DNA of 64,000 bases from Terriglobales bacterium. GTDB taxonomy: Bacteria > Acidobacteriota > Terriglobia > Terriglobales > Acidobacteriaceae. Made by a program: the position numbers and the translations under genes. Within the stretch, counting starts at the first letter, position 1. Each line of letters starts with the position of its first letter. The DNA lies in the NCBI GenBank assembly GCA_035764005.1, contig DASTZZ010000052.1:1-64000 (forward strand). The letters run 5' to 3'. Shown here piece after piece: positions 1 to 64,000 of the stretch. The notes under the pieces were generated by a model. That model was not told the DNA's origin. It worked only from the letters and a program-made list of their open reading frames with translations, and ran no database searches.

Positions 1-106
1 AGACGTCTTAGTATAGCTCTGGTTAGGGAGTTTAAGGACGAAAGTTCTGGAAGTAACCGGTTAGCAAGTTGTGGATTGGGTTTGGGAGATGGTATCGAAG
101 AAGAAT

Positions 107-140
107 CCGAGTCAGAGGCGTCTTTTTCTCTCTGACTCGG
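107..140 (-). terminator. Hairpin terminator behind the decayed gene at 163-404
   Basis: A perfect 11-bp stem (CCGAGTCAGAG at 107-117 pairing with 130-140) with a 12-base loop. Read on the minus strand it lies 22 bases after the stop at 163 and is followed by a T-rich stretch, so it fits an intrinsic terminator of that gene. Confidence 0.6.
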
Positions 141-162
141 AACAGGTGGGTATGGCATCAGT

Positions 163-404
163 TCAGGCAGCGGCTTCGGGCAAGAACTCTTCGATGGTCT
201 TGTATCCGCCGTTGTTCTGACCGGCTTTCACCGAGCAGGGAGATGGAGTTCCATTCCGGCTTCGATCTCGCCCCCCCCCGGGATGTCGTAACCGCTGGCT
301 TCCAGACGCTCCGCCAATTCTCCCGTGCGGCCGAACACGCGCACCGTCTCGCCGTTCACGTCCACCTTCAAGAGCAATGACTCGCCCGACGAGCCTTCAT
401 ACGA
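163..404 (-). pseudogene. Remnant of a small gene, possibly phage-derived
   Basis: On the minus strand two reading frames join into one plausible protein. The first, from 404 to 228, reads like a genuine globular protein (for example DVNGETVRVFGRTGELAERL) and stops at 228; the next frame continues without a break to a stop at 163 with KAGQNNGGYKTIEEFLP near the end. A run of nine C bases at 267-275 on the plus strand is a natural place for slippage, although the frame change seems to lie nearer 228-232. No convincing start codon exists, since a stop lies at 405-407. The end loosely resembles short phage replication-accessory proteins (DUF669-like), but I cannot confirm this. Called a remnant because the 5' part is missing and the frame is broken. 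Confidence 0.4.
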
Positions 405-524
405 TCATCTTGGAAATGACCTCAACCTTCTATTTTTTTGTCGAGACTAGGTACGGCTAGACCATTTTCAGGCTTGCTGCGTTCGAAAGCCAAAACGCAA
501 GATGTTTCGACTCCCGTCTCTGCA

Positions 525-610
525 CCCCAAGAACGAAAACCGCGTTCTTGGGGACCCGCATCTCCCGCGCCCGCCCCACCGAGCGCAACTGCAGCGCTCG
601 GCGGGTCCCC
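525..610. repeat. Cluster of intergenic hairpins
   Basis: Three perfect inverted repeats lie close together: CCCCAAGAACG (525-535) with 543-553; GGGGACCCGC (550-559) with 601-610; and CCGAGCGC (579-586) with 594-601. The rest of 405-779 holds no credible gene. The arrangement resembles REP-type intergenic palindromes rather than a single terminator. Confidence 0.55.
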
Positions 611-779
611 GGAAACGCGCGGGACCCTCCTCCGCTCAACATGACAGATTCTGATTGTTGTACACAGTAACTCTGAAACAGCCATAGTCAGAGTTTTCCA
701 CAACGAGCGACGGATCAAGTATTGACTCTGATAGCCAAGACGTGGTCGGATTTCGTTAGCGAACAAAAGGAGAATCAGT

Positions 780-1166
780 GTGTCTGGCGAAACTCATAGC
801 AATGAGCTGAAGCAGCTTGCGGTGCTGAACGCGCCACGGTGTCAATTCACCAGGGATGATGGCGGTGGCTGTGGCTCTCCAGCCCTGAAAGGTCGGCCTT
901 TTTGCTACTTCCATGGCCGGACGCCTGACGGACGCAAGCGCAAGAGCTCTGAAACAGCCAAGCCGACGTCTTATCAGGTGCCGCTTCTAAGCGACGAAGA
1001 CGCGATCCGTGTGGCGGCCATGAATGTCTGCCGCGATCTCGCCGACAAAACGTTGGACAGCAAACGTGCTGGCACGCTGCTTTACGGCCTGCAGATCGCT
1101 TCAACCGCGCTGCGGCGAAGTCGCTCTGCAGAGGCAAACAGAAGTGGGAATCGCAATATGTATTGA
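780..1166 (+). CDS. Small Cys/His-rich (zinc-finger-like) protein of unknown function
   Basis: 128 residues, GTG start preceded by AAAGGAG (766-772) at good spacing, which fixes the start. Residues about 21-45 contain C-x8-C (or C-x9) followed by GRPFCYFHGR, giving a C..C..C..H set that could bind one zinc ion. A basic stretch (GRKRKS) follows, then a helical region (residues 70-115) with no membrane segment. The segment CGSPALKGRPFCYFHG is a pattern I associate with small hypothetical proteins of Acidobacteriota, but no function is known to me. It stands alone, downstream of a palindrome-rich gap and upstream of a G-rich gap. Function not assigned; nucleic-acid binding is only a guess from the basic, finger-like N-terminus. 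Confidence 0.7.
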   Translation: MSGETHSNELKQLAVLNAPRCQFTRDDGGGCGSPALKGRPFCYFHGRTPDGRKRKSSETAKPTSYQVPLLSDEDAIRVAAMNVCRDLADKTLDSKRAGTLLYGLQIASTALRRSRSAEANRSGNRNMY

Positions 1167-1270
1167 TCGCAGAGAAGCGATCACAAGATATTGTCGCTCA
1201 AAATGGCAATGATCCCCGGCGCTTGAAGGCTAAGTGCATTAGATGGAACGCGTTTGTTCAACGAACGGCA

Positions 1271-1296
1271 GGGAGGGGAGGGGGGAGGGGAGGTGG
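1271..1296 (+). other. G-run cluster with G-quadruplex potential
   Basis: Five closely spaced runs of three or more G on the plus strand separated by single A bases, in the 310-base gap between the genes at 780-1166 and 1476-2561. The rest of the gap shows no gene. The spacing satisfies the usual G-quadruplex rule; any role in the expression of the downstream glycosyltransferase is inference. Confidence 0.5.
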
Positions 1297-1475
1297 ATTG
1301 GGTGATGCGGACATTAACTGACTGGGCCGCTTCTCTCAGTTGCTGAACCAATGATCTGCCCGCTCCTGGTGCGCCAACGTGGGCCAGAGGCACCGGCATC
1401 TTACTAGTTTGCATTGCTCGATCCCGGCAAGAGACCTCCACAACTCTCGCGTTTACCAACACTTAAAGGAGAAGA

Positions 1476-2561
1476 ATGAGAATTGCCCTGATCGCCCCGC
1501 CTTTCATTCCGGTTCCCCCTCGTCGATACGGCGGAACAGAGCTGTTCATCGGACATTTGGCCGAGGGCCTGAAGCAGAATGGAATTGATGTAGTCGTGTA
1601 CGCCAATGGAGACTCCACTGTCGATGTGGAAGTGAGATCGCTGTATCCCGAATCAGAGTGGCCGCTCAAAGGCGAAATTTTCGGGAGCTTGAAAGACGTA
1701 AATCACACAACCTGGGCAATGGCAGACGCAGCTCGCGATTGCGACATCATTCATCTGAACAACGCTCCTGGACTCGCGAGCACGCGGTTCGTCGATCAGC
1801 CGGTCGTCTACACAGTGCATCATCCGCACGAGCAGGCGTTGAGCGACTTCTACTCCTATTTCCCTCAAGTGCACTACGTGGCAATCAGCGAGTTTCAGTG
1901 CTCGCTTGAGGCCATGCCGCACTGCAGATCAATTCACCACGGGATCCATCTCTCCGACTACCGGCTGCAGCCCAAAAAGCAGCCATATTTGAGCTTCATC
2001 GGAAGGCTCGCGCCGGTTAAGGGTCCGCATCTCGCGATTGAGGTAGCAAAGAAGACTGGCATTCCGCTGAAGCTTGCGGGGGAGATTCAGCCCATGTACG
2101 AGAGCTACTTCGAGTCGGAGATTAAGCCGCAGATCGACGGCCGCTTCATCGAATACATCGGCGAGGCCGATCTCGCGGCGAAGAATGAGCTGCTGGGAAA
2201 CTCTCTGGCAATGCTCTTCCCCATTCAGTGGAACGAGCCCTTCGGCCTGGTGATGATCGAGGCCATGGCTTGCGGGACGCCGGTCATCGCTCTAAAACGT
2301 GGATCCGTTCCCGAAGTGGTACGTGACGGAGTATCAGGTTTTGTGTGCGAATCTGTTGAGCAGATGGTGGACTGCGTTCGCGATTTATCGATTCCACCGC
2401 TCCTCATTCACGAATATGCGCGCGATAATTTCTCTGTTGAGGTGATGACGAGAAAGTACCTGGAACTTTACGAATCGATCTGTACGGTAGAAGCGCCCAT
2501 TGAGCTTACTTCCGCGGACGCTCTCTCGATCCTCACTGAACCGGGAGCCGCCGCCGCATGA
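1476..2561 (+). CDS. Family 4 glycosyltransferase (GT-B fold)
   Basis: 361 residues; ATG preceded by AAAGGAG (1465-1471). The N-terminal donor-independent half begins with a typical Rossmann strand and the glycine motif RYGGTE (residues 17-22). The C-terminal half carries FIGRLAPVKGPHLAIEVAKK and the retaining GT4 signature E-x7-E (E254 and E262, in EPFGLVMIEAMACGTPVI), which binds the nucleotide-sugar donor. Cytoplasmic, no signal peptide. Its stop codon overlaps the start of the next gene (ATGA at 2558-2561), so it is translationally coupled to the amylo-alpha-1,6-glucosidase. That coupling suggests a role in storage or stress glucan or glucoside metabolism, but the acceptor cannot be read from sequence. 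Confidence 0.9.
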   Translation: MRIALIAPPFIPVPPRRYGGTELFIGHLAEGLKQNGIDVVVYANGDSTVDVEVRSLYPESEWPLKGEIFGSLKDVNHTTWAMADAARDCDIIHLNNAPGLASTRFVDQPVVYTVHHPHEQALSDFYSYFPQVHYVAISEFQCSLEAMPHCRSIHHGIHLSDYRLQPKKQPYLSFIGRLAPVKGPHLAIEVAKKTGIPLKLAGEIQPMYESYFESEIKPQIDGRFIEYIGEADLAAKNELLGNSLAMLFPIQWNEPFGLVMIEAMACGTPVIALKRGSVPEVVRDGVSGFVCESVEQMVDCVRDLSIPPLLIHEYARDNFSVEVMTRKYLELYESICTVEAPIELTSADALSILTEPGAAAA

Positions 2562-4771
2562 GCACGCTAGTGCAGATACCTCCTGATGAACTCCAGGAGG
2601 TCGGATGTCCGTATCCCGAGCCACAGCTCGGGTTTCTTGTTCACGAACCGAGAAAGGTCAACAACCTTACTCTCATCGATGGCAAGACTTTTCTCTCAAC
2701 CACGGTTTCGGGAGACATCACTCCGCCGGGCGCACCCGATGTTGGCTTCTTTCACGATGACACACGTTTTTTGAGCAAGATGGAGTTGAAGGTCGGCGGG
2801 AATCGCACGGTGGTGCTGTCCTCCAGTGAGGAGAAGACCTTCGCGTCGAAGATCGAGCTGACAACTGGATCGCTTTCGCAGATCAACTCATTCGATCTGC
2901 CCGAGAACACGATCCACATTCGCCGGCAGCAACTGCTGGCGTCGCAGTTGCTGTATGACTCGATCACGTTCTCAAACTTCAACCAATCGGATGCCGAGCT
3001 TCTGGTCGAGATCGCCTTCGAGTCTGATTTTGTCGATGTGTTCCAAGTGCGCGGATGCGCTCGCCACAAATGCGGACAGTACTATAAGCCGATCATTCGC
3101 GATAACAGTTTGGTCTTTTTCTATCGTGGGCTCGATGAGGTGGCTCGCGAGACCGTGGTTCGCTTCCAAACGCCTCCCGATGAAATCGAGAAGAACATCG
3201 CGCGCTGGAAACTCAAAGTTCCGGCCTCACAATTTCGCGAACTCCTGAACACCGTGAGCTGTCGCGTTGGAGACGAGAGCGCACGTCCGACCGGCAAAAC
3301 CGTAGTCCAGGGATTTCGCGACCGCCGCGAGGCGTTTCACCGTTGGGAGCAGGAGTCGACCAGCTTCGAAAGCAGCAATGACATCTTCGATCAGGCGCTG
3401 CGTACTTGCATCGCCGATTTTCACGCGCTGCAAATCCCAAATGGGGACCAGCACATCGTTGCTGCCGGAATTCCCTGGTTCGCGACCATGTTCGGCCGCG
3501 ATTCTCTGATTGCAGCATATCAAGCTCTGCTGCTCAATCCTCGTTTGGCTGCTGAGACTTTACGAGTACTGGCCCGCTATCAAGGCAAACAGTTCAACGA
3601 CTGGCTTGACGAAGAGCCGGGGAAGATGCCCCACGAGTACCGCACCGGTGAGATGACGCGTGCCGGCGAAATGCCTTTTGGACCGTATTACGGCTCCGTC
3701 GATGCCACGCCTCTATTTCTCATCCTGCTAAGCGAGACTTTCAACTGGACTGGCGACGAGAAGCTCGTGATGGATCTGCTCCCGGCTGCCCGCGCCGCGC
3801 TGGATTGGATCGAGAACTACGGCGATCTCGATGGCGATGGTTTTGTCGAATACAAGCGGCGATCGCCGAAAGGTCTGACCAATCAAGGTTGGAAGGATTC
3901 CTGGGATGCCAACATGCATCGCGACGGCAGTGTCGCGGCTCCTCCGATTGCGCTCGTCGAGGTGCAAGGCTATTGCTATGAAGCGCAGTATCGGATGTCG
4001 CAACTGCTGCGCGTCTTTGGCGACACGGAACGCGCCGACCGCCTGCGAAAATCTTCGGCAGAGCTTGCAAAAAAAATCGAGAAAAGTTTCTGGGTGAGTA
4101 GCGAGAACTTCTACGCCATGGGGCTCGACGCGCACAAGCGTCCTCTGGAAGTGATTTCGTCGAATGCCGGACACCTGCTGTTCACGCGTGCAATCTCGCG
4201 GGATCGCGCACGCCTCGTCGTCCAGCGATTTATGCGTGACGATATGGAATCTGGCTGGGGATGGCGAACACTGGCTGCTTCGGAGCGAGTGTTCAACCCG
4301 CTAAGCTATCATCGTGGTTCCGTATGGCCGCACGACAACTCACTCGTTGCGCACGGAATGGCGCTGTATGGATTTCGCGCCGAAGTGAAGAAAATTTTTA
4401 CCTCGCTCTATCAGGCTGCTCTTAACTTCCGCGACTATCGTTTGCCCGAACTCTTTTGTGGTGTTCAGCGCAACGAGTACGACGAACCCGTACATTATCC
4501 GGTTTCCTGTTCGCCGCAAGCGTGGGCTTCGGGCGCGTTTTTCCTGCTGCTCACTTCATTGCTCGGAATACGACCCTCAGCCGCTCGCAAGGAACTGAAC
4601 ATCGTGAACCCAACCTTGCCTGACTGGCTCGAGTTTCTGCATCTTCGCAACCTGCGCATCGGAAACAGCCGCGTTTCGCTCGATTTCACGCGACAAGGCG
4701 AACGGTCATTCTGCAACGTTGTAGATGTTTCAGGCGAGAAGCTGCTGATTAATGTCGCGTTCCGAAAGTGA
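2558..4771 (+). CDS. Amylo-alpha-1,6-glucosidase / glycogen-debranching-type hydrolase
   Basis: 737 residues, overlapping the upstream glycosyltransferase by four bases. Residues about 30-230 form the all-beta N-terminal domain typical of bacterial and archaeal debranching-type enzymes (GDE_N_bis); residues about 260-650 are the (alpha/alpha)6 barrel, with recognisable family segments GIPWFATMFGRDSL (about 303-316), GWKDSWDA (about 443-450) and GSVWPHDNS (about 586-594). Acidic residues in these segments are the likely catalytic ones. No signal peptide, so it should act in the cytoplasm. The family is commonly annotated as amylo-alpha-1,6-glucosidase, but related proteins act on other alpha-glucosides; the substrate here is inferred, with the coupled GT4 gene as the main context. 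Confidence 0.85.
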   Translation: MSTLVQIPPDELQEVGCPYPEPQLGFLVHEPRKVNNLTLIDGKTFLSTTVSGDITPPGAPDVGFFHDDTRFLSKMELKVGGNRTVVLSSSEEKTFASKIELTTGSLSQINSFDLPENTIHIRRQQLLASQLLYDSITFSNFNQSDAELLVEIAFESDFVDVFQVRGCARHKCGQYYKPIIRDNSLVFFYRGLDEVARETVVRFQTPPDEIEKNIARWKLKVPASQFRELLNTVSCRVGDESARPTGKTVVQGFRDRREAFHRWEQESTSFESSNDIFDQALRTCIADFHALQIPNGDQHIVAAGIPWFATMFGRDSLIAAYQALLLNPRLAAETLRVLARYQGKQFNDWLDEEPGKMPHEYRTGEMTRAGEMPFGPYYGSVDATPLFLILLSETFNWTGDEKLVMDLLPAARAALDWIENYGDLDGDGFVEYKRRSPKGLTNQGWKDSWDANMHRDGSVAAPPIALVEVQGYCYEAQYRMSQLLRVFGDTERADRLRKSSAELAKKIEKSFWVSSENFYAMGLDAHKRPLEVISSNAGHLLFTRAISRDRARLVVQRFMRDDMESGWGWRTLAASERVFNPLSYHRGSVWPHDNSLVAHGMALYGFRAEVKKIFTSLYQAALNFRDYRLPELFCGVQRNEYDEPVHYPVSCSPQAWASGAFFLLLTSLLGIRPSAARKELNIVNPTLPDWLEFLHLRNLRIGNSRVSLDFTRQGERSFCNVVDVSGEKLLINVAFRK

Positions 4772-4803
4772 ACGGATCCGCCGAATTCCTATGGCTCACA
4801 CGC

Positions 4804-4869
4804 TGGACTTTATGGACCGAGTGGACATCATGGACAGTCCACGTTGTCCACATCGTCCACTTCGTCCAC
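4804..4869. repeat. Periodic-core palindrome, locus A (TGGAC/GTCCA, 9-base period)
   Basis: TGGAC occurs at 4804, 4813, 4822 and 4831, exactly 9 bases apart; the complement GTCCA follows at 4837, 4846, 4855 and 4864, again 9 apart, mirrored about base 4836. The four-base spacers between cores are mostly not complementary, so only the cores are conserved. It is the main structure in the 256-base gap between the genes ending at 4771 and starting at 5028. Confidence 0.8.
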
Positions 4870-5027
4870 AAAGAGTGGTTCGCACTCGCAGCTTTCGGAA
4901 GTAATCATTGCGGCACAGGCTTCATTGCGCTGCACTCGCCCGTGTGATAACTTCCGGCCAACTGCATTCGCATGGAACTTCAGGACCGCGATTCACGTTA
5001 ATCGTGGTGTAAGCCGGAGGCAAACGC

Positions 5028-5573
5028 ATGATCATCGCGATCATTGTGATCGCCGTTATCGTTTTCTTGCTCATTGTTCTGTACAACGGGCTGGCCGGAC
5101 TGCGTGTCCGCGCCGATTCTGCCTGGAGCGATATCGATGTGCAGCTCAAGCGCCGTCATGATCTGATTCCCAATCTGGTCGAGACCGTCAAAGGCTACGC
5201 CGCGCACGAAAAAGGTACGTTTGAGAACATCGCCCGCTACCGATCGGCAGCAATGTCAGCCACAACGGTCGATGAGAAGGCACAGGCAGAAGGACAGCTC
5301 ACGCAGGCCCTTCGCGGTCTGCTCGCAGTAGCGGAAAATTACCCGCAGCTTCGGGCTTCGGAACAGTTCACGTCGCTGCAAAACCAGCTGGCGCAAACCG
5401 AAGACGCGATCCAGAATTCGCGCCGCTACTACAACGCCGTGGTGCGCGACCTCAACACCAAGATCGTAACGTTCCCTAGCAACATCATTGCCGGAATGTT
5501 CAACTTCACGCCACGTCAATTCTTCCAAACCGAGACCGCCGAGGACCGGGCTACGCCGGTGGTCAAGTTCTAG
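5028..5573 (+). CDS. lemA: LemA family membrane protein
   Basis: 181 residues; ATG with GGAGGCAAACGC just upstream as ribosome binding site. One N-terminal membrane segment (residues 2-20), then the long helical LemA domain with the family hallmarks LYNGLAGLRVRADSAWSDIDVQLKRR, DLIPNLVETVKGYAAHE and the C-terminal YYNAVVRDLN..FPSN. Full length for the family. LemA proteins are membrane-anchored helical bundles of uncertain function, very often encoded next to a DUF2207 membrane protein, as here, and the two probably act in one envelope complex. Stop at 5571-5573 is only one base before the proposed start of the DUF2207 gene. Confidence 0.95.
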   Translation: MIIAIIVIAVIVFLLIVLYNGLAGLRVRADSAWSDIDVQLKRRHDLIPNLVETVKGYAAHEKGTFENIARYRSAAMSATTVDEKAQAEGQLTQALRGLLAVAENYPQLRASEQFTSLQNQLAQTEDAIQNSRRYYNAVVRDLNTKIVTFPSNIIAGMFNFTPRQFFQTETAEDRATPVVKF

Positions 5574-5574
5574 C

Positions 5575-7356
5575 GTGAGCGCGGATGAAACAGGTTCCCG
5601 CTTTCATCAATCAGATAAGCGCGTACTGAGAATTGCGCGCTTCCTGACCGTCCTCTTGCTGTTCTGCGGCCTCCCTGCGCATGGACAGCAGCGCAGCTGG
5701 CGTATTTCTGACTTCAGTGCCGATATCGACGTTCACAAGAACGGCTCGGCCGATATTAACGAACGCCTCACCCTTGCTTTCGCTGGAAGCTTCCACGGGA
5801 TTCACAGGTACATTCCCGTCGATTACGTCGGACCGGAAGGCTCGAACTACTCGCTGTTTCTCAAGGTCCAAAAGGTCATCGACGAGGAAGGCAATCCACT
5901 CAAGTACAGCAGCAAAAATCAGGGTGGATATCGCGTCCTGACCATCTACATTCCCGGCGCAACCGATACCAGCAAGCGCATTCACATCATCTATTCGGTT
6001 CGCAATGCCGTGAAGTTCTTCGACGACCACGACGAGTTCTATTGGAACATCACGGGCAATGGATGGCCGGTTCCCATCGACGCGGCGTCGGCATATGTTC
6101 GCTTTCCGGAAGATGCGAACGGCAAATTGCGCGCGCAGGCATTCCAGGGCGTTTACCACTCGAACGATAAGGCTGTCACCGACATTCAGGGCGCGAACGT
6201 GGTCGCCGAAACATCAGATCCGCTAACCGCCAGAGGCGGACTCACCGTCGACGTTTTCATTCCCAAGGGAGTGCTCCAGTCGCCCAGCGAGTTCACGCGG
6301 GCTCTGTGGTTTCTGTTGAGTAATCCCATCATTTTTCTTCCCATTGTTGCGTTCATCGTAATGTTCGCGCTGTGGTGGACCAAGGGCCGCGATCCGAGCT
6401 CCGGGCTTTCCGTTGCGCCGATGTACCAGCCACCGAAAGACATGAGTCCCGCCGAAGTGGGAACTCTAGTCGATGACAGTACCGATCCGCGCGACATCAC
6501 GTCGACTCTTGTCGATCTGGCTGTGCGCGGCTACATCAAGATTCGCGAACAGGAAATCGCGCAGATGATCGTCTTTCACAAGAAGGACTACATCTTTGTG
6601 CAGCTCAAAGGGCCGGACCAGTGGAACGACCTCGCTCCATTCGAGCGCGTGATGATGGAGAACTTATTTCCCGCCGGGCAAACGGAAACACACATCGCCG
6701 ATCTGCGCAATCGTTTCTACGTTGCCATTCAGCCTATTAAGACCGATGTAATGTCGTCCTTAAAAGAAAAAGGCATGTACACGCTCGATCCTGAGAGTGC
6801 GCACGCTTACTGGATTCTCGGTGCTGTGATCACCGCCGCTCCATTTGTGCTCGCGGGATATTTCCTCCATGTTGACTTCACGCAATCCGGGCTATGGATG
6901 TTCGGCGCGATTGCTCTTGCGGTGATCATCATCGTCCTCTTTGCCAGCATCATGACGGCGCGGAGCATGAAAGGCGTGCGCACCCGCGTGGAGATTCTAG
7001 GCTTCCAGGAGTTTATGAACCGGGTCGATGCCGACCGGCTGAAGCGAATGCCGCCTGACACATTCGAGAAGTTCCTGCCCTATGCAATGGCGCTTGGTGT
7101 AGAGCACCGCTGGGCAAAAGCATTTCAGGGGATCGTGCAGAATCCGCCAACTTGGTATGAGGGCACGTACGGGCCGAGCTTCAACACCTGGCTGTTCATG
7201 CACAATTTGAACGCTATGGCGTTAGACACGACCTCAGCATTCGTATCGACCCCACGCGCAAGCTACAGCAACTCTGGCTTCAGCGGCAGTGGCGGTTTCA
7301 GCGGTGGCGGATTCTCAGGAGGAGGTTTCGGCGGAGGTGGTGGCGACGCGTTCTAG
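5575..7356 (+). CDS. DUF2207 membrane protein, LemA partner
   Basis: 593 residues from the GTG at 5575. A longer in-frame opening reaches back into lemA (5488), but the GTG directly behind the lemA stop gives a proper signal peptide (core FLTVLLLFCGLPAHG, cleavage before QQRSW), so I prefer it. An extracytoplasmic beta domain follows (residues about 30-235), then membrane segments near 245-267, 410-432 and 437-460, and a glycine/serine-rich tail ending GGGGGDAF, all typical of DUF2207 proteins. Function unknown; the tight pairing with lemA supports a joint envelope role. Confidence 0.9.
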   Translation: MSADETGSRFHQSDKRVLRIARFLTVLLLFCGLPAHGQQRSWRISDFSADIDVHKNGSADINERLTLAFAGSFHGIHRYIPVDYVGPEGSNYSLFLKVQKVIDEEGNPLKYSSKNQGGYRVLTIYIPGATDTSKRIHIIYSVRNAVKFFDDHDEFYWNITGNGWPVPIDAASAYVRFPEDANGKLRAQAFQGVYHSNDKAVTDIQGANVVAETSDPLTARGGLTVDVFIPKGVLQSPSEFTRALWFLLSNPIIFLPIVAFIVMFALWWTKGRDPSSGLSVAPMYQPPKDMSPAEVGTLVDDSTDPRDITSTLVDLAVRGYIKIREQEIAQMIVFHKKDYIFVQLKGPDQWNDLAPFERVMMENLFPAGQTETHIADLRNRFYVAIQPIKTDVMSSLKEKGMYTLDPESAHAYWILGAVITAAPFVLAGYFLHVDFTQSGLWMFGAIALAVIIIVLFASIMTARSMKGVRTRVEILGFQEFMNRVDADRLKRMPPDTFEKFLPYAMALGVEHRWAKAFQGIVQNPPTWYEGTYGPSFNTWLFMHNLNAMALDTTSAFVSTPRASYSNSGFSGSGGFSGGGFSGGGFGGGGGDAF

Positions 7357-7410
7357 CAGCGAAAAGGGACCGGACTATGAGGAGTTCCTGATTCCTTATC
7401 GCGGTGAAGG

Positions 7411-7612
7411 TGATCATCCTGAGACCTCATTTTTGCCGAAGGACCTTATGGTTGGCGTTGCTCCTGCGGTTGTGTTGGTTTTGGGAAGACAACACCAACG
7501 GCAACCGCAAACGCAGGGTCCTTCGCCGGCGTCGCTTCGCTCCTTGGCTCAGGATGACAAAGGTTGGTAAATAACAGGTTTGTCATGCTGAGGCGAATGC
7601 CGAAGCACCCTG
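7411..7612. repeat. GIY-YIG-type repeat cluster without a nuclease gene
   Basis: One complete gene-less unit and one half unit of the repeat described at 49383-50312. A degenerate left repeat (about 7411-7452, with CATCCTGAG and GCCGAAGGACCTTATGG) is followed by GTTG-rich then CAAC-rich DNA that can pair, and a right repeat at about 7514-7562 (GGTCCTTCGCCGGCG ... CTCAGGATGACAAAGG). After a 16-base A/T-rich linker comes a second left repeat, 7579-7612 (TTTGTCATGCTGAGG ... GCCGAAGCACCC). Any short reading frame here, such as one ending SPASLRSLAQDDK, is simply the repeat being translated. Confidence 0.8.
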
Positions 7613-7663
7613 TGTTTGGTGTTGCTGTTGATTTTTGCGAAGCTTAGCAGCGTAGAAGCTGCC

Positions 7664-8719
7664 TTACTCCATCCTGACCAGTTCGCGAACATCGACATCG
7701 ATCTGTTCCCGATTCGGCATTGCCGAAATCGTCTGCGGCGCGCGCCAATGATCGATGTAGGAGATCTGATGCACGCAGGAGACGGTGCAATGCGGAGCGC
7801 AGCTTTTTTCGGTCAGGAACTCTCGGCGGATATCCTCGACGGTGTACTCGGCGAGCGGCTTGGCCGGGAAGCCGCGCTGTTGCGAGCAGTAGTGAACGAG
7901 TCCGTTCTCGCAAATATAGATGTAACGGGAGCCGGCGCGACAACGCCAAGTGTTCGGCTTCCCATCAGCGATCGCATCCTGAAAGTGATTGAAGCGCGAA
8001 TAGTTCTTCTTCTCGAACGACTTCATCAGTCGATAGACTTCGCGCTCTTCTGGCTGCAGCGGCTTCAGTTGTCCGCTACCGTCATGGATGATGCCAATTG
8101 TCGAAGTGAAACCAAGTTCCAGAGCGCGCGTTCCGACTTTCACTGCGTCATGCGGATTGTGGATACCGCCACCGACGACTGAGTTGATATTGACGTGGAA
8201 GAGCGCATGCTCCGAGAGCAACTGCAGCTTCTTGTCGAGAACCTTCAGGCTCTTCTTCGAAATATCGTCCGGCATCACGTTATCGATCGAGATCTGCAGA
8301 TGATCGAGTCCCGCTTTGTTGAGCCGGTGGATGCGCTCTGCCGTGAGCAGATATCCGTTCGTGATCATGCCCGCGATGATGCCGTGCTTGCGAATGCGCG
8401 CGATGATCAGGTCCAAATCGGGATGAAGCAGCGGTTCGCCGCCGCTGATGGTGACAATCGTTGTACCCAGATCGCCCAGACGGTCGATGCGCTCGTACAT
8501 CGTCTCGACGGGAACAGGCTTCGAGAAGTCGTCGTACTCGTTGCAGTACGCGCAGGAGAGATTGCATCGCCGCATGGGAACGATATGCGCCATGACGGGA
8601 TGATCAGTCGAGGCGAGCGCCTTGCCAATCATCCAAAGCTCGCGCGCGCGCCGCTTAGCGGCCGCAGCATCGCGCTGAAGTCCAGACACCGGCTGCGGGG
8701 GAGTAGGTCTCTCTTGCAT
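7664..8719 (-). CDS. Radical SAM protein with SPASM-like C-terminal cysteines
   Basis: 351 residues. The radical SAM signature C-x3-C-x2-C is C52, C56 and C59 (CNLSCAYC), binding the [4Fe-4S] cluster that cleaves S-adenosylmethionine; SGGEP (residues 92-96) is the SAM-binding strand-2 motif. The C-terminus has two more cysteine groups (CRAGSRYIYICENGLVHYC and CAPHCTVSC), as in SPASM-type auxiliary cluster domains. Such proteins modify peptides or other substrates, but no precursor peptide or partner gene is visible next to it, so the substrate is unknown. It lies downstream of ggt on the same strand but 317 bases away, so an operon is doubtful. Not HpnH-like in its cysteine motif. Confidence 0.85.
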   Translation of the reverse strand: MQERPTPPQPVSGLQRDAAAAKRRARELWMIGKALASTDHPVMAHIVPMRRCNLSCAYCNEYDDFSKPVPVETMYERIDRLGDLGTTIVTISGGEPLLHPDLDLIIARIRKHGIIAGMITNGYLLTAERIHRLNKAGLDHLQISIDNVMPDDISKKSLKVLDKKLQLLSEHALFHVNINSVVGGGIHNPHDAVKVGTRALELGFTSTIGIIHDGSGQLKPLQPEEREVYRLMKSFEKKNYSRFNHFQDAIADGKPNTWRCRAGSRYIYICENGLVHYCSQQRGFPAKPLAEYTVEDIRREFLTEKSCAPHCTVSCVHQISYIDHWRAPQTISAMPNREQIDVDVRELVRME

Positions 8720-9024
8720 TCTATTGGTTCAAGTTCTATTTAAACATAGAGTTACAGAGAGTCCCGTCGAGCGGTAATTTTTTAGAGGTGAACGGTAAGG
8801 AACCTGCAGCGATTTGAGGTGGACGCCTTAGACCGCCACCGGGTTCAGCAGCCAGCAACTCACGCGAGAGCCAGCCCGCCTTGCTTTTCTCACGAACCAC
8901 AACCGAGGTTTGAACACCAATGACACAGCCGTCCCAGAAGATTCTTAGCCGTAGTGCCCAATCCGCACTCGAACGCGCCAGAGACGCGAATTTCTTTGTC
9001 TCCTTGGTGCTCTTCGTCTTTAAT
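8720..9024. other. Intergenic region without a recognisable gene
   Basis: About 300 bases between the radical SAM gene and ggt. Short reading frames exist but have no supporting codon pattern or ribosome binding site. It probably holds the promoter of the radical SAM gene; I see no clear -35/-10 pair. Confidence 0.5.
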
Positions 9025-9045
9025 TCCCGAAACGGGCTATCGGGA
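9025..9045 (-). terminator. Hairpin at the ggt stop codon
   Basis: TCCCGA (9025-9030) pairs with TCGGGA (9040-9045) around a 9-base loop that contains the ggt stop. Only a short A/T stretch follows, so it is a weak intrinsic terminator or an mRNA end-protecting hairpin. Confidence 0.35.
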
Positions 9046-10704
9046 GAAATCCGGAATCTCCATTTCCGCGGAACCGTCCGCCCGCGGATCCGAGGCGCCG
9101 AAATTCATCTTCTTGCTTGAATCATGAAGGATGGCCTGTCCGCGGCCCATGGCTGCTGAGTAGTCCTTGCGCACTTGCAGGTCGTGTCCCATTGCGCGCA
9201 GTTGATCGATGACCTCGGGCTTCACGCGGCTTTCGATCAGGATGTGGCAGAAATCGCGGCCCACGGTGAAGCGTGGGGCTGAGAGCGCGCCCTGGATGTT
9301 CATTCCGTAGTCGACCAGGTTGGAAACGAACTGCGCGTGCGCTAGTGGTTGGTTGTAGCCGCCCATGATGCCGAAGCCGATGTGCTGATCTCCTTTCTCC
9401 ATGAACGCTGGAATGATGGTGTGGAAAGGACGCTTGTGCCCGGCTAGGATGTCAGGATGTCCGCGCTCAAGTACAAAAAGCGCGCCGCGGTTCTGTAATG
9501 GGAATCCCATGCCTTTCACCACAACGCCGGAGCCGAATTCGGAATAATTGCTGTTGATCCAGGAAACGATGTTGCCGTCGCGATCGACGGTCGTGAGATA
9601 AGTCGTGTCGCTGCCCGGAGGCATTCCCGGTCCGTAATCGCAGCGAGCTTTATTCGGATCGATGAGCTTCGCGCGCTGCACCGCGTACTCCTTCGAAATC
9701 AGTCCCTGAGTGGGAACTTTCGCAAGGCGAGGATCTGCCACGTACCGCTTCAGGTCGGCGTAGGCCAGTTGCATGGCCTCGATCTTCTTGTGCAGCTCGG
9801 TCGCGCCCTGTGGACCGTCTGCTGCAGGCTGAAACTGCTCCATGATGTTCAGCATGGAGAGCGCGGCCATGCCTTGCCCGTTGGGCGGCAATTCGTAAAC
9901 GCGCCAGCCGCGATAATCGGTCGAGATCGGATCCACCCATTCCGGAGTGAATTGGGAAAGATCGTCGAGCGTCATCGTGCCGCCAAGTTCGTTCGACGTG
10001 GCCACGATGGCCTTGCCGATGTCGCCCCGATAGACCGCGTCCGGTCCTTGATCGGCTAGAAGACGCAGCGCCTTGGCATAATCAGGATTGCGGAAGATTT
10101 CGCCGAGCGCCGGCGCGTGGCCGTCGGGTAGGAAGACGCGCTTTCCCTCGTCCGTAAGATACGGGTTCTCCCAATAGTCGTGAATGATCTCGGGAACGGC
10201 GTACCCGTGTTCGGCGTAGTAAATCGCCGGCTCGAACAACTCTTTCCACGGCAGCCTGCCGAAACGCCGGTGCATCGCCGCCCATCCTGCGGCGGCACCC
10301 GGAACGGTAACACTGTCGATTCCGTGTCTCGGCATGCTAGTGATGCCTTTGGCGCGCAGATGCTCGGGCGTCAGCGCCTGCGGTGCCCATCCGCTGGAGT
10401 TGATACCCGTGAGCTTGCCGGTCTTCGCGTCCCAATAGATGGCGAACATATCGCCCCCGATGCCGTTCATCATCGGCTCGGTGACCGAGAGCACGGCGTT
10501 GGCCGCGATGGCGGCATCGACTGCCGATCCGCCTTTGGCCAGAATGTGCGCTCCCGCCTGCGAAGCCAACGTGAAGCTGGTAGCAACAATGCCGTTGGGT
10601 GTGATCGCCATCGAGCGCCCATAGCTTCGATCCTGGGCAGCGAGAGTAAGGGACGAAAGCAATGTCATGAGGATGAGACTAACTGCGATTTTCTTCTTTT
10701 CCAT
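9037..10704 (-). CDS. ggt: Gamma-glutamyltransferase
   Basis: 555 residues with a Sec signal peptide (MEKKKIAVSLILMTLLSSLTLAAQ), so periplasmic. Gamma-glutamyltranspeptidases move or hydrolyse the gamma-glutamyl group of glutathione and related compounds. They self-cleave before a threonine that becomes the nucleophile; here the matching residue is T367 in SDTTYLTTVDRDGN. Other family segments: GGSAVDAAIAANAVLSVTEP, GIGGDMFAIYWD near the N-terminus and GFGIMGG(Y)NQP in the small subunit part. Length is normal. It starts 28 bases after the GH97 stop on the same strand, an unusual neighbour, and is probably co-transcribed with it. Confidence 0.93.
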   Translation of the reverse strand: MEKKKIAVSLILMTLLSSLTLAAQDRSYGRSMAITPNGIVATSFTLASQAGAHILAKGGSAVDAAIAANAVLSVTEPMMNGIGGDMFAIYWDAKTGKLTGINSSGWAPQALTPEHLRAKGITSMPRHGIDSVTVPGAAAGWAAMHRRFGRLPWKELFEPAIYYAEHGYAVPEIIHDYWENPYLTDEGKRVFLPDGHAPALGEIFRNPDYAKALRLLADQGPDAVYRGDIGKAIVATSNELGGTMTLDDLSQFTPEWVDPISTDYRGWRVYELPPNGQGMAALSMLNIMEQFQPAADGPQGATELHKKIEAMQLAYADLKRYVADPRLAKVPTQGLISKEYAVQRAKLIDPNKARCDYGPGMPPGSDTTYLTTVDRDGNIVSWINSNYSEFGSGVVVKGMGFPLQNRGALFVLERGHPDILAGHKRPFHTIIPAFMEKGDQHIGFGIMGGYNQPLAHAQFVSNLVDYGMNIQGALSAPRFTVGRDFCHILIESRVKPEVIDQLRAMGHDLQVRKDYSAAMGRGQAILHDSSKKMNFGASDPRADGSAEMEIPDFSR

Positions 10705-10732
10705 TTGGGTGTGCAGCGATTAAGAGTTTTGT

Positions 10733-12697
10733 TCAACGCGCCTGAATGTGTGCGGCCCAGCCGCCTCCTGGAGCTAAATGGATTTTCAACTTGTCATTCT
10801 TTGTGACACGGCTCGTGGTCTTCTTATAGTCGCTGCCTGCGCGATCTGCGTTGACTCCGTCCTGGTAAGCGTCCATCGTGAAGCTTCCGTCGCCTAAGAA
10901 GGATAGATCCACGCCGAGATCCCGTCCCGTCCAGTCTGACATTGCGCCCACCCACCAGTCTTTCCCATTTCGGCGCGCTACGAGAATGTAGTCGGCGATG
11001 CGAGCGTCGAGAACTTTGGTGTCATCCCATTCGGTCGGAACCTGGCTGAGGAACTCCATGCTTTCGGGCTCGCGCAGATAGTTCGTTGGACTGTCAGCGA
11101 GCATCTGCAGCGGCGCTTCATAGACGACGTACATCGCTAGCTGATGACAGCGCGTGCCCAACGCCATCGGCTGGCCTGCGATTGGGGCAAAGTTCGTTTT
11201 CGAGGCGTTGCGCATCGCGCCGGGCGTGTAGTCGAGCGGTCCGAGGAACATTCGCGTGAACGGAAGCGTCATGTTGTGCTCGGGCTCTGCTTCGGCGCTC
11301 CACTTGCTCCATTCCAGTCCGCGGACGCCTTCTGCGTTGATGAGATTCGGCCAGGTGCGCGTCATCGACGCCGGCTTCTGGTCACCGTGAAAATCAACCA
11401 GCATCTTCCGCTTTGCACACTCACGGCTGACTCGCTCGTAGAAGTTCATCACGATCTGATCGCTGCGCTGCATGAAATCCACCTTTATGCCCTTAATTCC
11501 CCATTTGGCATACTGATCGAGAGCGGGAATCAGCTGATCGTCGAGCGTCTTCCAGACCACCCACAGAATGATGCCGACATTCTTCTGACGCGCATAAGCC
11601 GCCAGCTCCTCCATATTGATTTCAGGAACAACCTCAAGCACGTTGCCCAGCTTGTACCAGCCTTCGTCGAGGATGATGTACGGCAATCCGTACTTCGCGG
11701 CGAAGTCGATGTAGTACTTGTATGTGTCGGTGTTGATTCCCGCTTTGAAATCGACGCCATACACGTTGTTCGCGTTCCACCAGTCCCACGAGACTTTGCC
11801 AGGCTTGATCCAGGACGTGTCTTGAACCTGCGATGGGCTTTCAAGCAGCCAGACGATGGGATTGGTAATCAGATCGCCATCTTTCTCGGCGATACCGACT
11901 ACGCGCCACGGAAACGTGCGCCTGCCTGAAGTGGACGCGATGTAATCGGCGGCTTCGACGACGCGAAAATCACGATCGCGTTCGAGCTTCTCCTTCAGCG
12001 GATACGGCGGAAACGTCGCTGCGAGGCCGTTGGCCCCCGTGCCTTTTAGCCAGAGTCCGGGATAATCGTGGGCATCGGATTCGGCAATCGCCACCTTTGT
12101 ACCTTCGCCGGCATCGACCACCGCGGGCAGACTTGCTATATAGGCAGGAATAATCTCACTCAGGTGCTGAGGCGTGTATTTGCGCTCATTGTGCGAGAAA
12201 AAGCTGTCTTCCTGCGGATAGTAAACAATCGAGTCCTGAGGAAAGTTCCAGTTGGATTCTTCCGCATAAACTTTCACCTGCTGCTGCGGTAGCGAAGTTT
12301 CAAAACGGTACGCCACGCCTTCGTTGTACGCGCGAAAGGTGACGGCATAGCCGCCGTCCATCGTCAGGCGCAGTTCGTTGTACGCATCGCGAAGCTGCGC
12401 GAATTTCTGCCGAATCGTTGGACGGATGATCTGATCGTTGCTGCGCTGCTTGGCATCGAGGACCCTGGGTGCAATGCCGAGCTTCTTGTGCTCGACATCC
12501 AGTGACAGCGTGCAGTTTGCCAGCAGCGCACGGCCGTTCAATAGAAGGTCATAGTGAACGCGGTCGGCGGTGCGAATTCTTAATTCAACGCGATTGTCCG
12601 GCGAGCGGAGGTCGTAGCTGGATTGAGCATTGATATTCGCCGTAAAGATTGTGAAGACCGCGAACACAAACATCATCCTGCCCAAGAAACTGCTCAT
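10733..12697 (-). CDS. Secreted GH97 glycoside hydrolase (alpha-galactosidase/alpha-glucosidase)
   Basis: 654 residues; start supported by GAGGTGA upstream and a signal peptide (MFVFAVFTIFTANINAQ). Residues about 25-290 are the beta-supersandwich typical of GH97; a (beta/alpha)8 barrel follows with KVSWDWWNANNVYG, LDEGWYKLGN and WGIKGIKVDFMQR. In characterised GH97 enzymes the retaining members use an aspartate at the end of this last strand as nucleophile, while inverting SusB-like members lack it; the aspartate is present here (D407), which favours a retaining, alpha-galactosidase-like mechanism. That subtype call is inference. It lies four bases downstream of the TPR gene and upstream of ggt, apparently one transcript. 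Confidence 0.92.
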   Translation of the reverse strand: MSSFLGRMMFVFAVFTIFTANINAQSSYDLRSPDNRVELRIRTADRVHYDLLLNGRALLANCTLSLDVEHKKLGIAPRVLDAKQRSNDQIIRPTIRQKFAQLRDAYNELRLTMDGGYAVTFRAYNEGVAYRFETSLPQQQVKVYAEESNWNFPQDSIVYYPQEDSFFSHNERKYTPQHLSEIIPAYIASLPAVVDAGEGTKVAIAESDAHDYPGLWLKGTGANGLAATFPPYPLKEKLERDRDFRVVEAADYIASTSGRRTFPWRVVGIAEKDGDLITNPIVWLLESPSQVQDTSWIKPGKVSWDWWNANNVYGVDFKAGINTDTYKYYIDFAAKYGLPYIILDEGWYKLGNVLEVVPEINMEELAAYARQKNVGIILWVVWKTLDDQLIPALDQYAKWGIKGIKVDFMQRSDQIVMNFYERVSRECAKRKMLVDFHGDQKPASMTRTWPNLINAEGVRGLEWSKWSAEAEPEHNMTLPFTRMFLGPLDYTPGAMRNASKTNFAPIAGQPMALGTRCHQLAMYVVYEAPLQMLADSPTNYLREPESMEFLSQVPTEWDDTKVLDARIADYILVARRNGKDWWVGAMSDWTGRDLGVDLSFLGDGSFTMDAYQDGVNADRAGSDYKKTTSRVTKNDKLKIHLAPGGGWAAHIQAR

Positions 12698-12701
12698 TCA
12701 G

Positions 12702-14168
12702 TCACCTCGCTTGATTAATGAACTGGGTTTTCGTGAACTGACTCCGGCTGTCTTTAAGCACTACCAAAAATTGCCGGAGACTGCTTCGCTTACGCTCGAT
12801 GTTGGCGTTTTCGGCCGACTGCGCTTGCTGGTATTTCCTTATTTCTGCGTCTGCTTTCGCGGCTTCACCCTGACGTCGGTAGGCCAGGCCCAATCGGTAA
12901 TGACATTCGGCCAAGTTAGGCGACGTTGCAATGCAGGACTCAAAATCGTTGACTGCCTGCTCCGCCTCGCCATTTTGTTCGTGAAGCATTCCGAGCTGTA
13001 GAAAGGCGTCACCGAAATGGGAATCCAAGCTGACTGCTTTCTCCAAGAGTCGCTCCACATTGGCGACTTGTGGAGATGAAGGCGAAGTGCGTTGCTGTTT
13101 CCACAACGTCATAGCATAGTAGTAATTGGCCAATGCGTTTTCGGGCTGGAGAGTCAGGAATCGTTTCAAATCCTGAGCAATGCACGGAGATGTGGAGGTC
13201 GCCGTCTTTTCCATTTCGGCCATGAGCGCGTAAAACTCAACACGATCCGGTTCAAGATCAGAAGCGCGACAAGCACTCGCCATTGCCTGCTCAACTGATC
13301 CATTGGCATACAGTGCGGCGGCAAATCCCGCATGCAGCCTCGCCGACTTCGGATGCCCCGCGACTCCTTTCTCAAAAACCTGAACTGCGGCGGCAGAAGC
13401 GCGATGGAGCAGGAGCTCCGTTCCCCAACTGAAGTAATTACCTTCGCTCGGATCCATGCGGACAGCTTGTTCATACTCATGTTCCGCCGCAACGGGGTCG
13501 TTCAGGCGCTCGTCGATGTCTCCCAGCCTGCGATGTAAATCGGCCTGATCGCCTCCGGCAAGGGACTTCTGAATCTGTTCGCGTTCGTCGCGGAGTGCCG
13601 CTTCGCTCTCGCGATTCCCTGATGTCGGCTCCCCGGCGTTCGCTGCGTTTGCGTTGAGAGCGAGCGTTTGCCTGGTTAGAGCTTCGCTCGTGCGCAGTCC
13701 CGTTTCGGAACCATGTCCGCCGGCGCCGCTCCAGTCGGTCACGCCGGCTATGGAGAAATTCGGCTTGTCGTCGAATTCCATCTTTGCCGACTCCAACTGG
13801 ATCGGAGTGAGCACCAGATCAATATGGTTCCTGCTCTTCTGCGCCGATATCGACTGCGGCTCGCCTTTTCGAAATCCTGACTTCTCCGCAGAGAGAGTAA
13901 ACGTGCCCGGCTGTGAGATCGTGAACGCGAAAGAGCCATGAGCGTCAGCACGGATTTCTGCAACTTTCGTCTCAGCTACTTGCCGCAGCGTGACGAGGGC
14001 TTCGGCAACCGGATCACCGGCTGCAGTTCTCACGGTGCCCTCGATCGTGATCTTTGCCGCCTGCGATGAATCCGCAATGCAGAGCACTGCGGACAGGAAC
14101 ACGACGACGGTGATTAGGCCGACATAGGTCGATCGCTTGCCATTCGTGGCGTTATGAACGAGTCTCAT
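12702..14168 (-). CDS. Exported TPR protein with carboxypeptidase-regulatory-like domain
   Basis: 488 residues. An N-terminal signal peptide or anchor (residues about 16-38), then a carboxypeptidase-regulatory-like beta-sandwich (residues about 40-115: TIEGTVRTAAGDPVAEALVTL ... GTFTLSAEKSGF), then a linker and at least five tetratricopeptide repeats from about residue 210 to 440 (for example DPVAAEHEYEQAVRMDPSEGN and GEAEQAVNDFESCIATSPNLAE). This domain pair is frequent in Acidobacteriota and is thought to act in protein-protein contacts at the envelope. It is the first gene of a run with GH97 and ggt. Function otherwise unknown; the upstream gap to the divergent GH35 gene carries an inverted-repeat element. 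Confidence 0.85.
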   Translation of the reverse strand: MRLVHNATNGKRSTYVGLITVVVFLSAVLCIADSSQAAKITIEGTVRTAAGDPVAEALVTLRQVAETKVAEIRADAHGSFAFTISQPGTFTLSAEKSGFRKGEPQSISAQKSRNHIDLVLTPIQLESAKMEFDDKPNFSIAGVTDWSGAGGHGSETGLRTSEALTRQTLALNANAANAGEPTSGNRESEAALRDEREQIQKSLAGGDQADLHRRLGDIDERLNDPVAAEHEYEQAVRMDPSEGNYFSWGTELLLHRASAAAVQVFEKGVAGHPKSARLHAGFAAALYANGSVEQAMASACRASDLEPDRVEFYALMAEMEKTATSTSPCIAQDLKRFLTLQPENALANYYYAMTLWKQQRTSPSSPQVANVERLLEKAVSLDSHFGDAFLQLGMLHEQNGEAEQAVNDFESCIATSPNLAECHYRLGLAYRRQGEAAKADAEIRKYQQAQSAENANIERKRSSLRQFLVVLKDSRSQFTKTQFINQAR

Positions 14169-14290
14169 TCATCGTCCGGTGTGCTCTGATATCAGTTCGC
14201 AATAATGTAGCAGGCATTCCAAGCGCCGCGTAAATCTCGTCGAGCTGTGCTGTTGTTTGGCAACGCTCTCAATCCTCTTCTCATCCTGAA

Positions 14291-14456
14291 GCGCATCTTT
14301 TGCGCGAAGGATCTCCCGGAATATTTCAAACTGGATTGCACTTGGATTGCACTTTCCAGGCTCTGGGCCCATGCGCGTGGCGTTTCTTGGTCAAGAGCCA
14401 ATTCACGGCATTTCTGCCTTAAGCATCGCGGGAGATCCTTCGCGCAAAAGATGCGC
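14291..14456. mobile_element. MITE-like element with 28-bp perfect inverted ends
   Basis: The 28 bases at 14291-14318 (beginning GCGCATCTTTTGCGCGAAGG) are the exact reverse complement of 14429-14456. The 110-base interior carries a tandem TTGGATTGCAC and no gene. It lies in the divergent gap between the TPR gene and the GH35 gene, so it separates or carries their promoters. The short non-coding body with long perfect ends resembles a miniature inverted-repeat element or a large REP-type palindrome; I see no clear target-site duplication. Confidence 0.6.
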
Positions 14457-14529
14457 TCCATATCCCCACAAACACTGGCATGTATATTCTTGGTCGAACC
14501 AACTAAATTGACGTGGAGCTGCTTCGAGA

Positions 14530-16380
14530 ATGTCTATCCCGTTGCGACGTTTGATACGAATTCAGATCCTGCTGCTCATAATCGTAAGCGCAAGCGTGCT
14601 TCATGCCGCGCAATCGCAACAACCGGCGCGCACCTTCAGCTGGAGCGGACAGCATTTTCTGCTGGACGGCAAACCCTTCCAGATCATCTCCGGCGAGATG
14701 CACTACGCGCGCGTGCCGCGTCCGTACTGGCGGCAGCGCATGCGCCTGATGAAGGCGATGGGCTTGAACACGTTGACGACTTACGTCTTCTGGAACCTGC
14801 ATGAGTCGAAACCGGGTGAGTTCGACTTCGGCGGCAATCTCGATGTTGCGGAATACATCCGCACTGCGCAGGAGGAAGGGCTGTGGGTGATTCTTCGGCC
14901 GGGCCCGTACATCTGCTCGGAGTGGGATTTCGGTGGCTTTCCTGCATGGCTGCTGGCGGCGCCGGCCATGAAAGTCCGCAGCACCGATCCGCGTTTTCTT
15001 GCTGCGGCCGAGCGGTACATGAAGCGCGTTGGGCAGGAACTCGCGTCGCTACAGATCACGCATGGTGGCCCGATCATCATGACGCAGGTTGAGAACGAGT
15101 ACGGTTCGTTCGGCGACGACAAGAACTACATGAACGCTGTTCGCAAGATGATCGTCGATTCGGGATTCGATGTGACCCTCTACACCGCCGATGGCGCCAG
15201 CCGTCTTGCGCAAGGTACGCTGCCCGATGTTCTTTCGGCAATCAATTTCGGAGCAACAGATCCTCCCGAAAAGGAATTCGCGCGCTTCGATCAATTTCGC
15301 CAGAACGTTCCGAAAATGTGCGGCGAATATTGGGTGGGATGGTTCGATGCCTGGGGTCAGAATCACCATACCGTTCCCGCAGATGTTCCGGCCAAAGGGC
15401 TGGACTGGATGCTGGGTCAGGGAATCTCGGTAAGCCTATACATGTTCCATGGCGGAACCAGCTTTGGGTACATGAGCGGCGCGAATAAGTACGCCGTCTA
15501 TACGCCAGATATCACCAGCTACGATTACGATTCGCCCGTAGATGAAGCTGGACGGACAACGCCAAAATTCTTCGCGCTGCGCGAGGTGATCAAGAAACAT
15601 CTGCCGCCCGGCACCGTGCTGCCTGATCCGCCTCCGGCGCCGGCGATGATCGAGATCCCGCGATTCGAGCTGAAGGAATCCGCCAGTCTGTTCAGTTCGC
15701 TGCCCGCGCCAGTAGCGTCTGAGCAGGTGAAAAGTATGGAGATGCTCGGACAGAGTTACGGGCTCATCCTGTATCGAACCAAGGTGACGGATTCGGGAAA
15801 GGCTCTGCTGAAGATCACTGAGCCTCGCGATTACGCCGTTGTGTATCAAAACAGGAAACAACTCGGGGTAATCGACCGGGGGCTGAATCAGACTTCTGCA
15901 GAAGTCGAGTTGGAGGCGACCCAGCCTCTGGACATTTTGGTTGAAAACATGGGCCGAGTGAACTTCGGTCCCAATCTGGTCAGCGAGCGCAAAGGGATTA
16001 CCGAGAGCGTCTCATTAAATGACCAGACTCTGACTGGCTGGGAGATCGTTCCTCTTCCGCTTACCGACTTCGCCAAGCTGAAATTCTCTTCGACTCCCAA
16101 ACCAGGACCGTTGTTCTACCGCGGCAACTTCAATCTGCAGACGGTCGGAGACACTTATCTCGATGTGCGCGGCTGGAACAAGGGACTGGTTTGGGTGAAT
16201 GGGCACAACGTGGGGCGTTATTGGAAAATCGGTCCGCAGCAGAGCCTCTTTGTGCCTGCCGAGTGGATGCGTAAAGGTAAGAACGAGGTCGTCGTTTTTG
16301 ATTATGAGAGCGGCGGCGAGCATTCGCTTGCCGGGATCCGGCAGCTTGTTTTTGAAACGCATGAGGTGCGCAGTAAATAA
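14530..16380 (+). CDS. Secreted GH35 beta-galactosidase
   Basis: 616 residues with a signal peptide (IQILLLIIVSASVLHAAQ). Beta-galactosidase of family GH35, releasing terminal beta-galactose, for example from pectic galactan side chains or arabinogalactan. Barrel motifs: GEMHYARVPRPYWRQRM, TYVFWNLHESKPGEFDF and RPGPYICSEWDFGGFPAWL. The acid/base is E190 (VENEYGS) and the nucleophile E266 (CGEYWVGWFDAWG). C-terminal beta domains follow (from about 400), ending with a galactose-binding-like jelly roll (RGWNKGLVWVNGHNVGRYWK). Followed by a good terminator hairpin, so probably a single-gene transcript. Confidence 0.95.
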   Translation: MSIPLRRLIRIQILLLIIVSASVLHAAQSQQPARTFSWSGQHFLLDGKPFQIISGEMHYARVPRPYWRQRMRLMKAMGLNTLTTYVFWNLHESKPGEFDFGGNLDVAEYIRTAQEEGLWVILRPGPYICSEWDFGGFPAWLLAAPAMKVRSTDPRFLAAAERYMKRVGQELASLQITHGGPIIMTQVENEYGSFGDDKNYMNAVRKMIVDSGFDVTLYTADGASRLAQGTLPDVLSAINFGATDPPEKEFARFDQFRQNVPKMCGEYWVGWFDAWGQNHHTVPADVPAKGLDWMLGQGISVSLYMFHGGTSFGYMSGANKYAVYTPDITSYDYDSPVDEAGRTTPKFFALREVIKKHLPPGTVLPDPPPAPAMIEIPRFELKESASLFSSLPAPVASEQVKSMEMLGQSYGLILYRTKVTDSGKALLKITEPRDYAVVYQNRKQLGVIDRGLNQTSAEVELEATQPLDILVENMGRVNFGPNLVSERKGITESVSLNDQTLTGWEIVPLPLTDFAKLKFSSTPKPGPLFYRGNFNLQTVGDTYLDVRGWNKGLVWVNGHNVGRYWKIGPQQSLFVPAEWMRKGKNEVVVFDYESGGEHSLAGIRQLVFETHEVRSK

Positions 16381-16427
16381 AGCAAACAGCTAGCACGACA
16401 GTGGACTGAGTGGATCGGTTGGACCGA

Positions 16428-16450
16428 CGCGCGCCGTCGCGCGGGTTTTT
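16428..16450 (+). terminator. Intrinsic terminator of the GH35 gene
   Basis: CGCGCG (16428-16433), a four-base loop, CGCGCG (16438-16443), then GGTTTTT. It lies 48 bases after the GH35 stop codon. Confidence 0.7.
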
Positions 16451-16453
16451 GCG

Positions 16454-16528
16454 CATTTCGCGATTTGGTGATTTCGTGATTGCGTGATTTTCAATCGCCA
16501 AATCACGAAATCGCGAAATCACGAAATG
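16454..16528. repeat. Periodic-core palindrome, locus B (GATT/AATC, 8-base period)
   Basis: The core (C/G)ATT starts at 16454, 16462, 16470, 16478 and 16486, exactly 8 bases apart. The complement AAT(C/G) starts at 16493, 16501, 16509, 16517 and 16525, also 8 apart. All pairs are mirror-symmetric about one axis between 16489 and 16493. It occupies the gap between GH35 and alaC. Confidence 0.8.
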
Positions 16529-16597
16529 GTTAAGTCTCGGCGAGTAGTCCGGGAGTGCTTTACATAGTTCTGTGCCGACTCCGGTACTCTAGAAAAC

Positions 16598-17797
16598 ATG
16601 AGCGAATTCAGCAGAATCAGCCGGTTGCCTCCTTATGTCTTTAACGTCATCGGAGAGCTCAAAGCGGCTGCGCGGTGGCGCGGAGAAGACATCATCGATT
16701 TCGGGATGGGCAATCCCGACGGCGCCACTCCTGGCCACATCGTCAAGAAGCTGGTGGAGGCGGCGCAGCGCCCCAGCACTCATCGCTACTCCGTCTCAAA
16801 GGGAATTCCGCGATTGCGGCGCGCAATTTGTGAGTGGTATCGCAAGCGTTTCAATGTGGAACTCAATCCAGATACCGAGGCGATCGTCACCATAGGATCG
16901 AAAGAAGGCATCGCGCATCTTTGCCTTGCTGTACTGGATCGAGGCGATGCCGTGCTCGTGCCTAACCCGAGCTATCCCATCCACATCTATGGCCCTGTCA
17001 TCTCAGGAGCAGACATTCGTTCGATTCCGATGCGGGAAGGCGTCGATTTCACCGCGGAATTGGAGCAGGCGATTCGGCTGATGTATCCTCGCCCGAAATT
17101 CTTAATTCTGAACTTCCCTTCGAATCCTACTGCCCAATGCGTAGACCTGGATTTCTTCGCCCGCATTATCGCCATCTGCCGCGAAAATGAAATTTACGTC
17201 GTCCATGATCTTGCTTATGCCGACATCGTTTTCGACGGCTACCATGCTCCTTCTATCCTGCAAGTTCCCGGAGCCAAGGACATAGCCGTGGAGTTTTTTA
17301 CACTCTCGAAGAGCTACAACATGCCGGGATGGCGCGTCGGCTTCATGGTTGGCAACGCGAAACTGGTTGGAGCCTTGACGAGACTGAAGAGCTATTTCGA
17401 TTACGGGACATTCACGCCCATTCAAGTCGCAGCCATCGCAGCACTCGAAGGTCCGCAAGGCTGTGTGCGCGAGATCTGCGAAACGTATCGGAAGCGACGT
17501 AATTGTCTCGTTGGTGGCCTGCAGAAGATCGGGTGGGAGATTGAATCTCCCCGCGCAACCATGTTCGCGTGGGCTGCCATTCCGGAAGGCTACCGTTCGA
17601 TGGGATCGCTCGAATTTTCGAAAAAGCTGTTAACCAACGCGAGAGTCGCGGTAAGTCCCGGGATTGGATTCGGGGATTACGGGGACGGACACGTCCGCTT
17701 CGCACTGATCGAGAATGAAGAGCGAACGCGTCAGGCCCTACGTGGAATCAAGCAGATGTTCAAGAAAGATCAGGTCGCGGCAGTCGCTGCCAAGTAA
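16598..17797 (+). CDS. alaC: AlaC-type alanine transaminase (PLP aminotransferase class I/II)
   Basis: 399 residues. The sequence follows E. coli AlaC closely along its length: [17 protein letters not shown] at the N-terminus, [40 protein letters not shown] and [14 protein letters not shown]238 in [15 protein letters not shown] is the residue that holds pyridoxal phosphate. AlaC makes alanine from pyruvate using glutamate as donor. Its family also contains LL-diaminopimelate aminotransferases, but the close match to AlaC makes alanine synthesis the better call. The stop is directly followed by the stop of the convergent EIIC gene, with no gap. Confidence 0.9.
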
Positions 17798-18841
17798 CTA
17801 GGCTGCCGCTTGCGCTGCCTGGTCCCGCTTGCGCGAGAGGCTTTTCACGACATTGATCGAGACGGCAGTCACGATCGTGCCTACGACAATCGCAAAAACA
17901 TACGCAAGTCGCTGGTCCACGACAGGCAGGACGATTGGTCCACCGTGGGGAGCATGATCGCCAACATGACCCATCATGGCGAGAACGGCCGCCGCCATCG
18001 AGCCAAGCACGATGCAAGGAATCACGCGAACAGGATCAGAAGCTGCAAATGGGATCGCGCCTTCGGTGATGCCGATTAAACCCATGGCCACACCCGCGAT
18101 TCCGGCCTCCTGTTCTTCCTGACTCCAAAGCTTCTTGCGTACCATGGTCGCCAGCCCCATTCCCAAAGGCGGCGTGCAGATCGCAGCTGCGCACGCTCCC
18201 ATGATTCGATAATCGCCCTGCTGGATCATCGCCGCACCGAAGAAGAATGCGGTTTTGTTGACGGGTCCGCCCATATCGAAAGCAATCATCGCTCCCAAAA
18301 GCATTGCCAGCACCACGCTATTGCCCGTGCTCATGCTTGCCAGAGCGGCGCTGGCTGACGTCATCAGGTGTGCTATGGGCACTCCCAGCACCTTCATCAT
18401 GACAACACCAATAAAGCCCGCGGACAAAATGGGAATGATCAGAATCGGCATTACTGGGCGGATGTACTTTGGGACCGGCATCTTCTTGATGAGTTGCACC
18501 ACGTAACCGGCTAGCAGGCCGGCGAGAATCGCTCCCAAAAAACCCGCGTTGACTTGGCCAGAGAGATATCCACCCACGAATCCTGGAACCAGCCCAGGTT
18601 TTCCCGAAACGGAATAAGCGATGTATCCCGCGAGCACCGGCAGCATCAAAGCGAAAGCGGTCGTGCCGATGTCGAGCATTACTTTTAGCCGGGGCGCCTG
18701 CGAGAAATCAGGGCCGTGGGGAGTCATCGGCGCGAAAGCAATGGACGCAGCGATAAGGATGCCTCCGCAGGCAATGAATGGAATTGCGAACGAGACGCCG
18801 GTTAAAAGATGCTGACGAAGCTGCTTGAGGAACTGAATCAT
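17798..18841 (-). CDS. PTS EIIC membrane component, fructose type (orphan)
   Basis: 347 residues from the ATG at 18841. An in-frame GTG at 18916 would add 25 polar residues; I prefer the internal ATG because MIQFLKQLRQHLLTGVSFAIPF matches the usual start of the EIIC domain. Eight to ten membrane segments and the fructose-family motifs GPVNKTAFFFG and GITEGAIPFAASDP near the phosphorylation-coupled sugar site are present. In the fructose PTS, EIIC moves the sugar while EIIA and EIIB pass phosphate; neither EIIA, EIIB, HPr nor EI is encoded here. A divergent AraC-family gene shares the upstream region and is the likely regulator. Confidence 0.85.
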   Translation of the reverse strand: MIQFLKQLRQHLLTGVSFAIPFIACGGILIAASIAFAPMTPHGPDFSQAPRLKVMLDIGTTAFALMLPVLAGYIAYSVSGKPGLVPGFVGGYLSGQVNAGFLGAILAGLLAGYVVQLIKKMPVPKYIRPVMPILIIPILSAGFIGVVMMKVLGVPIAHLMTSASAALASMSTGNSVVLAMLLGAMIAFDMGGPVNKTAFFFGAAMIQQGDYRIMGACAAAICTPPLGMGLATMVRKKLWSQEEQEAGIAGVAMGLIGITEGAIPFAASDPVRVIPCIVLGSMAAAVLAMMGHVGDHAPHGGPIVLPVVDQRLAYVFAIVVGTIVTAVSINVVKSLSRKRDQAAQAAA

Positions 18842-18988
18842 GAAGTGGGGCCCTGGCTTGATATTGGCTTTCGGAGTCTTGCTGGTAAAAATACGACAAT
18901 CCGGCGCGTTCGTCACTAATTGATTACTCCATTCCGACTAAAGAAAAGGGTGGACAACGTTTATGGGGTTGCACTAGGGTAACAATCC

Positions 18989-19969
18989 GTGCACCGAAAA
19001 AGCGGAGAATTGATTGTTTCTGCCGGTCGCGGCACCAGTCTGATCATTGGGCAACTCGAACGCTACTTGCGGCAGGCGCGACTGAGCCGGATCTATTTCG
19101 CCGAAGACACGGTCGCTCCTCCGGCCCTCGCTTACGTTACTCATTTTCCCCGCTTGTATGTTCCTCTTTCGGGAACGCAGAATCTGCAGATCGCTCAGAA
19201 CTCCAACTCGTGCAGGATTCAGGCGCAACCAGGTGAGGCGGTCTTTGTTCCAGAAAACGCCTGGGACAAGCCTGAATGGTCGAGCTCATTGCAGGTGCTC
19301 ACGATTCTCTTTGGTGCGAAACAAATCGGCATCAGTTTGGTAAAGCACAGCGGCGGATCAGAGACGCCGGTGAGCGCCGTGAAAACTCACATTCATGGCG
19401 CCTACGACGGGCTTACGCATAATCTGCTTTCGGCGTTGATGGTTTTCGCCGCCGATCGCGGACAGGGGCCTCTGGCGCATTTACTCACTGAATCGCTGCT
19501 GCATTCCTGCTTGCGGCTGCTGAAGGTGCCCAACGCTCATCAGGCGCGCAAGGCTACACGCACGTACGAGGCAATCTGTTTGTACGTGCAGGAGAATTCA
19601 CAACTTCCGCTCACTCGGGAAAGTGTCGCCGAGCACTTCGGCCTGGCTCCGAATCACATCTCGCGTTTATTCCGGCAGCAAGGATTGATGAGGTTTAACG
19701 ACTACCTAAACCTGGTCCGCATCAATCGCGCCAAGTTCATGCTGCGAAACTACACTCTGACGCTGAAGGAAGTGGCATCGAACTGCGGCTACGGAGAGGT
19801 CGCGTATTTCTGCAGAATCTTCAAGAAGATTACGAAAGAAACTCCGACTCAGTATCGGGGAATACAAGCTGGAGTGACAACTGAGAATGCGACCGAAGAT
19901 TCCGAGAGCAAAAACCGATTTCGCGTCAGACACGATTCACAGCAAAACGTTTCGGCACAATTGGCCTGA
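18989..19969 (+). CDS. AraC family transcriptional regulator
   Basis: 326 residues, GTG start. Residues about 40-165 look like a cupin-type effector domain, and residues about 200-300 hold the two helix-turn-helix motifs of AraC regulators (LTRESVAEHFGLAPNHISRLFRQQG and LTLKEVASNCGYGEVAYFCRIFKK, ending in the PTQYR signature). The last 25 residues are polar and variable. Divergent from the orphan PTS EIIC gene with a 147-base shared control region (18842-18988), so EIIC is its most likely target. The effector is unknown, probably a sugar. Confidence 0.9.
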   Translation: MHRKSGELIVSAGRGTSLIIGQLERYLRQARLSRIYFAEDTVAPPALAYVTHFPRLYVPLSGTQNLQIAQNSNSCRIQAQPGEAVFVPENAWDKPEWSSSLQVLTILFGAKQIGISLVKHSGGSETPVSAVKTHIHGAYDGLTHNLLSALMVFAADRGQGPLAHLLTESLLHSCLRLLKVPNAHQARKATRTYEAICLYVQENSQLPLTRESVAEHFGLAPNHISRLFRQQGLMRFNDYLNLVRINRAKFMLRNYTLTLKEVASNCGYGEVAYFCRIFKKITKETPTQYRGIQAGVTTENATEDSESKNRFRVRHDSQQNVSAQLA

Positions 19970-20024
19970 CGTAACAATCTGAATGGCCAAAATTCGCGAC
20001 GCTTAGCGGAGTCAGTTGCGCCGT

Positions 20025-20339
20025 TCAGACAGACTCCCGAATCCAGCGCAGATACTCGGCACTTCCCCCTTCAATATCGATTTCGATTGCTTCCGGCACT
20101 TCATACGAATGAAGCTCGCGGAGGCGGGCAATCGCACTTGCCGACTTCGATGAGGTCGTCTTGATAAGCAACAGGAATTCCTGCGCATTCTCTACTTTGC
20201 CTTGCCATCGATAGACAGAATCGATCGGGCCTGTGAGGTTTACGCAGGCGGCAAGCGACTCTTCCACCAATGCCTTTGCTATTCGCGAAGCTTCATCGCG
20301 CGATCCAGCTGTGCTGATGATCAGTTTTTCTTCCGACAT
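20025..20339 (-). CDS. cutA: CutA1 family trimeric protein
   Basis: 104 residues, normal CutA1 length. Family features: ISTAGSRDEASRIAKALVEESLAACVNL at the N-terminus, the central VYRWQGKVENAQEFLLLIKT strand-helix and the C-terminal HSYEVPEAIEIDIEGGSAEYLRWI. CutA1 forms very stable cytoplasmic trimers; it was linked to divalent metal tolerance in E. coli, though its true role is unsettled. It is transcribed alone between the AraC gene and the acyltransferase gene. Confidence 0.95.
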   Translation of the reverse strand: MSEEKLIISTAGSRDEASRIAKALVEESLAACVNLTGPIDSVYRWQGKVENAQEFLLLIKTTSSKSASAIARLRELHSYEVPEAIEIDIEGGSAEYLRWIRESV

Positions 20340-20436
20340 GCTTACACCATCGCTGGTTTTCCTGGCTATAGCAAGGGAGGTCTGACTAGGACTCTAGCCA
20401 GAAAAGCGGAGAGGAGGTCGGGCGTCACCAGCGCCG

Positions 20437-21396
20437 TCAGGCGGCGTGTTCCGCAGCAAACACGGCAGTGGAAGCTTCTTTCATTTGCTCTGCTGTCGCT
20501 GTCACTTGGAAGAGGTCCTGTGCATGTTGTGCGATCCGCAGCTTGTAGGGCTGCTCGCCCGTCATCAAATCGAAGCTCAGGCCTTCCTGCAGCGATCGAC
20601 GGGCGACCTCGAAGAGCAGACTCACTCCGGGTGAGTACCGTGCCCAGTTACGGTCGTAGTACGTAGTGTAGAAGCGCCGAAGCTCCCGGTCGCGAAATGT
20701 GATCACGGCTGCCGCGAGGGTGCCGCCATGTTCGAGGGTGAAAACCTGACATCGGCTGCCCTCCTGCGTACAGGCCGCCACCATAAACTCGACCCGGCGC
20801 GAGTCGTGGAAGAGTTCTCCGGGAATCGATTGGCGCGAGCGCATTTCATAAATCCGGCGCACCATTCCATCTCCGCCCGAATATTGTCTGACCTCAAGAC
20901 CCATTCGCTCGAGTTTATGCAGGCGACTGAAGGCGCGAGCGTGGCTATGAGCAAAGACGTCTGCGCTGATCTCATCAGGACTTAGGTGCGGAGAGCGACT
21001 ATAGAACGTCTTGGGAAGGTGCTTCCAGATTGCCGCCTCGGGGTGGCAGATTGCAGTCACTGTAAACGAGAGCCCCGATGCGCTTAACTGTTGCCAAGCG
21101 TAATCGAGCGCGGATGCATCGCCGCAAGCGAGATAGTCGCGGTAGTCGAACAAAGTTTCTCCGGCGAAGCTTAGAGTCTGCGGTTCTCGGCGAATCACTG
21201 CCGGAATGAAGGCACGACCGTTGTCGTTCTCGCAGAAAACGAAGTACGGCTCTTCGCGGTCTGCGAAGATGTTGGCTGCAAGTCGGTTCCAACGAAATGT
21301 CTGGAAAATGCTTCCTTGTTCGCGCTCGACGGATTCCCACGCTGACCGTAGACCATCGATTTCTGCAGAATTGCGTGCCACTCTGATGCGCAACAA
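20437..21396 (-). CDS. BioF2/CelD-like GNAT acyltransferase
   Basis: 319 residues; TTG start preceded by AGAGGAG at suitable spacing. The fold pattern is that of BioF2-like acetyltransferases (Acetyltransf_6): N-terminal WESVEREQGSIFQTFRWNRL, central HKLERMGLEVRQYSGGDG and the C-terminal GTLAAAVITFRDRELRRFYTTYYDRNWARYSPG with SFDLMTGEQPYKLR. Proteins of this family transfer acyl or aminoacyl groups, often in polysaccharide or cell-wall synthesis (CelD, FemAB relatives). No polysaccharide cluster is next to it, so the substrate is unknown. Cytoplasmic. Confidence 0.8.
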   Translation of the reverse strand: MLRIRVARNSAEIDGLRSAWESVEREQGSIFQTFRWNRLAANIFADREEPYFVFCENDNGRAFIPAVIRREPQTLSFAGETLFDYRDYLACGDASALDYAWQQLSASGLSFTVTAICHPEAAIWKHLPKTFYSRSPHLSPDEISADVFAHSHARAFSRLHKLERMGLEVRQYSGGDGMVRRIYEMRSRQSIPGELFHDSRRVEFMVAACTQEGSRCQVFTLEHGGTLAAAVITFRDRELRRFYTTYYDRNWARYSPGVSLLFEVARRSLQEGLSFDLMTGEQPYKLRIAQHAQDLFQVTATAEQMKEASTAVFAAEHAA

Positions 21397-21517
21397 ACGG
21401 ATTCTCCTCTGAGTACCTCGATGGTGGCAGGCGCAATGCTGCTGCGGGACCGCAGGCTCTGATTGCGCAGGACTTCAGTTAGACGCGAGCGGCTGCTGAA
21501 TAGCTGCCAGGAAAGCT

Positions 21518-21537
21518 GCTAGCTGCTAGCAGCTAGC
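21518..21537. repeat. 20-bp perfect palindrome in an otherwise empty gap
   Basis: The two halves GCTAGCTGCT and AGCAGCTAGC are exact complements. Related GCTAGCAGCT-type words recur near 47455-47490 and 47945-47975. The 400-base gap 21397-21796 shows no gene; the plus-strand promoter of the next gene must lie in it. Confidence 0.6.
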
Positions 21538-21796
21538 TTCCCGCTGAAGCAAGCGCTAAGACCTCCTCGTGAACTTGGATACATCAGTGGCTGCCGAGAT
21601 CGTTTTAGATCCGCCTACGTCAACTGGATATTAAGCCAGTGAAAGAAATCCTTTATCCACTGTGAAATGCAACGGAGCGTTTTCTGGTTGCGTCTCACTG
21701 AGCAGGTGTAAAATCTGCCACGAAGAGCTAGGGCCGGTCGGCAGCGCTCGATGTCCGGCAGCATTCGGACCAAGCTGGCTGGCGTGAGGCGCCCGC

Positions 21797-22852
21797 ATGA
21801 ACGTTCACTTCAGCTACAAAGCCTCGAAGAATCCAGAAACAGAGCAAGAAGTTCAACGCCAAACCGAAAAGCTAGCCAAACGTCTTCAAGTATTTCGACC
21901 GGAACTTATCCATCTGCACGGCATTGTCGCCGAGAGCTCGCAAAACGGTGGCGGAATAACCGTCTCCCTAAATCTGAGGCTGCCCTCGGGACAAATGGCG
22001 ACGCAGAATACGTCGTCGACGGCCGTGGGCGCTATGAAGACGTGCTTCAGGGATCTAATTACGCAACTGAACGCCCACAAGGATCTGCTCCGAAATCGCC
22101 ATAAGTGGCATCGGCTCTCGCGCGAGTACAAAGGCGTTCCTTTCGAGCAAACTGTGGCGGCGGTCAATCCGAACGGAACGCCGTTGCAGGGCGGTACTCT
22201 GACCAACCGTGATATTGATCAATACGTCGCAACCGAATTGCCTCGGCTAAACCGCTTTATCGACCGCGAACTGCGTTATCGCGAGGCTACCGGAATGCTC
22301 GAACCAAATCTGGTGAGGCGTGAAGAGGTGGTCGATGAAGCGATCGCCAGTGCGTTGTCCGGCGAAGAGCATCGGCCCGAGCGTGTCTCGGTAGAACGAT
22401 GGCTGTACGGACTGGCGCTACGAGCTATTCCGGTCGTCGCACGGCGCAATGGCGATGAAAACGCAACCGTTCGCCTCGAAGCACCTGCGGGAAAGCAGAA
22501 CGTAACCGGATCCGACGATGCTTATCTTCAATTCCATCAGCCGGACGATAAGCTGAGCGAAGAAGATATTCTGCCCAATTCAGGAATCAGCACGCCGGAA
22601 GCGGTTGCGCTTTCCGATGAGTTTATCAATCAGGTGGAGCGGGCACTCACCGGAGCGCCTCCAGAACAGCGTGAGGCGTTCACTCTGTTTGCCATCGAGG
22701 GATTTACGGTTCCTGAAATTGCAGAAGTCTCGAAACGCGATCCCGCCGAGATCAAGAAATCGATCAAAGCTGCCCGGGAAATCGTCGATCGCAAGCTGCC
22801 CAACGGGAACGTCCTGAAGAAGCATCTGTTAAACAATTCGCAAGTAGCGTAA
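21797..22852 (+). CDS. HPF/RaiA-like domain fused to a sigma-70-like C-terminus
   Basis: 351 residues. Residues 1-100 have the beta-alpha-beta-beta-beta-alpha pattern of ribosome hibernation factors (MNVHFSYKASKNP ... LAKRLQVFRPELIHLHGIV ... GITVSLNLRLPSG ... AVGAMKTCFRDLITQLNAHKD). Residues about 135-215 resemble sigma region 2 (IDQYVATELPRLNRFIDREL ... RREEVVDEAIASAL). Residues about 280-335 match sigma region 4 (APPEQREAFTLFAIEGFTVPEIAEVSKRDPAEIKKSIKAAREIV). Known HPF proteins dimerise and park ribosomes; ECF sigma factors direct RNA polymerase. A single chain with both could link ribosome state to transcription. That is inference; the halves are recognised from pattern, not from a search. 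No anti-sigma gene is adjacent. Confidence 0.75.
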   Translation: MNVHFSYKASKNPETEQEVQRQTEKLAKRLQVFRPELIHLHGIVAESSQNGGGITVSLNLRLPSGQMATQNTSSTAVGAMKTCFRDLITQLNAHKDLLRNRHKWHRLSREYKGVPFEQTVAAVNPNGTPLQGGTLTNRDIDQYVATELPRLNRFIDRELRYREATGMLEPNLVRREEVVDEAIASALSGEEHRPERVSVERWLYGLALRAIPVVARRNGDENATVRLEAPAGKQNVTGSDDAYLQFHQPDDKLSEEDILPNSGISTPEAVALSDEFINQVERALTGAPPEQREAFTLFAIEGFTVPEIAEVSKRDPAEIKKSIKAAREIVDRKLPNGNVLKKHLLNNSQVA

Positions 22853-22924
22853 GAAGCCATCCGTCGCTGCGAGAAACCAAGTCTCGCCGGCGGTTACGCA
22901 AGGACAAGCCGCCGTCCGATGGTT

Positions 22925-23569
22925 TTACTTCACCAGCGCCATCAGCCTCACCGGCCCCTGGCTGGCTCCTGCGATTTTTTCTGGCGCTGCAACCCCTACT
23001 ACGTTCGACCGTGGCACAACAGCAAGGTTGCTGATGTTTTCAAGTTCGTAGATGCCCTTCCGAGCTAGATAGGAGTTCTCGTCTGAGGAAACGAACTGCG
23101 TTCCCGCGCCGCCAATCGCCACCACGTTTCGCGCTTCAACGAGAAAATGCAGAGCATCGTGATTGAGCACAGGATCAGTTCCGGGTTTCACCGAGGCAAG
23201 TAGGATCATCGCCCCTTGCGGCACAGCGCCGTGCAGTCGCTCATACGTGGCGACATCATCCATCGTGATCAATGATTCCGAATCGGGAAAATTCTTGTGC
23301 CCGGCTTCGATCACGGCAAGCGGAGCGATAAGACGTGTGGAGGGCAGAGTTTCCAGATTCCATGCGCCGCCGAGTTCAGCCGGTGACACGAGAGTCGTCT
23401 GGGGCGCCATTGTCTCTGAATTTGCTGGGATCGAAGTGCTGAGATCGATCACTGTCTTGTACTGCGGGCCCGCCGCGTTCTCACGATGCGTAGCCGCGAA
23501 GAGCAGCATGGCAATCGACAGCACCGCAGCGACTACAAAGATTTGAACGGGAAGAAATCTGCAACTCAT
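22925..23569 (-). CDS. Exported cyclase-family homologue lacking the metal-binding motif
   Basis: 214 residues from the ATG at 23569, which has GGGAGAGAG upstream and gives a signal peptide (VQIFVVAAVLSIAMLLFAA); a longer open frame to 23875 lacks such support. The body follows the kynurenine-formamidase-like cyclase family: TVIDLSTSIP, LPSTRLIAPLAVIEA, ITMDDVATYERLHGAVPQGAMILLAS, ALHFLVEARNVVAIG and ELENISNLAVVPRSNVVGVAAPEKIAGASQGPVRLMALV. In active members the segment before the first of these is THxDxPxH, which binds the metal; here it reads TTLVSPAEL, with both histidines and the aspartate lost. The protein is therefore probably not a hydrolase. It may bind a ligand or be decaying. Confidence 0.75.
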   Translation of the reverse strand: MSCRFLPVQIFVVAAVLSIAMLLFAATHRENAAGPQYKTVIDLSTSIPANSETMAPQTTLVSPAELGGAWNLETLPSTRLIAPLAVIEAGHKNFPDSESLITMDDVATYERLHGAVPQGAMILLASVKPGTDPVLNHDALHFLVEARNVVAIGGAGTQFVSSDENSYLARKGIYELENISNLAVVPRSNVVGVAAPEKIAGASQGPVRLMALVK

Positions 23570-23721
23570 AACTACAACTCTCTCCCTCAATACGCAAACC
23601 CCATTCGCCGAGTTGCAGAACGCGGGAGTAAATAGTGAGATGCATGGGAGCTGCTGCCGTTTGCAGAGAAATGCAAATAGTTGGGGGTGAGTTCGAATGC
23701 GGAGTTGGTGCGAGTTGGTGC

Positions 23722-23747
23722 AAGCCCCCGACTCAAGTCGAGGGCTT
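23722..23747. repeat. REP-like hairpin upstream of glmU
   Basis: AAGCCC and CGACT on the left pair with AGTCG and GGGCTT on the right with one bulged position and a two-base loop. It lies between the divergent cyclase-like gene and glmU, preceded by a short direct repeat of GAGTTGGTGC. Confidence 0.5.
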
Positions 23748-23844
23748 CCACCCAAACAGCCTTCATCCCTGTGCCGCAACGGAACTGCGCAAGTTCCGCC
23801 TGAAGAGTCGGCCGGGGCGTCGCTGCGCCACACTTTGCCGTAAC

Positions 23845-25263
23845 ATGAATTCCATGTCATCGCAGGATTTCGCAATTGCCATCATGGCTGCCGGGAAGGG
23901 AACTCGGCTCAAATCGAAGCGGCCTAAGGTTCTGCACGAAGTTGGGGGCAAGCCGCTGCTGGCGCACGTGATTCGATCTGCAGCGGAAGTGGTGCCGGTA
24001 CGGAACATCTTCGTGATCATCGGACACGAAGCTGAGCGCGTGCGGGCGGCCGTCGCACATACCGGCGTCAATTTTGTGCTTCAGGCGGAGCAGCGAGGCA
24101 CTGGGCACGCGATCCAGAGCGCTCGCAGCGAGCTTTCCCGTTTCGGGAGCTTCCTGGTGCTCTCGGGAGACGCGCCGCTCATTCGTCCTGAGACGATTCG
24201 CCGCATCCGCGACTTCCACACTGCTCAGGATGCCGCTATGACCATCCTTACTGCTCGCCCTGCAGATCCAACAGGATATGGACGAGTGTTGCGCGAAGGA
24301 TCGACCGATCGCGTCGCCGCTATCGTCGAGCAGAAGTCGCTGCGGCCCGAGCAATCGACCCTCGGTGAAATCAATTCAGGCTTCTACGCTTTCAATTCCA
24401 AGCGGCTGTTTTCACATATCGATCGCCTGCAGACGGACAATCCTCACGGCGAGTATTACTTAACGGATATGGCTGCGCTGCTCGTAGCCGAAGGTCAGAA
24501 AGTGATGGCGATTCGCGCAGAAGATCCTGATGAAGTGCTCGGCGGAAATACGATCGCTGAACTCGTGAGCCTGGATGCCAACATGCGCATGCGCAAGGCG
24601 CGGGCGTTGATGAGCCAGGGGGTGACAATTTTTCGGCCCGAGACCTGCGTGATCGACGACGAAGTGAGCGTCGCTGCTGACACCACGATCGAACCGTTCG
24701 TGCAGCTCCTGGGAACGACTTCAATTGGGGAGAACTGCCGGGTGCGCTCGTACTCGGTAATCCGCGATTCCCAAATTGGGAACGATGTACACGTTCGGTA
24801 CGGATGCATCATCGACGAGAGCTCGATCGCCACAGCCGCCATCCTCGGCCCGTATTCCCACGTGCGTCCCGGAAGCGAGATCGGCGAGGGCGCGCACGTC
24901 GGGAATTTTGTTGAAACCAAGAAGACGCGCCTGGGCAAGGGTTCGAAAGCCAATCACTTGACCTACCTGGGAGACGCTGAAATCGGAGCCGGCGTGAATA
25001 TCGGCGCCGGAACGATCACCTGCAATTACGACGGAGTGCACAAGCACAAGACCGTGATCGAGGACGGCGCATTTGTGGGTAGCGATTCGACGCTGGTCGC
25101 TCCGGTGAAGATCGGCCAAGGATCCTATGTCGGGGCGGCGTCGTGCATCACCGCCGAGGTGCCGGCGGACTCGCTAGCGATTGGACGTGGCGTGCAGGTG
25201 GTGAAGGAAGGGTGGGCGAAACGCAAGCGGGAAGAGCGGCGAAAGACGAAGGAGATCGGGTGA
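23845..25263 (+). CDS. glmU: Bifunctional GlmU (GlcNAc-1-P uridyltransferase / GlcN-1-P acetyltransferase)
   Basis: About 472 residues from ATG 23845 (a second in-frame ATG is at 23854; the open frame extends further upstream without support). GlmU makes UDP-GlcNAc for peptidoglycan and lipopolysaccharide. The N-terminal uridyltransferase half has MAAGKGTRLKSKRPKVLHEVGGKPL, LQAEQRGTGHAIQ, LSGDAPLIRPET and EINSGFYAF. The C-terminal half is a left-handed beta-helix of hexapeptide repeats with RPGSEIGEGAHVGNFVETKK, KANHLTYLGDAEIGAGVNIG and TCNYDG..KHKTVIEDGAFVG, the acetyltransferase active-site region. A basic tail (KRKREERRKTKE) ends the protein. Cytoplasmic, essential in most bacteria. Confidence 0.97.
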   Translation: MNSMSSQDFAIAIMAAGKGTRLKSKRPKVLHEVGGKPLLAHVIRSAAEVVPVRNIFVIIGHEAERVRAAVAHTGVNFVLQAEQRGTGHAIQSARSELSRFGSFLVLSGDAPLIRPETIRRIRDFHTAQDAAMTILTARPADPTGYGRVLREGSTDRVAAIVEQKSLRPEQSTLGEINSGFYAFNSKRLFSHIDRLQTDNPHGEYYLTDMAALLVAEGQKVMAIRAEDPDEVLGGNTIAELVSLDANMRMRKARALMSQGVTIFRPETCVIDDEVSVAADTTIEPFVQLLGTTSIGENCRVRSYSVIRDSQIGNDVHVRYGCIIDESSIATAAILGPYSHVRPGSEIGEGAHVGNFVETKKTRLGKGSKANHLTYLGDAEIGAGVNIGAGTITCNYDGVHKHKTVIEDGAFVGSDSTLVAPVKIGQGSYVGAASCITAEVPADSLAIGRGVQVVKEGWAKRKREERRKTKEIG

Positions 25264-25326
25264 ACCCGCAGCGCGCGATCGAAGCTGGTCCGATCTCGCC
25301 CTGCGGGATGGCCAGAGCACCCGAGC

Positions 25327-25842
25327 TTAATTCGAGAGAAGTTCCCTGAGTTTGAGCCGCGCCTGAAAGAGGCCCGCTTTCGATTCCATTTCCGAAATTC
25401 CGATGGTGCGGGCGATGCGAGCGTGGTCGTAATTCTCGACATCGTGCATAAGGAAGATCAGCCGCTCGGTCGAGGGCAGTTGCACGACCGCGCGCTCCAG
25501 ATCGGCGCGCCGGGTATTGCGGCGCACTTGATTCACCTGAGTTGCTGGTTGGCACTGGACGGTGAGGTTGCCGATTGGAGTGAGTTCGCGCAGTTCAGTC
25601 ACGAGAGCACGGTCGATGGTTTCCGCATCCGGCTTGTGGCTGGCCGCAAAAGCGCGGCAAAAGGTAGCCGACATTACATCCTCGGCCGTAAGTTCATTAT
25701 CTGTCATGTAATACGAAAGCGAGTACACGCGATGGCGGTTCCCTTCAAAAACATCGCGATAATGATCGACAGAAGCCTGCTCGGCATGACGAATAATGGG
25801 GAGAAAAGCTGCTAGCTGGATTCCGTCGACTCGGCTGGACAT
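25327..25842 (-). CDS. ECF-type RNA polymerase sigma factor
   Basis: 171 residues; start supported by AAGGGG eight bases upstream. Region 2 is at about residues 27-70 (YRDVFEGNRHRVYSLSYYMTDNELTAEDVMSATFCRAF) and region 4 at about 120-170 (LPSTERLIFLMHDVENYDHARIARTIGISEMESKAGLFQARLKLRELL). Convergent with glmU. No anti-sigma gene is adjacent, and the target promoters are unknown. The family controls envelope or stress responses in general. Confidence 0.85.
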   Translation of the reverse strand: MSSRVDGIQLAAFLPIIRHAEQASVDHYRDVFEGNRHRVYSLSYYMTDNELTAEDVMSATFCRAFAASHKPDAETIDRALVTELRELTPIGNLTVQCQPATQVNQVRRNTRRADLERAVVQLPSTERLIFLMHDVENYDHARIARTIGISEMESKAGLFQARLKLRELLSN

Positions 25843-26099
25843 TCAGGGGACCCCTTCTTGGTCGTGGCTCTTTCTCGTGTTCCTCTTTCAGTAGAGCAGT
25901 TTCGTCGCCAATCGAATGTTGCTGGACGGAGCACCTCAGGTGCAGCTCTGGATGTAGCCTGGTGGGACTGAATAATCGTGGATTTGAAGGACTACGCACC
26001 GCAAGATGTGTCGATTTGGTGTCTAAGGTTTTGCTGTTTTTGAACTTGCCCGGGCCAATCCACAGGATTGGACAACTTTTCCACAGGCACTCAAAGCGT

Positions 26100-26127
26100 C
26101 AAATGTGGTATCCGGATACCACATTTG
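26100..26127. promoter_or_regulatory. 28-bp perfect palindrome, candidate operator
   Basis: Halves CAAATGTGGTATCC and GGATACCACATTTG are exact complements with no spacer. Perfect symmetry of this length without a U-run suggests a binding site for a dimeric or tetrameric regulator rather than a terminator. It lies 294 bases before the HD-GYP gene and 258 bases before the divergent sigma factor gene. Confidence 0.55.
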
Positions 26128-26148
26128 TCCATCGATAATCTCTATTCT

Positions 26149-26163
26149 ATGTAACTGTTACAT
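26149..26163. promoter_or_regulatory. Second inverted repeat ATGTAAC-T-GTTACAT
   Basis: Seven-base perfect arms with a one-base centre, 22 bases downstream of the 28-bp palindrome. Its form fits a helix-turn-helix dimer site; the regulator is unknown. Confidence 0.4.
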
Positions 26164-26393
26164 GGCAAATCTGGGCTGATTAGCTGGCCGAATCACCTTT
26201 TTCCTCATCACCAGCCTATTCGGAAAATCCATAGATGACCCATAAGTTTTAGACGTGACTGAAGTCAGGTTTAGAGGATGTCTGCCGATGTACAGCTTGG
26301 CTGGCTAGAGACGCGATAGTTCGAAACGTCACCTGTGTTTCTGCTTAGCGTTACTTCCGGTGGGACTCTCAGTGAAAAGCTTGAGGTGGAACC

Positions 26394-27548
26394 TTGACCA
26401 AAGTGGTTAGAATGACAAAGCTTCCACCAAATTTCCACAAGCCATCCATGACACCTGAACGGATTCTGGTCGTTGACGACGAAGAGGCGATACGCGAGAT
26501 CGTCTCGTCGATGCTTCAGAATGCCGGCTATGTCACCATGCAGGCATCCTCAGGCAAGCAGGCTCTGGAAATTCTGGGATCAGGCGAAGAGTTCCAGCTC
26601 ATGCTCTCTGACCTGATGATGGCGGAGATGGACGGCATCGCGCTGCTTGATCGCGTGCAGGATTGCTATCCGGATATGCCCGCGATCATGGTCACCGCAG
26701 TACACGACATCTCAGTCGCGCTGGCCGCGATCCGCAACGGCGCTTACGACTACCTGCTCAAGCCCTTCGAGCGCGACCAGCTCCTCGCCATGGTCAAGCG
26801 CGCCCTCGATCACCGCAAGCTGCGGATGGAAAATCGCGCGTATCAATCGAATCTTGAATCGCTGGTTCAAGCCCGCACGGAGCAGCTCCGCCAGACCATG
26901 GCCGACCTCGAGCGTTCGTACGACATCACGCTCGAAGCCCTGGGCGATGCGCTCGATCTTAAAGACGCCGAGACGGAAGGCCACTCCAAGCGCGTGACCG
27001 CATTCACGATCGCCATGGCGCGCGCGATGGGAATGTCGGGGGAGAAAATTCGTGTGATCGCACGCGGCGCTTTCCTGCACGACATCGGCAAGATGGCCAT
27101 TCCCGACGCGATCCTCCGTAAGCCTGGAGCGCTCACGCAGGACGAGATCATGATCATGCGCGAGCACTGCGCCCGCGGCTACCACATGTTGAAGAAGATT
27201 CCGTTCCTCGCCGATGCCGCTGAAATCGTCTATTCGCACCAGGAAAAGTACGACGGCACTGGATATCCACGCGGCCTCGTAGGTGACGACATTCCCATCG
27301 GGGCGCGCTTATTCGCGGTCGCCGACACCCTCGATGCCATCACCTCAGATCGTCCGTATCGGGCAGCCCAGACCGTGCAAGCGGCGCGCGAAGAGATCAA
27401 ACGTTTCTCGGGACGGCAGTTCGATCCAAAAGTGGTTGAAATATTTTTGGGAATGCCCGAATCGATTTGGGAAGACCTGCGCCAGGAAATCAACTCCCAC
27501 GCCCGCAAGTACGCCTATCCCGCCAAGTTCGCCGAGTCGGCAGTTTAA
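26394..27548 (+). CDS. HD-GYP response regulator (cyclic di-GMP phosphodiesterase type)
   Basis: 384 residues if the TTG at 26394 is used, which has AGGTGG four bases upstream; ATGs at 26412 and 26448 are alternatives, and the receiver domain starts only after residue 22. The receiver domain (residues about 22-140) has the phosphoacceptor D73 (LMLSDLMM), the acidic pair VVDDEE and the conserved lysine in YLLKPF. A short coiled region leads to the HD-GYP domain with H229-D230 (FLHDIGK) and G290-Y291-P292 (YDGTGYPRGL). HD-GYP proteins hydrolyse cyclic di-GMP, lowering its level. No histidine kinase is adjacent. Confidence 0.92.
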   Translation: MTKVVRMTKLPPNFHKPSMTPERILVVDDEEAIREIVSSMLQNAGYVTMQASSGKQALEILGSGEEFQLMLSDLMMAEMDGIALLDRVQDCYPDMPAIMVTAVHDISVALAAIRNGAYDYLLKPFERDQLLAMVKRALDHRKLRMENRAYQSNLESLVQARTEQLRQTMADLERSYDITLEALGDALDLKDAETEGHSKRVTAFTIAMARAMGMSGEKIRVIARGAFLHDIGKMAIPDAILRKPGALTQDEIMIMREHCARGYHMLKKIPFLADAAEIVYSHQEKYDGTGYPRGLVGDDIPIGARLFAVADTLDAITSDRPYRAAQTVQAAREEIKRFSGRQFDPKVVEIFLGMPESIWEDLRQEINSHARKYAYPAKFAESAV

Positions 27549-27705
27549 AAGCAAAACACGACACGGATCGCACGGATTTTATGGATCCCACGGATCCGCA
27601 AAATGAGCTCCCAGCTCCCTACTAATCGCTTCGCCGAAATCAATCCGTTTCTTTGAATCCGTGTAATCCGTGACATCCGTGCGATCCGTGTCGTGTTTTG
27701 CTTTT
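27547..27705. repeat. Periodic-core palindrome, locus C (GGAT/ATCC, 9-base period)
   Basis: The outermost 31 bases (27547-27577) are a perfect reverse complement of 27675-27705. Inside them GGAT starts at 27565, 27574, 27583 and 27592, and ATCC starts at 27657, 27666, 27675 and 27684, all 9 apart and mirror-paired; one more ATCC is at 27643. The 61-base centre is not repetitive. It begins at the HD-GYP stop codon and could act as that gene's terminator. Confidence 0.85.
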
Positions 27706-27765
27706 GATCTCCATTGAAACCCATCTGATACCCTGCACATCTAGTCCTTTTTACGACCACTGAGA

Positions 27766-28248
27766 ATGCAAGAAGTCGAACAAAGCACACCTGCGCACCG
27801 GCATGTCCACAGCATGAACTTTCTGCGTTATCTGCTGCTGGCCTTCATCGTCATCGGCAGCACGTTTGGTGACGTGTATGTCGCCAAGGGGATGAAGCAG
27901 ATTGGAGAAATTTCCATCCATCGCTTGCGCGATCTGATTCTGGCTCCGCTGCATCCTTACGTAGCACTCGGAATCGCCCTGCTGGCGCTCTTTTACTTTT
28001 CTTACCTTGCCTCGCTCTCCTGGGCGGATTTGTCGTACATCATGCCTTCCACAACCTTCGGCTACGTGCTCACCGCATTGCTCGCGCATTTCATGCTGGG
28101 CGAGCGTGTGCCCCTTACACGCTGGATTGGAATCGCGATGATCAGCCTCGGTGTCGGATTGATCACAGGAGGTCACTCCCTGACCGTAGTGCCGACTCCG
28201 GAAGGCGTGAGCCCCCACCTCGAAATAAAGCCGGAGGCGCGATCGTGA
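27766..28248 (+). CDS. EamA/SMR-like half transporter, subunit 1
   Basis: 160 residues (an internal ATG at 27814 would remove 16 polar residues). Four membrane segments at about residues 20-38, 62-85, 92-112 and 116-135, with the drug/metabolite transporter motif LGERVPLTRWIGIAMISLGVGLI at the end. It overlaps the next gene by four bases (GTGA), and that gene encodes a second four-segment half. Such obligate pairs form heterodimeric small multidrug-resistance-like transporters or lipid-linked sugar flippases of the ArnE/ArnF kind. The substrate cannot be read from sequence. Confidence 0.8.
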   Translation: MQEVEQSTPAHRHVHSMNFLRYLLLAFIVIGSTFGDVYVAKGMKQIGEISIHRLRDLILAPLHPYVALGIALLALFYFSYLASLSWADLSYIMPSTTFGYVLTALLAHFMLGERVPLTRWIGIAMISLGVGLITGGHSLTVVPTPEGVSPHLEIKPEARS

Positions 28249-28634
28249 ATCACCACAGCCTGTTAACCACGTGGGTGATGATTCTCGTGCTCGTCAGCCT
28301 CAACTCCGCGGGAGATATGTCCACGGCAAAAGCCATGCGCCGCGTGGGCGACTTCGGCGCGATCCGCCGTCGCGCAGGACTCTGGGGCGTAGTTCGCGGC
28401 GTGCTCACCGAACCGTGGTTCTTCATCGGGCTCACGGCCATGACGCTCAGCTTCTTCACCATGCTCGCCGCGCTCTCGATCATCGACCTCAGCATCGTGA
28501 TTCCCGCTTCCGCGTCGATGAGCTTCCTGCTGAACCTGATTGGCGCGAAATTCATATTGAAGGAACACGTCACAAAGCGTAGATGGATTTCGGGGATACT
28601 GGTGCTGGGTGGGATTGTTTTGCTCAGAACATAG
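28245..28634 (+). CDS. EamA/SMR-like half transporter, subunit 2
   Basis: 129 residues, GTG start inside the stop of subunit 1, so the two are translationally coupled. Four membrane segments with the family end motif LKEHVTKRRWISGILVLGGIVLL. A short loop MRRVGDFGAIRRRAGLWG between segments 1 and 2 mirrors the loop KGMKQIGEISIHRLRDLIL of subunit 1, showing the two are paralogues and likely form a heterodimer in inverted or parallel arrangement. Confidence 0.8.
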   Translation: MNHHSLLTTWVMILVLVSLNSAGDMSTAKAMRRVGDFGAIRRRAGLWGVVRGVLTEPWFFIGLTAMTLSFFTMLAALSIIDLSIVIPASASMSFLLNLIGAKFILKEHVTKRRWISGILVLGGIVLLRT

Positions 28635-28662
28635 CTCATGGTCATGTTAAGATGACTATGAG
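28635..28662 (+). promoter_or_regulatory. Candidate autoregulatory operator of the toxin-antitoxin pair
   Basis: CTCATGGTCAT (28635-28645) and ATGACTATGAG (28652-28662) are inverted repeats with one mismatch and a 6-base spacer. They begin directly after the upstream stop codon and end in the ribosome binding site of the antitoxin gene. Phd/YefM antitoxins usually bind such palindromes to repress their own operon. Confidence 0.6.
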
Positions 28663-28673
28663 GAGTTCCTCCC

Positions 28674-28907
28674 ATGAAAACTATTCCCGCCGGGGAGTTC
28701 AAATCGAAGTGTCTGCAGTTGATGGACAAAGTGCAGCGCACTAGGAGACCCATTACGATCACTAAACGTGGAAAGCCCGTCGCGAAACTTGTGCCGGTTG
28801 AGCAAGAGCAGGATGAGTGGTTTGGTCGATTGCGGGGCGAAATGAAAATTGTCGGAGACATCGTATCCCCGATTGATCCACCCGAAGCCTGGGAATCGAC
28901 TCGGTGA
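28674..28907 (+). CDS. Phd/YefM family antitoxin
   Basis: 77 residues, ATG with GAGGAG upstream. N-terminal DNA-binding half as in Phd/YefM antitoxins (MKTIPAGEFKSKCLQLMDKV ... PITITKRGKPVAKLVPV); the C-terminal part would wrap the toxin. It overlaps the VapC-type toxin gene by four bases (GTGA). It should neutralise the toxin and, with it, repress the operon through the operator at 28635-28662. Confidence 0.9.
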   Translation: MKTIPAGEFKSKCLQLMDKVQRTRRPITITKRGKPVAKLVPVEQEQDEWFGRLRGEMKIVGDIVSPIDPPEAWESTR

Positions 28908-29293
28908 TCCTCATCGACACTCACATCCTTGTGTGGGCTTCGATGCATCCAGATCGTCTCTCCCGTGCGGCGAAGCTGGCGATGGAGAAGGCACGGCAAG
29001 ACGATGGGCTCGGGATTGCCTCGATCACCATGTGGGAATTAGCACGTATCTTTTATCGGGGAAGAATTCAGACGACACGTACTGTGCAGTCCGCTGTTGA
29101 AGAATTGAGTTTGGGGGTTACCATCCAGGAACTTACGCCCGAGATTGTATCGATCGCTGCAGAACTGCCGGAACCATATCCGCGTGATCCGGCAGACAGA
29201 TTGATCGGTGCCACGGCTCGGGCATTGGGCATTCCACTCGTAACAGCGGACGCTTCGATCATTGCAAGTCGCGCTGTCGAAACGATCTGGTGA
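28904..29293 (+). CDS. vapC: VapC-type PIN-domain toxin
   Basis: 129 residues, GTG start. The PIN nuclease acidic residues are visible: D5 in LIDTHILVW, the glutamate in ITMWELARIF (about residue 46), and the aspartates in DPADRLIGATA and VTADASI near the C-terminus. PIN toxins cut tRNA or rRNA when freed from the antitoxin. Pairing with a Phd-type rather than VapB-type antitoxin is common. The set is intact and looks functional. Confidence 0.92.
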   Translation: MILIDTHILVWASMHPDRLSRAAKLAMEKARQDDGLGIASITMWELARIFYRGRIQTTRTVQSAVEELSLGVTIQELTPEIVSIAAELPEPYPRDPADRLIGATARALGIPLVTADASIIASRAVETIW

Positions 29294-29297
29294 TAGC

Positions 29298-30713
29298 TCA
29301 TCTGACGAACAACTTCATCAGACCCTTCGCAGGTAAATCCAACACTGAGAATTGCTGTTGAATGCCCGCCGAGGCAGCAGCGGCTTCTGCAGCCCTGTAT
29401 CCACTCCTCACCGCTCCTTCCATGGTTGCCGGCCAGCCGGTTGCAGTCCAGTCTCCGGCGAGAAAGATTCTTGGCCACGGTGAACGCGAATTGGGCCGAT
29501 AAGAGTCCGAGCCGGGCAGCGCGGAGTACGTCGCGTGAACTTCCTTTACCACCGTCGCCTTCAACAGCGTAGCGGTTTTCGCGGCAGGGAAGAATTCATC
29601 TAATTCGCGCAGGGCAAGGTCAATAATCTCCTGCCGTCCCATTTCGACAAGCGGCTTCGACGAGCTGACGACTAGCTCGATATAGCTGCCCTGCGAATTC
29701 TCTTGCTGCCGCTGCGGCTGGAGCTTCGATTTCTGGAACATCCACTGGATGGTGCGGTCGAGGAGCACTGCATGAGGAAGTTGGGTGATCTCGCGATCTA
29801 ACCAGAGATGGATTCCTGTGATTGGCGAATTCTCGAATTGCTCGAGTTGCTGACGCAGTGTGGTGCTTAAGGATCCTGTCCCATTTTGGGCAGGTAGTAG
29901 CTTGCCGAGCGCATAGTAAGGAACGGCGAGAATTGCGTAATCGAATGACTCCGAAAGCCCTGCCCCTTGAAGAACAACTTGCTCGGAGCTCGGAACCACG
30001 GCTTCAATGCTGTTGCGCAATAACACGCGGCCGCCACGCTGCTCGATGTAGCCGATTGCGCTTGCGTATAAGTCCGAAAGCGGAACAGTGGGCACGCCCA
30101 TCTTTCCCGCTTCTGCAGACTTCAGGAACGACTCGCGAAAGACCTGTGCGCCATAGCGGACTGAGATGCGATCCAAGTCCTCGTTGATTGCGCTTACCAG
30201 GACTACCTTCCAGAAGCGATCAATGGCTCGTTGTGTCTGATTGTGCTGACGCAGCCAATCGAAGAAGCTCTTGGGACTATCCGGAGGGAGCGGTCCCATA
30301 AGTGCGAGCATGGCGCGCGCGATTGCCAGCTTGTCGCCTACAGAGAGTGAGGCTGCTTTTAAAAACGAAGGGGCCGTATGAAGCGGCGCTGGTAATGCAG
30401 ACGGTGCAATCTCGGAGCGGCGCCCGCCTGGTTCAATGAACGTCAGCGTGTCGAACCAACGAATCTTGTCGGAAACCCCGATGCGGCGATAGAAGTCGAG
30501 CAAATTGGTGCAACAGCCGAGCAGCACATGCTGGCAGTTATCGACCGTCTCTCCCGTTCCCGGATGCTCGTACGAAGATGCACGTCCGCCAACGAATGGA
30601 CGCCGCTCGAAGACCGTAACTTCAAATCCTGAATCCGCCAGAGCGCATGCAGCAGAGAGCCCGGCAATGCCGCCGCCGATGATTCCCACTCTGGCACTCT
30701 GTTGTTTGTCCAT
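29298..30713 (-). CDS. hpnE: Hydroxysqualene dehydroxylase HpnE
   Basis: 471 residues. FAD-binding N-terminus VGIIGGGIAGLSAACALADSGFEVTVFERR, then a segment VDNCQHVLLGCCTNLLDFYRRIG typical of HpnE, and a C-terminal FAD contact PRIFLAGDWTATGWPATMEGAVRSG. HpnE reduces hydroxysqualene to squalene, the last step of the HpnCDE route. Last gene of the minus-strand run after hpnC and hpnD, nine bases behind hpnD. Confidence 0.93.
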   Translation of the reverse strand: MDKQQSARVGIIGGGIAGLSAACALADSGFEVTVFERRPFVGGRASSYEHPGTGETVDNCQHVLLGCCTNLLDFYRRIGVSDKIRWFDTLTFIEPGGRRSEIAPSALPAPLHTAPSFLKAASLSVGDKLAIARAMLALMGPLPPDSPKSFFDWLRQHNQTQRAIDRFWKVVLVSAINEDLDRISVRYGAQVFRESFLKSAEAGKMGVPTVPLSDLYASAIGYIEQRGGRVLLRNSIEAVVPSSEQVVLQGAGLSESFDYAILAVPYYALGKLLPAQNGTGSLSTTLRQQLEQFENSPITGIHLWLDREITQLPHAVLLDRTIQWMFQKSKLQPQRQQENSQGSYIELVVSSSKPLVEMGRQEIIDLALRELDEFFPAAKTATLLKATVVKEVHATYSALPGSDSYRPNSRSPWPRIFLAGDWTATGWPATMEGAVRSGYRAAEAAAASAGIQQQFSVLDLPAKGLMKLFVR

Positions 30714-30722
30714 TTCGATGAG

Positions 30723-31670
30723 CTACACGGTGCGAAAGATCGACTTCACAACCCCGCGGCCAAGTATCACGAATTTCTCGGCAGTACTCAGGCGGACGCG
30801 ACGACGAAGCACGTCGTAGTTGCTCTTCGCAATCTTCTCTAGCAATCGGCTGTAAATGGTGACCATCACCCACAGCGCTGCGCGGCTGTCGCGGTGAATG
30901 AGTGGAATCAGCTCGAATCCGGATCTGTAATATTCGCGCGCGCGGTCTGCCTCGAAGGCGAGCAATGCGCGCAGACGCTCCGCATCGAGGCGCTTTCCGC
31001 CATCGTTCAGAAAATCTTCGACAGCCAAGCCGAATTTTGCTAGATCCTCTTCAGGAAAATACACCCGGCCAAGAGACGCGTCTTCCTTCACGTCCCGAAT
31101 AATGTTGGTCAGCTGGAAGGCCACGCCACAGCGCTCGGCTAAGTCTTCAGCTCGGCGGTCTTCATAGCCATAAATGCGAATGCACACCAATCCGACGACG
31201 GACGCGACGAGATAGCAGTAGCGATACAGCTCTGCAAACGTGCGGTGCACGCGAACAACAGCGAGAGTCGCAGTTCCTCCGCTCGATTGATGCTCAGGGG
31301 CGATTTCCCGCCTGGCCGCTTCAAGATCCATGCTGGTTCCTTGCACAAGCTGATCGAGAAGTTTGGGCGGAATCTGGAATTTCTTTTGCGCATCGGCCAA
31401 AGCCATAAAAACAGGATCGTCGCTCGGAGTCCCAGATTCGACGCGTTGCCACTCCGCCAGCCAACTGCTTAGCCGCGATTTGCGTTCTTCGACTGAGCGC
31501 GCTTGATCGTCACTCAAATCGTCGGCATGGCGCATGAATGCGTAAACAGCCGACAGCGCGTTGCGCTTGGCGCGCGGAAGTGCCAGGAACGAGTAGTAGA
31601 AGTTGCGCGCTTCGCGTCGTGCGATCCCGCGACAGACGGCATACGCCATGTTTATGCGCGGGTCGCTCAC
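30723..31670 (-). CDS. hpnD: Presqualene diphosphate synthase HpnD
   Basis: 315 residues. Trans-isoprenyl diphosphate synthase fold with the two aspartate-rich motifs: FMRHADDLSDD near residue 45 and LTNIIRDVKEDASLGRVYFPEEDL near residue 170. HpnD condenses two farnesyl diphosphates to presqualene diphosphate. Its start overlaps the hpnC stop by four bases (ATGA), so the two are coupled. Confidence 0.92.
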   Translation of the reverse strand: MSDPRINMAYAVCRGIARREARNFYYSFLALPRAKRNALSAVYAFMRHADDLSDDQARSVEERKSRLSSWLAEWQRVESGTPSDDPVFMALADAQKKFQIPPKLLDQLVQGTSMDLEAARREIAPEHQSSGGTATLAVVRVHRTFAELYRYCYLVASVVGLVCIRIYGYEDRRAEDLAERCGVAFQLTNIIRDVKEDASLGRVYFPEEDLAKFGLAVEDFLNDGGKRLDAERLRALLAFEADRAREYYRSGFELIPLIHRDSRAALWVMVTIYSRLLEKIAKSNYDVLRRRVRLSTAEKFVILGRGVVKSIFRTV

Positions 31671-32617
31671 AGCCTGCTCCAGAGCGCCTGCGCGGCGGCT
31701 TTGGCGACCAGGCCCAGCTTGCGCGATTTCGAAATCGCAGGACGCGCGCGCAGCACGTCAAAATCCTGGCGCTCGATGCAGTTCAGAATCTCTTCGCCAC
31801 CGCGGCTGAACAGCTCAATATCAATCGCCAATTCGCGATCGACCATTCCGATGAGTGGACGCCCGCGCTGGAACCACTCACGCGCTCTTTCCACTTCGAA
31901 CTGCATGAGCTGGCGGAATTCGGGTGTGAAACGCCGCTCGGCAATTTGGGCTTCGGCCACTCCGTAGCGCTCGAGATCTTCGAGCGGAAGGTAAATGCGG
32001 CCTTTGCGGTAATCGACCGAAACGTCCTGCCAGAAATTCGCGAGCTGGAGTGCAGTGCACGTGAAGTCGGAAAGCTGCTGGCGCTCTGGATCGGAATACC
32101 CGCAGGCATACAAGACAAGCCGACCGACTGGATTTGCCGAGTTCACGCAGTATCCGAGCAGATCGTCGAAGGTGCGGTAACGAGTAACGGTCTGATCCTG
32201 CCGAAAAGCAACCAGCAGATTCGCGAAAGGATCGCGGGGAATCTTGCATTCGAGAATCGTCGGCCGAAGCGCAACAAACACCGGATGCCGCGGCGCTCCG
32301 GCATAGCAGGCGTTCAGCTCTTCTTCCCATTCATCGAGCAGCGCGAGTGACTGCTGGGCATTGCCGACTTCATCGCCCAAATCGTCCGAGATTCGGCAGT
32401 ACGCGTAGATGCTGTAGAAGTGCGGCCGCAGTTTCTCCGGCAAGAACCATGTAGCTACGCTGAAGTTCTCGTAATGGCTGCGCGCCAGGCGCTCGCAATA
32501 CGCGCGCGCTTCTTCGAGCGACGGTGGGGTTTGCGGAATGGCGTATTCAGGAGGAAGAGCCGACCATCCAGTACCGGTTCCACTCTGGGCGAGGGAGCTT
32601 TGCATGTGCGAGGACAT
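31667..32617 (-). CDS. hpnC: Hydroxysqualene synthase HpnC
   Basis: 316 residues from the ATG at 32617 (TTG at 32623 and ATG at 32605 are alternatives). Same fold as HpnD: SHYENFSVATWFLP at the N-terminus, first aspartate motif YCRISDDLGDE, then YCVNSANPVGRLVLYACG and LANFWQDVSVDYRKGRIYLP as second metal site. HpnC turns presqualene diphosphate into hydroxysqualene. Gene order hpnC-hpnD-hpnE is the usual one; squalene-hopene cyclase is not in this window. Confidence 0.92.
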   Translation of the reverse strand: MSSHMQSSLAQSGTGTGWSALPPEYAIPQTPPSLEEARAYCERLARSHYENFSVATWFLPEKLRPHFYSIYAYCRISDDLGDEVGNAQQSLALLDEWEEELNACYAGAPRHPVFVALRPTILECKIPRDPFANLLVAFRQDQTVTRYRTFDDLLGYCVNSANPVGRLVLYACGYSDPERQQLSDFTCTALQLANFWQDVSVDYRKGRIYLPLEDLERYGVAEAQIAERRFTPEFRQLMQFEVERAREWFQRGRPLIGMVDRELAIDIELFSRGGEEILNCIERQDFDVLRARPAISKSRKLGLVAKAAAQALWSRL

Positions 32618-32623
32618 CCGCAA

Positions 32624-33664
32624 TTAGATCCGGCCCGGGATAATGGCCGTTTTGATCTCGCCGCTGCGATCAAGCATCTTCTGCAGCACTTTTTTCAGGT
32701 TCGAGAGAGGCGCTTCGCCGGTCACGTAGTCGGAGCTCTGGATTTTGTTCTGCGTGATCAGACCGAACGCCTTGCGTACCATTTCGGGAGTATGGTGGAA
32801 AGTCGCCTTCAGCGTGATCTGTGAATAATGCAGGCGCTGGGTATCCAGTTCCACTTTGGTCCCACTGGCGCATCCGCCGAAGAAGTTCACGGTGCCGCCT
32901 TTGCGAACCATGTCCACAGCCCACTGCCAGGCCTGGGGACGTCCTACGGCTTCGATTACGACATCTGCTCCACGCCGCTTCGGCGTCAATGCGCGAACTG
33001 CCTCGATAGGATCATCGACCGCGGTGATCTGTACGACCTCATCGGCGCCGAAGCGCTGAGCATCTTTGACCTGCTCGTCGCGCTTGACCACCGCGATTAC
33101 TCGCGTGCCGCTCAGCTTGGCAACCTGCATGAACATAAGCCCAATCGGACCAGCGCCGATTACAACGACGCTGTCACCCGGCTCCGGATGCGTTTCGTTT
33201 AATCCGTGCAGGACGCACGCCAGCGGCTCGCACATCGCCGCAGCTTCGAAGCTGACGTTATCGGGAATCCGCAGCATGTTGACTTCAACGATGCGGCGGG
33301 GAACTTTGATGTACTCGGCGTAAGCTCCGTTTATGAAAAGCAGGTCTTCGCACAGGTTCGGCTGCTTCTTCAGGCAGAAGAAGCACACGCCGCACGGTGC
33401 AGAGTTCAGCGCAACAACGCGCATTCCCGGGCGGAAGTCCTTCACGCCTGCGCCCACTTCTTCGATCGTCCCCGCGAGTTCGTGCCCGAAGAGAGCAGGA
33501 GGCTGGATCATGCGCGCGTGGTATCCGCGCTGGAAGACCTTGACGTCGGTACCGCAGGTGAGGGCCACCTGGACTTTGATCAGAACCTCTCCCTCGGCCA
33601 CGCGGGGGATCGGCACCTTCTCGATTTTTACGTCCTCCTTACCGTAGAGGACGGCGGCCTTCAT
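32624..33664 (-). CDS. Zinc-dependent medium-chain dehydrogenase (second of a tandem pair)
   Basis: 346 residues from ATG 33664; the frame opens further to a TTG at 33724, which would add a 20-residue polar tail without a ribosome site. GroES-like catalytic domain with TCGTDVKVF, GHELAGTIEEVG and the four-cysteine structural zinc loop CGVCFFCLKKQPNLC; Rossmann domain with VVIGAGPIGLMFMQVAK. Family of sorbitol, threonine and alcohol dehydrogenases; the substrate cannot be told. It abuts hpnC directly, so it is in the same operon. About a third identical by eye to the dehydrogenase upstream. Confidence 0.85.
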   Translation of the reverse strand: MKAAVLYGKEDVKIEKVPIPRVAEGEVLIKVQVALTCGTDVKVFQRGYHARMIQPPALFGHELAGTIEEVGAGVKDFRPGMRVVALNSAPCGVCFFCLKKQPNLCEDLLFINGAYAEYIKVPRRIVEVNMLRIPDNVSFEAAAMCEPLACVLHGLNETHPEPGDSVVVIGAGPIGLMFMQVAKLSGTRVIAVVKRDEQVKDAQRFGADEVVQITAVDDPIEAVRALTPKRRGADVVIEAVGRPQAWQWAVDMVRKGGTVNFFGGCASGTKVELDTQRLHYSQITLKATFHHTPEMVRKAFGLITQNKIQSSDYVTGEAPLSNLKKVLQKMLDRSGEIKTAIIPGRI

Positions 33665-33720
33665 GGTTCCGTTCAAATCTTTGTCCTTAGAACGCGCCGG
33701 ATGCGACGCTTCGCCATTCC

Positions 33721-34824
33721 TCAATGGCCCGGCTGAATGACAATCTTCATCGAATCGGGCTGCGGATTGGCAGCCAAATGCAAGGCCGGCACCGCTTCGG
33801 TCAACGGAAAGCGGTGCGAGATCAAGCCTGCAAAATCAATGTCTCCGCTAAAAACCAGGCGCGCGCTCTCGTCTTGCAGCTCAACCGAGGCGCTGTAGGA
33901 GCCCATCAACGTCTTTTCATCGACGCAAACAGCAGCAGGATCGATTGTCGCCTCACCGCGTGCCGTCTGTGCAAAGAGCATCACCCGTCCGCCAAATCGC
34001 ACCGCCTCCATTGCCGGCCGAATTAGACCATTGCCGCCGACCGCCAGCATCACCGCATCGGCACCGCGGCCGTCGGTTCGCGCGCGGACTTCCTTGACCA
34101 TGTCAGACTTCGCGGCGTCTATGGTCTCGGAAATCTGATACTCCAGAGACATTGTAAGCCGCTGCTCATACAAATCGGAAGCAATCACCCGGGCACCTGC
34201 TCGCCGAGCCAGCGAAGCCAAAATGATGCCGATGGGCCCTTGTCCGATGACCAGCACGGTCTCGCCTGGGACAAGCTGCAGCGCCTCGACGCCTTTCAAG
34301 CAGGTGTTCACAGGCTCGACAAATGCCGCCTGCTCAAACGAGACCCCCTCCGGAATCTTCACCAGCCCGCGGCGGACGATCCAATCCATGACCCGGACAT
34401 ATTCGGCGAATCCCCCGCCCGACGGCTCAAATCCAGCCGTACAGCCGACCTTCTTGTACACGGGGCACTGGGCGAAGACTTTGCGCTCGCAGTAAAAGCA
34501 CTTTCCGCAGGGGATGTGATGGAAGACCATCACGCGATCGCCAACCGCAAATCCTTGGACATCGGATCCGACAGCAGCGATGACGCCGGAAGTCTCATGA
34601 CCGAAAATCCGCGGCGCCGAATGCGAGCCGGTGTGGATCTTCTTCAGGTCGGTCCCACAGATTCCACAAGTGTGGACCCGAATTAGAACCTCGCCGGCGC
34701 CAATCTCCGGAACGGGAACGGTCTCAATGCGCACATCATCAACAGCGCGGTAGACGGCCGCTTGCATCACCGTAGGAGTAGCCGAACGCTCGCCCGCCGC
34801 GGCAGCTTGAGTGACTGTAGCCAT
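33721..34824 (-). CDS. Zinc-dependent medium-chain dehydrogenase (first of a tandem pair)
   Basis: 367 residues (an internal ATG at 34767 would give 348). Catalytic zinc site CGICGTDLKKIH and GHETSGVIAAVG, structural zinc loop CGKCFYCERKVFAQC, Rossmann motif VIGQGPIGIILASLARRAG. First gene of the operon leading into hpnCDE. The two dehydrogenases are paralogues but clearly diverged, so they probably act on different substrates or in sequence. A link with hopanoid or isoprenoid metabolism is suggested only by position. Confidence 0.85.
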   Translation of the reverse strand: MATVTQAAAAGERSATPTVMQAAVYRAVDDVRIETVPVPEIGAGEVLIRVHTCGICGTDLKKIHTGSHSAPRIFGHETSGVIAAVGSDVQGFAVGDRVMVFHHIPCGKCFYCERKVFAQCPVYKKVGCTAGFEPSGGGFAEYVRVMDWIVRRGLVKIPEGVSFEQAAFVEPVNTCLKGVEALQLVPGETVLVIGQGPIGIILASLARRAGARVIASDLYEQRLTMSLEYQISETIDAAKSDMVKEVRARTDGRGADAVMLAVGGNGLIRPAMEAVRFGGRVMLFAQTARGEATIDPAAVCVDEKTLMGSYSASVELQDESARLVFSGDIDFAGLISHRFPLTEAVPALHLAANPQPDSMKIVIQPGH

Positions 34825-34965
34825 GAGCTAACTGGCTCAATTGTAAATGGCTTCCGATTCGTTGACCTACACCGCGCCCCGAGGCTCCGAAGGGCACTCT
34901 CTCCGTCAACGAATTCTCCTCTTCACGTTCCGCTTTGGAAGCAGTACGCTGTCTCGGAAATTTCT

Positions 34966-36045
34966 ATGGCTACCCATCTTGTAGTCGCAGCACTTCTCCT
35001 CTCCAGCTTCTGCTTCGCCGATCTCAAATATCGAATGCACACGACAGGAAGGCCGGTGCCTACTTCGGATACGGTCGTCTATGTGCATGGCGATCGTATC
35101 CGCGTCGAATTCCCCGACAACGGACGCGTGAATATCCGCCAGTGCGACCTGAACCGCGTCGTACATCTCGATCCACAAACGAAGACCTATCGTGTACAGG
35201 AGCTCGAACCCGAGCCAGAGGCAGCCCAAGACGATTCTGCTCCCAGTACGAGACCATCATCGTGCCGAATGAAAACAAGGAGGGAAGTCGAAGAGACCGG
35301 GGAATTCCAGAAGCTCCTCGGCTTTGACGCGCAGCACGTTCGCATCTTCATTTACAAGGACCCTGTGCCGGAATCGTGCCCGGAAAATCAGCCCCTCGCC
35401 TCGATACTCGTTCAGGAGCGTGATGGATGGTACATCCAGGTTCCCTGGCTGCCCGAGTGTCCTGCTCCCAAAGATAAAAATGCGAGCACAAACAGGGCCT
35501 TCGATGTGCCGGATCACTATCTTCGCAGCGATGGCACGCTCACTCCTGACCTGCTTCCGGCAAAGGTAGATGTGAAGCGCCGCCGAGGACAGGAACTGCA
35601 GACCGCCTTCACCGCCGAGGCATCGGATATTTCGACGGACGCACTTGATCCCGTGCTATTCGACGTTCCCTCCGATTATCGCGAGGTGCCCGCGCACGAT
35701 GTCGCCAGTTGTTCCGGCACTCCTGAGATCGTTGCCCATCTTGAGGATGGATCGGCAGTCTATCGCGTCGGGTGCGGCATCCAACCTCCTCAACCGCTTC
35801 GACGACAGGAGCCCGACTATTCCGAGCGCGCAAGAAAGAAAAAAATCTCAGGCACGGTCCAGCTTTCCGCCGTCGTTGATTCAGGTGGAAATGTGCGCGA
35901 TATTCAGGTTACGAAATCGCTGGAACGCAGCCTCGATCAGCAGGCGATCGCTGCTCTTAATAAATGGATATTCGAGCCAGCGACCAAAGACGGCCAGCCT
36001 GTCGCGGTGAAACTCGAGATCGAAATGAGCTTTCGGCTTTATTGA
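34966..36045 (+). CDS. Exported protein with C-terminal TonB domain
   Basis: 359 residues from ATG 34966; the frame is open upstream to 34762 but only this start gives a signal peptide (MATHLVVAALLLSSFCFAD). The middle (residues 20-260) is a unique domain with conserved-looking cysteines (QCDLNRVVHLDPQTKTYRV, VPWLPECP). The last 85 residues match the TonB C-terminal fold (PDYSERARKKKISGTVQLSAVVDSGGNV ... LDQQAIAALNKWIFEPATKDGQPV). It lacks the usual N-terminal membrane anchor and proline-rich linker, so it is not a classical TonB; Acidobacteriota have many such proteins, of unknown role. Divergent from the dehydrogenase-hpn operon. Confidence 0.75.
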   Translation: MATHLVVAALLLSSFCFADLKYRMHTTGRPVPTSDTVVYVHGDRIRVEFPDNGRVNIRQCDLNRVVHLDPQTKTYRVQELEPEPEAAQDDSAPSTRPSSCRMKTRREVEETGEFQKLLGFDAQHVRIFIYKDPVPESCPENQPLASILVQERDGWYIQVPWLPECPAPKDKNASTNRAFDVPDHYLRSDGTLTPDLLPAKVDVKRRRGQELQTAFTAEASDISTDALDPVLFDVPSDYREVPAHDVASCSGTPEIVAHLEDGSAVYRVGCGIQPPQPLRRQEPDYSERARKKKISGTVQLSAVVDSGGNVRDIQVTKSLERSLDQQAIAALNKWIFEPATKDGQPVAVKLEIEMSFRLY

Positions 36046-36064
36046 TCAAGGCCCTGAAATACGA

Positions 36065-36230
36065 CTGTCATCCCTCGCTCCGCAGCAACGCGCACTGGTT
36101 CCAGGAAGCTTTGTTTTTGCGGAGCGGGGGGATCTGCTGTTTCGGCCAGTTTGAAACAGCAGATCCCCCGCGCAGCGAAAGCAAATTATGGAGATTCCCA
36201 TCAGCCTTGCGGCTGCGCGAGGGATGACAG
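36065..36230. repeat. Long palindromic intergenic element
   Basis: Outer arms CTGTCATCCCTCGC (36065-36078) and its complement at 36217-36230; inner hairpin of 17 perfect base pairs at 36127-36143 and 36153-36169 with a 9-base loop. Fills the gap between the convergent TonB-domain gene and glcF, where it may stop transcription from both sides. The outer word is similar to the TTTGTCAT-CTGAG word of the GIY-YIG repeats, but the interior differs. Confidence 0.7.
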
Positions 36231-36303
36231 TGGCTAAGAGGTGAGCGAACAAATGCGTATGAGCTGCGCCAGGCGCGAAATCCAAACGAGCCTTGATCAG
36301 TCA

Positions 36304-37638
36304 TCAATAACACTCGTCGAGCACTCCAACCACGTGCTTAACGGGAACAGAGCGGCCCATGCGTTCCATTCCGGCACGCAGTTGCAGCATACAGCCGACG
36401 TTTGCGGTGACAACGAGTTCGGCAGATGTGCAGCCGATGTCGCTTATCTTTGCGTCGAGAATTTTCATCGACAGATCGTTCTGCGTGACGTTGTAGCTGC
36501 CGGCACTACCGCAGCATTGATCGGAGTGTGGCATCTCTTCGAGCTCAAGGCCAATGGCACGCAAGAGTTGCCGTGGCGCATTGCGAATGCGCTGTCCATG
36601 GGCGAGATGGCATGGGTCCTGGTAGGTCGCGCGGATGTTTAGCTTCCGGGCGGGCGGACGTAGACCGAGCTCGTCCAGAAACTCGGTTATATCTTTCACC
36701 TTTTTTGCGAACTTCTCGGCGTGATCGCGCTTCGCGTCTTCACGTAGTAGATCGCCATATTCTTTCAGCGTCGAGCCGCAGCCGGCGGCATTGGTCACGA
36801 TGGCATCGAAGCGGTCATCGAGCATTGCCGCGATGTTCTGGTGCGCAAGCTTTCGTGCTTCGTCGCGGTAGCCTGCATGGGCGTGAAGAGCGCCACAGCA
36901 GTTCTGGTTCTTGGGGACCCAGACTTCAACGCCGTTCTTTCTAAGCACGCGAATAGTAGCGTCGTTCAGAGCAGAGAAGGCAACGCTGGCGATGCATCCG
37001 GCGTGAAGGGCGACGGTCGCGCGGCGCTCTCCCTCCGCAGGGAATATTTTCCCGATTTGGTCAAAGAAAAACTTGTCGTCGATCTTCGGCTGCAACTGCT
37101 CCAGCTTTGCCACGCCCAGCAGCCGAAGCAGTCCGGAAGATCGCGCCAGAGTCTGCAAGCCTGAGCGCTGATAAAAGCGCAACAGTTTGGCGATGGCGCT
37201 GAGCCGTTGCGGATTCCCGAGCACATGACGATAGAAGAACGCGCGCAATTGACGCGTGAGCCACGGTCGCTTGTAATGCTGCTCGATCTGCGCGCGGGCG
37301 CGTTCGACGATGTGTCCGTATTGCACGCCAGATGGGCAGGCAGTCTCGCAGGCGCGACAGTCGAGGCAGCGGTCGATATGGGTGACGAACGAGTCGCCGA
37401 TCGCAAGCCGTCCGGAATCGACCTGGAGCACTTGGTAGATGCGTCCGCGCGGCGAGTCCATTTCCATGCCGAGCACGCGATAGGTCGGGCAGTGATTCAG
37501 GCACAGACCGCAGTGGACGCACGTCGCATAAAGGTCCCAGGTGGGGCGATCAGTTCCGGCGAAGTTCGATTGGCCCATCTGCAGGGTGTGCCCGGTGACA
37601 GCGGTCTGCTCTGTTTCGATGTTGGTATAGGGTGTCAT
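36304..37638 (-). CDS. glcF: Glycolate oxidase iron-sulfur subunit
   Basis: 444 residues. Two [4Fe-4S] ferredoxin-type motifs near the N-terminus (CVHCGLCLNHCPTYR and CLDCRACETACPSG) and two CCG-type cysteine motifs later (NQNCCGALHAHAGY and SDQCCGSAGSYN), as in GlcF. It passes electrons from the flavin subunits GlcD and GlcE to the respiratory chain during oxidation of glycolate to glyoxylate. Overlaps glcE by four bases; last gene of the operon. Confidence 0.93.
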   Translation of the reverse strand: MTPYTNIETEQTAVTGHTLQMGQSNFAGTDRPTWDLYATCVHCGLCLNHCPTYRVLGMEMDSPRGRIYQVLQVDSGRLAIGDSFVTHIDRCLDCRACETACPSGVQYGHIVERARAQIEQHYKRPWLTRQLRAFFYRHVLGNPQRLSAIAKLLRFYQRSGLQTLARSSGLLRLLGVAKLEQLQPKIDDKFFFDQIGKIFPAEGERRATVALHAGCIASVAFSALNDATIRVLRKNGVEVWVPKNQNCCGALHAHAGYRDEARKLAHQNIAAMLDDRFDAIVTNAAGCGSTLKEYGDLLREDAKRDHAEKFAKKVKDITEFLDELGLRPPARKLNIRATYQDPCHLAHGQRIRNAPRQLLRAIGLELEEMPHSDQCCGSAGSYNVTQNDLSMKILDAKISDIGCTSAELVVTANVGCMLQLRAGMERMGRSVPVKHVVGVLDECY

Positions 37639-39014
37639 CCGACGAGAAAGCGTCCTCGATTCAGTATGCCTTTGGGATCAAGCGCGCGCTTCACTTCTTG
37701 CATGAGAGCAGTATCGGTGGGAGTTGAACCCCAGACATCGAAGTGCTGCTTCGCCTCTCTAGGGCAGCGGACTACAACCGCGGAGGAATCTTTTGAAAGT
37801 CGCCCGCGAAAAGCCGAAGCCGCGCCGGCGAACTGCGTGACTGCAGGCGGATCGATCGCCAGCGGGATGAATCCAACGACAAACGATCCCATCGTCGCTC
37901 TCCCGACGATTGCAGCCACGAAGTTGTACTCGCTCGCGGACTCATATGTCGCAGCGATCGCCTTTTCCGATTCAGCCGGTGGTACTTCGAACTCGAAGAT
38001 CATTGGATTGTGATGTCGGCTGGTCAGGCGCTGCTCGAAGCCAGTGAGCCGGTTCCAGAAATCGACTTCATGTTTTTCGCTGATTTCTCGAGCGACTTGG
38101 AAACCTAACTCCGATCGAGAGCGGGCCAGCGCGCGGTCGCTACCCGCGAATCGCACGGCGATTTCCCAAATGCGTTTTTCGCTCGTGACTCTGGCGTCGG
38201 GCGCCCATTCATCAGGATCGCGCGGCTGGGAATCGTGCAGGTACTCGGCTGCTTCCGGTCCGATGAACTCCACGGAGATCGGCGAAAGCGGAGATTTCAG
38301 CAGCCAATCACGAAACTTGAATGCCTCGCCCAGCGTTTCAAATTGGCACACGCACGTAAGCGTCTGCTGAGGAGATGGGAAGAGCTTGAAATTTGCGGAC
38401 GTGATTACGCCTAAGGTGCCGTAGCTGCCGATCATCAGCTTCATGAGATCGTAGCCGGCGACATTTTTCACTACACGTCCGCCGCCGCGTCCGCTGAGGC
38501 CGTCAGCGGTGATGAAGCTGATACCGATGCAGAAGTCGCGCAAGCCTCCGAAGCCAGCGCGCAGCGGACCGGAGGATGCAGTCGCTAAAGCTCCACCGAT
38601 GGTCGAGCCGGGAAAGCTCTCGATCGGCAGAAGCTGCCGGTGATGCGCGCATTCTGCCGTAACGTGAGAAACGGTTGCGCCAGCCTGCAGTGAAATCGTC
38701 AGGTCTCCGGGATCGTACGCCTCGATTCGGTTGAGGCGCTCGGTGGAAATAACAACATCTACTCCTTCCACCGAGCGGCCGACGTGCTGTCGCGTACCGC
38801 CGCCGAATGGAACCACCGACCAGTTCTCTTCGTTAGCGACTCTGAGCGCAGCCGCAATGTGCTCGGGGCAATTGGGCAGGAGGACCGTTTCGGGAGCGCC
38901 GCCATCAATCGAGTACTTCTGCAAGCGTTCAGGATCACCAATGACGGCATCGGCGCCGAGCAGCCGCTCGAGGCGCGATGCGATATCCCCCTGGGTTCCC
39001 GTCGCCTGAGTCAC
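37635..39014 (-). CDS. glcE: Glycolate oxidase FAD-binding subunit
   Basis: 459 residues. FAD_binding_4 domain with VVPFGGGTRQHVGR, STIGGALATASSGPLRAGFGG and the GRGGGRVVKNVAGYDLMKLMIGSYGTLGVI signature; longer than E. coli GlcE (about 350), with an extended C-terminal substrate-type domain. Between glcD and glcF, overlapping both by four bases, so the three are translationally coupled. Residues 1-30 carry a helical start with no signal peptide. Confidence 0.9.
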   Translation of the reverse strand: MTQATGTQGDIASRLERLLGADAVIGDPERLQKYSIDGGAPETVLLPNCPEHIAAALRVANEENWSVVPFGGGTRQHVGRSVEGVDVVISTERLNRIEAYDPGDLTISLQAGATVSHVTAECAHHRQLLPIESFPGSTIGGALATASSGPLRAGFGGLRDFCIGISFITADGLSGRGGGRVVKNVAGYDLMKLMIGSYGTLGVITSANFKLFPSPQQTLTCVCQFETLGEAFKFRDWLLKSPLSPISVEFIGPEAAEYLHDSQPRDPDEWAPDARVTSEKRIWEIAVRFAGSDRALARSRSELGFQVAREISEKHEVDFWNRLTGFEQRLTSRHHNPMIFEFEVPPAESEKAIAATYESASEYNFVAAIVGRATMGSFVVGFIPLAIDPPAVTQFAGAASAFRGRLSKDSSAVVVRCPREAKQHFDVWGSTPTDTALMQEVKRALDPKGILNRGRFLVG

Positions 39015-40465
39015 CGCTGCTCCGCACTCGCGAGAACAGGAGCTTCGACACTAGAGTGACCGGGAGCGACGGCCTCGCGGCAGGTGCGCACTCCAGGGAG
39101 GATCTTCTGCGGATTGAGTACCGAATCGGGATTGAAGGCATTGCGCAGGCGATGCATCACTTCACGTTCGGAGTCGCTGAAGAGCGTGCACATCAGATCC
39201 TGCTTCTCCATCCCGACTCCATGTTCGCCCGTGATCGACCCTCCAACGCCGATGCAGAATTCGAGAATCTCGCGTCCAGCCTCGAGAGTGCGCCGCGTTT
39301 CCTCTTCGTTGCGAGCATCGAAAAGAATCAGCGGATGCAGGTTGCCATCGCCTGCATGAAAGATATTTCCGATGGTCAGGGAATATTTTTTGCCAACCTC
39401 TTCGATCTTGCGCAGCGTTTCGGGAATGCGCGTCCGCGGAATCACACCATCCTGAACGTAGTATGAAGGCGAGATGCGTCCGATCGCGCCGAATGCGGTC
39501 TTGCGTCCCTTCCACAGGAGCTGGCGTTCATTGTCGTCTCTCGCGCGCTTCACTTCACGTGCGCCACTCCTGCGACAGAGTTCTGAAACAGTCTCTGCCT
39601 GCTCATCCACGACTTCGCGCAGACCCTCGAGTTCGATCAGCAGCACCGCGGCGGAATCAAGTGGATACCCGGCATGAACTGCGGCTTCGACAGCGCGCAG
39701 CGTCCAGCCATCGAGCATTTCGATCGCTGCAGGAGTAATTCCTTCGCTGGTGAGAGCTACGACCGTATTCGCCGCATCCTGGACATCGTTGTAGATGGCG
39801 AGCAAAGTCGCGACTGCTTCCGGCAATCGCGTGATTTTCACAGTTATCGCCGTCGCAATGCCGAGCGTACCTTCGGAACCCACAAAGAATCCGGTGAGGT
39901 CATATCCAGGTGCGGCTGCAGCTTTGCCGCCGAGCTGCGCAATGCGCCCATCGGGGAGCACAACCTCAAGTCCCATGATGTGATTGACCGTTACGCCAAG
40001 CGCAAGAGTGTGCGGCCCTCCCGAGTTCTCGGCAACGTTTCCGCCGATCGTGCATGCCTTCTGACTCGATGGATCAGGAGCGAAGTAGAATCCATGCGGC
40101 ATGAGAGCGTTGCTGAGCTCAAGGTTCACGACTCCCGGCTGCACAGTGGCTCGCAGGTTTGGAACATCAATCTCGAGAATGCGATTCATGCGCGCGAAGG
40201 CCAGGATGATTCCGCCTTTGCGGGCAATCGATCCACCGCTCAGGCCAGTGCCTGCTCCACGCGGAACGATGGTCAGACCTTCACGATTCGCCAGCTTTAC
40301 GATTTCGGAGACGTGTTGCGTACTTTGCGGAAACACCACGTAGCGGGGCGCGCCGCGCGCCAAGGAGCCGTCGTACTCATAGAGCATGAGGTCCTCCGGA
40401 CGATCAAGTACGGCGTCGGATCCGACAATCTTGCGCAGTTTGTTCGCGATTCCAAAAGACAACAT
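39011..40465 (-). CDS. glcD: Glycolate oxidase catalytic FAD subunit
   Basis: 484 residues. FAD_binding_4 with TIVPRGAGTGLSGGSIARKGG and TIGGNVAENSGGPHTLALGVT, then the FAD-linked oxidase C-terminal domain with GNIFHAGDGNLHPLILFD and GGSITGEHGVGMEKQDLM, where the histidines form the active site. First gene of glcDEF. The family also contains D-lactate dehydrogenases, but the full DEF set supports glycolate. The last 20 residues beyond ILPGVRTC are variable. Confidence 0.93.
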   Translation of the reverse strand: MLSFGIANKLRKIVGSDAVLDRPEDLMLYEYDGSLARGAPRYVVFPQSTQHVSEIVKLANREGLTIVPRGAGTGLSGGSIARKGGIILAFARMNRILEIDVPNLRATVQPGVVNLELSNALMPHGFYFAPDPSSQKACTIGGNVAENSGGPHTLALGVTVNHIMGLEVVLPDGRIAQLGGKAAAAPGYDLTGFFVGSEGTLGIATAITVKITRLPEAVATLLAIYNDVQDAANTVVALTSEGITPAAIEMLDGWTLRAVEAAVHAGYPLDSAAVLLIELEGLREVVDEQAETVSELCRRSGAREVKRARDDNERQLLWKGRKTAFGAIGRISPSYYVQDGVIPRTRIPETLRKIEEVGKKYSLTIGNIFHAGDGNLHPLILFDARNEEETRRTLEAGREILEFCIGVGGSITGEHGVGMEKQDLMCTLFSDSEREVMHRLRNAFNPDSVLNPQKILPGVRTCREAVAPGHSSVEAPVLASAEQR

Positions 40466-40546
40466 AGAGGGGAAGATGCTCGGATTCTAGCATCGCTTTG
40501 CATAGCTTCAATCACGCTGAACACCAGCGCGTTCTAGTAGTCGATC

Positions 40547-40619
40547 GAACACGGAGGCGGTGGAGGGAGCGGAGGAAAGTAACCACAAGCCCTTCGTTCC
40601 CTCCGTGTCCTCCGTGTTC
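40547..40619. repeat. Periodic-core palindrome, locus D (GGAGG/CCTCC, 9-base period)
   Basis: GGAGG starts at 40553, 40562 and 40571; CCTCC starts at 40600 and 40609 with a one-mismatch copy (CCTTC) at 40591, all 9 apart and mirror-paired. The outermost pair is GAACACGGAGG with its exact complement. It sits in the divergent gap (40466-40804) between glcD and the MerR-TPR gene; the remainder of the gap shows no gene. Confidence 0.75.
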
Positions 40620-40804
40620 AATCTTGCCGTTCCCGCCTCGCCGATCAATTTCGCCCGACTTTTCCTCATACTTTCTTGGTAACTGGCTGATTTTCCACTT
40701 GATATTCGTCTTCAGCGCGTCGATAATTCGAGTGAAAAGAAGGCGAACCGTCAACTCGAGACGCAACGTGAGACCAACCCCAAAGAGGCGAATCGACCAG
40801 AGAC

Positions 40805-41692
40805 GTGGAACGATATCTTCGAGCTGAAGTGCTTCGTATCTTGCGCATCACTCCGCGCCAGTTAGCAGGATGGGAGCGGGCGGGGCTGATCGCAGCAGCG
40901 GAAAGCTATTCCTTTTACGACCTTCTTCAAATCAAAAAATTGAGCGAGCTGCGCGCCAAGAAAGTTCGTCCGGGTACGATTCGCGCATCGATCGACGCTA
41001 TGCAGCGCCAGGTTTCCGGCATGGAGAATCCTCTCCTTGAGGCTGGTATCTCCTCGCACGGATCGCGCCTGACGTTCCGGCATCAAGGACACGAACTCGA
41101 TCCATTGGCCGGACAATTTCTCCTCGATTTCGATCGTCCCAAACTGGTCGAAGCACGGATTAATCAGCCACGCCTGGTGGAGAATCCTGCTGATCTGTTT
41201 GTCGCTGCAGTCGCGATGGAGGAAAGCCCAGAGCGGCAGCAGGAAGCGCTCGAGATGTACAAGCGAGTGCTCGAACTCAATCCCAAACACGCGGCCGCCT
41301 GTATCAATTTGGGAACGATCTACTACAACCAGCAGAACTACCGCGAAGCCGAACGCCATTACCGCCGTGCGATCGAGATCGATTCCCGCTACGCGCTCGC
41401 TTATTTCGATCTCGGCAATGTCCTCGACGAAACCGGACGGCTTAACGAAGCGGTCGAAGCATATCGCACCGCAATCCTGATCTCACCCAGTTACGCCGAC
41501 GCTCACTACAATCTCGCGCTAGCCTACGAACGCCTGCGCCGGTCGCGCAAAGCCCTTCCCCACTGGCGCGCCTATGTGAAGATGGACCCAGTAGGCGCGT
41601 GGTCCAACTACGCCCGCGGACAAATCCAGAAGATCGTCGAAGCCGAAAAGCTGCAGATCGTGTGGCGCAGGCCGGGCGTAGGGATCCGCTAA
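40805..41692 (+). CDS. MerR-like HTH domain fused to tetratricopeptide repeats
   Basis: 295 residues, GTG start with GAGAC upstream. Residues 5-60 match a MerR-type winged helix (LRAEVLRILRITPRQLAGWERAGLI ... YSFYDLLQIKKLSELRAKKVRPGTIRASI). Residues about 135-255 hold three to four TPRs (QQEALEMYKRVLELNPKHAAACINLGTIYYNQQNYREAERHYRRAI, LNEAVEAYRTAILISPSYADAHYNLALAYERLRRSRKALPHW). A DNA-binding head with a protein-binding tail suggests a regulator controlled by a partner protein. Divergent from glcDEF, but no evidence ties it to that operon beyond position. Confidence 0.8.
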   Translation: MERYLRAEVLRILRITPRQLAGWERAGLIAAAESYSFYDLLQIKKLSELRAKKVRPGTIRASIDAMQRQVSGMENPLLEAGISSHGSRLTFRHQGHELDPLAGQFLLDFDRPKLVEARINQPRLVENPADLFVAAVAMEESPERQQEALEMYKRVLELNPKHAAACINLGTIYYNQQNYREAERHYRRAIEIDSRYALAYFDLGNVLDETGRLNEAVEAYRTAILISPSYADAHYNLALAYERLRRSRKALPHWRAYVKMDPVGAWSNYARGQIQKIVEAEKLQIVWRRPGVGIR

Positions 41693-41772
41693 GACTCGTC
41701 CTTCAAGACCAGCAGGATCCGCTTCGGGACTTCTCATGTGCATCCCTGGCCGATTCTGAAACTTCTTCGGAT

Positions 41773-42906
41773 TCACCGCGTCGAGAAGCTAAACACGGTC
41801 ACCTGGTGGAATCGCTGTCCCGGCTTAAGCTCCGTCGTCGGGAACTTCGGGTGATTCGGCGAATCCGGAAAGTGCTGCGTTTCCAGGCAAAGTCCGCCAC
41901 GATGAACGTATGTTTTTCCGCCTTTCCCCTTTAACGTTCCATCAAGAAAGTTGCCGGTGTAGAACTGGACGCCGGGCTGTGTGGTCGATACGCGCAGCAC
42001 GCGACCGGTGGTCGGCTCATAAACTTCGGCAGCGGTGGTGAGTTTGCCTGCACCTTGAGAGTCGATGACCCAATTGTGGTCGTATCCCTTGGCAATCTTC
42101 AGTTGCTCGTCATCAACATTGATGCGCTCGCCTACACGATGAGGTTTCAAAAAATCAAATGGCGTATTCGCAACTGGGCGAAGCTCTCCGGTCGGAATGA
42201 GCGTGGAATCGACAGGCGTGAACTTGGAAGCATGTAGCGTTAACTCGTGATTGAGAATGTCGCCATTGCCTTGTCCGGCGAGATTGAAATATGAGTGGTT
42301 GGTCAGGTTCAGTACAGTCGGTTTATCGGTCGTCGCAGAGTAATCGATGTGGAGCGCCGAGTTGCTCAGCGTGTAGCGCACTGTGACCGAGAGATTGCCA
42401 GGATAGCCGGCTTCGCCGTCCTTGCTCAGGTAGGTAAGCTCGACGCCGTTGGGGATCTCTTTGCCTTTCCACACCTGATTGTTGAATCCATGTGGACCGC
42501 CATGCAGCGAGTTCTTCCCGTCGTTCGCTGGAACGTGGTACTCCTTACCTTCTAGCTTGAATTCCGCGTTGGCAATGCGGTTAGCATAGCGGCCAATCAG
42601 CGCTCCGAAGAATGGATTTCCCGGGGCGTTGCTCACTTTCACATATTCGTCGAGAGTGTCGAAGCCGAGAACGATGTCATCCACTTTTCCTGACTTATCC
42701 GGAGTTTTGAGCGACACCACGATTCCGCCATAAGTAATGATGCGCGCCTCAATCTTGCCTTCACTGAGGGTATAGGCATCGATCTGAGTGCCGTCGGGCA
42801 TTTTGCCGAATGGCTTTTTTATGACGCTGGTCTTTGCTTCCAGGGTAGCGGCGCACATAGTTAAGCAAAGTAACATCCCGAAAGTTGTTTTGAAAAAGAC
42901 TGGCAT
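41773..42906 (-). CDS. galM: Secreted aldose 1-epimerase (mutarotase)
   Basis: 377 residues with a signal peptide (FGMLLCLTMCAATLEA). Family signatures: YGGIVVSLKTPDKSG, GRYANRIANAEFKLEG, the catalytic histidine region NLTNHSYFNLAG, GYDHNWVID and the catalytic glutamate region in GLCLETQHFPDSPN. It interconverts alpha and beta forms of hexoses or pentoses such as L-arabinose and galactose. Start overlaps the araB stop by one base (TAATG), so it is the last gene of the arabinose operon; export suggests it works on sugars released outside the cytoplasm. Confidence 0.93.
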   Translation of the reverse strand: MPVFFKTTFGMLLCLTMCAATLEAKTSVIKKPFGKMPDGTQIDAYTLSEGKIEARIITYGGIVVSLKTPDKSGKVDDIVLGFDTLDEYVKVSNAPGNPFFGALIGRYANRIANAEFKLEGKEYHVPANDGKNSLHGGPHGFNNQVWKGKEIPNGVELTYLSKDGEAGYPGNLSVTVRYTLSNSALHIDYSATTDKPTVLNLTNHSYFNLAGQGNGDILNHELTLHASKFTPVDSTLIPTGELRPVANTPFDFLKPHRVGERINVDDEQLKIAKGYDHNWVIDSQGAGKLTTAAEVYEPTTGRVLRVSTTQPGVQFYTGNFLDGTLKGKGGKTYVHRGGLCLETQHFPDSPNHPKFPTTELKPGQRFHQVTVFSFSTR

Positions 42907-44516
42907 TAGTTTGCGCTCTCCGTAGTGGCTGAACTGCGTTTCGGTTCTGCTTTGGACTGCGAAGCTGCGACTTCGATCAGCGCCGGCAGCACGTCGCCGA
43001 AGACGCCGCTGCGTTGTCCGAAGTCGAAATAAAGTCTGCTGTAGACCTTGTACAGACGCTCGTAAAAGGGCTGCTCGCTGCGATCGGGTTCAAATACTTT
43101 GTTCGGCGGACAGATTTTATCCTGCGCCTCCTCCACTGTCTTGAACGTCCCAGCAGCGAGAAACGCAAAGATAGCAGAGCCGAGGCTCACAACCGACTTC
43201 GCCGGCACTAGGACGGGCCGTCCGAGAACGTTTGCATACACGCGATTCAGCACATCATTCTTCTGCGGAATGCCGCCGGCATTGATTACACGCTTGATCA
43301 TTACGCCGTGCTTTGCCATACGATCAAGGATCACGCGCGTGTGGAAGGCTGTGCCTTCAATCGCAGCAAACAATTCGTCTGCCGCCGTGCTTTGCAGGTT
43401 CCAGCCCAGCGTGATACCGCGAAGATTGGGATTCACCAGGACGGTGCGATCTCCGTTGTCCCACGTGAGGCGGAGCAGACCAGTCTGTCCGGCGCGATAA
43501 CTCTCTAGTCCTTTGGTGAGCGTGGCGACATCTGTGCCCGCCCGGGTTGCAATTGCATTGAAAATATCGCCAACAGCAGACAGCCCCGCTTCAATGCCAG
43601 TCCGACCGGGATGGACGCTACCCTGCACAACTCCGCAAACTCCGGGTACCAAATTCACCGATGGCGTGATGCCGATGATGCAGGTAGATGTGCCGACCAC
43701 GTTCACCATGTCGTCAGTGCGGCATCCCGCGCCAATGGCATCCCAGTGCGCGTCGAAGGCCCCGACCGGAATGGGAATTCCTGCTTTGAGACCCAGCTTC
43801 TCTGCCCAGTGCGGCGAGAGCTTGCCCTCGATCTGATCGGAAGTAGCGTACTCGCCCTGCAGTTTTCCGCGGACTCCGGCGAGCAGCGGATCGACTTTTA
43901 CGAGAAACTCTTCCGGCGGCAGTCCTCCCAAATCGGCATTCCACAGCCACTTGTGACCCATGGCACAGATGCTGCGCTTGACCTTGGCTGGATCGGTAAT
44001 GCCGCACAGCGTGGCGGCGATCATGTCGCAATGCTCGAATGCGGAAGCGAACTGCGCGCGCTTGTCAGGATTGTGGCGCAGCCAGTGCAGGAGCTTTGAG
44101 AATCCCCACTCCGACGAGTAGACGCCGCCGCACCACTCAATTGCCTTCAGCTTTTCGCGGTGCGCAGCATTGGTGATCTCCTCGGCTTCGCCTTTGGCGC
44201 GATGGTCGCACCACAAGTAGTACTCACCGAGGGGCTGCATGTTTTTATCGACAGGAATGACGGAGGAGCCCGTGGTGTCGAGCGCGATGGCTGCAACCTG
44301 ATCCCCAGAAACGCCGGCTTTCTTCAGCACATCGCGCATCGCTGAAGCCAGGGCGCGCAGATGATCCTCGTGCGATTGCGTCGCGTATTCGGGATCGTCG
44401 CGGCGGCGGTGCAGCGGATATTCGGCAATTGCCGAGTCGAGTAATCCGCGCTCGCTATCTACCAGCGACACGCGGACACTCAGTGTTCCAAAATCGACTC
44501 CAGCTACGATGGACAT
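42906..44516 (-). CDS. araB: Ribulokinase
   Basis: 536 residues. FGGY-type kinase with phosphate-1 motif GVDFGTLSVRVSLVD, ALDTTGSSVIPVD, HKWLWNADLGGLPPEEF and the C-terminal RVINAGGIPQKNDVLNRVYANVLGRPV and SLGSAIFAFLAAG. Ribulokinase phosphorylates L-ribulose to L-ribulose 5-phosphate, which AraD epimerises to xylulose 5-phosphate; both enzymes are in this operon. The isomerase AraA is not in the window. The closing 20 residues (SKAEPKRSSATTESAN) are low-complexity. Confidence 0.94.
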   Translation of the reverse strand: MSIVAGVDFGTLSVRVSLVDSERGLLDSAIAEYPLHRRRDDPEYATQSHEDHLRALASAMRDVLKKAGVSGDQVAAIALDTTGSSVIPVDKNMQPLGEYYLWCDHRAKGEAEEITNAAHREKLKAIEWCGGVYSSEWGFSKLLHWLRHNPDKRAQFASAFEHCDMIAATLCGITDPAKVKRSICAMGHKWLWNADLGGLPPEEFLVKVDPLLAGVRGKLQGEYATSDQIEGKLSPHWAEKLGLKAGIPIPVGAFDAHWDAIGAGCRTDDMVNVVGTSTCIIGITPSVNLVPGVCGVVQGSVHPGRTGIEAGLSAVGDIFNAIATRAGTDVATLTKGLESYRAGQTGLLRLTWDNGDRTVLVNPNLRGITLGWNLQSTAADELFAAIEGTAFHTRVILDRMAKHGVMIKRVINAGGIPQKNDVLNRVYANVLGRPVLVPAKSVVSLGSAIFAFLAAGTFKTVEEAQDKICPPNKVFEPDRSEQPFYERLYKVYSRLYFDFGQRSGVFGDVLPALIEVAASQSKAEPKRSSATTESAN

Positions 44517-44532
44517 CAGTGAGCCCCGTGCG

Positions 44533-44599
44533 GTCAGTACCGTCTGCGGTAGCAGACGGGTCAGTCACTCACCCACCCGCTACCGCGGGCGGTACTGAC
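44533..44599. repeat. Palindromic repeat between araB and the upstream small gene
   Basis: Three nested pairs share one axis: GTCAGTACCG (44533-44542) with 44590-44599; GCGGTAGC (44546-44553) with 44579-44586; GGGT (44558-44561) with ACCC (44571-44574). It fills the gap inside the operon exactly from araB's leader to the stop codon of the small gene, so it lies in the mRNA and could set relative expression or stability of the two halves. Confidence 0.7.
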
Positions 44600-44818
44600 T
44601 TAGGTGTTGTCCTTCGGACGGAACATCAGACAGTAGATGCCACCCAGAACAATGAGCAGCGCGCCCCACCAGACAGCCGCGTGCAAATTCGAGAGCACTG
44701 TGTCGGGAGGATGAGACCATTCTGTAAGCCCGCTAACCAAGATGAGCACTCCATAAATAAAGAGGAGGAGTCCCACAAAAAACCAGACCGGAATGATGCG
44801 ATGTTTTTCCGTCGCCAT
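44600..44818 (-). CDS. Small two-segment membrane protein, symporter partner candidate
   Basis: 72 residues. Two membrane segments (about 10-32, VWFFVGLLLFIYGVLILVSG, and 47-66, AAVWWGALLIVLGGIYCLMF) joined by a short loop with a conserved-looking TEWSHPPDTVLSNLHAAVWWG. It starts four bases after the SSS symporter stop. Genes of this size and place occur beside sodium-solute symporters, suggesting an accessory subunit, but I know no tested function. Confidence 0.75.
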   Translation of the reverse strand: MATEKHRIIPVWFFVGLLLFIYGVLILVSGLTEWSHPPDTVLSNLHAAVWWGALLIVLGGIYCLMFRPKDNT

Positions 44819-44822
44819 ATTC

Positions 44823-46529
44823 TCACCAGAAAATGATTTGCAGAATTACGAGCACAGCCAGCGCGACCATGCCCCAGACGAAAGGACGGTGCAGCATGCT
44901 CACATGCTCCTCGTGCGCTTTTTCTGTAAGGCTGTACACCAGTCCGCGGAGTGACTCGTCGGGTTTCGGTTTTGTCACCAAAGTCACCAATACAGTCACA
45001 ACAACGCACGTCACACAAGACCATAGCGCCTGATACATGTCCTGCGCTAAGGCCTGAGCCAAAGGTGATAGTGCAAAGACGCGTACCCAGTGGGTCGGAT
45101 CGAACTTCATAAGGCAGAACATGGTGACCGACGAGACTGTTCCCGCCAGCAATCCCCAAAATCCAGCCGCAGCCGTGACCCTCTTCCACAACATGCCCAA
45201 CAGCACGGTCCCGAAGAGTGGCGCAATGAAAAATCCGAACAGCGCCTGAACGTAATCCATGATGCTGGCGAAACCCATCACCAGATAGGCGGTGCCGATA
45301 CTTATGATGAGGCCAATGATCGTGCACCAACGTCCCATCGAAACATAGTGTTGATCGGGGGCAGTCTTGTTAAGGAATGGACGGTAGATGTCATACGTCC
45401 AAACCGTAGCGAACGCGCTCACGTTGCCCGCCATTCCCGCCATGAAACCAGCAACCAACGCGGTGATTCCCAATCCGAGAAGACCCGGTCCGCAATAGCG
45501 CGCGAGCATGAGCGGAAGCACTTCGTTATAGCTGTACTGCCCCGCCTGCACAGCACTCGCAGGAACCAGGTGCATGGGCAACACCGCGCGGCCAAGCAAT
45601 CCAGGAACAATGACGATCAACGGCACCGCCATCTTGAAAAACGAACCGATAATGGGAGCCATCTTCGCTGAACGAATGTCTTTCGCGGAAAGCACGCGCT
45701 GAACAACCAGAAAATCGGTCGTCCAGTAGCCCATCGATTGCACCGCCCCCAGTCCGAAGACAATGCCGATCCAGGAAATGCCCATGGGATTATTGGCAGG
45801 CGACCCCATCGGTCCCCACATGTGGGTGAAATTCTGTCCTGGGAAGTTCTGATGGATACGCGCCACCATGCCCGCCCATCCACCGCTCTCGACTAATCCC
45901 AAAATAGGAATCAGCAATGCGCCGAACCAGATCAGGAAAAACTGTAGAACTTCGTTGAAGATTGCGGAGAACAATCCACCGGCCGCAACGTAAATGCCTA
46001 CGGTCAATGACGAAACCCAAATGCTGAAGTGAATGTCCCAACCCAGAACTACTTTCATGACCACGGCCATGGCGTACATATTTACGCCCGACATGAGAAT
46101 GGTCATGAAGGCGAACGTAATCGCGCTCAATCCACTGGCAGCAGAGCCGTAACGCAATTGCAGATATCCCGGCACGGAGTGGGTCTTGGAGATGTAGTAG
46201 AACGGCATCATCACCAATCCCAGGAAGACCATAGCGGGAATGGCGCCGATCCAGTACCAGTGCGCCGCCATGATCCCGTATTGGTACGCCGATCCGGCCC
46301 AGCCCAGCAGTTCCAGCGAGCCGAGGTTTGCGGAGACGAACGCCAATCCTGCGACCCACGACGTCATCTCGCGTCCGGCAAGGAAGAAGTCTTCGCCGGT
46401 GTTGGCGAAGCGCTTCAGGTAAAAGCCGATGACCAGGACCAGCAGGAAGTAAATCGCGATGATGGCCAGATCGACACCCGACAGGCGCACCAATCGCTCA
46501 GCGACAAACATCGCCGGAATTGGGTTCAT
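44823..46529 (-). CDS. Sodium/solute symporter (SSS family), probable L-arabinose or galactose transporter
   Basis: 568 residues, about 14 membrane segments. SSS/SGLT hallmarks: TGEDFFLAGREMTSWVAGLAFVSANLGSLELLGWAGSAYQYG in segments 1-2, YISKTHSVPGYLQLRYG, GIYVAAGGLFSAIFNEVLQFFLIWFG, and GFMAGMAGNVSAFATVWTYDIYRPF. These carriers import sugars with sodium. Directly after araD with no gap and before araB, so the natural substrate is L-arabinose; this is inference from context. Confidence 0.9.
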   Translation of the reverse strand: MNPIPAMFVAERLVRLSGVDLAIIAIYFLLVLVIGFYLKRFANTGEDFFLAGREMTSWVAGLAFVSANLGSLELLGWAGSAYQYGIMAAHWYWIGAIPAMVFLGLVMMPFYYISKTHSVPGYLQLRYGSAASGLSAITFAFMTILMSGVNMYAMAVVMKVVLGWDIHFSIWVSSLTVGIYVAAGGLFSAIFNEVLQFFLIWFGALLIPILGLVESGGWAGMVARIHQNFPGQNFTHMWGPMGSPANNPMGISWIGIVFGLGAVQSMGYWTTDFLVVQRVLSAKDIRSAKMAPIIGSFFKMAVPLIVIVPGLLGRAVLPMHLVPASAVQAGQYSYNEVLPLMLARYCGPGLLGLGITALVAGFMAGMAGNVSAFATVWTYDIYRPFLNKTAPDQHYVSMGRWCTIIGLIISIGTAYLVMGFASIMDYVQALFGFFIAPLFGTVLLGMLWKRVTAAAGFWGLLAGTVSSVTMFCLMKFDPTHWVRVFALSPLAQALAQDMYQALWSCVTCVVVTVLVTLVTKPKPDESLRGLVYSLTEKAHEEHVSMLHRPFVWGMVALAVLVILQIIFW

Positions 46530-47246
46530 TTATTGTCCTTCGTTCGAATTGCGTACCTGCCCATAGTAGGCATGGCGTCCGTGTTTTCTGAAGAAGTGCT
46601 TGTCGTGCAGCCCGCGGCCGATGGATTGCGCATCGGGATTGATGCCGATTGTGAAATAGGCCATACGCGCCACGGCTTCCACAATCACGGCATTGTGAGC
46701 TGCGGATTTTGCGTCAGGCCCCCACGCAAAAGGACCATGATTTGCCACGAGAACGGCGGGGATTGATTCATGGTCAATGCCCCTGAATGTTTTTACGATC
46801 GTATGTCCGGTATTTTCCTCGTAATTGGCCGAGATGTCACTCTCGGTCATCGACTCGGTAACGGGTACCGCGCCGTGGAAATAATCGGCATGGGTCGTGC
46901 CAAAGCACGGAATCGGACGCCGCGCCTGGGCCCACGAAGTCGCATACGCCGAATGCGAATGCGCCACCCCGCCAATACCGGGAAAAGCATTGTACAAGAT
47001 GATATGCGTCGGTAAATCGGAAGACGGCCGCAGCGTTCCCCCCAGCACCTTCCCCTTGAGATCGGTCGCGACCAGGTCCTCCGGACGCAGCTTCTCATAC
47101 GGCACCCCGCTGGGCTTGATCACCACCACGCCATCCTCGCGAGAGACGCCGCTCACATTCCCAAACGTGTACAGCACCAGCCCCTGACGAACCAGGTCAA
47201 GATTCGCCTCCAGCACCTCCTCGCGCAGTTTCTTCAGATCCCCCAT
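46530..47246 (-). CDS. araD: L-ribulose-5-phosphate 4-epimerase
   Basis: 238 residues, ATG with AAAGGG upstream. Class II aldolase/epimerase fold; TFGNVSGVSREDGVVVIKPSGVPYEKLRPEDLV binds phosphate, and zinc ligands are in GVAHSHSAYATSWAQ, HADYFHGAVPVTE and the later HGPFAWG. It converts L-ribulose 5-phosphate to D-xylulose 5-phosphate. First gene of the operon araD-symporter-small protein-araB-galM. Confidence 0.94.
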   Translation of the reverse strand: MGDLKKLREEVLEANLDLVRQGLVLYTFGNVSGVSREDGVVVIKPSGVPYEKLRPEDLVATDLKGKVLGGTLRPSSDLPTHIILYNAFPGIGGVAHSHSAYATSWAQARRPIPCFGTTHADYFHGAVPVTESMTESDISANYEENTGHTIVKTFRGIDHESIPAVLVANHGPFAWGPDAKSAAHNAVIVEAVARMAYFTIGINPDAQSIGRGLHDKHFFRKHGRHAYYGQVRNSNEGQ

Positions 47247-47260
47247 TCACACCCTTTAAC

Positions 47261-47274
47261 TGAAACCGTTTTCA
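47261..47274 (-). promoter_or_regulatory. LacI-family operator in front of araD
   Basis: TGAAACCGTTTTCA is a near-perfect palindrome around a central CG, the pattern bound by LacI/GalR-type regulators. It ends 15 bases before the araD start codon, where a bound repressor would block transcription. No lacI-type gene is in the window, so the regulator must be encoded elsewhere. Confidence 0.65.
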
Positions 47275-48244
47275 TTTTTTGAATGTACAGGAAACTAGAC
47301 GAGCCTCCCGGCTTTGTCAAAGACGATCATCAGGCCGGTTCGACTCGCGAAAAGCGAACGGACAATCGCAAAGGTCAGCGATATGGTTGACCGGCAGCCG
47401 GTACCGACCGCCGGTAACTTCTTTCCCGTTGCCGTTGTCTGCGCCAGTAGCTAGCGGCCAGCAGTTGGCAGCTTGTTCGCCGAACAGCGAAATTTACAGC
47501 GAATTCGAAAGAACGAAAACGCAAAATCATCGAATTCCGCCCAAAATCTGCAAATTTTGCCCGCGGACCAGCGAAAAAACAGCGATGTCCGGGAAAATGA
47601 GTCCAACTGCATTCCCATCAGCGGTTTGCAGCCATTTTCTGCCGAGCCGACGCCGGTAACAGCGGAAAGAGCAGCGAAAGTCTGTCACAAATTGTGACTG
47701 TGCGCCCCCACTTTTTCCGCGGCGCTTTAGCCGATTTGCTGGCTGCCGCAGCGCCCAAGTGCCGGAGGCACGAAATGTGAAAGCCCAGGACGAATTCCTG
47801 GGTAGAGAGCTCAAATGATTCGAGTCTTAGAGGGACGACACGTCTCGATGCCTTCCGTGACATGAATAAAAGAGTGTGACACCTACCGGGACTCAGGGAA
47901 TGCTGATTGCCGACTGCTGAATGCCGGTTTCCTGTCGTTGCTTTGGCTGGCAGCTAGTAGCTAGCAGCTCTCCCCGCCATATACGTTCGAGACGTGAGAA
48001 CGGTTCGTTAATTAACATGGATTGGCGGCTCGATTCTTGAGTTGTTTTGGCAAGCCCATGGCGGATAGCCGGAAGCTTTGTTTTATTGTTGCCTTTGCGA
48101 AGAGCCGTTTCTTCCCCCACAAGCAAAACGCCCCACTGCAGATGGGGCGTCTGGAGGCTGAAGACGGTCTTGCTGGTTTTGCCGTTGCTCTTGCTGTTGC
48201 CGTTAAGCTCCGAAGCTTCGTAACTCCGCGGCTTCGCGGCTTCT
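47275..48244. other. 970-base gap with repeats but no gene
   Basis: Several frames are open but short, with no ribosome site or family motif. Contents seen: GCTAGC-type palindromic words (about 47455-47490 and 47945-47975), a hairpin repeat block at 47759-47850, and A/T-rich stretches that may hold the araD promoter. Confidence 0.5.
47759..47850. repeat. Hairpin-rich dispersed repeat
   Basis: Hairpin 1: GTGCC (47759-47763) with GGCAC (47767-47771). Hairpin 2: CCCAGGA (47784-47790) with TCCTGGG (47796-47802). A third, decayed one follows near 47823-47840 (GAGTCTTAGAGGGAC). The order and words (GTGCCGGAGGCACGAAA, AGCCCAGG-CCTGGGT, GGAGGGACGACA) recall a multi-copy intergenic repeat I associate with Acidobacteriota genomes; copy number cannot be judged here. 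Confidence 0.55.
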
Positions 48245-48484
48245 TTACGCCGCCTGTGGACGAATCGCCGACCGCACTTTATTCCGCGTGTTCTCGTCCA
48301 TGGTCATGTTGTGAGCCTGGCGAGCATGCTGTTCCGCTTGTTTCAGGATCTCGCTTTCGCTGCTCCCGCTCGTCTGCCAAGTGCAATCCTTAGCGCCAAC
48401 GTCGGCACAACGGAAGTTGAGTTTCTGGTTTCCCTGACCTGTGCTGCGCTCCGACGACGGACCTTTCGAAACATCTTGTGCCAT
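48245..48484 (-). CDS. DUF1059 small soluble protein
   Basis: 79 residues from ATG 48484, chosen because GGAGGA stands nine bases upstream; the frame is open further up without support. A polar start (MAQDVSKGPSSERSTGQGNQ) is followed by the DUF1059 pattern LNFRCADVGAKDCTWQTSGSSESEILKQAEQHARQAHNM and a C-terminal NKVRSAI. Family function unknown. It lies next to the remnants of a restriction-modification locus on the other strand. Confidence 0.85.
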   Translation of the reverse strand: MAQDVSKGPSSERSTGQGNQKLNFRCADVGAKDCTWQTSGSSESEILKQAEQHARQAHNMTMDENTRNKVRSAIRPQAA

Positions 48485-48650
48485 GTCTGAAATCCTCCGG
48501 CATCCATTCTCTCTCCAATCCCAGACCGCCAACCGAGAAATCGAGAGCTGCCGCCGCCTGCAACTTCTCTTCTCTGGAATCTTGATCTCTTGAATCTTCA
48601 AAAGAATCGCAACGATCCTGATGTTTCCTAACGCGCGAATCTGTGATTAA

Positions 48651-49382
48651 CTCATTCGTTCTCCTAAACATCAGAGGTACACGCGCTGGCTCCATGCCGA
48701 TGCTGAAACCAAAGGAGCGAAACCTGAGCGCGTCGTGATCTCCTTCGGGCCGGCGTACAGCCTGCTCGAACAACGTCAGGTGGAGCTTGCGTGGGAAGAG
48801 GCGCGTACGCTGATTCCCAAACCGGCAATCATCGTCTTTGCCGCCTTCGAGTTCGATCCTGAAGCCGCCAAGGACATCGACGAGCTGACGAAAGAAAAAA
48901 CCGGCATGACTTTCCTTACGGCGCAGATGAATGCCGACCTGCTCACCGAAGACCTCAAGAAGAAGCGCGCCAGCAATCAGGGCTTCTGGTTCGTCGGACG
49001 TCCCGATGTGGAACTGCGACCGATCAACAGCGGCGAGCAAAAAGGCAAATGGGAAGTGGAAGTACACGGCTTCGACTACTACAACACGCGCACTGGCACG
49101 ATCGATTCCGGCGACACTTCGAAGATTGCCATGTGGCTGCTCGACACCGATTACGACGGGCGCAGCCTCTATCCTCGGCAGGTGTTCTTTCCCATGGCAG
49201 CAGACGACGAGGGCTGGGCTAAGTTGGCGCGGAACTTAAAGGCTGAAATCGATCCCGAGCTGATCGAGCAATATCGCAAGACCGTGTCGTTGCCGTTCGA
49301 AGCTGGAGATTACAAGCGCATTGCGGTGAAGGTGATCGACGATCGCGGCATTGAGAGTTTGAAGGTGGTGGAAATTAAATAA
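48651..49382 (+). pseudogene. C-terminal remnant of an adenine-specific DNA methyltransferase
   Basis: The frame opens after a stop at 48648-48650 and homology begins near 48675 (RYTRWLHADAETKGAKPE); a GTG at 48735 could serve as start but no ribosome site is seen. The 215-240 residues match, as I recall the family, the C-terminal part of large methyltransferases paired with a DEAD-box type III-like restriction subunit: VVISFGPAYSLLEQRQVELAW, FAAFEFDPEAAKDIDEL, TAQMNADLLTEDLKKKR and AMWLLDTDYDGRSLYPRQVFF. The catalytic N-terminal part, including the DPPY and FxGxG motifs, is missing, so it cannot methylate. The matching restriction gene (50340-51889) is also broken. Confidence 0.75.
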
Positions 49383-49498
49383 CCGTGCTGAGGTGTTGTT
49401 GGTTTTGCAGGAGCAAGAGCAAAAGCAAAACCAACGTCAAAAGCAAACACAAGGTCCTTCGCCGGCGTCGCTTCGCTCCTTGGCTCAGGATGACAAAG
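49383..49498. repeat. GIY-YIG-type repeat unit 1 (no gene)
   Basis: Starts right after the methyltransferase stop with a truncated left repeat (TGCTGAGG, 49386-49393), continues with GTTGTTGGTTTTGC and the pairing GCAAAAGCAAAACCAAC, and ends in a full right repeat, 49449-49498 (ACAAGGTCCTTCGCCGGCG ... GGCTCAGGATGACAAAG). The result is one long hairpin with imperfect arms. Confidence 0.75.
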
Positions 49499-49533
49499 CG
49501 TGAGTTAAATAAAAAGGCGTGAACTAAATAAAA

Positions 49534-50095
49534 CTTTGTCATGCTGAGGCGAATGCCGAAGCACCTTGTGGTTGCAGTTGCAGTTGCGGTTGCGGTTGCA
49601 GTTGTGGTTGCAGTTGTGGTCGCTGTTGCCGTTGGGCTTGGTTTTGGTTTTTATGCGCGACTATCGCTTTTTCGTTTACATGCTGAACAGCAGTTCTCGT
49701 CGAGCGCTTTACACCGGCATGACGAACTGCGTGATTGATCGCGTGAATGAGCATCGGTCGCGGGAGGACAAGCGCAGCTTTACTGCGCAGTATCGCGCTT
49801 TTCGACTCGTATATTACGAGGAGTTCGCCGATGTCCATCTCTGCATTCGCCGGGAGAAGGAGATCAAGGGATGGACGCGGGCGAAGAAGAATGCTTTGGT
49901 AGAGACGATTAATCCGAAATGGCGCGATCTGATGGCGGAGTGGGAAGAGAAATACGGGCTCGACTTTGTTGTGCCGATTCCGCCGTATGAGGGCAGAGCG
50001 AGGCAACAACAAAACCAAAGGCAAATGCAACCGCAAAAGCAAACACAAGGTCCTTCGCCGGCGTCGCTTCGCTCCTTGGCTCAGGATGACAAAGC
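49534..50095 (+). mobile_element. Repeat unit 2: GIY-YIG nuclease gene inside long inverted repeats
   Basis: Left repeat 49534-49569 (CTTTGTCATGCTGAGG, then GAATGCCGAAGCACCTTGTG) plus a GTTGC-rich tract (to about 49645); right repeat 50046-50095 plus a preceding CAAC-rich tract (from about 50003) are imperfect reverse complements of each other, about 85-110 bases per side. The nuclease gene fills the centre. A/T-rich linkers built from CGTGAACTAAATAAA words separate it from unit 1 (49499-49533) and unit 3 (50096-50173). The whole cluster sits between the methyltransferase and restriction gene remnants, 28 bases before the restriction gene's start. Mobility is inferred from structure only. Confidence 0.65.
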
Positions 50096-50099
50096 GTGA
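49653..50099 (+). CDS. Small GIY-YIG domain nuclease
   Basis: 148 residues from ATG 49653; an upstream in-frame opening to 49566 only translates the GTTGC repeat tract. The GIY-YIG fold covers residues 4-100: the two tyrosines in FFVYMLNSS and ALYTGMTN, the arginine in VIDRVNEHRS, the metal-binding glutamate in CIRREKEIKGWTRAKK, and the closing asparagine in TINPKWRDLMAEW. All key residues appear present. Length and motif match the stand-alone GIY-YIG proteins (UhpT-unrelated, endo/excinuclease-type) that occur in many copies in some bacteria. The tail from about residue 115 is encoded by the CAAC tract and right repeat and is probably not structured. No DNA-binding add-on domain is seen. It cuts DNA by family knowledge; its target is unknown. 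Confidence 0.85.
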   Translation: MRDYRFFVYMLNSSSRRALYTGMTNCVIDRVNEHRSREDKRSFTAQYRAFRLVYYEEFADVHLCIRREKEIKGWTRAKKNALVETINPKWRDLMAEWEEKYGLDFVVPIPPYEGRARQQQNQRQMQPQKQTQGPSPASLRSLAQDDKA

Positions 50100-50173
50100 G
50101 TTAAATAAAACAAAGTGTGTGTAGTTAAATAAAAAAACGTGAACTAAATAAGTAGACGTGAACTAAATAAAAC

Positions 50174-50312
50174 TTTGTCATGCTGAGGCGAATGCCGAAG
50201 CACCTTGCGGTTGGGGTTGCGGTTGTTTTTTGCAAAAGCAAAAGCAACGGCAAAAGCAAACACAAGGTCCTTCGCCGGCGTCGCTTCGCTCCTTGGCTCA
50301 GGATGACAAAGT
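50174..50312. repeat. GIY-YIG-type repeat unit 3 (no gene)
   Basis: Left repeat 50174-50208, then GGTTGGGGTTGCGGTTG pairing with CAACGGCAAAAGCAAAC, then right repeat 50263-50312. The unit is a 139-base near-palindrome that looks like unit 2 with the nuclease gene removed. The linker before it (50096-50173) carries four CGTGA(A/G)(C/T)TAAATAA-type words. Confidence 0.8.
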
Positions 50313-50339
50313 TGTTTGAGAATTAAGGCTCATCAGCGG

Positions 50340-51889
50340 ATGACTACGGCCACGTCAGCAGCAAGTGCGACGATCGATCAGCTCATCATTACTTCTCCGT
50401 ACGAGGAGCCGACCGAGCATTGGAAATACGATCGCGAGACGCGCAGGTTTACGCGCGAGCCGGGGCGCCGTCCCGCTGGTTATGTACGTGCTTCGGAAGC
50501 GTCGAAGTCCTTTGACGATCCCGGCGAATTCATCGAGCTGCCGCTCGTCAACCAAATTGGTCCACGCGTGAAAGCGTGGCGCGAGGCCGACTATCCCGGC
50601 GCGACCGGCATTACAAAGCGCTTACTGAAGCACTGGCGCGATCGCGAGCAGCGCGAGAGCTTCCGTCGATTCTTCTTTTGTCAGCTTGAGGCGATCGAAA
50701 CGCTCATGTGGCTCGCCGAATCGCCTGAGTCCGAGCGCGTTGGCATCAAGATTCCCGGCGACGGTGGGCCATTTACTCGCCTCTGCGCCAAGATGGCAAC
50801 CGGATCAGGAAAAACCATCCTGATGTCGATGCTGATCGCCTGGCAGGTGCTGAAAAGGTCACCTATCCGCAGGACAAGCGCTTCTCGAAAAACATTCTCG
50901 TGATTGCGCCCGGCCTGACGGTGAGGAATCGGTTGGAAGTGCTCGTCCCCGGCAGCTCCGGAAATTACTATGCTGAATTCCAAATCGTACCTCCGGGTCT
51001 CGAAGACAAGCTGCGGCAAGGGCAAAGCTGCCGCGTGCTTGTTCGTAATTGGCACAAGCTGGATTGGGAGAGCGACGAACAAATAGCCAAACGTCGTAGC
51101 GTCGATAAGCGCGGGGCTCTCAGCGACGAGGCTTACGTTCGCGAAGTTCTAGGGGAGATGGCGACTGCGGAGAACATTCTCGTCATCAATGATGAAGCGC
51201 ATCACGCCTGGCGTGTACCACCAAAAGTGAAGATCGCGGGCATTTCGAAGGATGAGTTAAAAGAAGCCACGAAGTGGGTTGGTGGACTCGATCGCATCCA
51301 CAGCGCTCGAGGCATTCTCATGTGCTACGACATGACCGCGACCCCTTTCGCTCCTACGGGTCGCAAGAGCGGAGAAGAAACGCTGTTCGGCTGGATCGTG
51401 AGCGACTTCGGTCTCAATGATGCCATCGAGTCTGGTTTGGTGAAGACGCCGCGCGTCGTCGTGCCCATCCGATCCACGAGCGACATGCTGCCCTGGTATA
51501 CCGGCAAAGCCTGCGAACACACCAAACGCTCACACATAAACATGTGCGTTTACGACAGCCGTTGGGAGGCCAACGAAGCGATCGAACTCGATCGCAACAA
51601 CAACGTGCGCGCGTGGGTGAAGAACGACCATCTCAACTTTGAGATCACCTATTCATTTAAAGGTGTGATTCACAAATTCAGACCGGATTATCTGGTGAAG
51701 CTCACCAATGGGAAAATGCTGATTCTTGAAGTGAAGGGACAAGACGATCAGCAACAACAAACGAAACGGCAATTTCTTGCGGAGTGGGTGACCGCCGTGA
51801 ACACACACGGCGGTTTCGGAATGTGGGCGGCGGATGTCTCACGACACCCCAAGGATGTGCTGGAGATCCTCCAGCGGCAGAATGCATAA
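50340..51889 (+). pseudogene. Type III-like restriction helicase-nuclease, frameshifted and internally deleted
   Basis: Preferred start ATG 50340. Residues to about 171 run in one frame and include Walker A (KMATGSGKTILMSMLIAWQVL). Near 50852-50856 the frame changes, consistent with loss of one base (CTGAAAAGG where CTG-AAC-AAG-G is expected), and the other frame continues VTYPQDKRFSKNILVIAPGLTVRNRL through the DExH box (LVINDEAHHAW) and motif III (DMTATPFAP) to 51889. A second defect is at about 51469: VKTPRVVV runs straight into PIRSTSDMLPWYTGK, which belongs to the far C-terminal part, so the second helicase domain (several hundred residues) is gone. The end keeps a PD-(D/E)xK-like site (FRPDYLVKLTNGKMLILEVKGQD). 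Not functional. Confidence 0.8.
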
Positions 51890-52103
51890 CTATCGCTAGT
51901 CCGGCGTCCAAATTTGCACATTTTTTTTTTGCCGAGGATTGCTGCAACGCAAACGCGAAGCGGCATCAAACGCCGTGATCGACGCAATGATTTGCAGTCG
52001 GAACAATACAGATCCCGCTACTCGGTCTCTATTGCGGCATGGTGGCGTACATCGAAGGACGAGGGCACTTGTGGTCTCCATTCCGCCGAAGAGCGGAGCA
52101 AAT

Positions 52104-53711
52104 TCATTGAGTAGCTTGTGCCCAATCGCCAGGAGCGCAGCTTCCTCCGTATCCAATCTTCGCTACCGAGTCCGGTCCCAGGCGCTCACAAAGTTGCTCC
52201 AGGTACAAGCTCGAAGGCCTCACTCGAACGCCATAGGAATCGTAGATCCCATTCGGAACTGGTGGTGACGATCTACCCGGTTCTGCCTCGGTCAGGATCG
52301 TCCCCACGCATCCGATGCAGAAGTTATTGGCTCCAGGCGGCTGCTGGATTAGAAAAGTAGTGGAGTTCACGTTCCAAGCGACACTCCATCCTGCATCCCA
52401 ACCTTGGCCGGACCCGAGATTGCCGCGATCGGAATACGCAACTCCCGCCTTATCGGCGGTATGGGAGTTGCTGAACGTGCAGTTATCGCACAACAGACCG
52501 GTCGCCCATCGCTGATGCGGATCGAAGCCGCGATCGTCGGCAAAGAAATTCAGCAGCACCACCGGTCCTGTGACGTGCGATTGCGTCACCGCCGCCCAAG
52601 TGCCTCCCTTTCCCGTAACGGAACACTTGTTCACGAGAATCTGGGTGCCGCTAACCGCAAAGTCTGCTGGACCGTCGCCGGTGTGAGTAACCGTATGCTG
52701 AACATTCACCCGATCGAAAGTCACCTGCTTAACGTTGCCGCTGACCGTAATCGTGTTCTGGGTGTCCTTGAAGATGATGTCGCGCAACCATCCGTTCAAG
52801 ACAGCGCTCATGTTCAGACCGTTGTATTGCGGCTTGGTGATGTCGACGTTCTGTGGATGAGCGATGACGGCAAAGCCCTCCGCTCCAACCTGCGATATGC
52901 GTCCCGGGAAGGTGTACCTGGTGACGGTTACGCCCGGGGGATTCACGAACTGCGAGTCAAGGTTATCGGTGAGCGGGACATCGAGCGTGATGTGGTTGCC
53001 ATTTATCGCCGCGATCACGCGGTCGGTCGTGATGCTCGTACCGGGCGAGATCCAGGTTTGCGGCTGACCGCTGCGGACGAGCGTGTCCATACCCATGAAA
53101 TGAATCCAGGCGGCGGTCACGATGCGCTTGATGAGCACAGTATCTCCGACGCTGAAACCTGAGGCGTCATTCACGTCGAATGAAGTGGCTCCTGCCGGGA
53201 CATACGCGTCGGTGATGGAAGCCGAGCTGCCCACGGCTTGCGCTGAGCCCGAACCCGCAATTTTTAGGAATAAGAACGGAGGACCCGTCATGGTGAAAGT
53301 AGTCCCGCCATCGCCACTGCCGTAGCCGCGGAGTATCACTCCACTTGCTGCAATGTTGAGCGTGCTGCTCACGTTGTAATTCCCTGCTTCGAGCTGCACT
53401 GTACCGCGGAAGCCTTTGTTATCCAGCGGCAATGCCGAGACGCTGTCGATCGCGGATTGAATTGCAGCCGTGTCGTCTGCTCCAGTTGGAGCAACCGTGA
53501 CACGGACCGGAGCGTTGGGTATTTGAACGCCCCCTCCGCCGTAACCCGCAGAGGAGAAATCCATGATTCGGTTGCCGTTCGCATCAGCTCCGTAATGCAG
53601 ACGATTATCAGTTCCCAAAACGGCCCAGGAAGAAGTTTGAGCTATTAGACTGGCTGTTCCCAGTAGGAGCATCATGACTCCCAGTGTGACCTGCGCTTGA
53701 TTGCTTCTCAT
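52104..53711 (-). CDS. Secreted right-handed beta-helix protein, polysaccharide lyase/hydrolase type
   Basis: 535 residues from ATG 53711, supported by GGAGGAAA nine bases upstream; a longer open frame to 53942 lacks this. Signal peptide VTLGVMMLLLGTASLIAQ. The body begins with a pectate-lyase-3-like segment (TGADDTAAIQSAIDSVSALP ... GTVQLEAGNYNVSSTLNIAASGVILRGYG) and continues as a parallel beta-helix (KQVTFDRVNVQHTVTHTGDGPADFAVSGTQILVNKCSVTGKGG), with cysteines near the end (LCDNCTF, FCIGCVG). Active residues cannot be assigned. Divergent from GH28 in a pectin-type locus, so a pectic or rhamnogalacturonan backbone enzyme is likely. Confidence 0.8.
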   Translation of the reverse strand: MRSNQAQVTLGVMMLLLGTASLIAQTSSWAVLGTDNRLHYGADANGNRIMDFSSAGYGGGGVQIPNAPVRVTVAPTGADDTAAIQSAIDSVSALPLDNKGFRGTVQLEAGNYNVSSTLNIAASGVILRGYGSGDGGTTFTMTGPPFLFLKIAGSGSAQAVGSSASITDAYVPAGATSFDVNDASGFSVGDTVLIKRIVTAAWIHFMGMDTLVRSGQPQTWISPGTSITTDRVIAAINGNHITLDVPLTDNLDSQFVNPPGVTVTRYTFPGRISQVGAEGFAVIAHPQNVDITKPQYNGLNMSAVLNGWLRDIIFKDTQNTITVSGNVKQVTFDRVNVQHTVTHTGDGPADFAVSGTQILVNKCSVTGKGGTWAAVTQSHVTGPVVLLNFFADDRGFDPHQRWATGLLCDNCTFSNSHTADKAGVAYSDRGNLGSGQGWDAGWSVAWNVNSTTFLIQQPPGANNFCIGCVGTILTEAEPGRSSPPVPNGIYDSYGVRVRPSSLYLEQLCERLGPDSVAKIGYGGSCAPGDWAQATQ

Positions 53712-53996
53712 TGCCAATTTCCTCCGAAACAACATGGTTTGCAAACAAGATGGTCCGGCAGACTGATCTGAGTGGCAGACGGCCTCCACTGACCGACCGG
53801 CAAACGTAGTGAAAGAGTGTGTCTGATGAATCGACGTGAGCTCTTGAAGCGCACGGAGCGCCGTCGGTTGGTGGATACAAAAGTAGGTGAATAAAGATGA
53901 GAACAAGGCCGCGGAAGAATTACTAGGGAAAGGGTCCGGCACATACGATGAAACGACAAATACGGTATAACAACTGAATCGAACAGTTCAATCAAG

Positions 53997-54021
53997 AAAA
54001 TATTGATTTCATATTTTAAAA
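53997..54021. promoter_or_regulatory. A/T-rich inverted repeat and TTTCATATT motif before GH28
   Basis: AAAATAT (53997-54003) and ATATTTT (54011-54017) are inverted repeats with a 7-base spacer; the overlapping word TTTCATATTTTAAAA (54007-54021) recurs with one change at 62329-62343 before the receptor gene. It ends 13 bases before the GH28 start, overlapping the ribosome-site region, so it may be an operator or a -10 element. Confidence 0.4.
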
Positions 54022-54034
54022 CGTAGAGGCCCCG

Positions 54035-55714
54035 ATGTCTTCATCGAATGACAACACTGTTTCGCGTCGCAAGTGGATGGTCTCCGCTGCAGCCGCATCG
54101 ATTGGCTCGGGATTGATGGGTCTGCGGAGCGCAGAAGCTCAAACTCCCAGCGCAGGCAATGATGAGACAGCCGGCGCCCGTACCTACAATGTTCGCGACT
54201 TTGGCGCCAAGGGTGACGGCAAGGTCCTCGACACTGCGGCGTTCCAGAAAGCGATTGATACGTGTAATCGCGAGATGGGCGGTACCGTGCTGGTTCCTGC
54301 GGGGAGCTACATTATCGGTACGGTGCAGTTGAAGAGTAATGTCAGGCTGCATCTTGCCGCTTCGGCGCAGATTACCGGCAGCGCGGATGGGAAGCAGTAT
54401 TACGCCGCAGACGCGATCCCGCTGCGTGGTGATTCGACGCTTGGAGATGGCAACGTTGGGCTGATATTCGCAGTTGAAGCCGAGAACATCACGATTGACG
54501 GAAACGGCACGATTGATGGCCAGGGTGAACAGTTCCGTAGCCCGGAGCGTGGTGTTCCGCCGCCGTCCGGCCGAGGCGGCGCTCAGCGTCCGTACCATCT
54601 GCTTTTCTATCGGTGTAGGAATCTCGCGGTTCGTGACATCTTTCTCAAAGCCAGCGCATTCCATTCGATTCGAGTCATCCAGTCCTCATATGCGAAGTTC
54701 GAAGGTTTGCATATCTACAACCGCGTGAACCATAACAATGACGGATTTCACTTCATTAGTTGTGAGTACGTTCATGTGGACAACTGTGACGTACAGAGCC
54801 AGGACGATGCATGTGCACTGTTCGGAAGCTGCAAATGGGTGACGGTTACAAACTCTACATTCAGTACGCGATGGTCAGTGTTCCGTTTTGGAGGAGGGAT
54901 TGCCGAGAACATCGTCGTATCGAATTGTGTAATTAACGAGACCTACGGTTGCCCAATCAAGATGCGCTGCGGGCCGGGATCCCGTTTTGAGAACATGATC
55001 TTTTCCAACATCGTGATGCGGAATGTAACTGGCCCTATTTCGATTCAGATTGGACCAGGATTTCGGCGACAGGGTTCTCAGGACAGCGAAGAGAATCGGG
55101 AGCCGGGGATCGTGCGGAACATTTTGTTCTCGGGAATCCACGGGACTGTGGTTGTGCCCGAGCCTCTGCCGGACGTTACATTCGTGAGCCGCTATAACCC
55201 AGGCGAGATCAAGTCCTGTATCGGGCTGAATGCGGTGGAAGGCACGCTTGAGCGAATCACTCTCAATGACGTTCACCTCGTCTTTCCGGGCGGCGGCACT
55301 GCGGAAGAAGCCGCCGTTCGCGACGTTCCGAAGATAGTTGGCGAATACTATGCTGCCGGGATATTTCCGTCTTACGCGCTCTTTGCGCGAAATGTGCGTG
55401 CACTATCGTTGCAGAACGTGCGATTCGAGATAGCGGCCGCCGAAGCCAGACCCGCGATCGTTTTTGATCACGTCGTGGATGCCGGCATCAACGGCCTGAG
55501 CGTGCAAGGGACGAAAGAAGAGGAGTCCGTGCTCAGGTTCATCGGCACTCGCGACGTTCTTCTGAGTTCGGTTCGCCTGCTAACGCCCGCCAAGGTCTTC
55601 TTGCAGGCAGAGGGCAACGACGGCTCCGCGGTTGTGATCGATGGTGGAGACCTGTCGAAGGCTTCTACGGCGGTCAGCGGACCAGCCGCCAACATCGTAC
55701 GCGTCCGCTCTTAA
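54035..55714 (+). CDS. Tat-exported GH28 family polygalacturonase/rhamnogalacturonase
   Basis: 559 residues, AGAGG before the ATG. Twin-arginine signal (VSRRKWMVSAAAASIGSGLMG). N-terminal segment TYNVRDFGAKGDGKVLDTAAFQKAID is the usual GH28/pectate-lyase-3 opening, followed by a beta-helix. Catalytic aspartates of GH28 correspond to D236 (NNDGF) and D257-D258 (QSQDDAC). The classical GHG motif is replaced by a segment TRWSVFRFGGG, so it is a distant subfamily. It hydrolyses galacturonic-acid-containing chains by family knowledge; the exact linkage is not clear. Confidence 0.85.
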   Translation: MSSSNDNTVSRRKWMVSAAAASIGSGLMGLRSAEAQTPSAGNDETAGARTYNVRDFGAKGDGKVLDTAAFQKAIDTCNREMGGTVLVPAGSYIIGTVQLKSNVRLHLAASAQITGSADGKQYYAADAIPLRGDSTLGDGNVGLIFAVEAENITIDGNGTIDGQGEQFRSPERGVPPPSGRGGAQRPYHLLFYRCRNLAVRDIFLKASAFHSIRVIQSSYAKFEGLHIYNRVNHNNDGFHFISCEYVHVDNCDVQSQDDACALFGSCKWVTVTNSTFSTRWSVFRFGGGIAENIVVSNCVINETYGCPIKMRCGPGSRFENMIFSNIVMRNVTGPISIQIGPGFRRQGSQDSEENREPGIVRNILFSGIHGTVVVPEPLPDVTFVSRYNPGEIKSCIGLNAVEGTLERITLNDVHLVFPGGGTAEEAAVRDVPKIVGEYYAAGIFPSYALFARNVRALSLQNVRFEIAAAEARPAIVFDHVVDAGINGLSVQGTKEEESVLRFIGTRDVLLSSVRLLTPAKVFLQAEGNDGSAVVIDGGDLSKASTAVSGPAANIVRVRS

Positions 55715-55899
55715 AACATATTTCACTATGTGAACTGAAATTTTTCTATATTGAAATGAGGTGATCGATCGTGTAAGGTGCGCCAGTCGCGTTTGAACCT
55801 GCAGAATCGTGCCTACAAATTTCGCCCCACAGAAGCTGGAGCTTCCCGCACGGTCTGCTGTCGAAACAACAGAATAATTTTCACGAGCGGACTGAGTTA

Positions 55900-57405
55900 A
55901 TGAAACAGCTATTTCTTTCTTTGCTTCTTGGAGCTTCCTGTTTCGCGGCTGATGTGACTGGAAATTGGGTGGTTGAGTCACCACGAAACGACGGGACGGT
56001 TCAGAAGTCATATTTCAACCTCAAGCAAGAGGGTGATCGGATTAGCGGCTCCATTCGCGTAACGCAGTTCTTCTACACAATCGCTGAGAGTTCCGGAAAC
56101 TCCGATAACTTCACGATCACCGGAACCATGAAAGACGGGAGAAACGAACGTCATGTCGTTTACGAGGGGAAGCTGGTGGGCGACGAACTTCATCTTTCGA
56201 CTCGGCGGCGGCCCGATGCCCCTCTCACCGAGTTAGTCGCACATCGAACGGAAGCTGGAGAGGGCGCTATGCCTCCCCGTATCGATCCTCCCTCGCTCCA
56301 TCCTGTCCGCGACAACGGCCTGGCGAGAACTCCGCCGATGGGCTGGAACAGTTGGAACTACTTCAAGAGCCGCGTGGATGACCAGGTGGTACGCGAAATT
56401 GCCGATGCGATGGTGAGCAGCGGTATGCGGGATGCCGGCTACCAGTACATCAATATTGACGATACATGGGAAGCCGGCCGTGACGCCGAAGGAAATATTG
56501 AGAGCAACAGGAAGTTTCCCGACATGAAGGCTCTCGCGGATTACGTCCACAGCAAAGGGCTGAAACTCGGTATCTATTCTTCGCCCGGACCCAACACCTG
56601 CGCCGGATACGAAGGTAGTTACGCGCACGAAGCGCAGGACGCGAAGACATACGCGAAGTGGGGCATTGACTACTTGAAATACGACTGGTGCGGCGCCCGA
56701 AACCTCTACAGTGACGAGGAAATGCAAGCCGTCTACCAAAAGATGGGCGATGCGCTCCTCGCCAGCGGACACCCGATCATCTACAGCCTTTGTCAATACG
56801 GACGAAACGATGTCTGGAAATGGGGACCTGCAGTCGGCGGAAATCTCTGGCGCACTACAGGCGATATTCGTGACACCTGGGATTCGATGTCGAAGATTGG
56901 ATTCAACCAGGCGGACCTTGCACCATTCGCCTCCCCGGGACATTGGAACGATCCGGACATGCTGGAGGTGGGCAACGGCGGCATGACGGACACCGAATAC
57001 AAGACGCATATGAGTTTGTGGTCATTGCTGGCAGCGCCATTGCTGGCTGGTAATGACATTCGGAATATGACACCGGCCACGCGCGACATCCTGACTGATC
57101 GCGAAGTGATCGCAATTGACCAGGACAAGGCCGGAAAACAGGCTACGCGTGTTTCTCAAACAGGTGGCCAGGAAGTTTGGGTTCGCGAACTTGCCAACGG
57201 CGATAAGGCTATCGGTCTGTTTAATCGAGCCGACAACGATGCGGAAGTCTCATTCAACTGGACGCAGGTCGGCGTTCAGCAGGCGCCCAAGAAGCTGAAG
57301 GTGCGGGATCTCTGGAAACACAGTGATCTCCCGGCTCAAAAGGAAGAGTACTCCACTCTTGTTCCCAGTCACGGCGTTGTGCTGCTGCGCGCGCATTTCC
57401 GCTAG
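55900..57405 (+). CDS. Secreted GH27 alpha-galactosidase
   Basis: 501 residues with signal peptide (MKQLFLSLLLGASCFAAD). Residues about 20-110 form an extra small beta domain (VTGNWVVESPRNDGTVQKSYFNLKQEGDRISGSI) not found in standard GH27. The barrel starts at PPMGWNSWNYFKSRV; YINIDDTWEAGRD, KLGIYSSPGPNTCAGYEGSY and the nucleophile D262 (YLKYDWCG) follow; D322 (RTTGDIRD) is the acid/base. A C-terminal antiparallel beta domain ends it. It removes terminal alpha-galactose (or beta-arabinopyranose) from side chains, consistent with pectin or galactomannan use. Confidence 0.93.
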   Translation: MKQLFLSLLLGASCFAADVTGNWVVESPRNDGTVQKSYFNLKQEGDRISGSIRVTQFFYTIAESSGNSDNFTITGTMKDGRNERHVVYEGKLVGDELHLSTRRRPDAPLTELVAHRTEAGEGAMPPRIDPPSLHPVRDNGLARTPPMGWNSWNYFKSRVDDQVVREIADAMVSSGMRDAGYQYINIDDTWEAGRDAEGNIESNRKFPDMKALADYVHSKGLKLGIYSSPGPNTCAGYEGSYAHEAQDAKTYAKWGIDYLKYDWCGARNLYSDEEMQAVYQKMGDALLASGHPIIYSLCQYGRNDVWKWGPAVGGNLWRTTGDIRDTWDSMSKIGFNQADLAPFASPGHWNDPDMLEVGNGGMTDTEYKTHMSLWSLLAAPLLAGNDIRNMTPATRDILTDREVIAIDQDKAGKQATRVSQTGGQEVWVRELANGDKAIGLFNRADNDAEVSFNWTQVGVQQAPKKLKVRDLWKHSDLPAQKEEYSTLVPSHGVVLLRAHFR

Positions 57406-57529
57406 CGGTCAGCGCCGTTAAGACAGACACGGAGACAAATCCATGAATGAAGAGGAAAAATTCTTGATCAAGCGCAGCGTCTCGGCATTTTTGTTCGCTG
57501 ATCTTGGTTGAAATAAGTCCAAATCCAGC

Positions 57530-58747
57530 ATGACTCGACAATCCTGCTTAGCTGTTTTGCTCGCGACTGTATTCCTGAATGTAAGTACCTTTGAGTCACA
57601 GGCTCAATCTGCCAGCTCGATCGCGAGTCAATCTAGTCAAATACCGAGCGACTGGTCGAAGGCATTGGTTGACTCGACTCTCGCGCGCTACCCGGATGCG
57701 ACGAAGTTCGGCGGATGGGGATACGCGCGTTCTTTGTATCTGTTTGGGCAGTACCTTGTCTACAAGCGGACCCATGATCCTCGCTATCTAAGTTATGTCA
57801 AGCAGTGGATTGACACTCATATTGACGAAAACGGAAAGTTGGACCGAGAAATCAACGCGCTCGACTACGTACTGCCGGCCAATCTGCTCATCATTCTTTA
57901 CGACGAAACCGGCGAAGAGAAATACAAGAAGGCTCTCGAAGTATTCCGGCATCGCTTCGACGATTATCCGCGGACGACAGACGGAGGATTCTGGCACGCA
58001 ACCGTACCGAGCCGGCAGTGGCAGCTATGGGGAGATGGGATCTTCATGGGTATGCCTTTCCTCGTCCGGTACGGACGGACACTGAACGATGCCAAGTACG
58101 CTGACGATGAAGCTACGAAGCAGATCCTCGTTTACTACAGTCACCTGAAGGATCCCAAGGGCGGCCTGCTTTATCACGCTTACGACGAGAGCGGAACGCA
58201 AAAGTGGGCACTGCCGGGCTCGCACCATTCTTCTTACTTCTGGTGCCGCGCTATCGGTTGGTTCGGAATGGCGACGGTAGATATTCTCGACGCGCTTCCA
58301 AAGGATCACCCCAACCGCAAAAAATTAATCCGGATCGTTGAACGAATGGTGAAGGATTTCGCAAGATATCAGGACCCGAAAACAGGGCTCTGGTACCAGA
58401 TCGTCGACAAAACGCAGGACCCGAACAACTGGCAGGAAACATCGAGTTCCAGTATGTACACCTACATCATCGACGTTGCAGTAAAACGTGGATACGTCAG
58501 CAAGAAATACAAAGCGGTAGCTGAGCGTGGATATCGCGGAGTCATGTCCAAGGTTTCTATGGGCGAGGATGGGCTGGTGAACATCAGCGACATTTGTGAA
58601 GGTACGAACGTTGGCGATCTCGCCTACTACTACGGCCGCAAGCGCAATGTAAATGACTTTCACGGGCTTGGGGCGTTCCTGATCATGAACGAGGAGTGGA
58701 AGACTTCCCTGTCGTCGATGCAACAGACTGCCCCCAGGAATCGATAA
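57530..58747 (+). CDS. Secreted GH105 unsaturated rhamnogalacturonyl hydrolase
   Basis: 405 residues with a signal peptide (LAVLLATVFLNVSTFESQAQ). (alpha/alpha)6 barrel with family segments GGWGYARSLYLFGQYLVYKRT, EINALDYVLPANLLIILYDETGEEKY, and the catalytic aspartate D169 in LWGDGIFMGMPFL; later GSHHSSYFWCRAIGWFGMATVDIL and DPKTGLWYQIVD. GH105 removes the unsaturated uronic acid left by pectate or rhamnogalacturonan lyases, so a lyase should act upstream in the pathway. The next gene's start is 21 bases past its stop. Confidence 0.93.
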   Translation: MTRQSCLAVLLATVFLNVSTFESQAQSASSIASQSSQIPSDWSKALVDSTLARYPDATKFGGWGYARSLYLFGQYLVYKRTHDPRYLSYVKQWIDTHIDENGKLDREINALDYVLPANLLIILYDETGEEKYKKALEVFRHRFDDYPRTTDGGFWHATVPSRQWQLWGDGIFMGMPFLVRYGRTLNDAKYADDEATKQILVYYSHLKDPKGGLLYHAYDESGTQKWALPGSHHSSYFWCRAIGWFGMATVDILDALPKDHPNRKKLIRIVERMVKDFARYQDPKTGLWYQIVDKTQDPNNWQETSSSSMYTYIIDVAVKRGYVSKKYKAVAERGYRGVMSKVSMGEDGLVNISDICEGTNVGDLAYYYGRKRNVNDFHGLGAFLIMNEEWKTSLSSMQQTAPRNR

Positions 58748-58768
58748 TTGCCAAATTCCGGAGAATCA

Positions 58769-61027
58769 ATGAACCAGGACAAACACGATCAACTCGATCG
58801 TCGCGCGTTTCTTCGGATCGCCGGCGGTACCGCGCTCGTGTGTGCAACGCCGCATTTGGTTGCTCATGCGCTCGAGATCGCGTCGGCGGAGAGGAAGTCT
58901 CCCGCGAAGCCGATCGTGCTGAAATCGGAAACAATGGAGATCGTGCTCGACGGTGAAGATGGGCTGCCTTATGAATACCGGCTAATCACATTGAAGAGTA
59001 GATTCCGCGGCGAGGGATTCGGACAGCCGATGACTGCGACCGTATGCCGAAAAACTCCGTGGCAATTCCCCACGGTTTCGCTGAAGGCTGATTCCGTTCG
59101 AAGTAAGGCCGCAGAAGTCGAGTTTCACTTTACTGTAAACGTTCAGCAAGAGCCTGCCGTCGCGTTTAGCGTTCGCTATCAACTTCACGGCTCGACTGTT
59201 ACGGTCAGCATGAGCGAGGTTCTGGAGCACACTGGTTACGAACTCATCGAGGTCGCCATGCCCTCATTGGTTAGCGTGAGTGAGAACGACGGTTCTGCCT
59301 GGCTAGCGCACGGGGACACGGGAGGAAACCTCGCGATGCTGCGCGACGCAAAACCTGGAGAACTAAAACCGAACAGTTTCTGGGGAAAGGTGGCGGGGAC
59401 GTTGCCCGTCGTTATGCTCGGAAATGGAACAACGGTTTGTGTTCAAGAGGTCACATCCTACATGGATGGAACTCAACTGGAAGTTAGAGAGATTGACGGA
59501 GTCCGTCACGCCTCGTTCGGTACAACGAAGAGTTATCGGGTGAATGGTGGCCTGTGTTACGACATGAATACCGGCACGGGAACTCCGCTCAACTGCGGCA
59601 CTGCGAACACGCCCAACCTCCTGGTAGAACAACCGTCGTCCTGTCGCCTGGATTTCATTGGAGACATGAACGGAGACGGGTCCGCCGACTGGTTTGACGG
59701 CGCGCAATTCGTTCAAAAGAGAATGCCGCCGATTCCGAAACATATCTACGACGAGAAGTTTGTGTATGGCATTCTTTGCGATCAGCCTCTCTTTGAAAAA
59801 CCGACCGCGACATTCGAAGATTGCGATCGGATCATTCGTCAGGTGGCCACGCTGATAGACTACGCGCCCCAAATCGTACATTTATGGGGTTGGCAATATA
59901 GAGGCAAAGACAGCGGGTATCCGGCGGTACAGGAGGTGAACAGCCGCATCGGCGGATACGACGGCCTCATGCGCCTGATGGAACGTGCCAAAGGTTATAA
60001 CTGCATCGTAACGTTCTCAGATAATTACGATGATGCGTACCGGAGCAGCCCGGCCTGGAATCCGGACTGGATTGCACGCCGTCCCGATGGGCAGCTTTGG
60101 GAGAGCCGTAACTGGACGGGCGAGAACTCCTACATCATCGGAATGGCAAAGTACCTGGACGCGGCGCTCGAAAGAGTTCGATATACCTGCGAACATTACA
60201 AGCTTCCGGAGACGACGCACGTCGACGTGCTCTCGTATTTCTCTATCCGCAACGATTGGGACCCGGTTCATCCTGCTAGTGGATACAAGAACCTGCAAGC
60301 CAGGTACAGCATTCTCGAAGAATTCGCAAAGCACGGCGTCGATGTCAGTTCAGAGGCGCTGCGTTATCCGATGATCGGAAAGATCAGCTCTTTCTGGTAC
60401 ATGACGGGACCGAGTCCGTGTCCATTCGGCGGATCGCCGATTCCGTTGCTACCGACCATCTATCGGAAAAGCGCAGTGTGGGGCCAGTCGGGACGATTCA
60501 CCGGAATGAAAGACGCAATATTGAAAATGCTCTTCTACAACGGATTCGCGCATGCCTCCTTCCGCGGAGCCAGCGATCTTCCCGCTACCACCGATCTCTA
60601 CTATCTGATGATGGTTCCGTGGTTCAAACTGCATGGTCGGAATATTGCGGCTTTTCGGCGTGATGGCGATCGAACCAAGATTACGTTTGAGGGGAATGCA
60701 ACTGCGGAAATGGATTGGGCTGAGAAAACCTATTCGGTCACTATCGATGATATTCAGGTTGCCGGCGATCTCGCGACCTTCTGTCCCCTAGACGAAGATC
60801 GAATCGCTTTCTATTCGACCAAGGCGCGCGAATTATCGGCGCCACTCCCGAGAGGATGGGACGCTTCTCACATCGAAGCAGCGGAGCTCTTCCCCGATCG
60901 TCGGAACAAGACAGCTGTGACTGCAAAGAACGGAAGGATTACGGTTGCAGTAAACGCGCAACAGCCCGTCATCGTTTACCGTGACTCAACGAAGATGCGT
61001 CGATCATCAGCCGTGAACCCACAATAG
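58769..61027 (+). CDS. Large Tat-exported protein, probable novel glycoside hydrolase
   Basis: 752 residues from ATG 58769 (CGGAG seven bases upstream; the frame opens from a TTG at 58748). Twin-arginine signal LDRRAFLRIAGGTALVCATPHLVAHA. Residues about 55-280 look like an N-terminal beta-sandwich (galactose-mutarotase-like), residues about 330-620 like a (beta/alpha)8 barrel with acidic strand ends (QIVHLWGWQYRGKDSGY, YNCIVTFSDNYDDAYRSSP, HVDVLSYFSIRND, VDVSSEALRYP), then a C-terminal beta domain. The layout recalls GH101-like or DUF6259-type proteins, but no family is certain. Place between GH105 and an alginate-lyase-type gene argues for action on a pectic side chain. Confidence 0.6.
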   Translation: MNQDKHDQLDRRAFLRIAGGTALVCATPHLVAHALEIASAERKSPAKPIVLKSETMEIVLDGEDGLPYEYRLITLKSRFRGEGFGQPMTATVCRKTPWQFPTVSLKADSVRSKAAEVEFHFTVNVQQEPAVAFSVRYQLHGSTVTVSMSEVLEHTGYELIEVAMPSLVSVSENDGSAWLAHGDTGGNLAMLRDAKPGELKPNSFWGKVAGTLPVVMLGNGTTVCVQEVTSYMDGTQLEVREIDGVRHASFGTTKSYRVNGGLCYDMNTGTGTPLNCGTANTPNLLVEQPSSCRLDFIGDMNGDGSADWFDGAQFVQKRMPPIPKHIYDEKFVYGILCDQPLFEKPTATFEDCDRIIRQVATLIDYAPQIVHLWGWQYRGKDSGYPAVQEVNSRIGGYDGLMRLMERAKGYNCIVTFSDNYDDAYRSSPAWNPDWIARRPDGQLWESRNWTGENSYIIGMAKYLDAALERVRYTCEHYKLPETTHVDVLSYFSIRNDWDPVHPASGYKNLQARYSILEEFAKHGVDVSSEALRYPMIGKISSFWYMTGPSPCPFGGSPIPLLPTIYRKSAVWGQSGRFTGMKDAILKMLFYNGFAHASFRGASDLPATTDLYYLMMVPWFKLHGRNIAAFRRDGDRTKITFEGNATAEMDWAEKTYSVTIDDIQVAGDLATFCPLDEDRIAFYSTKARELSAPLPRGWDASHIEAAELFPDRRNKTAVTAKNGRITVAVNAQQPVIVYRDSTKMRRSSAVNPQ

Positions 61028-61112
61028 GTGCGGTCATCTTGGTCTGACAGGTGCGCTGCTAATGATCGCCGCGGTCGATTCGATTGCCTGACACACCGCG
61101 GGTAGGACAGTG

Positions 61113-62324
61113 ATGGTTGTGCCAATCACGAGACGCGATTTTTGTGCAAAGGCGGGAATTCTTGCGGCAGCCCTGCCATTCTCACTCGACTTAAGCCGAA
61201 CGGAAGGGGAGAGCGAGCCCGACGTACGCAAGATCGATCGTGAAAGAATCCTGAGCGATGCTCGCCGGTACCTGAGGGAACAACCGATCACGATTACCGC
61301 GTACTCGAGTCCGCGGAGCGCCGGGGGCAAGCACGATTATTTCTCCGAAGGTGACTACTGGTGGCCGGATCCGAAGAATCCGGGCGGCCCATACATTCAG
61401 CGCGACGGGTTGTCTAACCCCGATAATTTCAACTCGCATCGCCTCGCGCTGATCCGCCTCAGTTTGCAGGTTCCGGCACTTACTGCTGCGTGGCTGATCA
61501 CTAGCGATAAGAGATATTCCGAACACGCGAGGAAGCACTTGCGAGCATGGTTTCTTGATCCAGCGACCTTGATGAATCCGAACCTGCAGTACGCACAGGC
61601 GATTCATGGACGAACCACCGGACGCGGAATCGGAATCATCGACACGCTCCACTTAGTGGAGGTTGCGCGCTCCCTGTCCGTTCTGGAAGGCTCCGATCAA
61701 CTTGCGGGAGATGAACTCTCGGGACTGAAAAAGTGGTTTGCACAGTATCTGCATTGGATGACAACATCGCAAAACGGCAAAGACGAGTGCGATGCCAAAA
61801 ATAACCATGGCACGAGTTGGCTGGTGCAGGCGGCTGAATTTGCGAGGTTCACGGGAAATGAAGAAACAACTTTGTTCTGCCGCAGCAGATTCAAGGAAAC
61901 TATCGTTCCAAATCAGATCGCTGCAGATGGAAGTTTCCCGCTCGAATTGCGACGTACTAAGCCTTATGGTTATTGCATTTTCAATCTCGACGTAATGGCC
62001 GCCGCTTGCCAGATACTGTCTACCCGCGAAGATAGTCTCTTCCGCTTTGCTCTGCCGGATGGACGCGGATTCGCGAAAGCGATCGCGTATATGTTTCCCT
62101 ACATCGCTGACAAGAGTACGTGGCCTCACCGGCACGACGTTGAATATTGGAATGACTGGCCGGTTCGTCAGCCCAGTCTATTGTTCGGAGGCATCGCTCT
62201 AAACCGACCGGAATATTTCACAGTGTGGAGGCGCCTGGATCCCGATCCAACAGTGCCGGAAATCATTCGCAACTATCCCTTCCGCCAGCCAGTGCTCTGG
62301 GTTACTTCAGAAGCTGCGATTTAG
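61113..62324 (+). CDS. Tat-exported alginate-lyase-family polysaccharide lyase
   Basis: 403 residues from ATG 61113 (AGGA five bases upstream; a GTG at 61110 is less well placed). Twin-arginine type signal ITRRDFCAKAGILAAALPFSL. The (alpha/alpha)-toroid of the alginate_lyase family (PF05426) is visible: SPRSAGGKHDYFSEGDYWWPDPKNPGGPYIQRDG, FNSHRLALIRLSLQVPALTAAWLIT, and the catalytic region CDAKNNHGTSWLVQAAEFARFTG with N-N-H. Related proteins act on glucuronan or other uronic-acid polymers, and the pectin-like locus suggests a pectic uronic-acid substrate rather than alginate. Confidence 0.8.
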   Translation: MVVPITRRDFCAKAGILAAALPFSLDLSRTEGESEPDVRKIDRERILSDARRYLREQPITITAYSSPRSAGGKHDYFSEGDYWWPDPKNPGGPYIQRDGLSNPDNFNSHRLALIRLSLQVPALTAAWLITSDKRYSEHARKHLRAWFLDPATLMNPNLQYAQAIHGRTTGRGIGIIDTLHLVEVARSLSVLEGSDQLAGDELSGLKKWFAQYLHWMTTSQNGKDECDAKNNHGTSWLVQAAEFARFTGNEETTLFCRSRFKETIVPNQIAADGSFPLELRRTKPYGYCIFNLDVMAAACQILSTREDSLFRFALPDGRGFAKAIAYMFPYIADKSTWPHRHDVEYWNDWPVRQPSLLFGGIALNRPEYFTVWRRLDPDPTVPEIIRNYPFRQPVLWVTSEAAI

Positions 62325-62328
62325 CACG

Positions 62329-62343
62329 TTTCATATTCTAAAA
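62329..62343. promoter_or_regulatory. TTTCATATT motif, second copy
   Basis: TTTCATATTCTAAAA differs from 54007-54021 at one base and continues into TATAAA, giving a near-palindrome. It lies 144 bases before the receptor gene at 62488 in a gap without genes. Confidence 0.35.
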
Positions 62344-62487
62344 TATAAATTTTCTCTGGTGATTTTCTGAGTTTGGAGTTATAACTTCCGACCATCTTGA
62401 GTTGTGCTGTCCCACTCGCACAACTGTTGAGCGCAGTGGGTACGCTTCGCTCAAAAGAATGTCTTTAGATTCCGTTGGAGAGATCCC

Positions 62488-64000
62488 ATGAATCGTCGTT
62501 TTCTCTTCCGCGCATTTCTCGTGCTGACACTAGCGATCAGCATCAATAACATCGCTCATTCGCAGACGTCGAGCGGCCAAATCTCTGGCCGTGTTCTGGA
62601 CTCAGCCGGCGCCGTTATCAGCGGTGCGGATGTCACACTTACGAATCAGGCAACTGGCGACATGCGAAAAACGAAGACCAATGCTGCTGGAAACTTCATC
62701 TTCCTCGCATTACAACCGGGTACGTTCACGGTTTCTGTCGAGGCGCCAAGCTTCAAAAGATTTGACAAGAAAGATCTGCAACTGACCGCTTCGGAGCGTC
62801 TCGCCGCCGGTGACTTACAACTCCAGCTCGGGCACGTATCGGAGACGGTCAGCGTGACTGCGGAGGCCACGGCCGTACAGACAGAGAGTGCAGAACGTTC
62901 TGCTGAACTGGATAGCAAAGAACTTTCCACGCTGATGAGCGTTGGCCGCGATCCACTGAGCCTTCTGCGTGTGCTCCCTGGAATCGTGGGTGCAGGAGAC
63001 AGCAACGGGCGTGATGATGATGGTGACGGCCTTGGAGGAAACCAACTGGGAACCTCGGGACCTGGAGTCATTGCCGGTGTGCGCTCCAGCAGCAATGCGG
63101 TCAGTATTGACGGTGTATCTGGCAATCCGCGCGGCGATGGGAACAAACTCGATACGCCCTTGAACATGGACGCGGTTGCTGAAGTCAAGGTCGTACTCAA
63201 TAGCTACCAGGCAGAATACGGACAAAGCGCCGGTGGGATCGTCAATCTCGTAACGAAATCCGGCACGCGCGACTTCCACGGTTCCGCCTACTATTACGGC
63301 CGCAATGAAGCACTGAACGCCAATGATTTCTTCAACAACCATGATGGCATTCCGAGGCAGAGTTATCGCTTCAACACGTATGGATTCACCGTGGGAGGCC
63401 CTGCATATATACCGAAAGTGTTCAATAAGAAGAAAGACAAGCTGTTCTTCTTCTTCTCGACTGAACGGTGGCCAACCAAGACCGGCGACAGTCCGCAAGA
63501 GTTCATGATGCCCACTGCGGCGGAACTTACAGGCGATTTCTCGCACACTTACGACACGAATGGACAGCAGGTTTATATCAAGGACCCAACCAAGAGCGGT
63601 GCCTGTAAGCAAGGAAGCACTGCTGGATGCTTCACCGATCCGAGTCGGGCGACAGCGGCCAATCCAACTGGCCTGAACATTATTCCGGCGGGGCGCATCA
63701 ACCCGAACACTCAGAAGTTGCTCGCGATTTTCCCAGTTGCGACCATCGATTGCACGCCGAAAGGCGCGGGTGGCGGTGCCACTTGTCCTTTAACGAACGT
63801 TACTTCAGGCAATCCATATAACTACGCAATCGCTGGAACCCATGACACGCCTTCGAACCAGATCGTGTTGAGAGTCGATTACAACCTCAATGACAAGTGG
63901 CATACGTATTTCCGTGGTATGAAGGAGACCCATGACAACAACGGACTGACAGCGACTACCAACAGTCTGAATTGGGGTATTCCGGCCTTCTACGACACTC
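62488..64000 (+). CDS. Oar-like TonB-dependent receptor, N-terminal part (runs off the right edge)
   Basis: 504 codons are visible with no stop. GGAGAG precedes the ATG by six bases. Signal peptide FLFRAFLVLTLAISINNIAHSQ; residues about 30-115 are a carboxypeptidase-regulatory-like domain (GQISGRVLDSAGAVISGADVTL ... GNFIFLALQPGTFTVSVEAPSF); the plug follows from about 115 (LDSKELSTLMSVGRDPLSLLRVLPGI), with an unusual acidic stretch (GRDDDGDGLGG) and AVSIDGVSGNPRG, NLVTKSGTRDFHGSAYYYGRNEALNAND and YGFTVGGPAYIP as barrel start. This form is typical of Acidobacteriota. By position it should import oligosaccharides released by the enzymes upstream. Confidence 0.92.
   Translation, partial: MNRRFLFRAFLVLTLAISINNIAHSQTSSGQISGRVLDSAGAVISGADVTLTNQATGDMRKTKTNAAGNFIFLALQPGTFTVSVEAPSFKRFDKKDLQLTASERLAAGDLQLQLGHVSETVSVTAEATAVQTESAERSAELDSKELSTLMSVGRDPLSLLRVLPGIVGAGDSNGRDDDGDGLGGNQLGTSGPGVIAGVRSSSNAVSIDGVSGNPRGDGNKLDTPLNMDAVAEVKVVLNSYQAEYGQSAGGIVNLVTKSGTRDFHGSAYYYGRNEALNANDFFNNHDGIPRQSYRFNTYGFTVGGPAYIPKVFNKKKDKLFFFFSTERWPTKTGDSPQEFMMPTAAELTGDFSHTYDTNGQQVYIKDPTKSGACKQGSTAGCFTDPSRATAANPTGLNIIPAGRINPNTQKLLAIFPVATIDCTPKGAGGGATCPLTNVTSGNPYNYAIAGTHDTPSNQIVLRVDYNLNDKWHTYFRGMKETHDNNGLTATTNSLNWGIPAFYDT

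Follow-up and report, generated by a model that had tools for sequence, protein, structure and literature searches.

A GIY-YIG nuclease gene between CGTC-type REP repeats in a Terriglobales bacterium and other bacteria: a probable REPtron-like element

Described REP systems and the repeats of this study

CGTC-tagged REPs were described by Di Nocera et al. (2013, PMC3733652), who state that they "apparently lack a dedicated transposase". These repeats reach high copy numbers and are most common in Alphaproteobacteria, with members in further phyla; the family includes Neisseria dRS3 and Rickettsia RPE-4/6, and the manner of their spread was left open in 2013. In the REPIN/RAYT (TnpA-REP) REPtrons, tagged hairpins in opposite orientation occur in many gene-less and few gene-bearing copies (PMC8266576). 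Their enzyme is an HuH Y1 transposase and their tag is GTAG. TIRYTs and TIRtrons, which PMC3733652 reports for Acidobacteria, the same host group as here, combine Y1 transposases with unrelated TIRs, the gene likewise being placed between inverted repeats.

The window, a stretch of 64,000 nucleotides from a Terriglobales bacterium, contains a repeat array in which a small GIY-YIG nuclease gene is enclosed by arms that resemble the first of these families. Both have a YGTC tag (CGTC, in many repeats TGTC) at one end and copies that lie mainly in pairs of opposite orientation, for which the outward-tag pairs seen here may correspond to the published 'HH' arrangement. The described family also has a stem that starts with AT and a short unpaired tail, mostly CCA, features that the arms of this genome may share in part. 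Because the arms carry the tag and occur in many copies, mainly as opposite-orientation dimers (among the first 100 of 328 matches listed), the repeats appear to be best classed as CGTC REPs. They differ from the published description of these in having a GIY-YIG gene inside the pair, and the acidobacterial arms often have longer and irregular stems, with tails like CTG instead of CCA; the tail is of CCA type in Proteobacteria and often CTG or CCC at related loci of the Acidobacteria type. The system is not RAYT/REPIN, although built alike, since enzyme and tag both differ: the tag at the nuclease units is TGTC instead of GTAG, and within the unit no HuH Y1 transposase was found, the sole gene seen being the GIY-YIG gene. 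The target-site duplications of a classical IS or MITE with a DDE transposase were not seen either, direct repeats of at least 4 nt abutting the tags being found in 0 of 61 gene-less units (shuffled mean 0.4).

Among the titles and abstract openings listed from open-access literature, none connected GIY-YIG with REPs or REPINs. The one paper listed on both GIY-YIG and RAYT, PMC9465073, gives the two genes as clade-specific and no more, the text of PMC5896051 and PMC6006769 contains no word starting with 'giy', and a search of open-access papers for the repeat letters returned unrelated titles only. Compared with the first-pass annotation of this DNA, the new elements are the CGTC-REP-like arms, the range over many phyla, and the prospect that the gap stated in 2013 may be filled.

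The array and its nuclease

The array (Table 1) consists of a gene-bearing unit and two gene-less relatives. It had been annotated as three tandem units, the outer two without a gene; this stands for units 2 and 3, which are complete, and neither outer unit has a gene, but unit 1 is truncated on the left, where only a 9-nt arm remnant lacking the tag is left. The array is confirmed as genuine and above chance. When up to two mismatches are allowed, TTTGTCATNCTGAG is matched 12 times in the window, whereas 100 shuffles gave 1.4 matches on average and never more than 5; seven of the 12 are exact, every exact one lying in copies of this repeat family, and a repeat search of the window recovered direct repeats of 108 nt and 97 nt in addition to the inverted arms. 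The CAAC tract of unit 2 is partially complementary to its GTTG tract (72-76%).

Table 1. Positions of the repeat units, their parts and the nuclease gene in the window
Feature	Position	Strand	Content or evidence
Another place with the repeat family: a gene-less unit's right-arm end, followed by the left-arm start of a further truncated unit	7548..7592	.	
Whole array	49383-50312		units 1 to 3
Unit 1, truncated, gene-less	49383..49497	.	short GTTG/CAAC tracts; sequence, direct repeats, motif match 49484-49497
Unit 1 left arm remnant, 9 nt, GTGCTGAGG	49385-49393		
Unit 1 right arm, intact	49450-49497		
Two CGTGARYTAAATAA motif copies linking units 1 and 2	49498..49534	+	
Unit 2, gene-bearing	49535-50093		two arms, two tracts, GIY-YIG gene
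Unit 2 left arm, TGTC tag and hairpin, outer end of the element	49535..49568	+	motif match; 34-nt fold, z -1.8
GTTG-rich tract, subterminal, unit 2	49566..49646	+	direct-repeat family D2
Gene of the GIY-YIG nuclease (148 aa, from ATG to stop)	49653..50099	+	translation, PF01541, catalytic residues, fold
CAAC-rich tract, unit 2, inside the ORF	50003..50045	+	inverted repeats I1-I3
Unit 2 right arm, TGTC tag and possible hairpin	50046..50093	-	motif match 50080-50093; alone no better than shuffles
Tandem CGTGARYTAAATAA-like motifs linking units 2 and 3	50094..50173	+	
Unit 3, complete, gene-less, 137 bp, with left and right arms around a GTTG and a CAAC tract	50174..50310	.	motif matches, fold

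Each arm can be read as a TGTC tag with its own possible hairpin. When the arms are folded separately, the left one gains modestly over shuffles and the longer right arm does not (z 0.36), and in both the predicted stem begins one base after AT; three canonical arms of other genomes, with the stem starting from AT, give z -2.8 to -4.4. Unit 3 folded whole as a single strand (50171-50313) is far more stable than its shuffles at z -5.5. A sister genome (G110) has three elements of the window type, 511-516 bp long, each enclosing GTTG/CAAC tracts between two outward tags; part of a second tag lies immediately outside one of them, and for another there is a further mark 1.27 kb downstream. These three elements are without linkers, which argues that the element extends from outward tag to outward tag. 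One copy of the CGTGARYTAAATAA-like linker motif also adjoins a gene-less copy at another locus (L014). To the right of the array, the gene at 50316-51889 reads as two overlapping frames (50316-50903 and 50900-51889) and may be frameshifted; the first of these matches ResIII (PF04851) under the cut-off.

The GIY-YIG gene reported for the middle unit was recovered by profile (PF01541, E 3e-12, 47.1 bits against a cut-off of 22.6). Its ORF can begin at the ATG at 49653 and has a conserved core of about 103 aa (49653-49961), after which it continues across the CAAC tract and the right arm. All 14 members of the protein set A2 match PF01541 at E <= 0.001, and across 28 nuclease sequences Y9, Y20, R30 and N87 are invariant and E68 is conserved in at least 90%; these Tyr, Tyr, Arg, Glu and Asn residues are taken to be those of the GIY-YIG active site. 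The structure predicted from the 28 sequences (pLDDT 90.4) is closest among solved folds to UPF0213 protein BH0048 (1zg2, E 2.3e-4) and next to Slx1 (best E 4.3e-3), a structure-specific nuclease acting on branched DNA; we know of no association of UPF0213 proteins or Slx1 with repeats. The conserved active site and the modelled fold would fit an enzyme that cuts a hairpin or cruciform.

Copies, flanking tags and empty sites

The source genome (5.1 Mb in 131 contigs) has four nuclease loci by profile search (five matches, two being overlapping pieces at the locus C38), and the family-wide search gave six matches in it. A further truncated copy adjoins the C38 gene. Two of the four, C19 and C38, appear frameshifted. 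All four are flanked by outward TGTCAT arms, 472-559 bp from tag to tag, and they represent three repeat types: TGTCATGCTGAGG with CCTTG in the window, TGTCATTCCGA with GGAATCCCTAC at C70 and C38, and TGTCATCCTGA with GGATCTCCCG at C19. The motif TGTCATNCYGA occurs 328 times in this genome (172+156) against five for the reversed pattern. Among the first 100 of the 328 matches listed, 38 outward pairs account for 76, and 34 of these pairs span 74-192 bp; three further pairs are inward and one has both copies in the same orientation. Gene-less units do outnumber gene-bearing ones, as the first-pass annotation had wished to see checked, with at least 38 outward pairs (again among the first 100 of 328 matches listed) against four nuclease loci.

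When 16 gene-less units near motif matches were compared with the four gene-bearing elements, subterminal DNA like that of the C70 element was found in five (scores 23-32, shuffled 99th percentile 19) and like that of C19 in four (30-35 against 19), in each case in units of the same repeat type as the element. The window element matches its own unit 3 only (57), other gene-less units scoring at most 17 against 18, and the match of C38 is weak (24 against 21). Subterminal sharing with gene-less units is thus clear for two of the four, C70 and C19.

The association between gene and tag is near certain. Among hand-picked stretches taken from the best-scoring places listed, hence not a random sample (80 and 40 for the nuclease), outward TGTCAT flanked both sides at 65 of 80 nuclease loci of the order and at least one side at 76, so that one or both tags were missing at 15 loci, and both at 4; in the second batch, where 37 of 40 were used (one at a contig edge, one with two genes and one with a gene already used left out), the counts were 24/37 and 35/37. 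Shifted control positions gave 2/470 and 66/470. Flanking inverted repeats with a score of at least 40 were found at 54/80 loci and at 0/470 shifted positions of the same stretches. Nuclease copies thus usually have flanking repeats; a usual lack of them would have spoken against the earlier proposal. The plain TGTCAT test was used after a first motif-based hairpin detector was rejected as too loose (both sides at 55/84 loci and also at 53/470 controls).

The same arrangement recurs in other bacteria. A GIY-YIG match was present in 32 records of a plasmid collection, of which 15 were read, and canonical CGTC REPs surround the nuclease gene in eight: Azospirillum lipoferum, S. meliloti Ak57, N. 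gonorrhoeae, two Shinella, Rhizobium CIAT894, Neorhizobium and Aeromonas caviae. For N. gonorrhoeae, PMC3733652 equates CGTC-1 with dRS3. TGTCAT arms are present at the Planktothrix and Spirosoma loci and variant hairpins at those of Novosphingobium, Sphingobium and Sinorhizobium K101; repeats lie on one side only in Photobacterium, and none were seen when looked for at the R. tumorigenes locus. The units are situated between sufB and sufC in A. lipoferum (L146), between an MmeI-type enzyme and drmA in Planktothrix (L151), and between glycoside hydrolase genes in Spirosoma (L152). Two plasmid-labelled records, CP090106.1 (3.7 Mb; gltA, lpxA) and NZ_CP119140.1 (2.2 Mb), are probably mislabelled chromosomes.

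A genome-collection scan covered many phyla through the best 80 of 581 nuclease loci, which are not a random sample. With five loci left out for short flanks, inverted repeats of score at least 40 were found at 49/75 of these against 1/378 shifted positions, and several arms read CGTCATTCCCGCGAAGGCGGGAATCCAG or near it. In 30 genomes of this set YGTCATYCCSG has 2 to 377 copies, the reversed pattern 0-26. The flank signal was weaker in the phylum of a Flavobacteriaceae genome, with 7/27 loci (27 of 30 being usable) against 1/106 shifted positions.

Empty sites in relatives, which the first-pass annotation had proposed to look for, were found: whole units are missing at orthologous sites in G110, Azospirillum and Sphingobium. 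G110 lacks the array, about 955 bp, and its flanking genes, 81-83% identical to those of the window, overlap as TAATG (left stop and right start); wider synteny with G110 is limited to 48680-51882 and yields this one empty site. Between sufB and sufC, A. lipoferum 4B has a unit, whereas the two genes are separated by only about 90 bp, free of any REP, in A. oryzae and A. ramasamyi; in strain B510 another short palindrome occupies this place. The Sphingobium unit is present in TomTYG46 and missing in TomTYG72, while TomTYG74 retains a short REP-like hairpin. At one Sinorhizobium site, S. meliloti Ak57 carries a tandem pair of units, one of them with the remnant of a gene, and K101 has REPs without a gene; in about 100 kb of each, one 50-kb stretch showed three gaps, two with YGTCAT (one being the known nuclease site), and the second stretch gave no match above the thresholds used. 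The Shinella unit is missing from Shinella H4-D48, in a region too diverged for its ends to be placed. At the K101 and TomTYG74 sites the gene may have been lost, or the unit may have entered a REP already there, and the direction of gain or loss can be inferred best for the window and sufB-sufC sites.

These comparisons bear on the strongest of the alternatives, that a homing-endonuclease-like gene copies itself into the REPs that it cuts and the gene-less REPs spread by other means. GIY-YIG enzymes include homing endonucleases, a group I intron endonuclease model gives weak matches in 8 of the 14 members (best E 9.4e-6; the one score given is below its cut-off), and the two sites just named have REP-like sequence in the relative without the gene. 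Free-standing GIY-YIG homing endonucleases also share the catalytic domain and a selfish-looking presence and absence. Unlike them, the gene here lies between multicopy hairpin ends and has gene-less derivatives, and the whole unit is missing at several sites: gene and REPs are absent together at the window site, between sufB and sufC in A. oryzae and A. ramasamyi, and in TomTYG72. Since gene-less units also share DNA beyond the REP with the C70 and C19 elements, this alternative is considered unlikely.

Repeat abundance, nuclease lineage and mode of spread

In the window's family, the median number of TGTCATNCYGAG copies is 48.5 in 162 nuclease genomes against 14 in 73 without one (Mann-Whitney p 6e-11; within-genus permutations 0/5000; Spearman.50). 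Alphaproteobacteria were compared by their repeat excess per Mb, whose median was 12.1 for the 82 of 289 genomes counted as nuclease-bearing at E <= 1e-20 (any match, 114), 7.1 where all matches were weak (32 genomes) and 3.6 where there was no match (175 genomes); the weak-match genomes were grouped with the non-bearers in the main test (strong against rest, p 6e-13) and also compared alone (weak against none, p.011), and the direction was the same in 5/5 genome-size bins (p.00004 to.04). The nuclease profile differs between the two scans, with a cut-off of E 1e-5 for the family, and the tests ignore phylogeny except for genus in the family test.

The repeats are thus not equally common where the nuclease is lacking, but they do persist in some such genomes. 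Twelve repeat-rich genomes have no called nuclease, and since ten of these give no match at E <= 1 (the other two only fragments of 25 to 28 residues), the repeats persist or move without it there. The richest alphaproteobacterial genome without a nuclease has 232 repeat copies, and some nuclease genomes are motif-poor, for example G102 with four nuclease matches and three motif copies. Many YGTC repeats without a nuclease match at E <= 1 were observed in G064, G202, G099, G065, G556 and G455, where they could be either relics of a lost enzyme or the work of another mover. The idea in the first-pass annotation of a GIY-YIG counterpart to RAYT/REPIN is supported: the two are built alike and the tests directed against it were survived, with the qualification that the repeats persist in some genomes that lack the nuclease.

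The first-pass annotation also asked whether repeat and nuclease lineages co-occur. Arms were present on both sides at 92/121 loci, and between genomes arm similarity rises with protein similarity (Mantel r.33, 0/1000). When arms were shuffled within genomes (47 loci, 19 genomes), the similarity of arms to those of the nearest nuclease in another genome, the top neighbour, fell from.509 to.436 (0/1000), and the full-matrix statistic was marginal (67/2000). A smaller first test within genomes, in which 6/55 loci were dropped, was not significant (273/2000); the top-neighbour statistic was added together with 37 more loci. Arms follow the nuclease lineage inside genomes, with one of the two statistics marginal.

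A second alternative is that Y1 (RAYT-type) transposases move the repeats, the GIY-YIG protein being a passenger or repair partner. Of the 235 family genomes, 207 have Y1_Tnp genes, whose number correlates with that of the repeats (rho.38), yet the GIY count is the better predictor (partial.43 against.27). At 19 Y1_Tnp loci, hand-picked like the nuclease stretches, outward TGTCAT was found on both sides in 0/19 and on one side in 2/19, so that the repeats of TIRYTs lack the two-sided tags which most nuclease loci carry, and other inverted repeats of score at least 40 were present in 19/19. PMC3733652 likewise reports no case of CGTC repeats on the flanks of a tyrosine transposase gene, and a role for Y1 enzymes as the movers is judged very unlikely. 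The strong inverted repeats that these 19 Y1_Tnp genes (L284-L303 without the placeholder L288) have of their own are in line with the 2013 account of TIRYTs. The least probable reading, also judged very unlikely, is that a host-beneficial hairpin-resolving nuclease trims extruded REPs and lies near them through selection or recombination hot spots, as its Slx1-related fold (with a UPF0213 protein as the closest solved one) might suggest, since the pairing of paralogues with their own arms, the presence of at least two nuclease matches in 98 of the 162 nuclease genomes, the frameshifted copies and the presence or absence of whole units look selfish.

The reading preferred here is that of a REPtron-like selfish element, its only gene a small GIY-YIG nuclease, which probably moves both itself and, in trans, gene-less pairs; that the nuclease moves the repeats is likely, judging from sequence comparison. 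The ends of the element would be REPs of the CGTC superfamily, with an outward YGTC tag and then a hairpin, AT lying at the start of its stem or adjacent to it. The nuclease would most likely recognise tag and hairpin together, extruded or single-stranded, for example on the lagging strand, and may cut beside the tag, after which host replication and repair could copy or move the unit. Acting in trans, it could do the same for short gene-less hairpin pairs, which would have lost the gene and retained the ends and some subterminal DNA. We lean somewhat towards the broader view that a GIY-YIG nuclease, without any known transposase, moves tagged hairpins both in cis and in trans and is the general mobiliser of CGTC-tagged REPs in Acidobacteria-type genomes, Proteobacteria and Bacteroidota, Neisseria dRS3 included.

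A nuclease that sits inside CGTC REP pairs, is paired with them by lineage and is distinct from RAYTs gives the question of how these repeats spread a concrete and cheap test. If movement by the nuclease proves true, it would be fair to recognise a separate class of elements, and REP-type selfish elements would have arisen at least twice with unrelated enzymes. Many proteins now annotated as "GIY-YIG nuclease family protein" would then gain a function, and a bare nuclease would be seen to be able to spread DNA without transposase chemistry.
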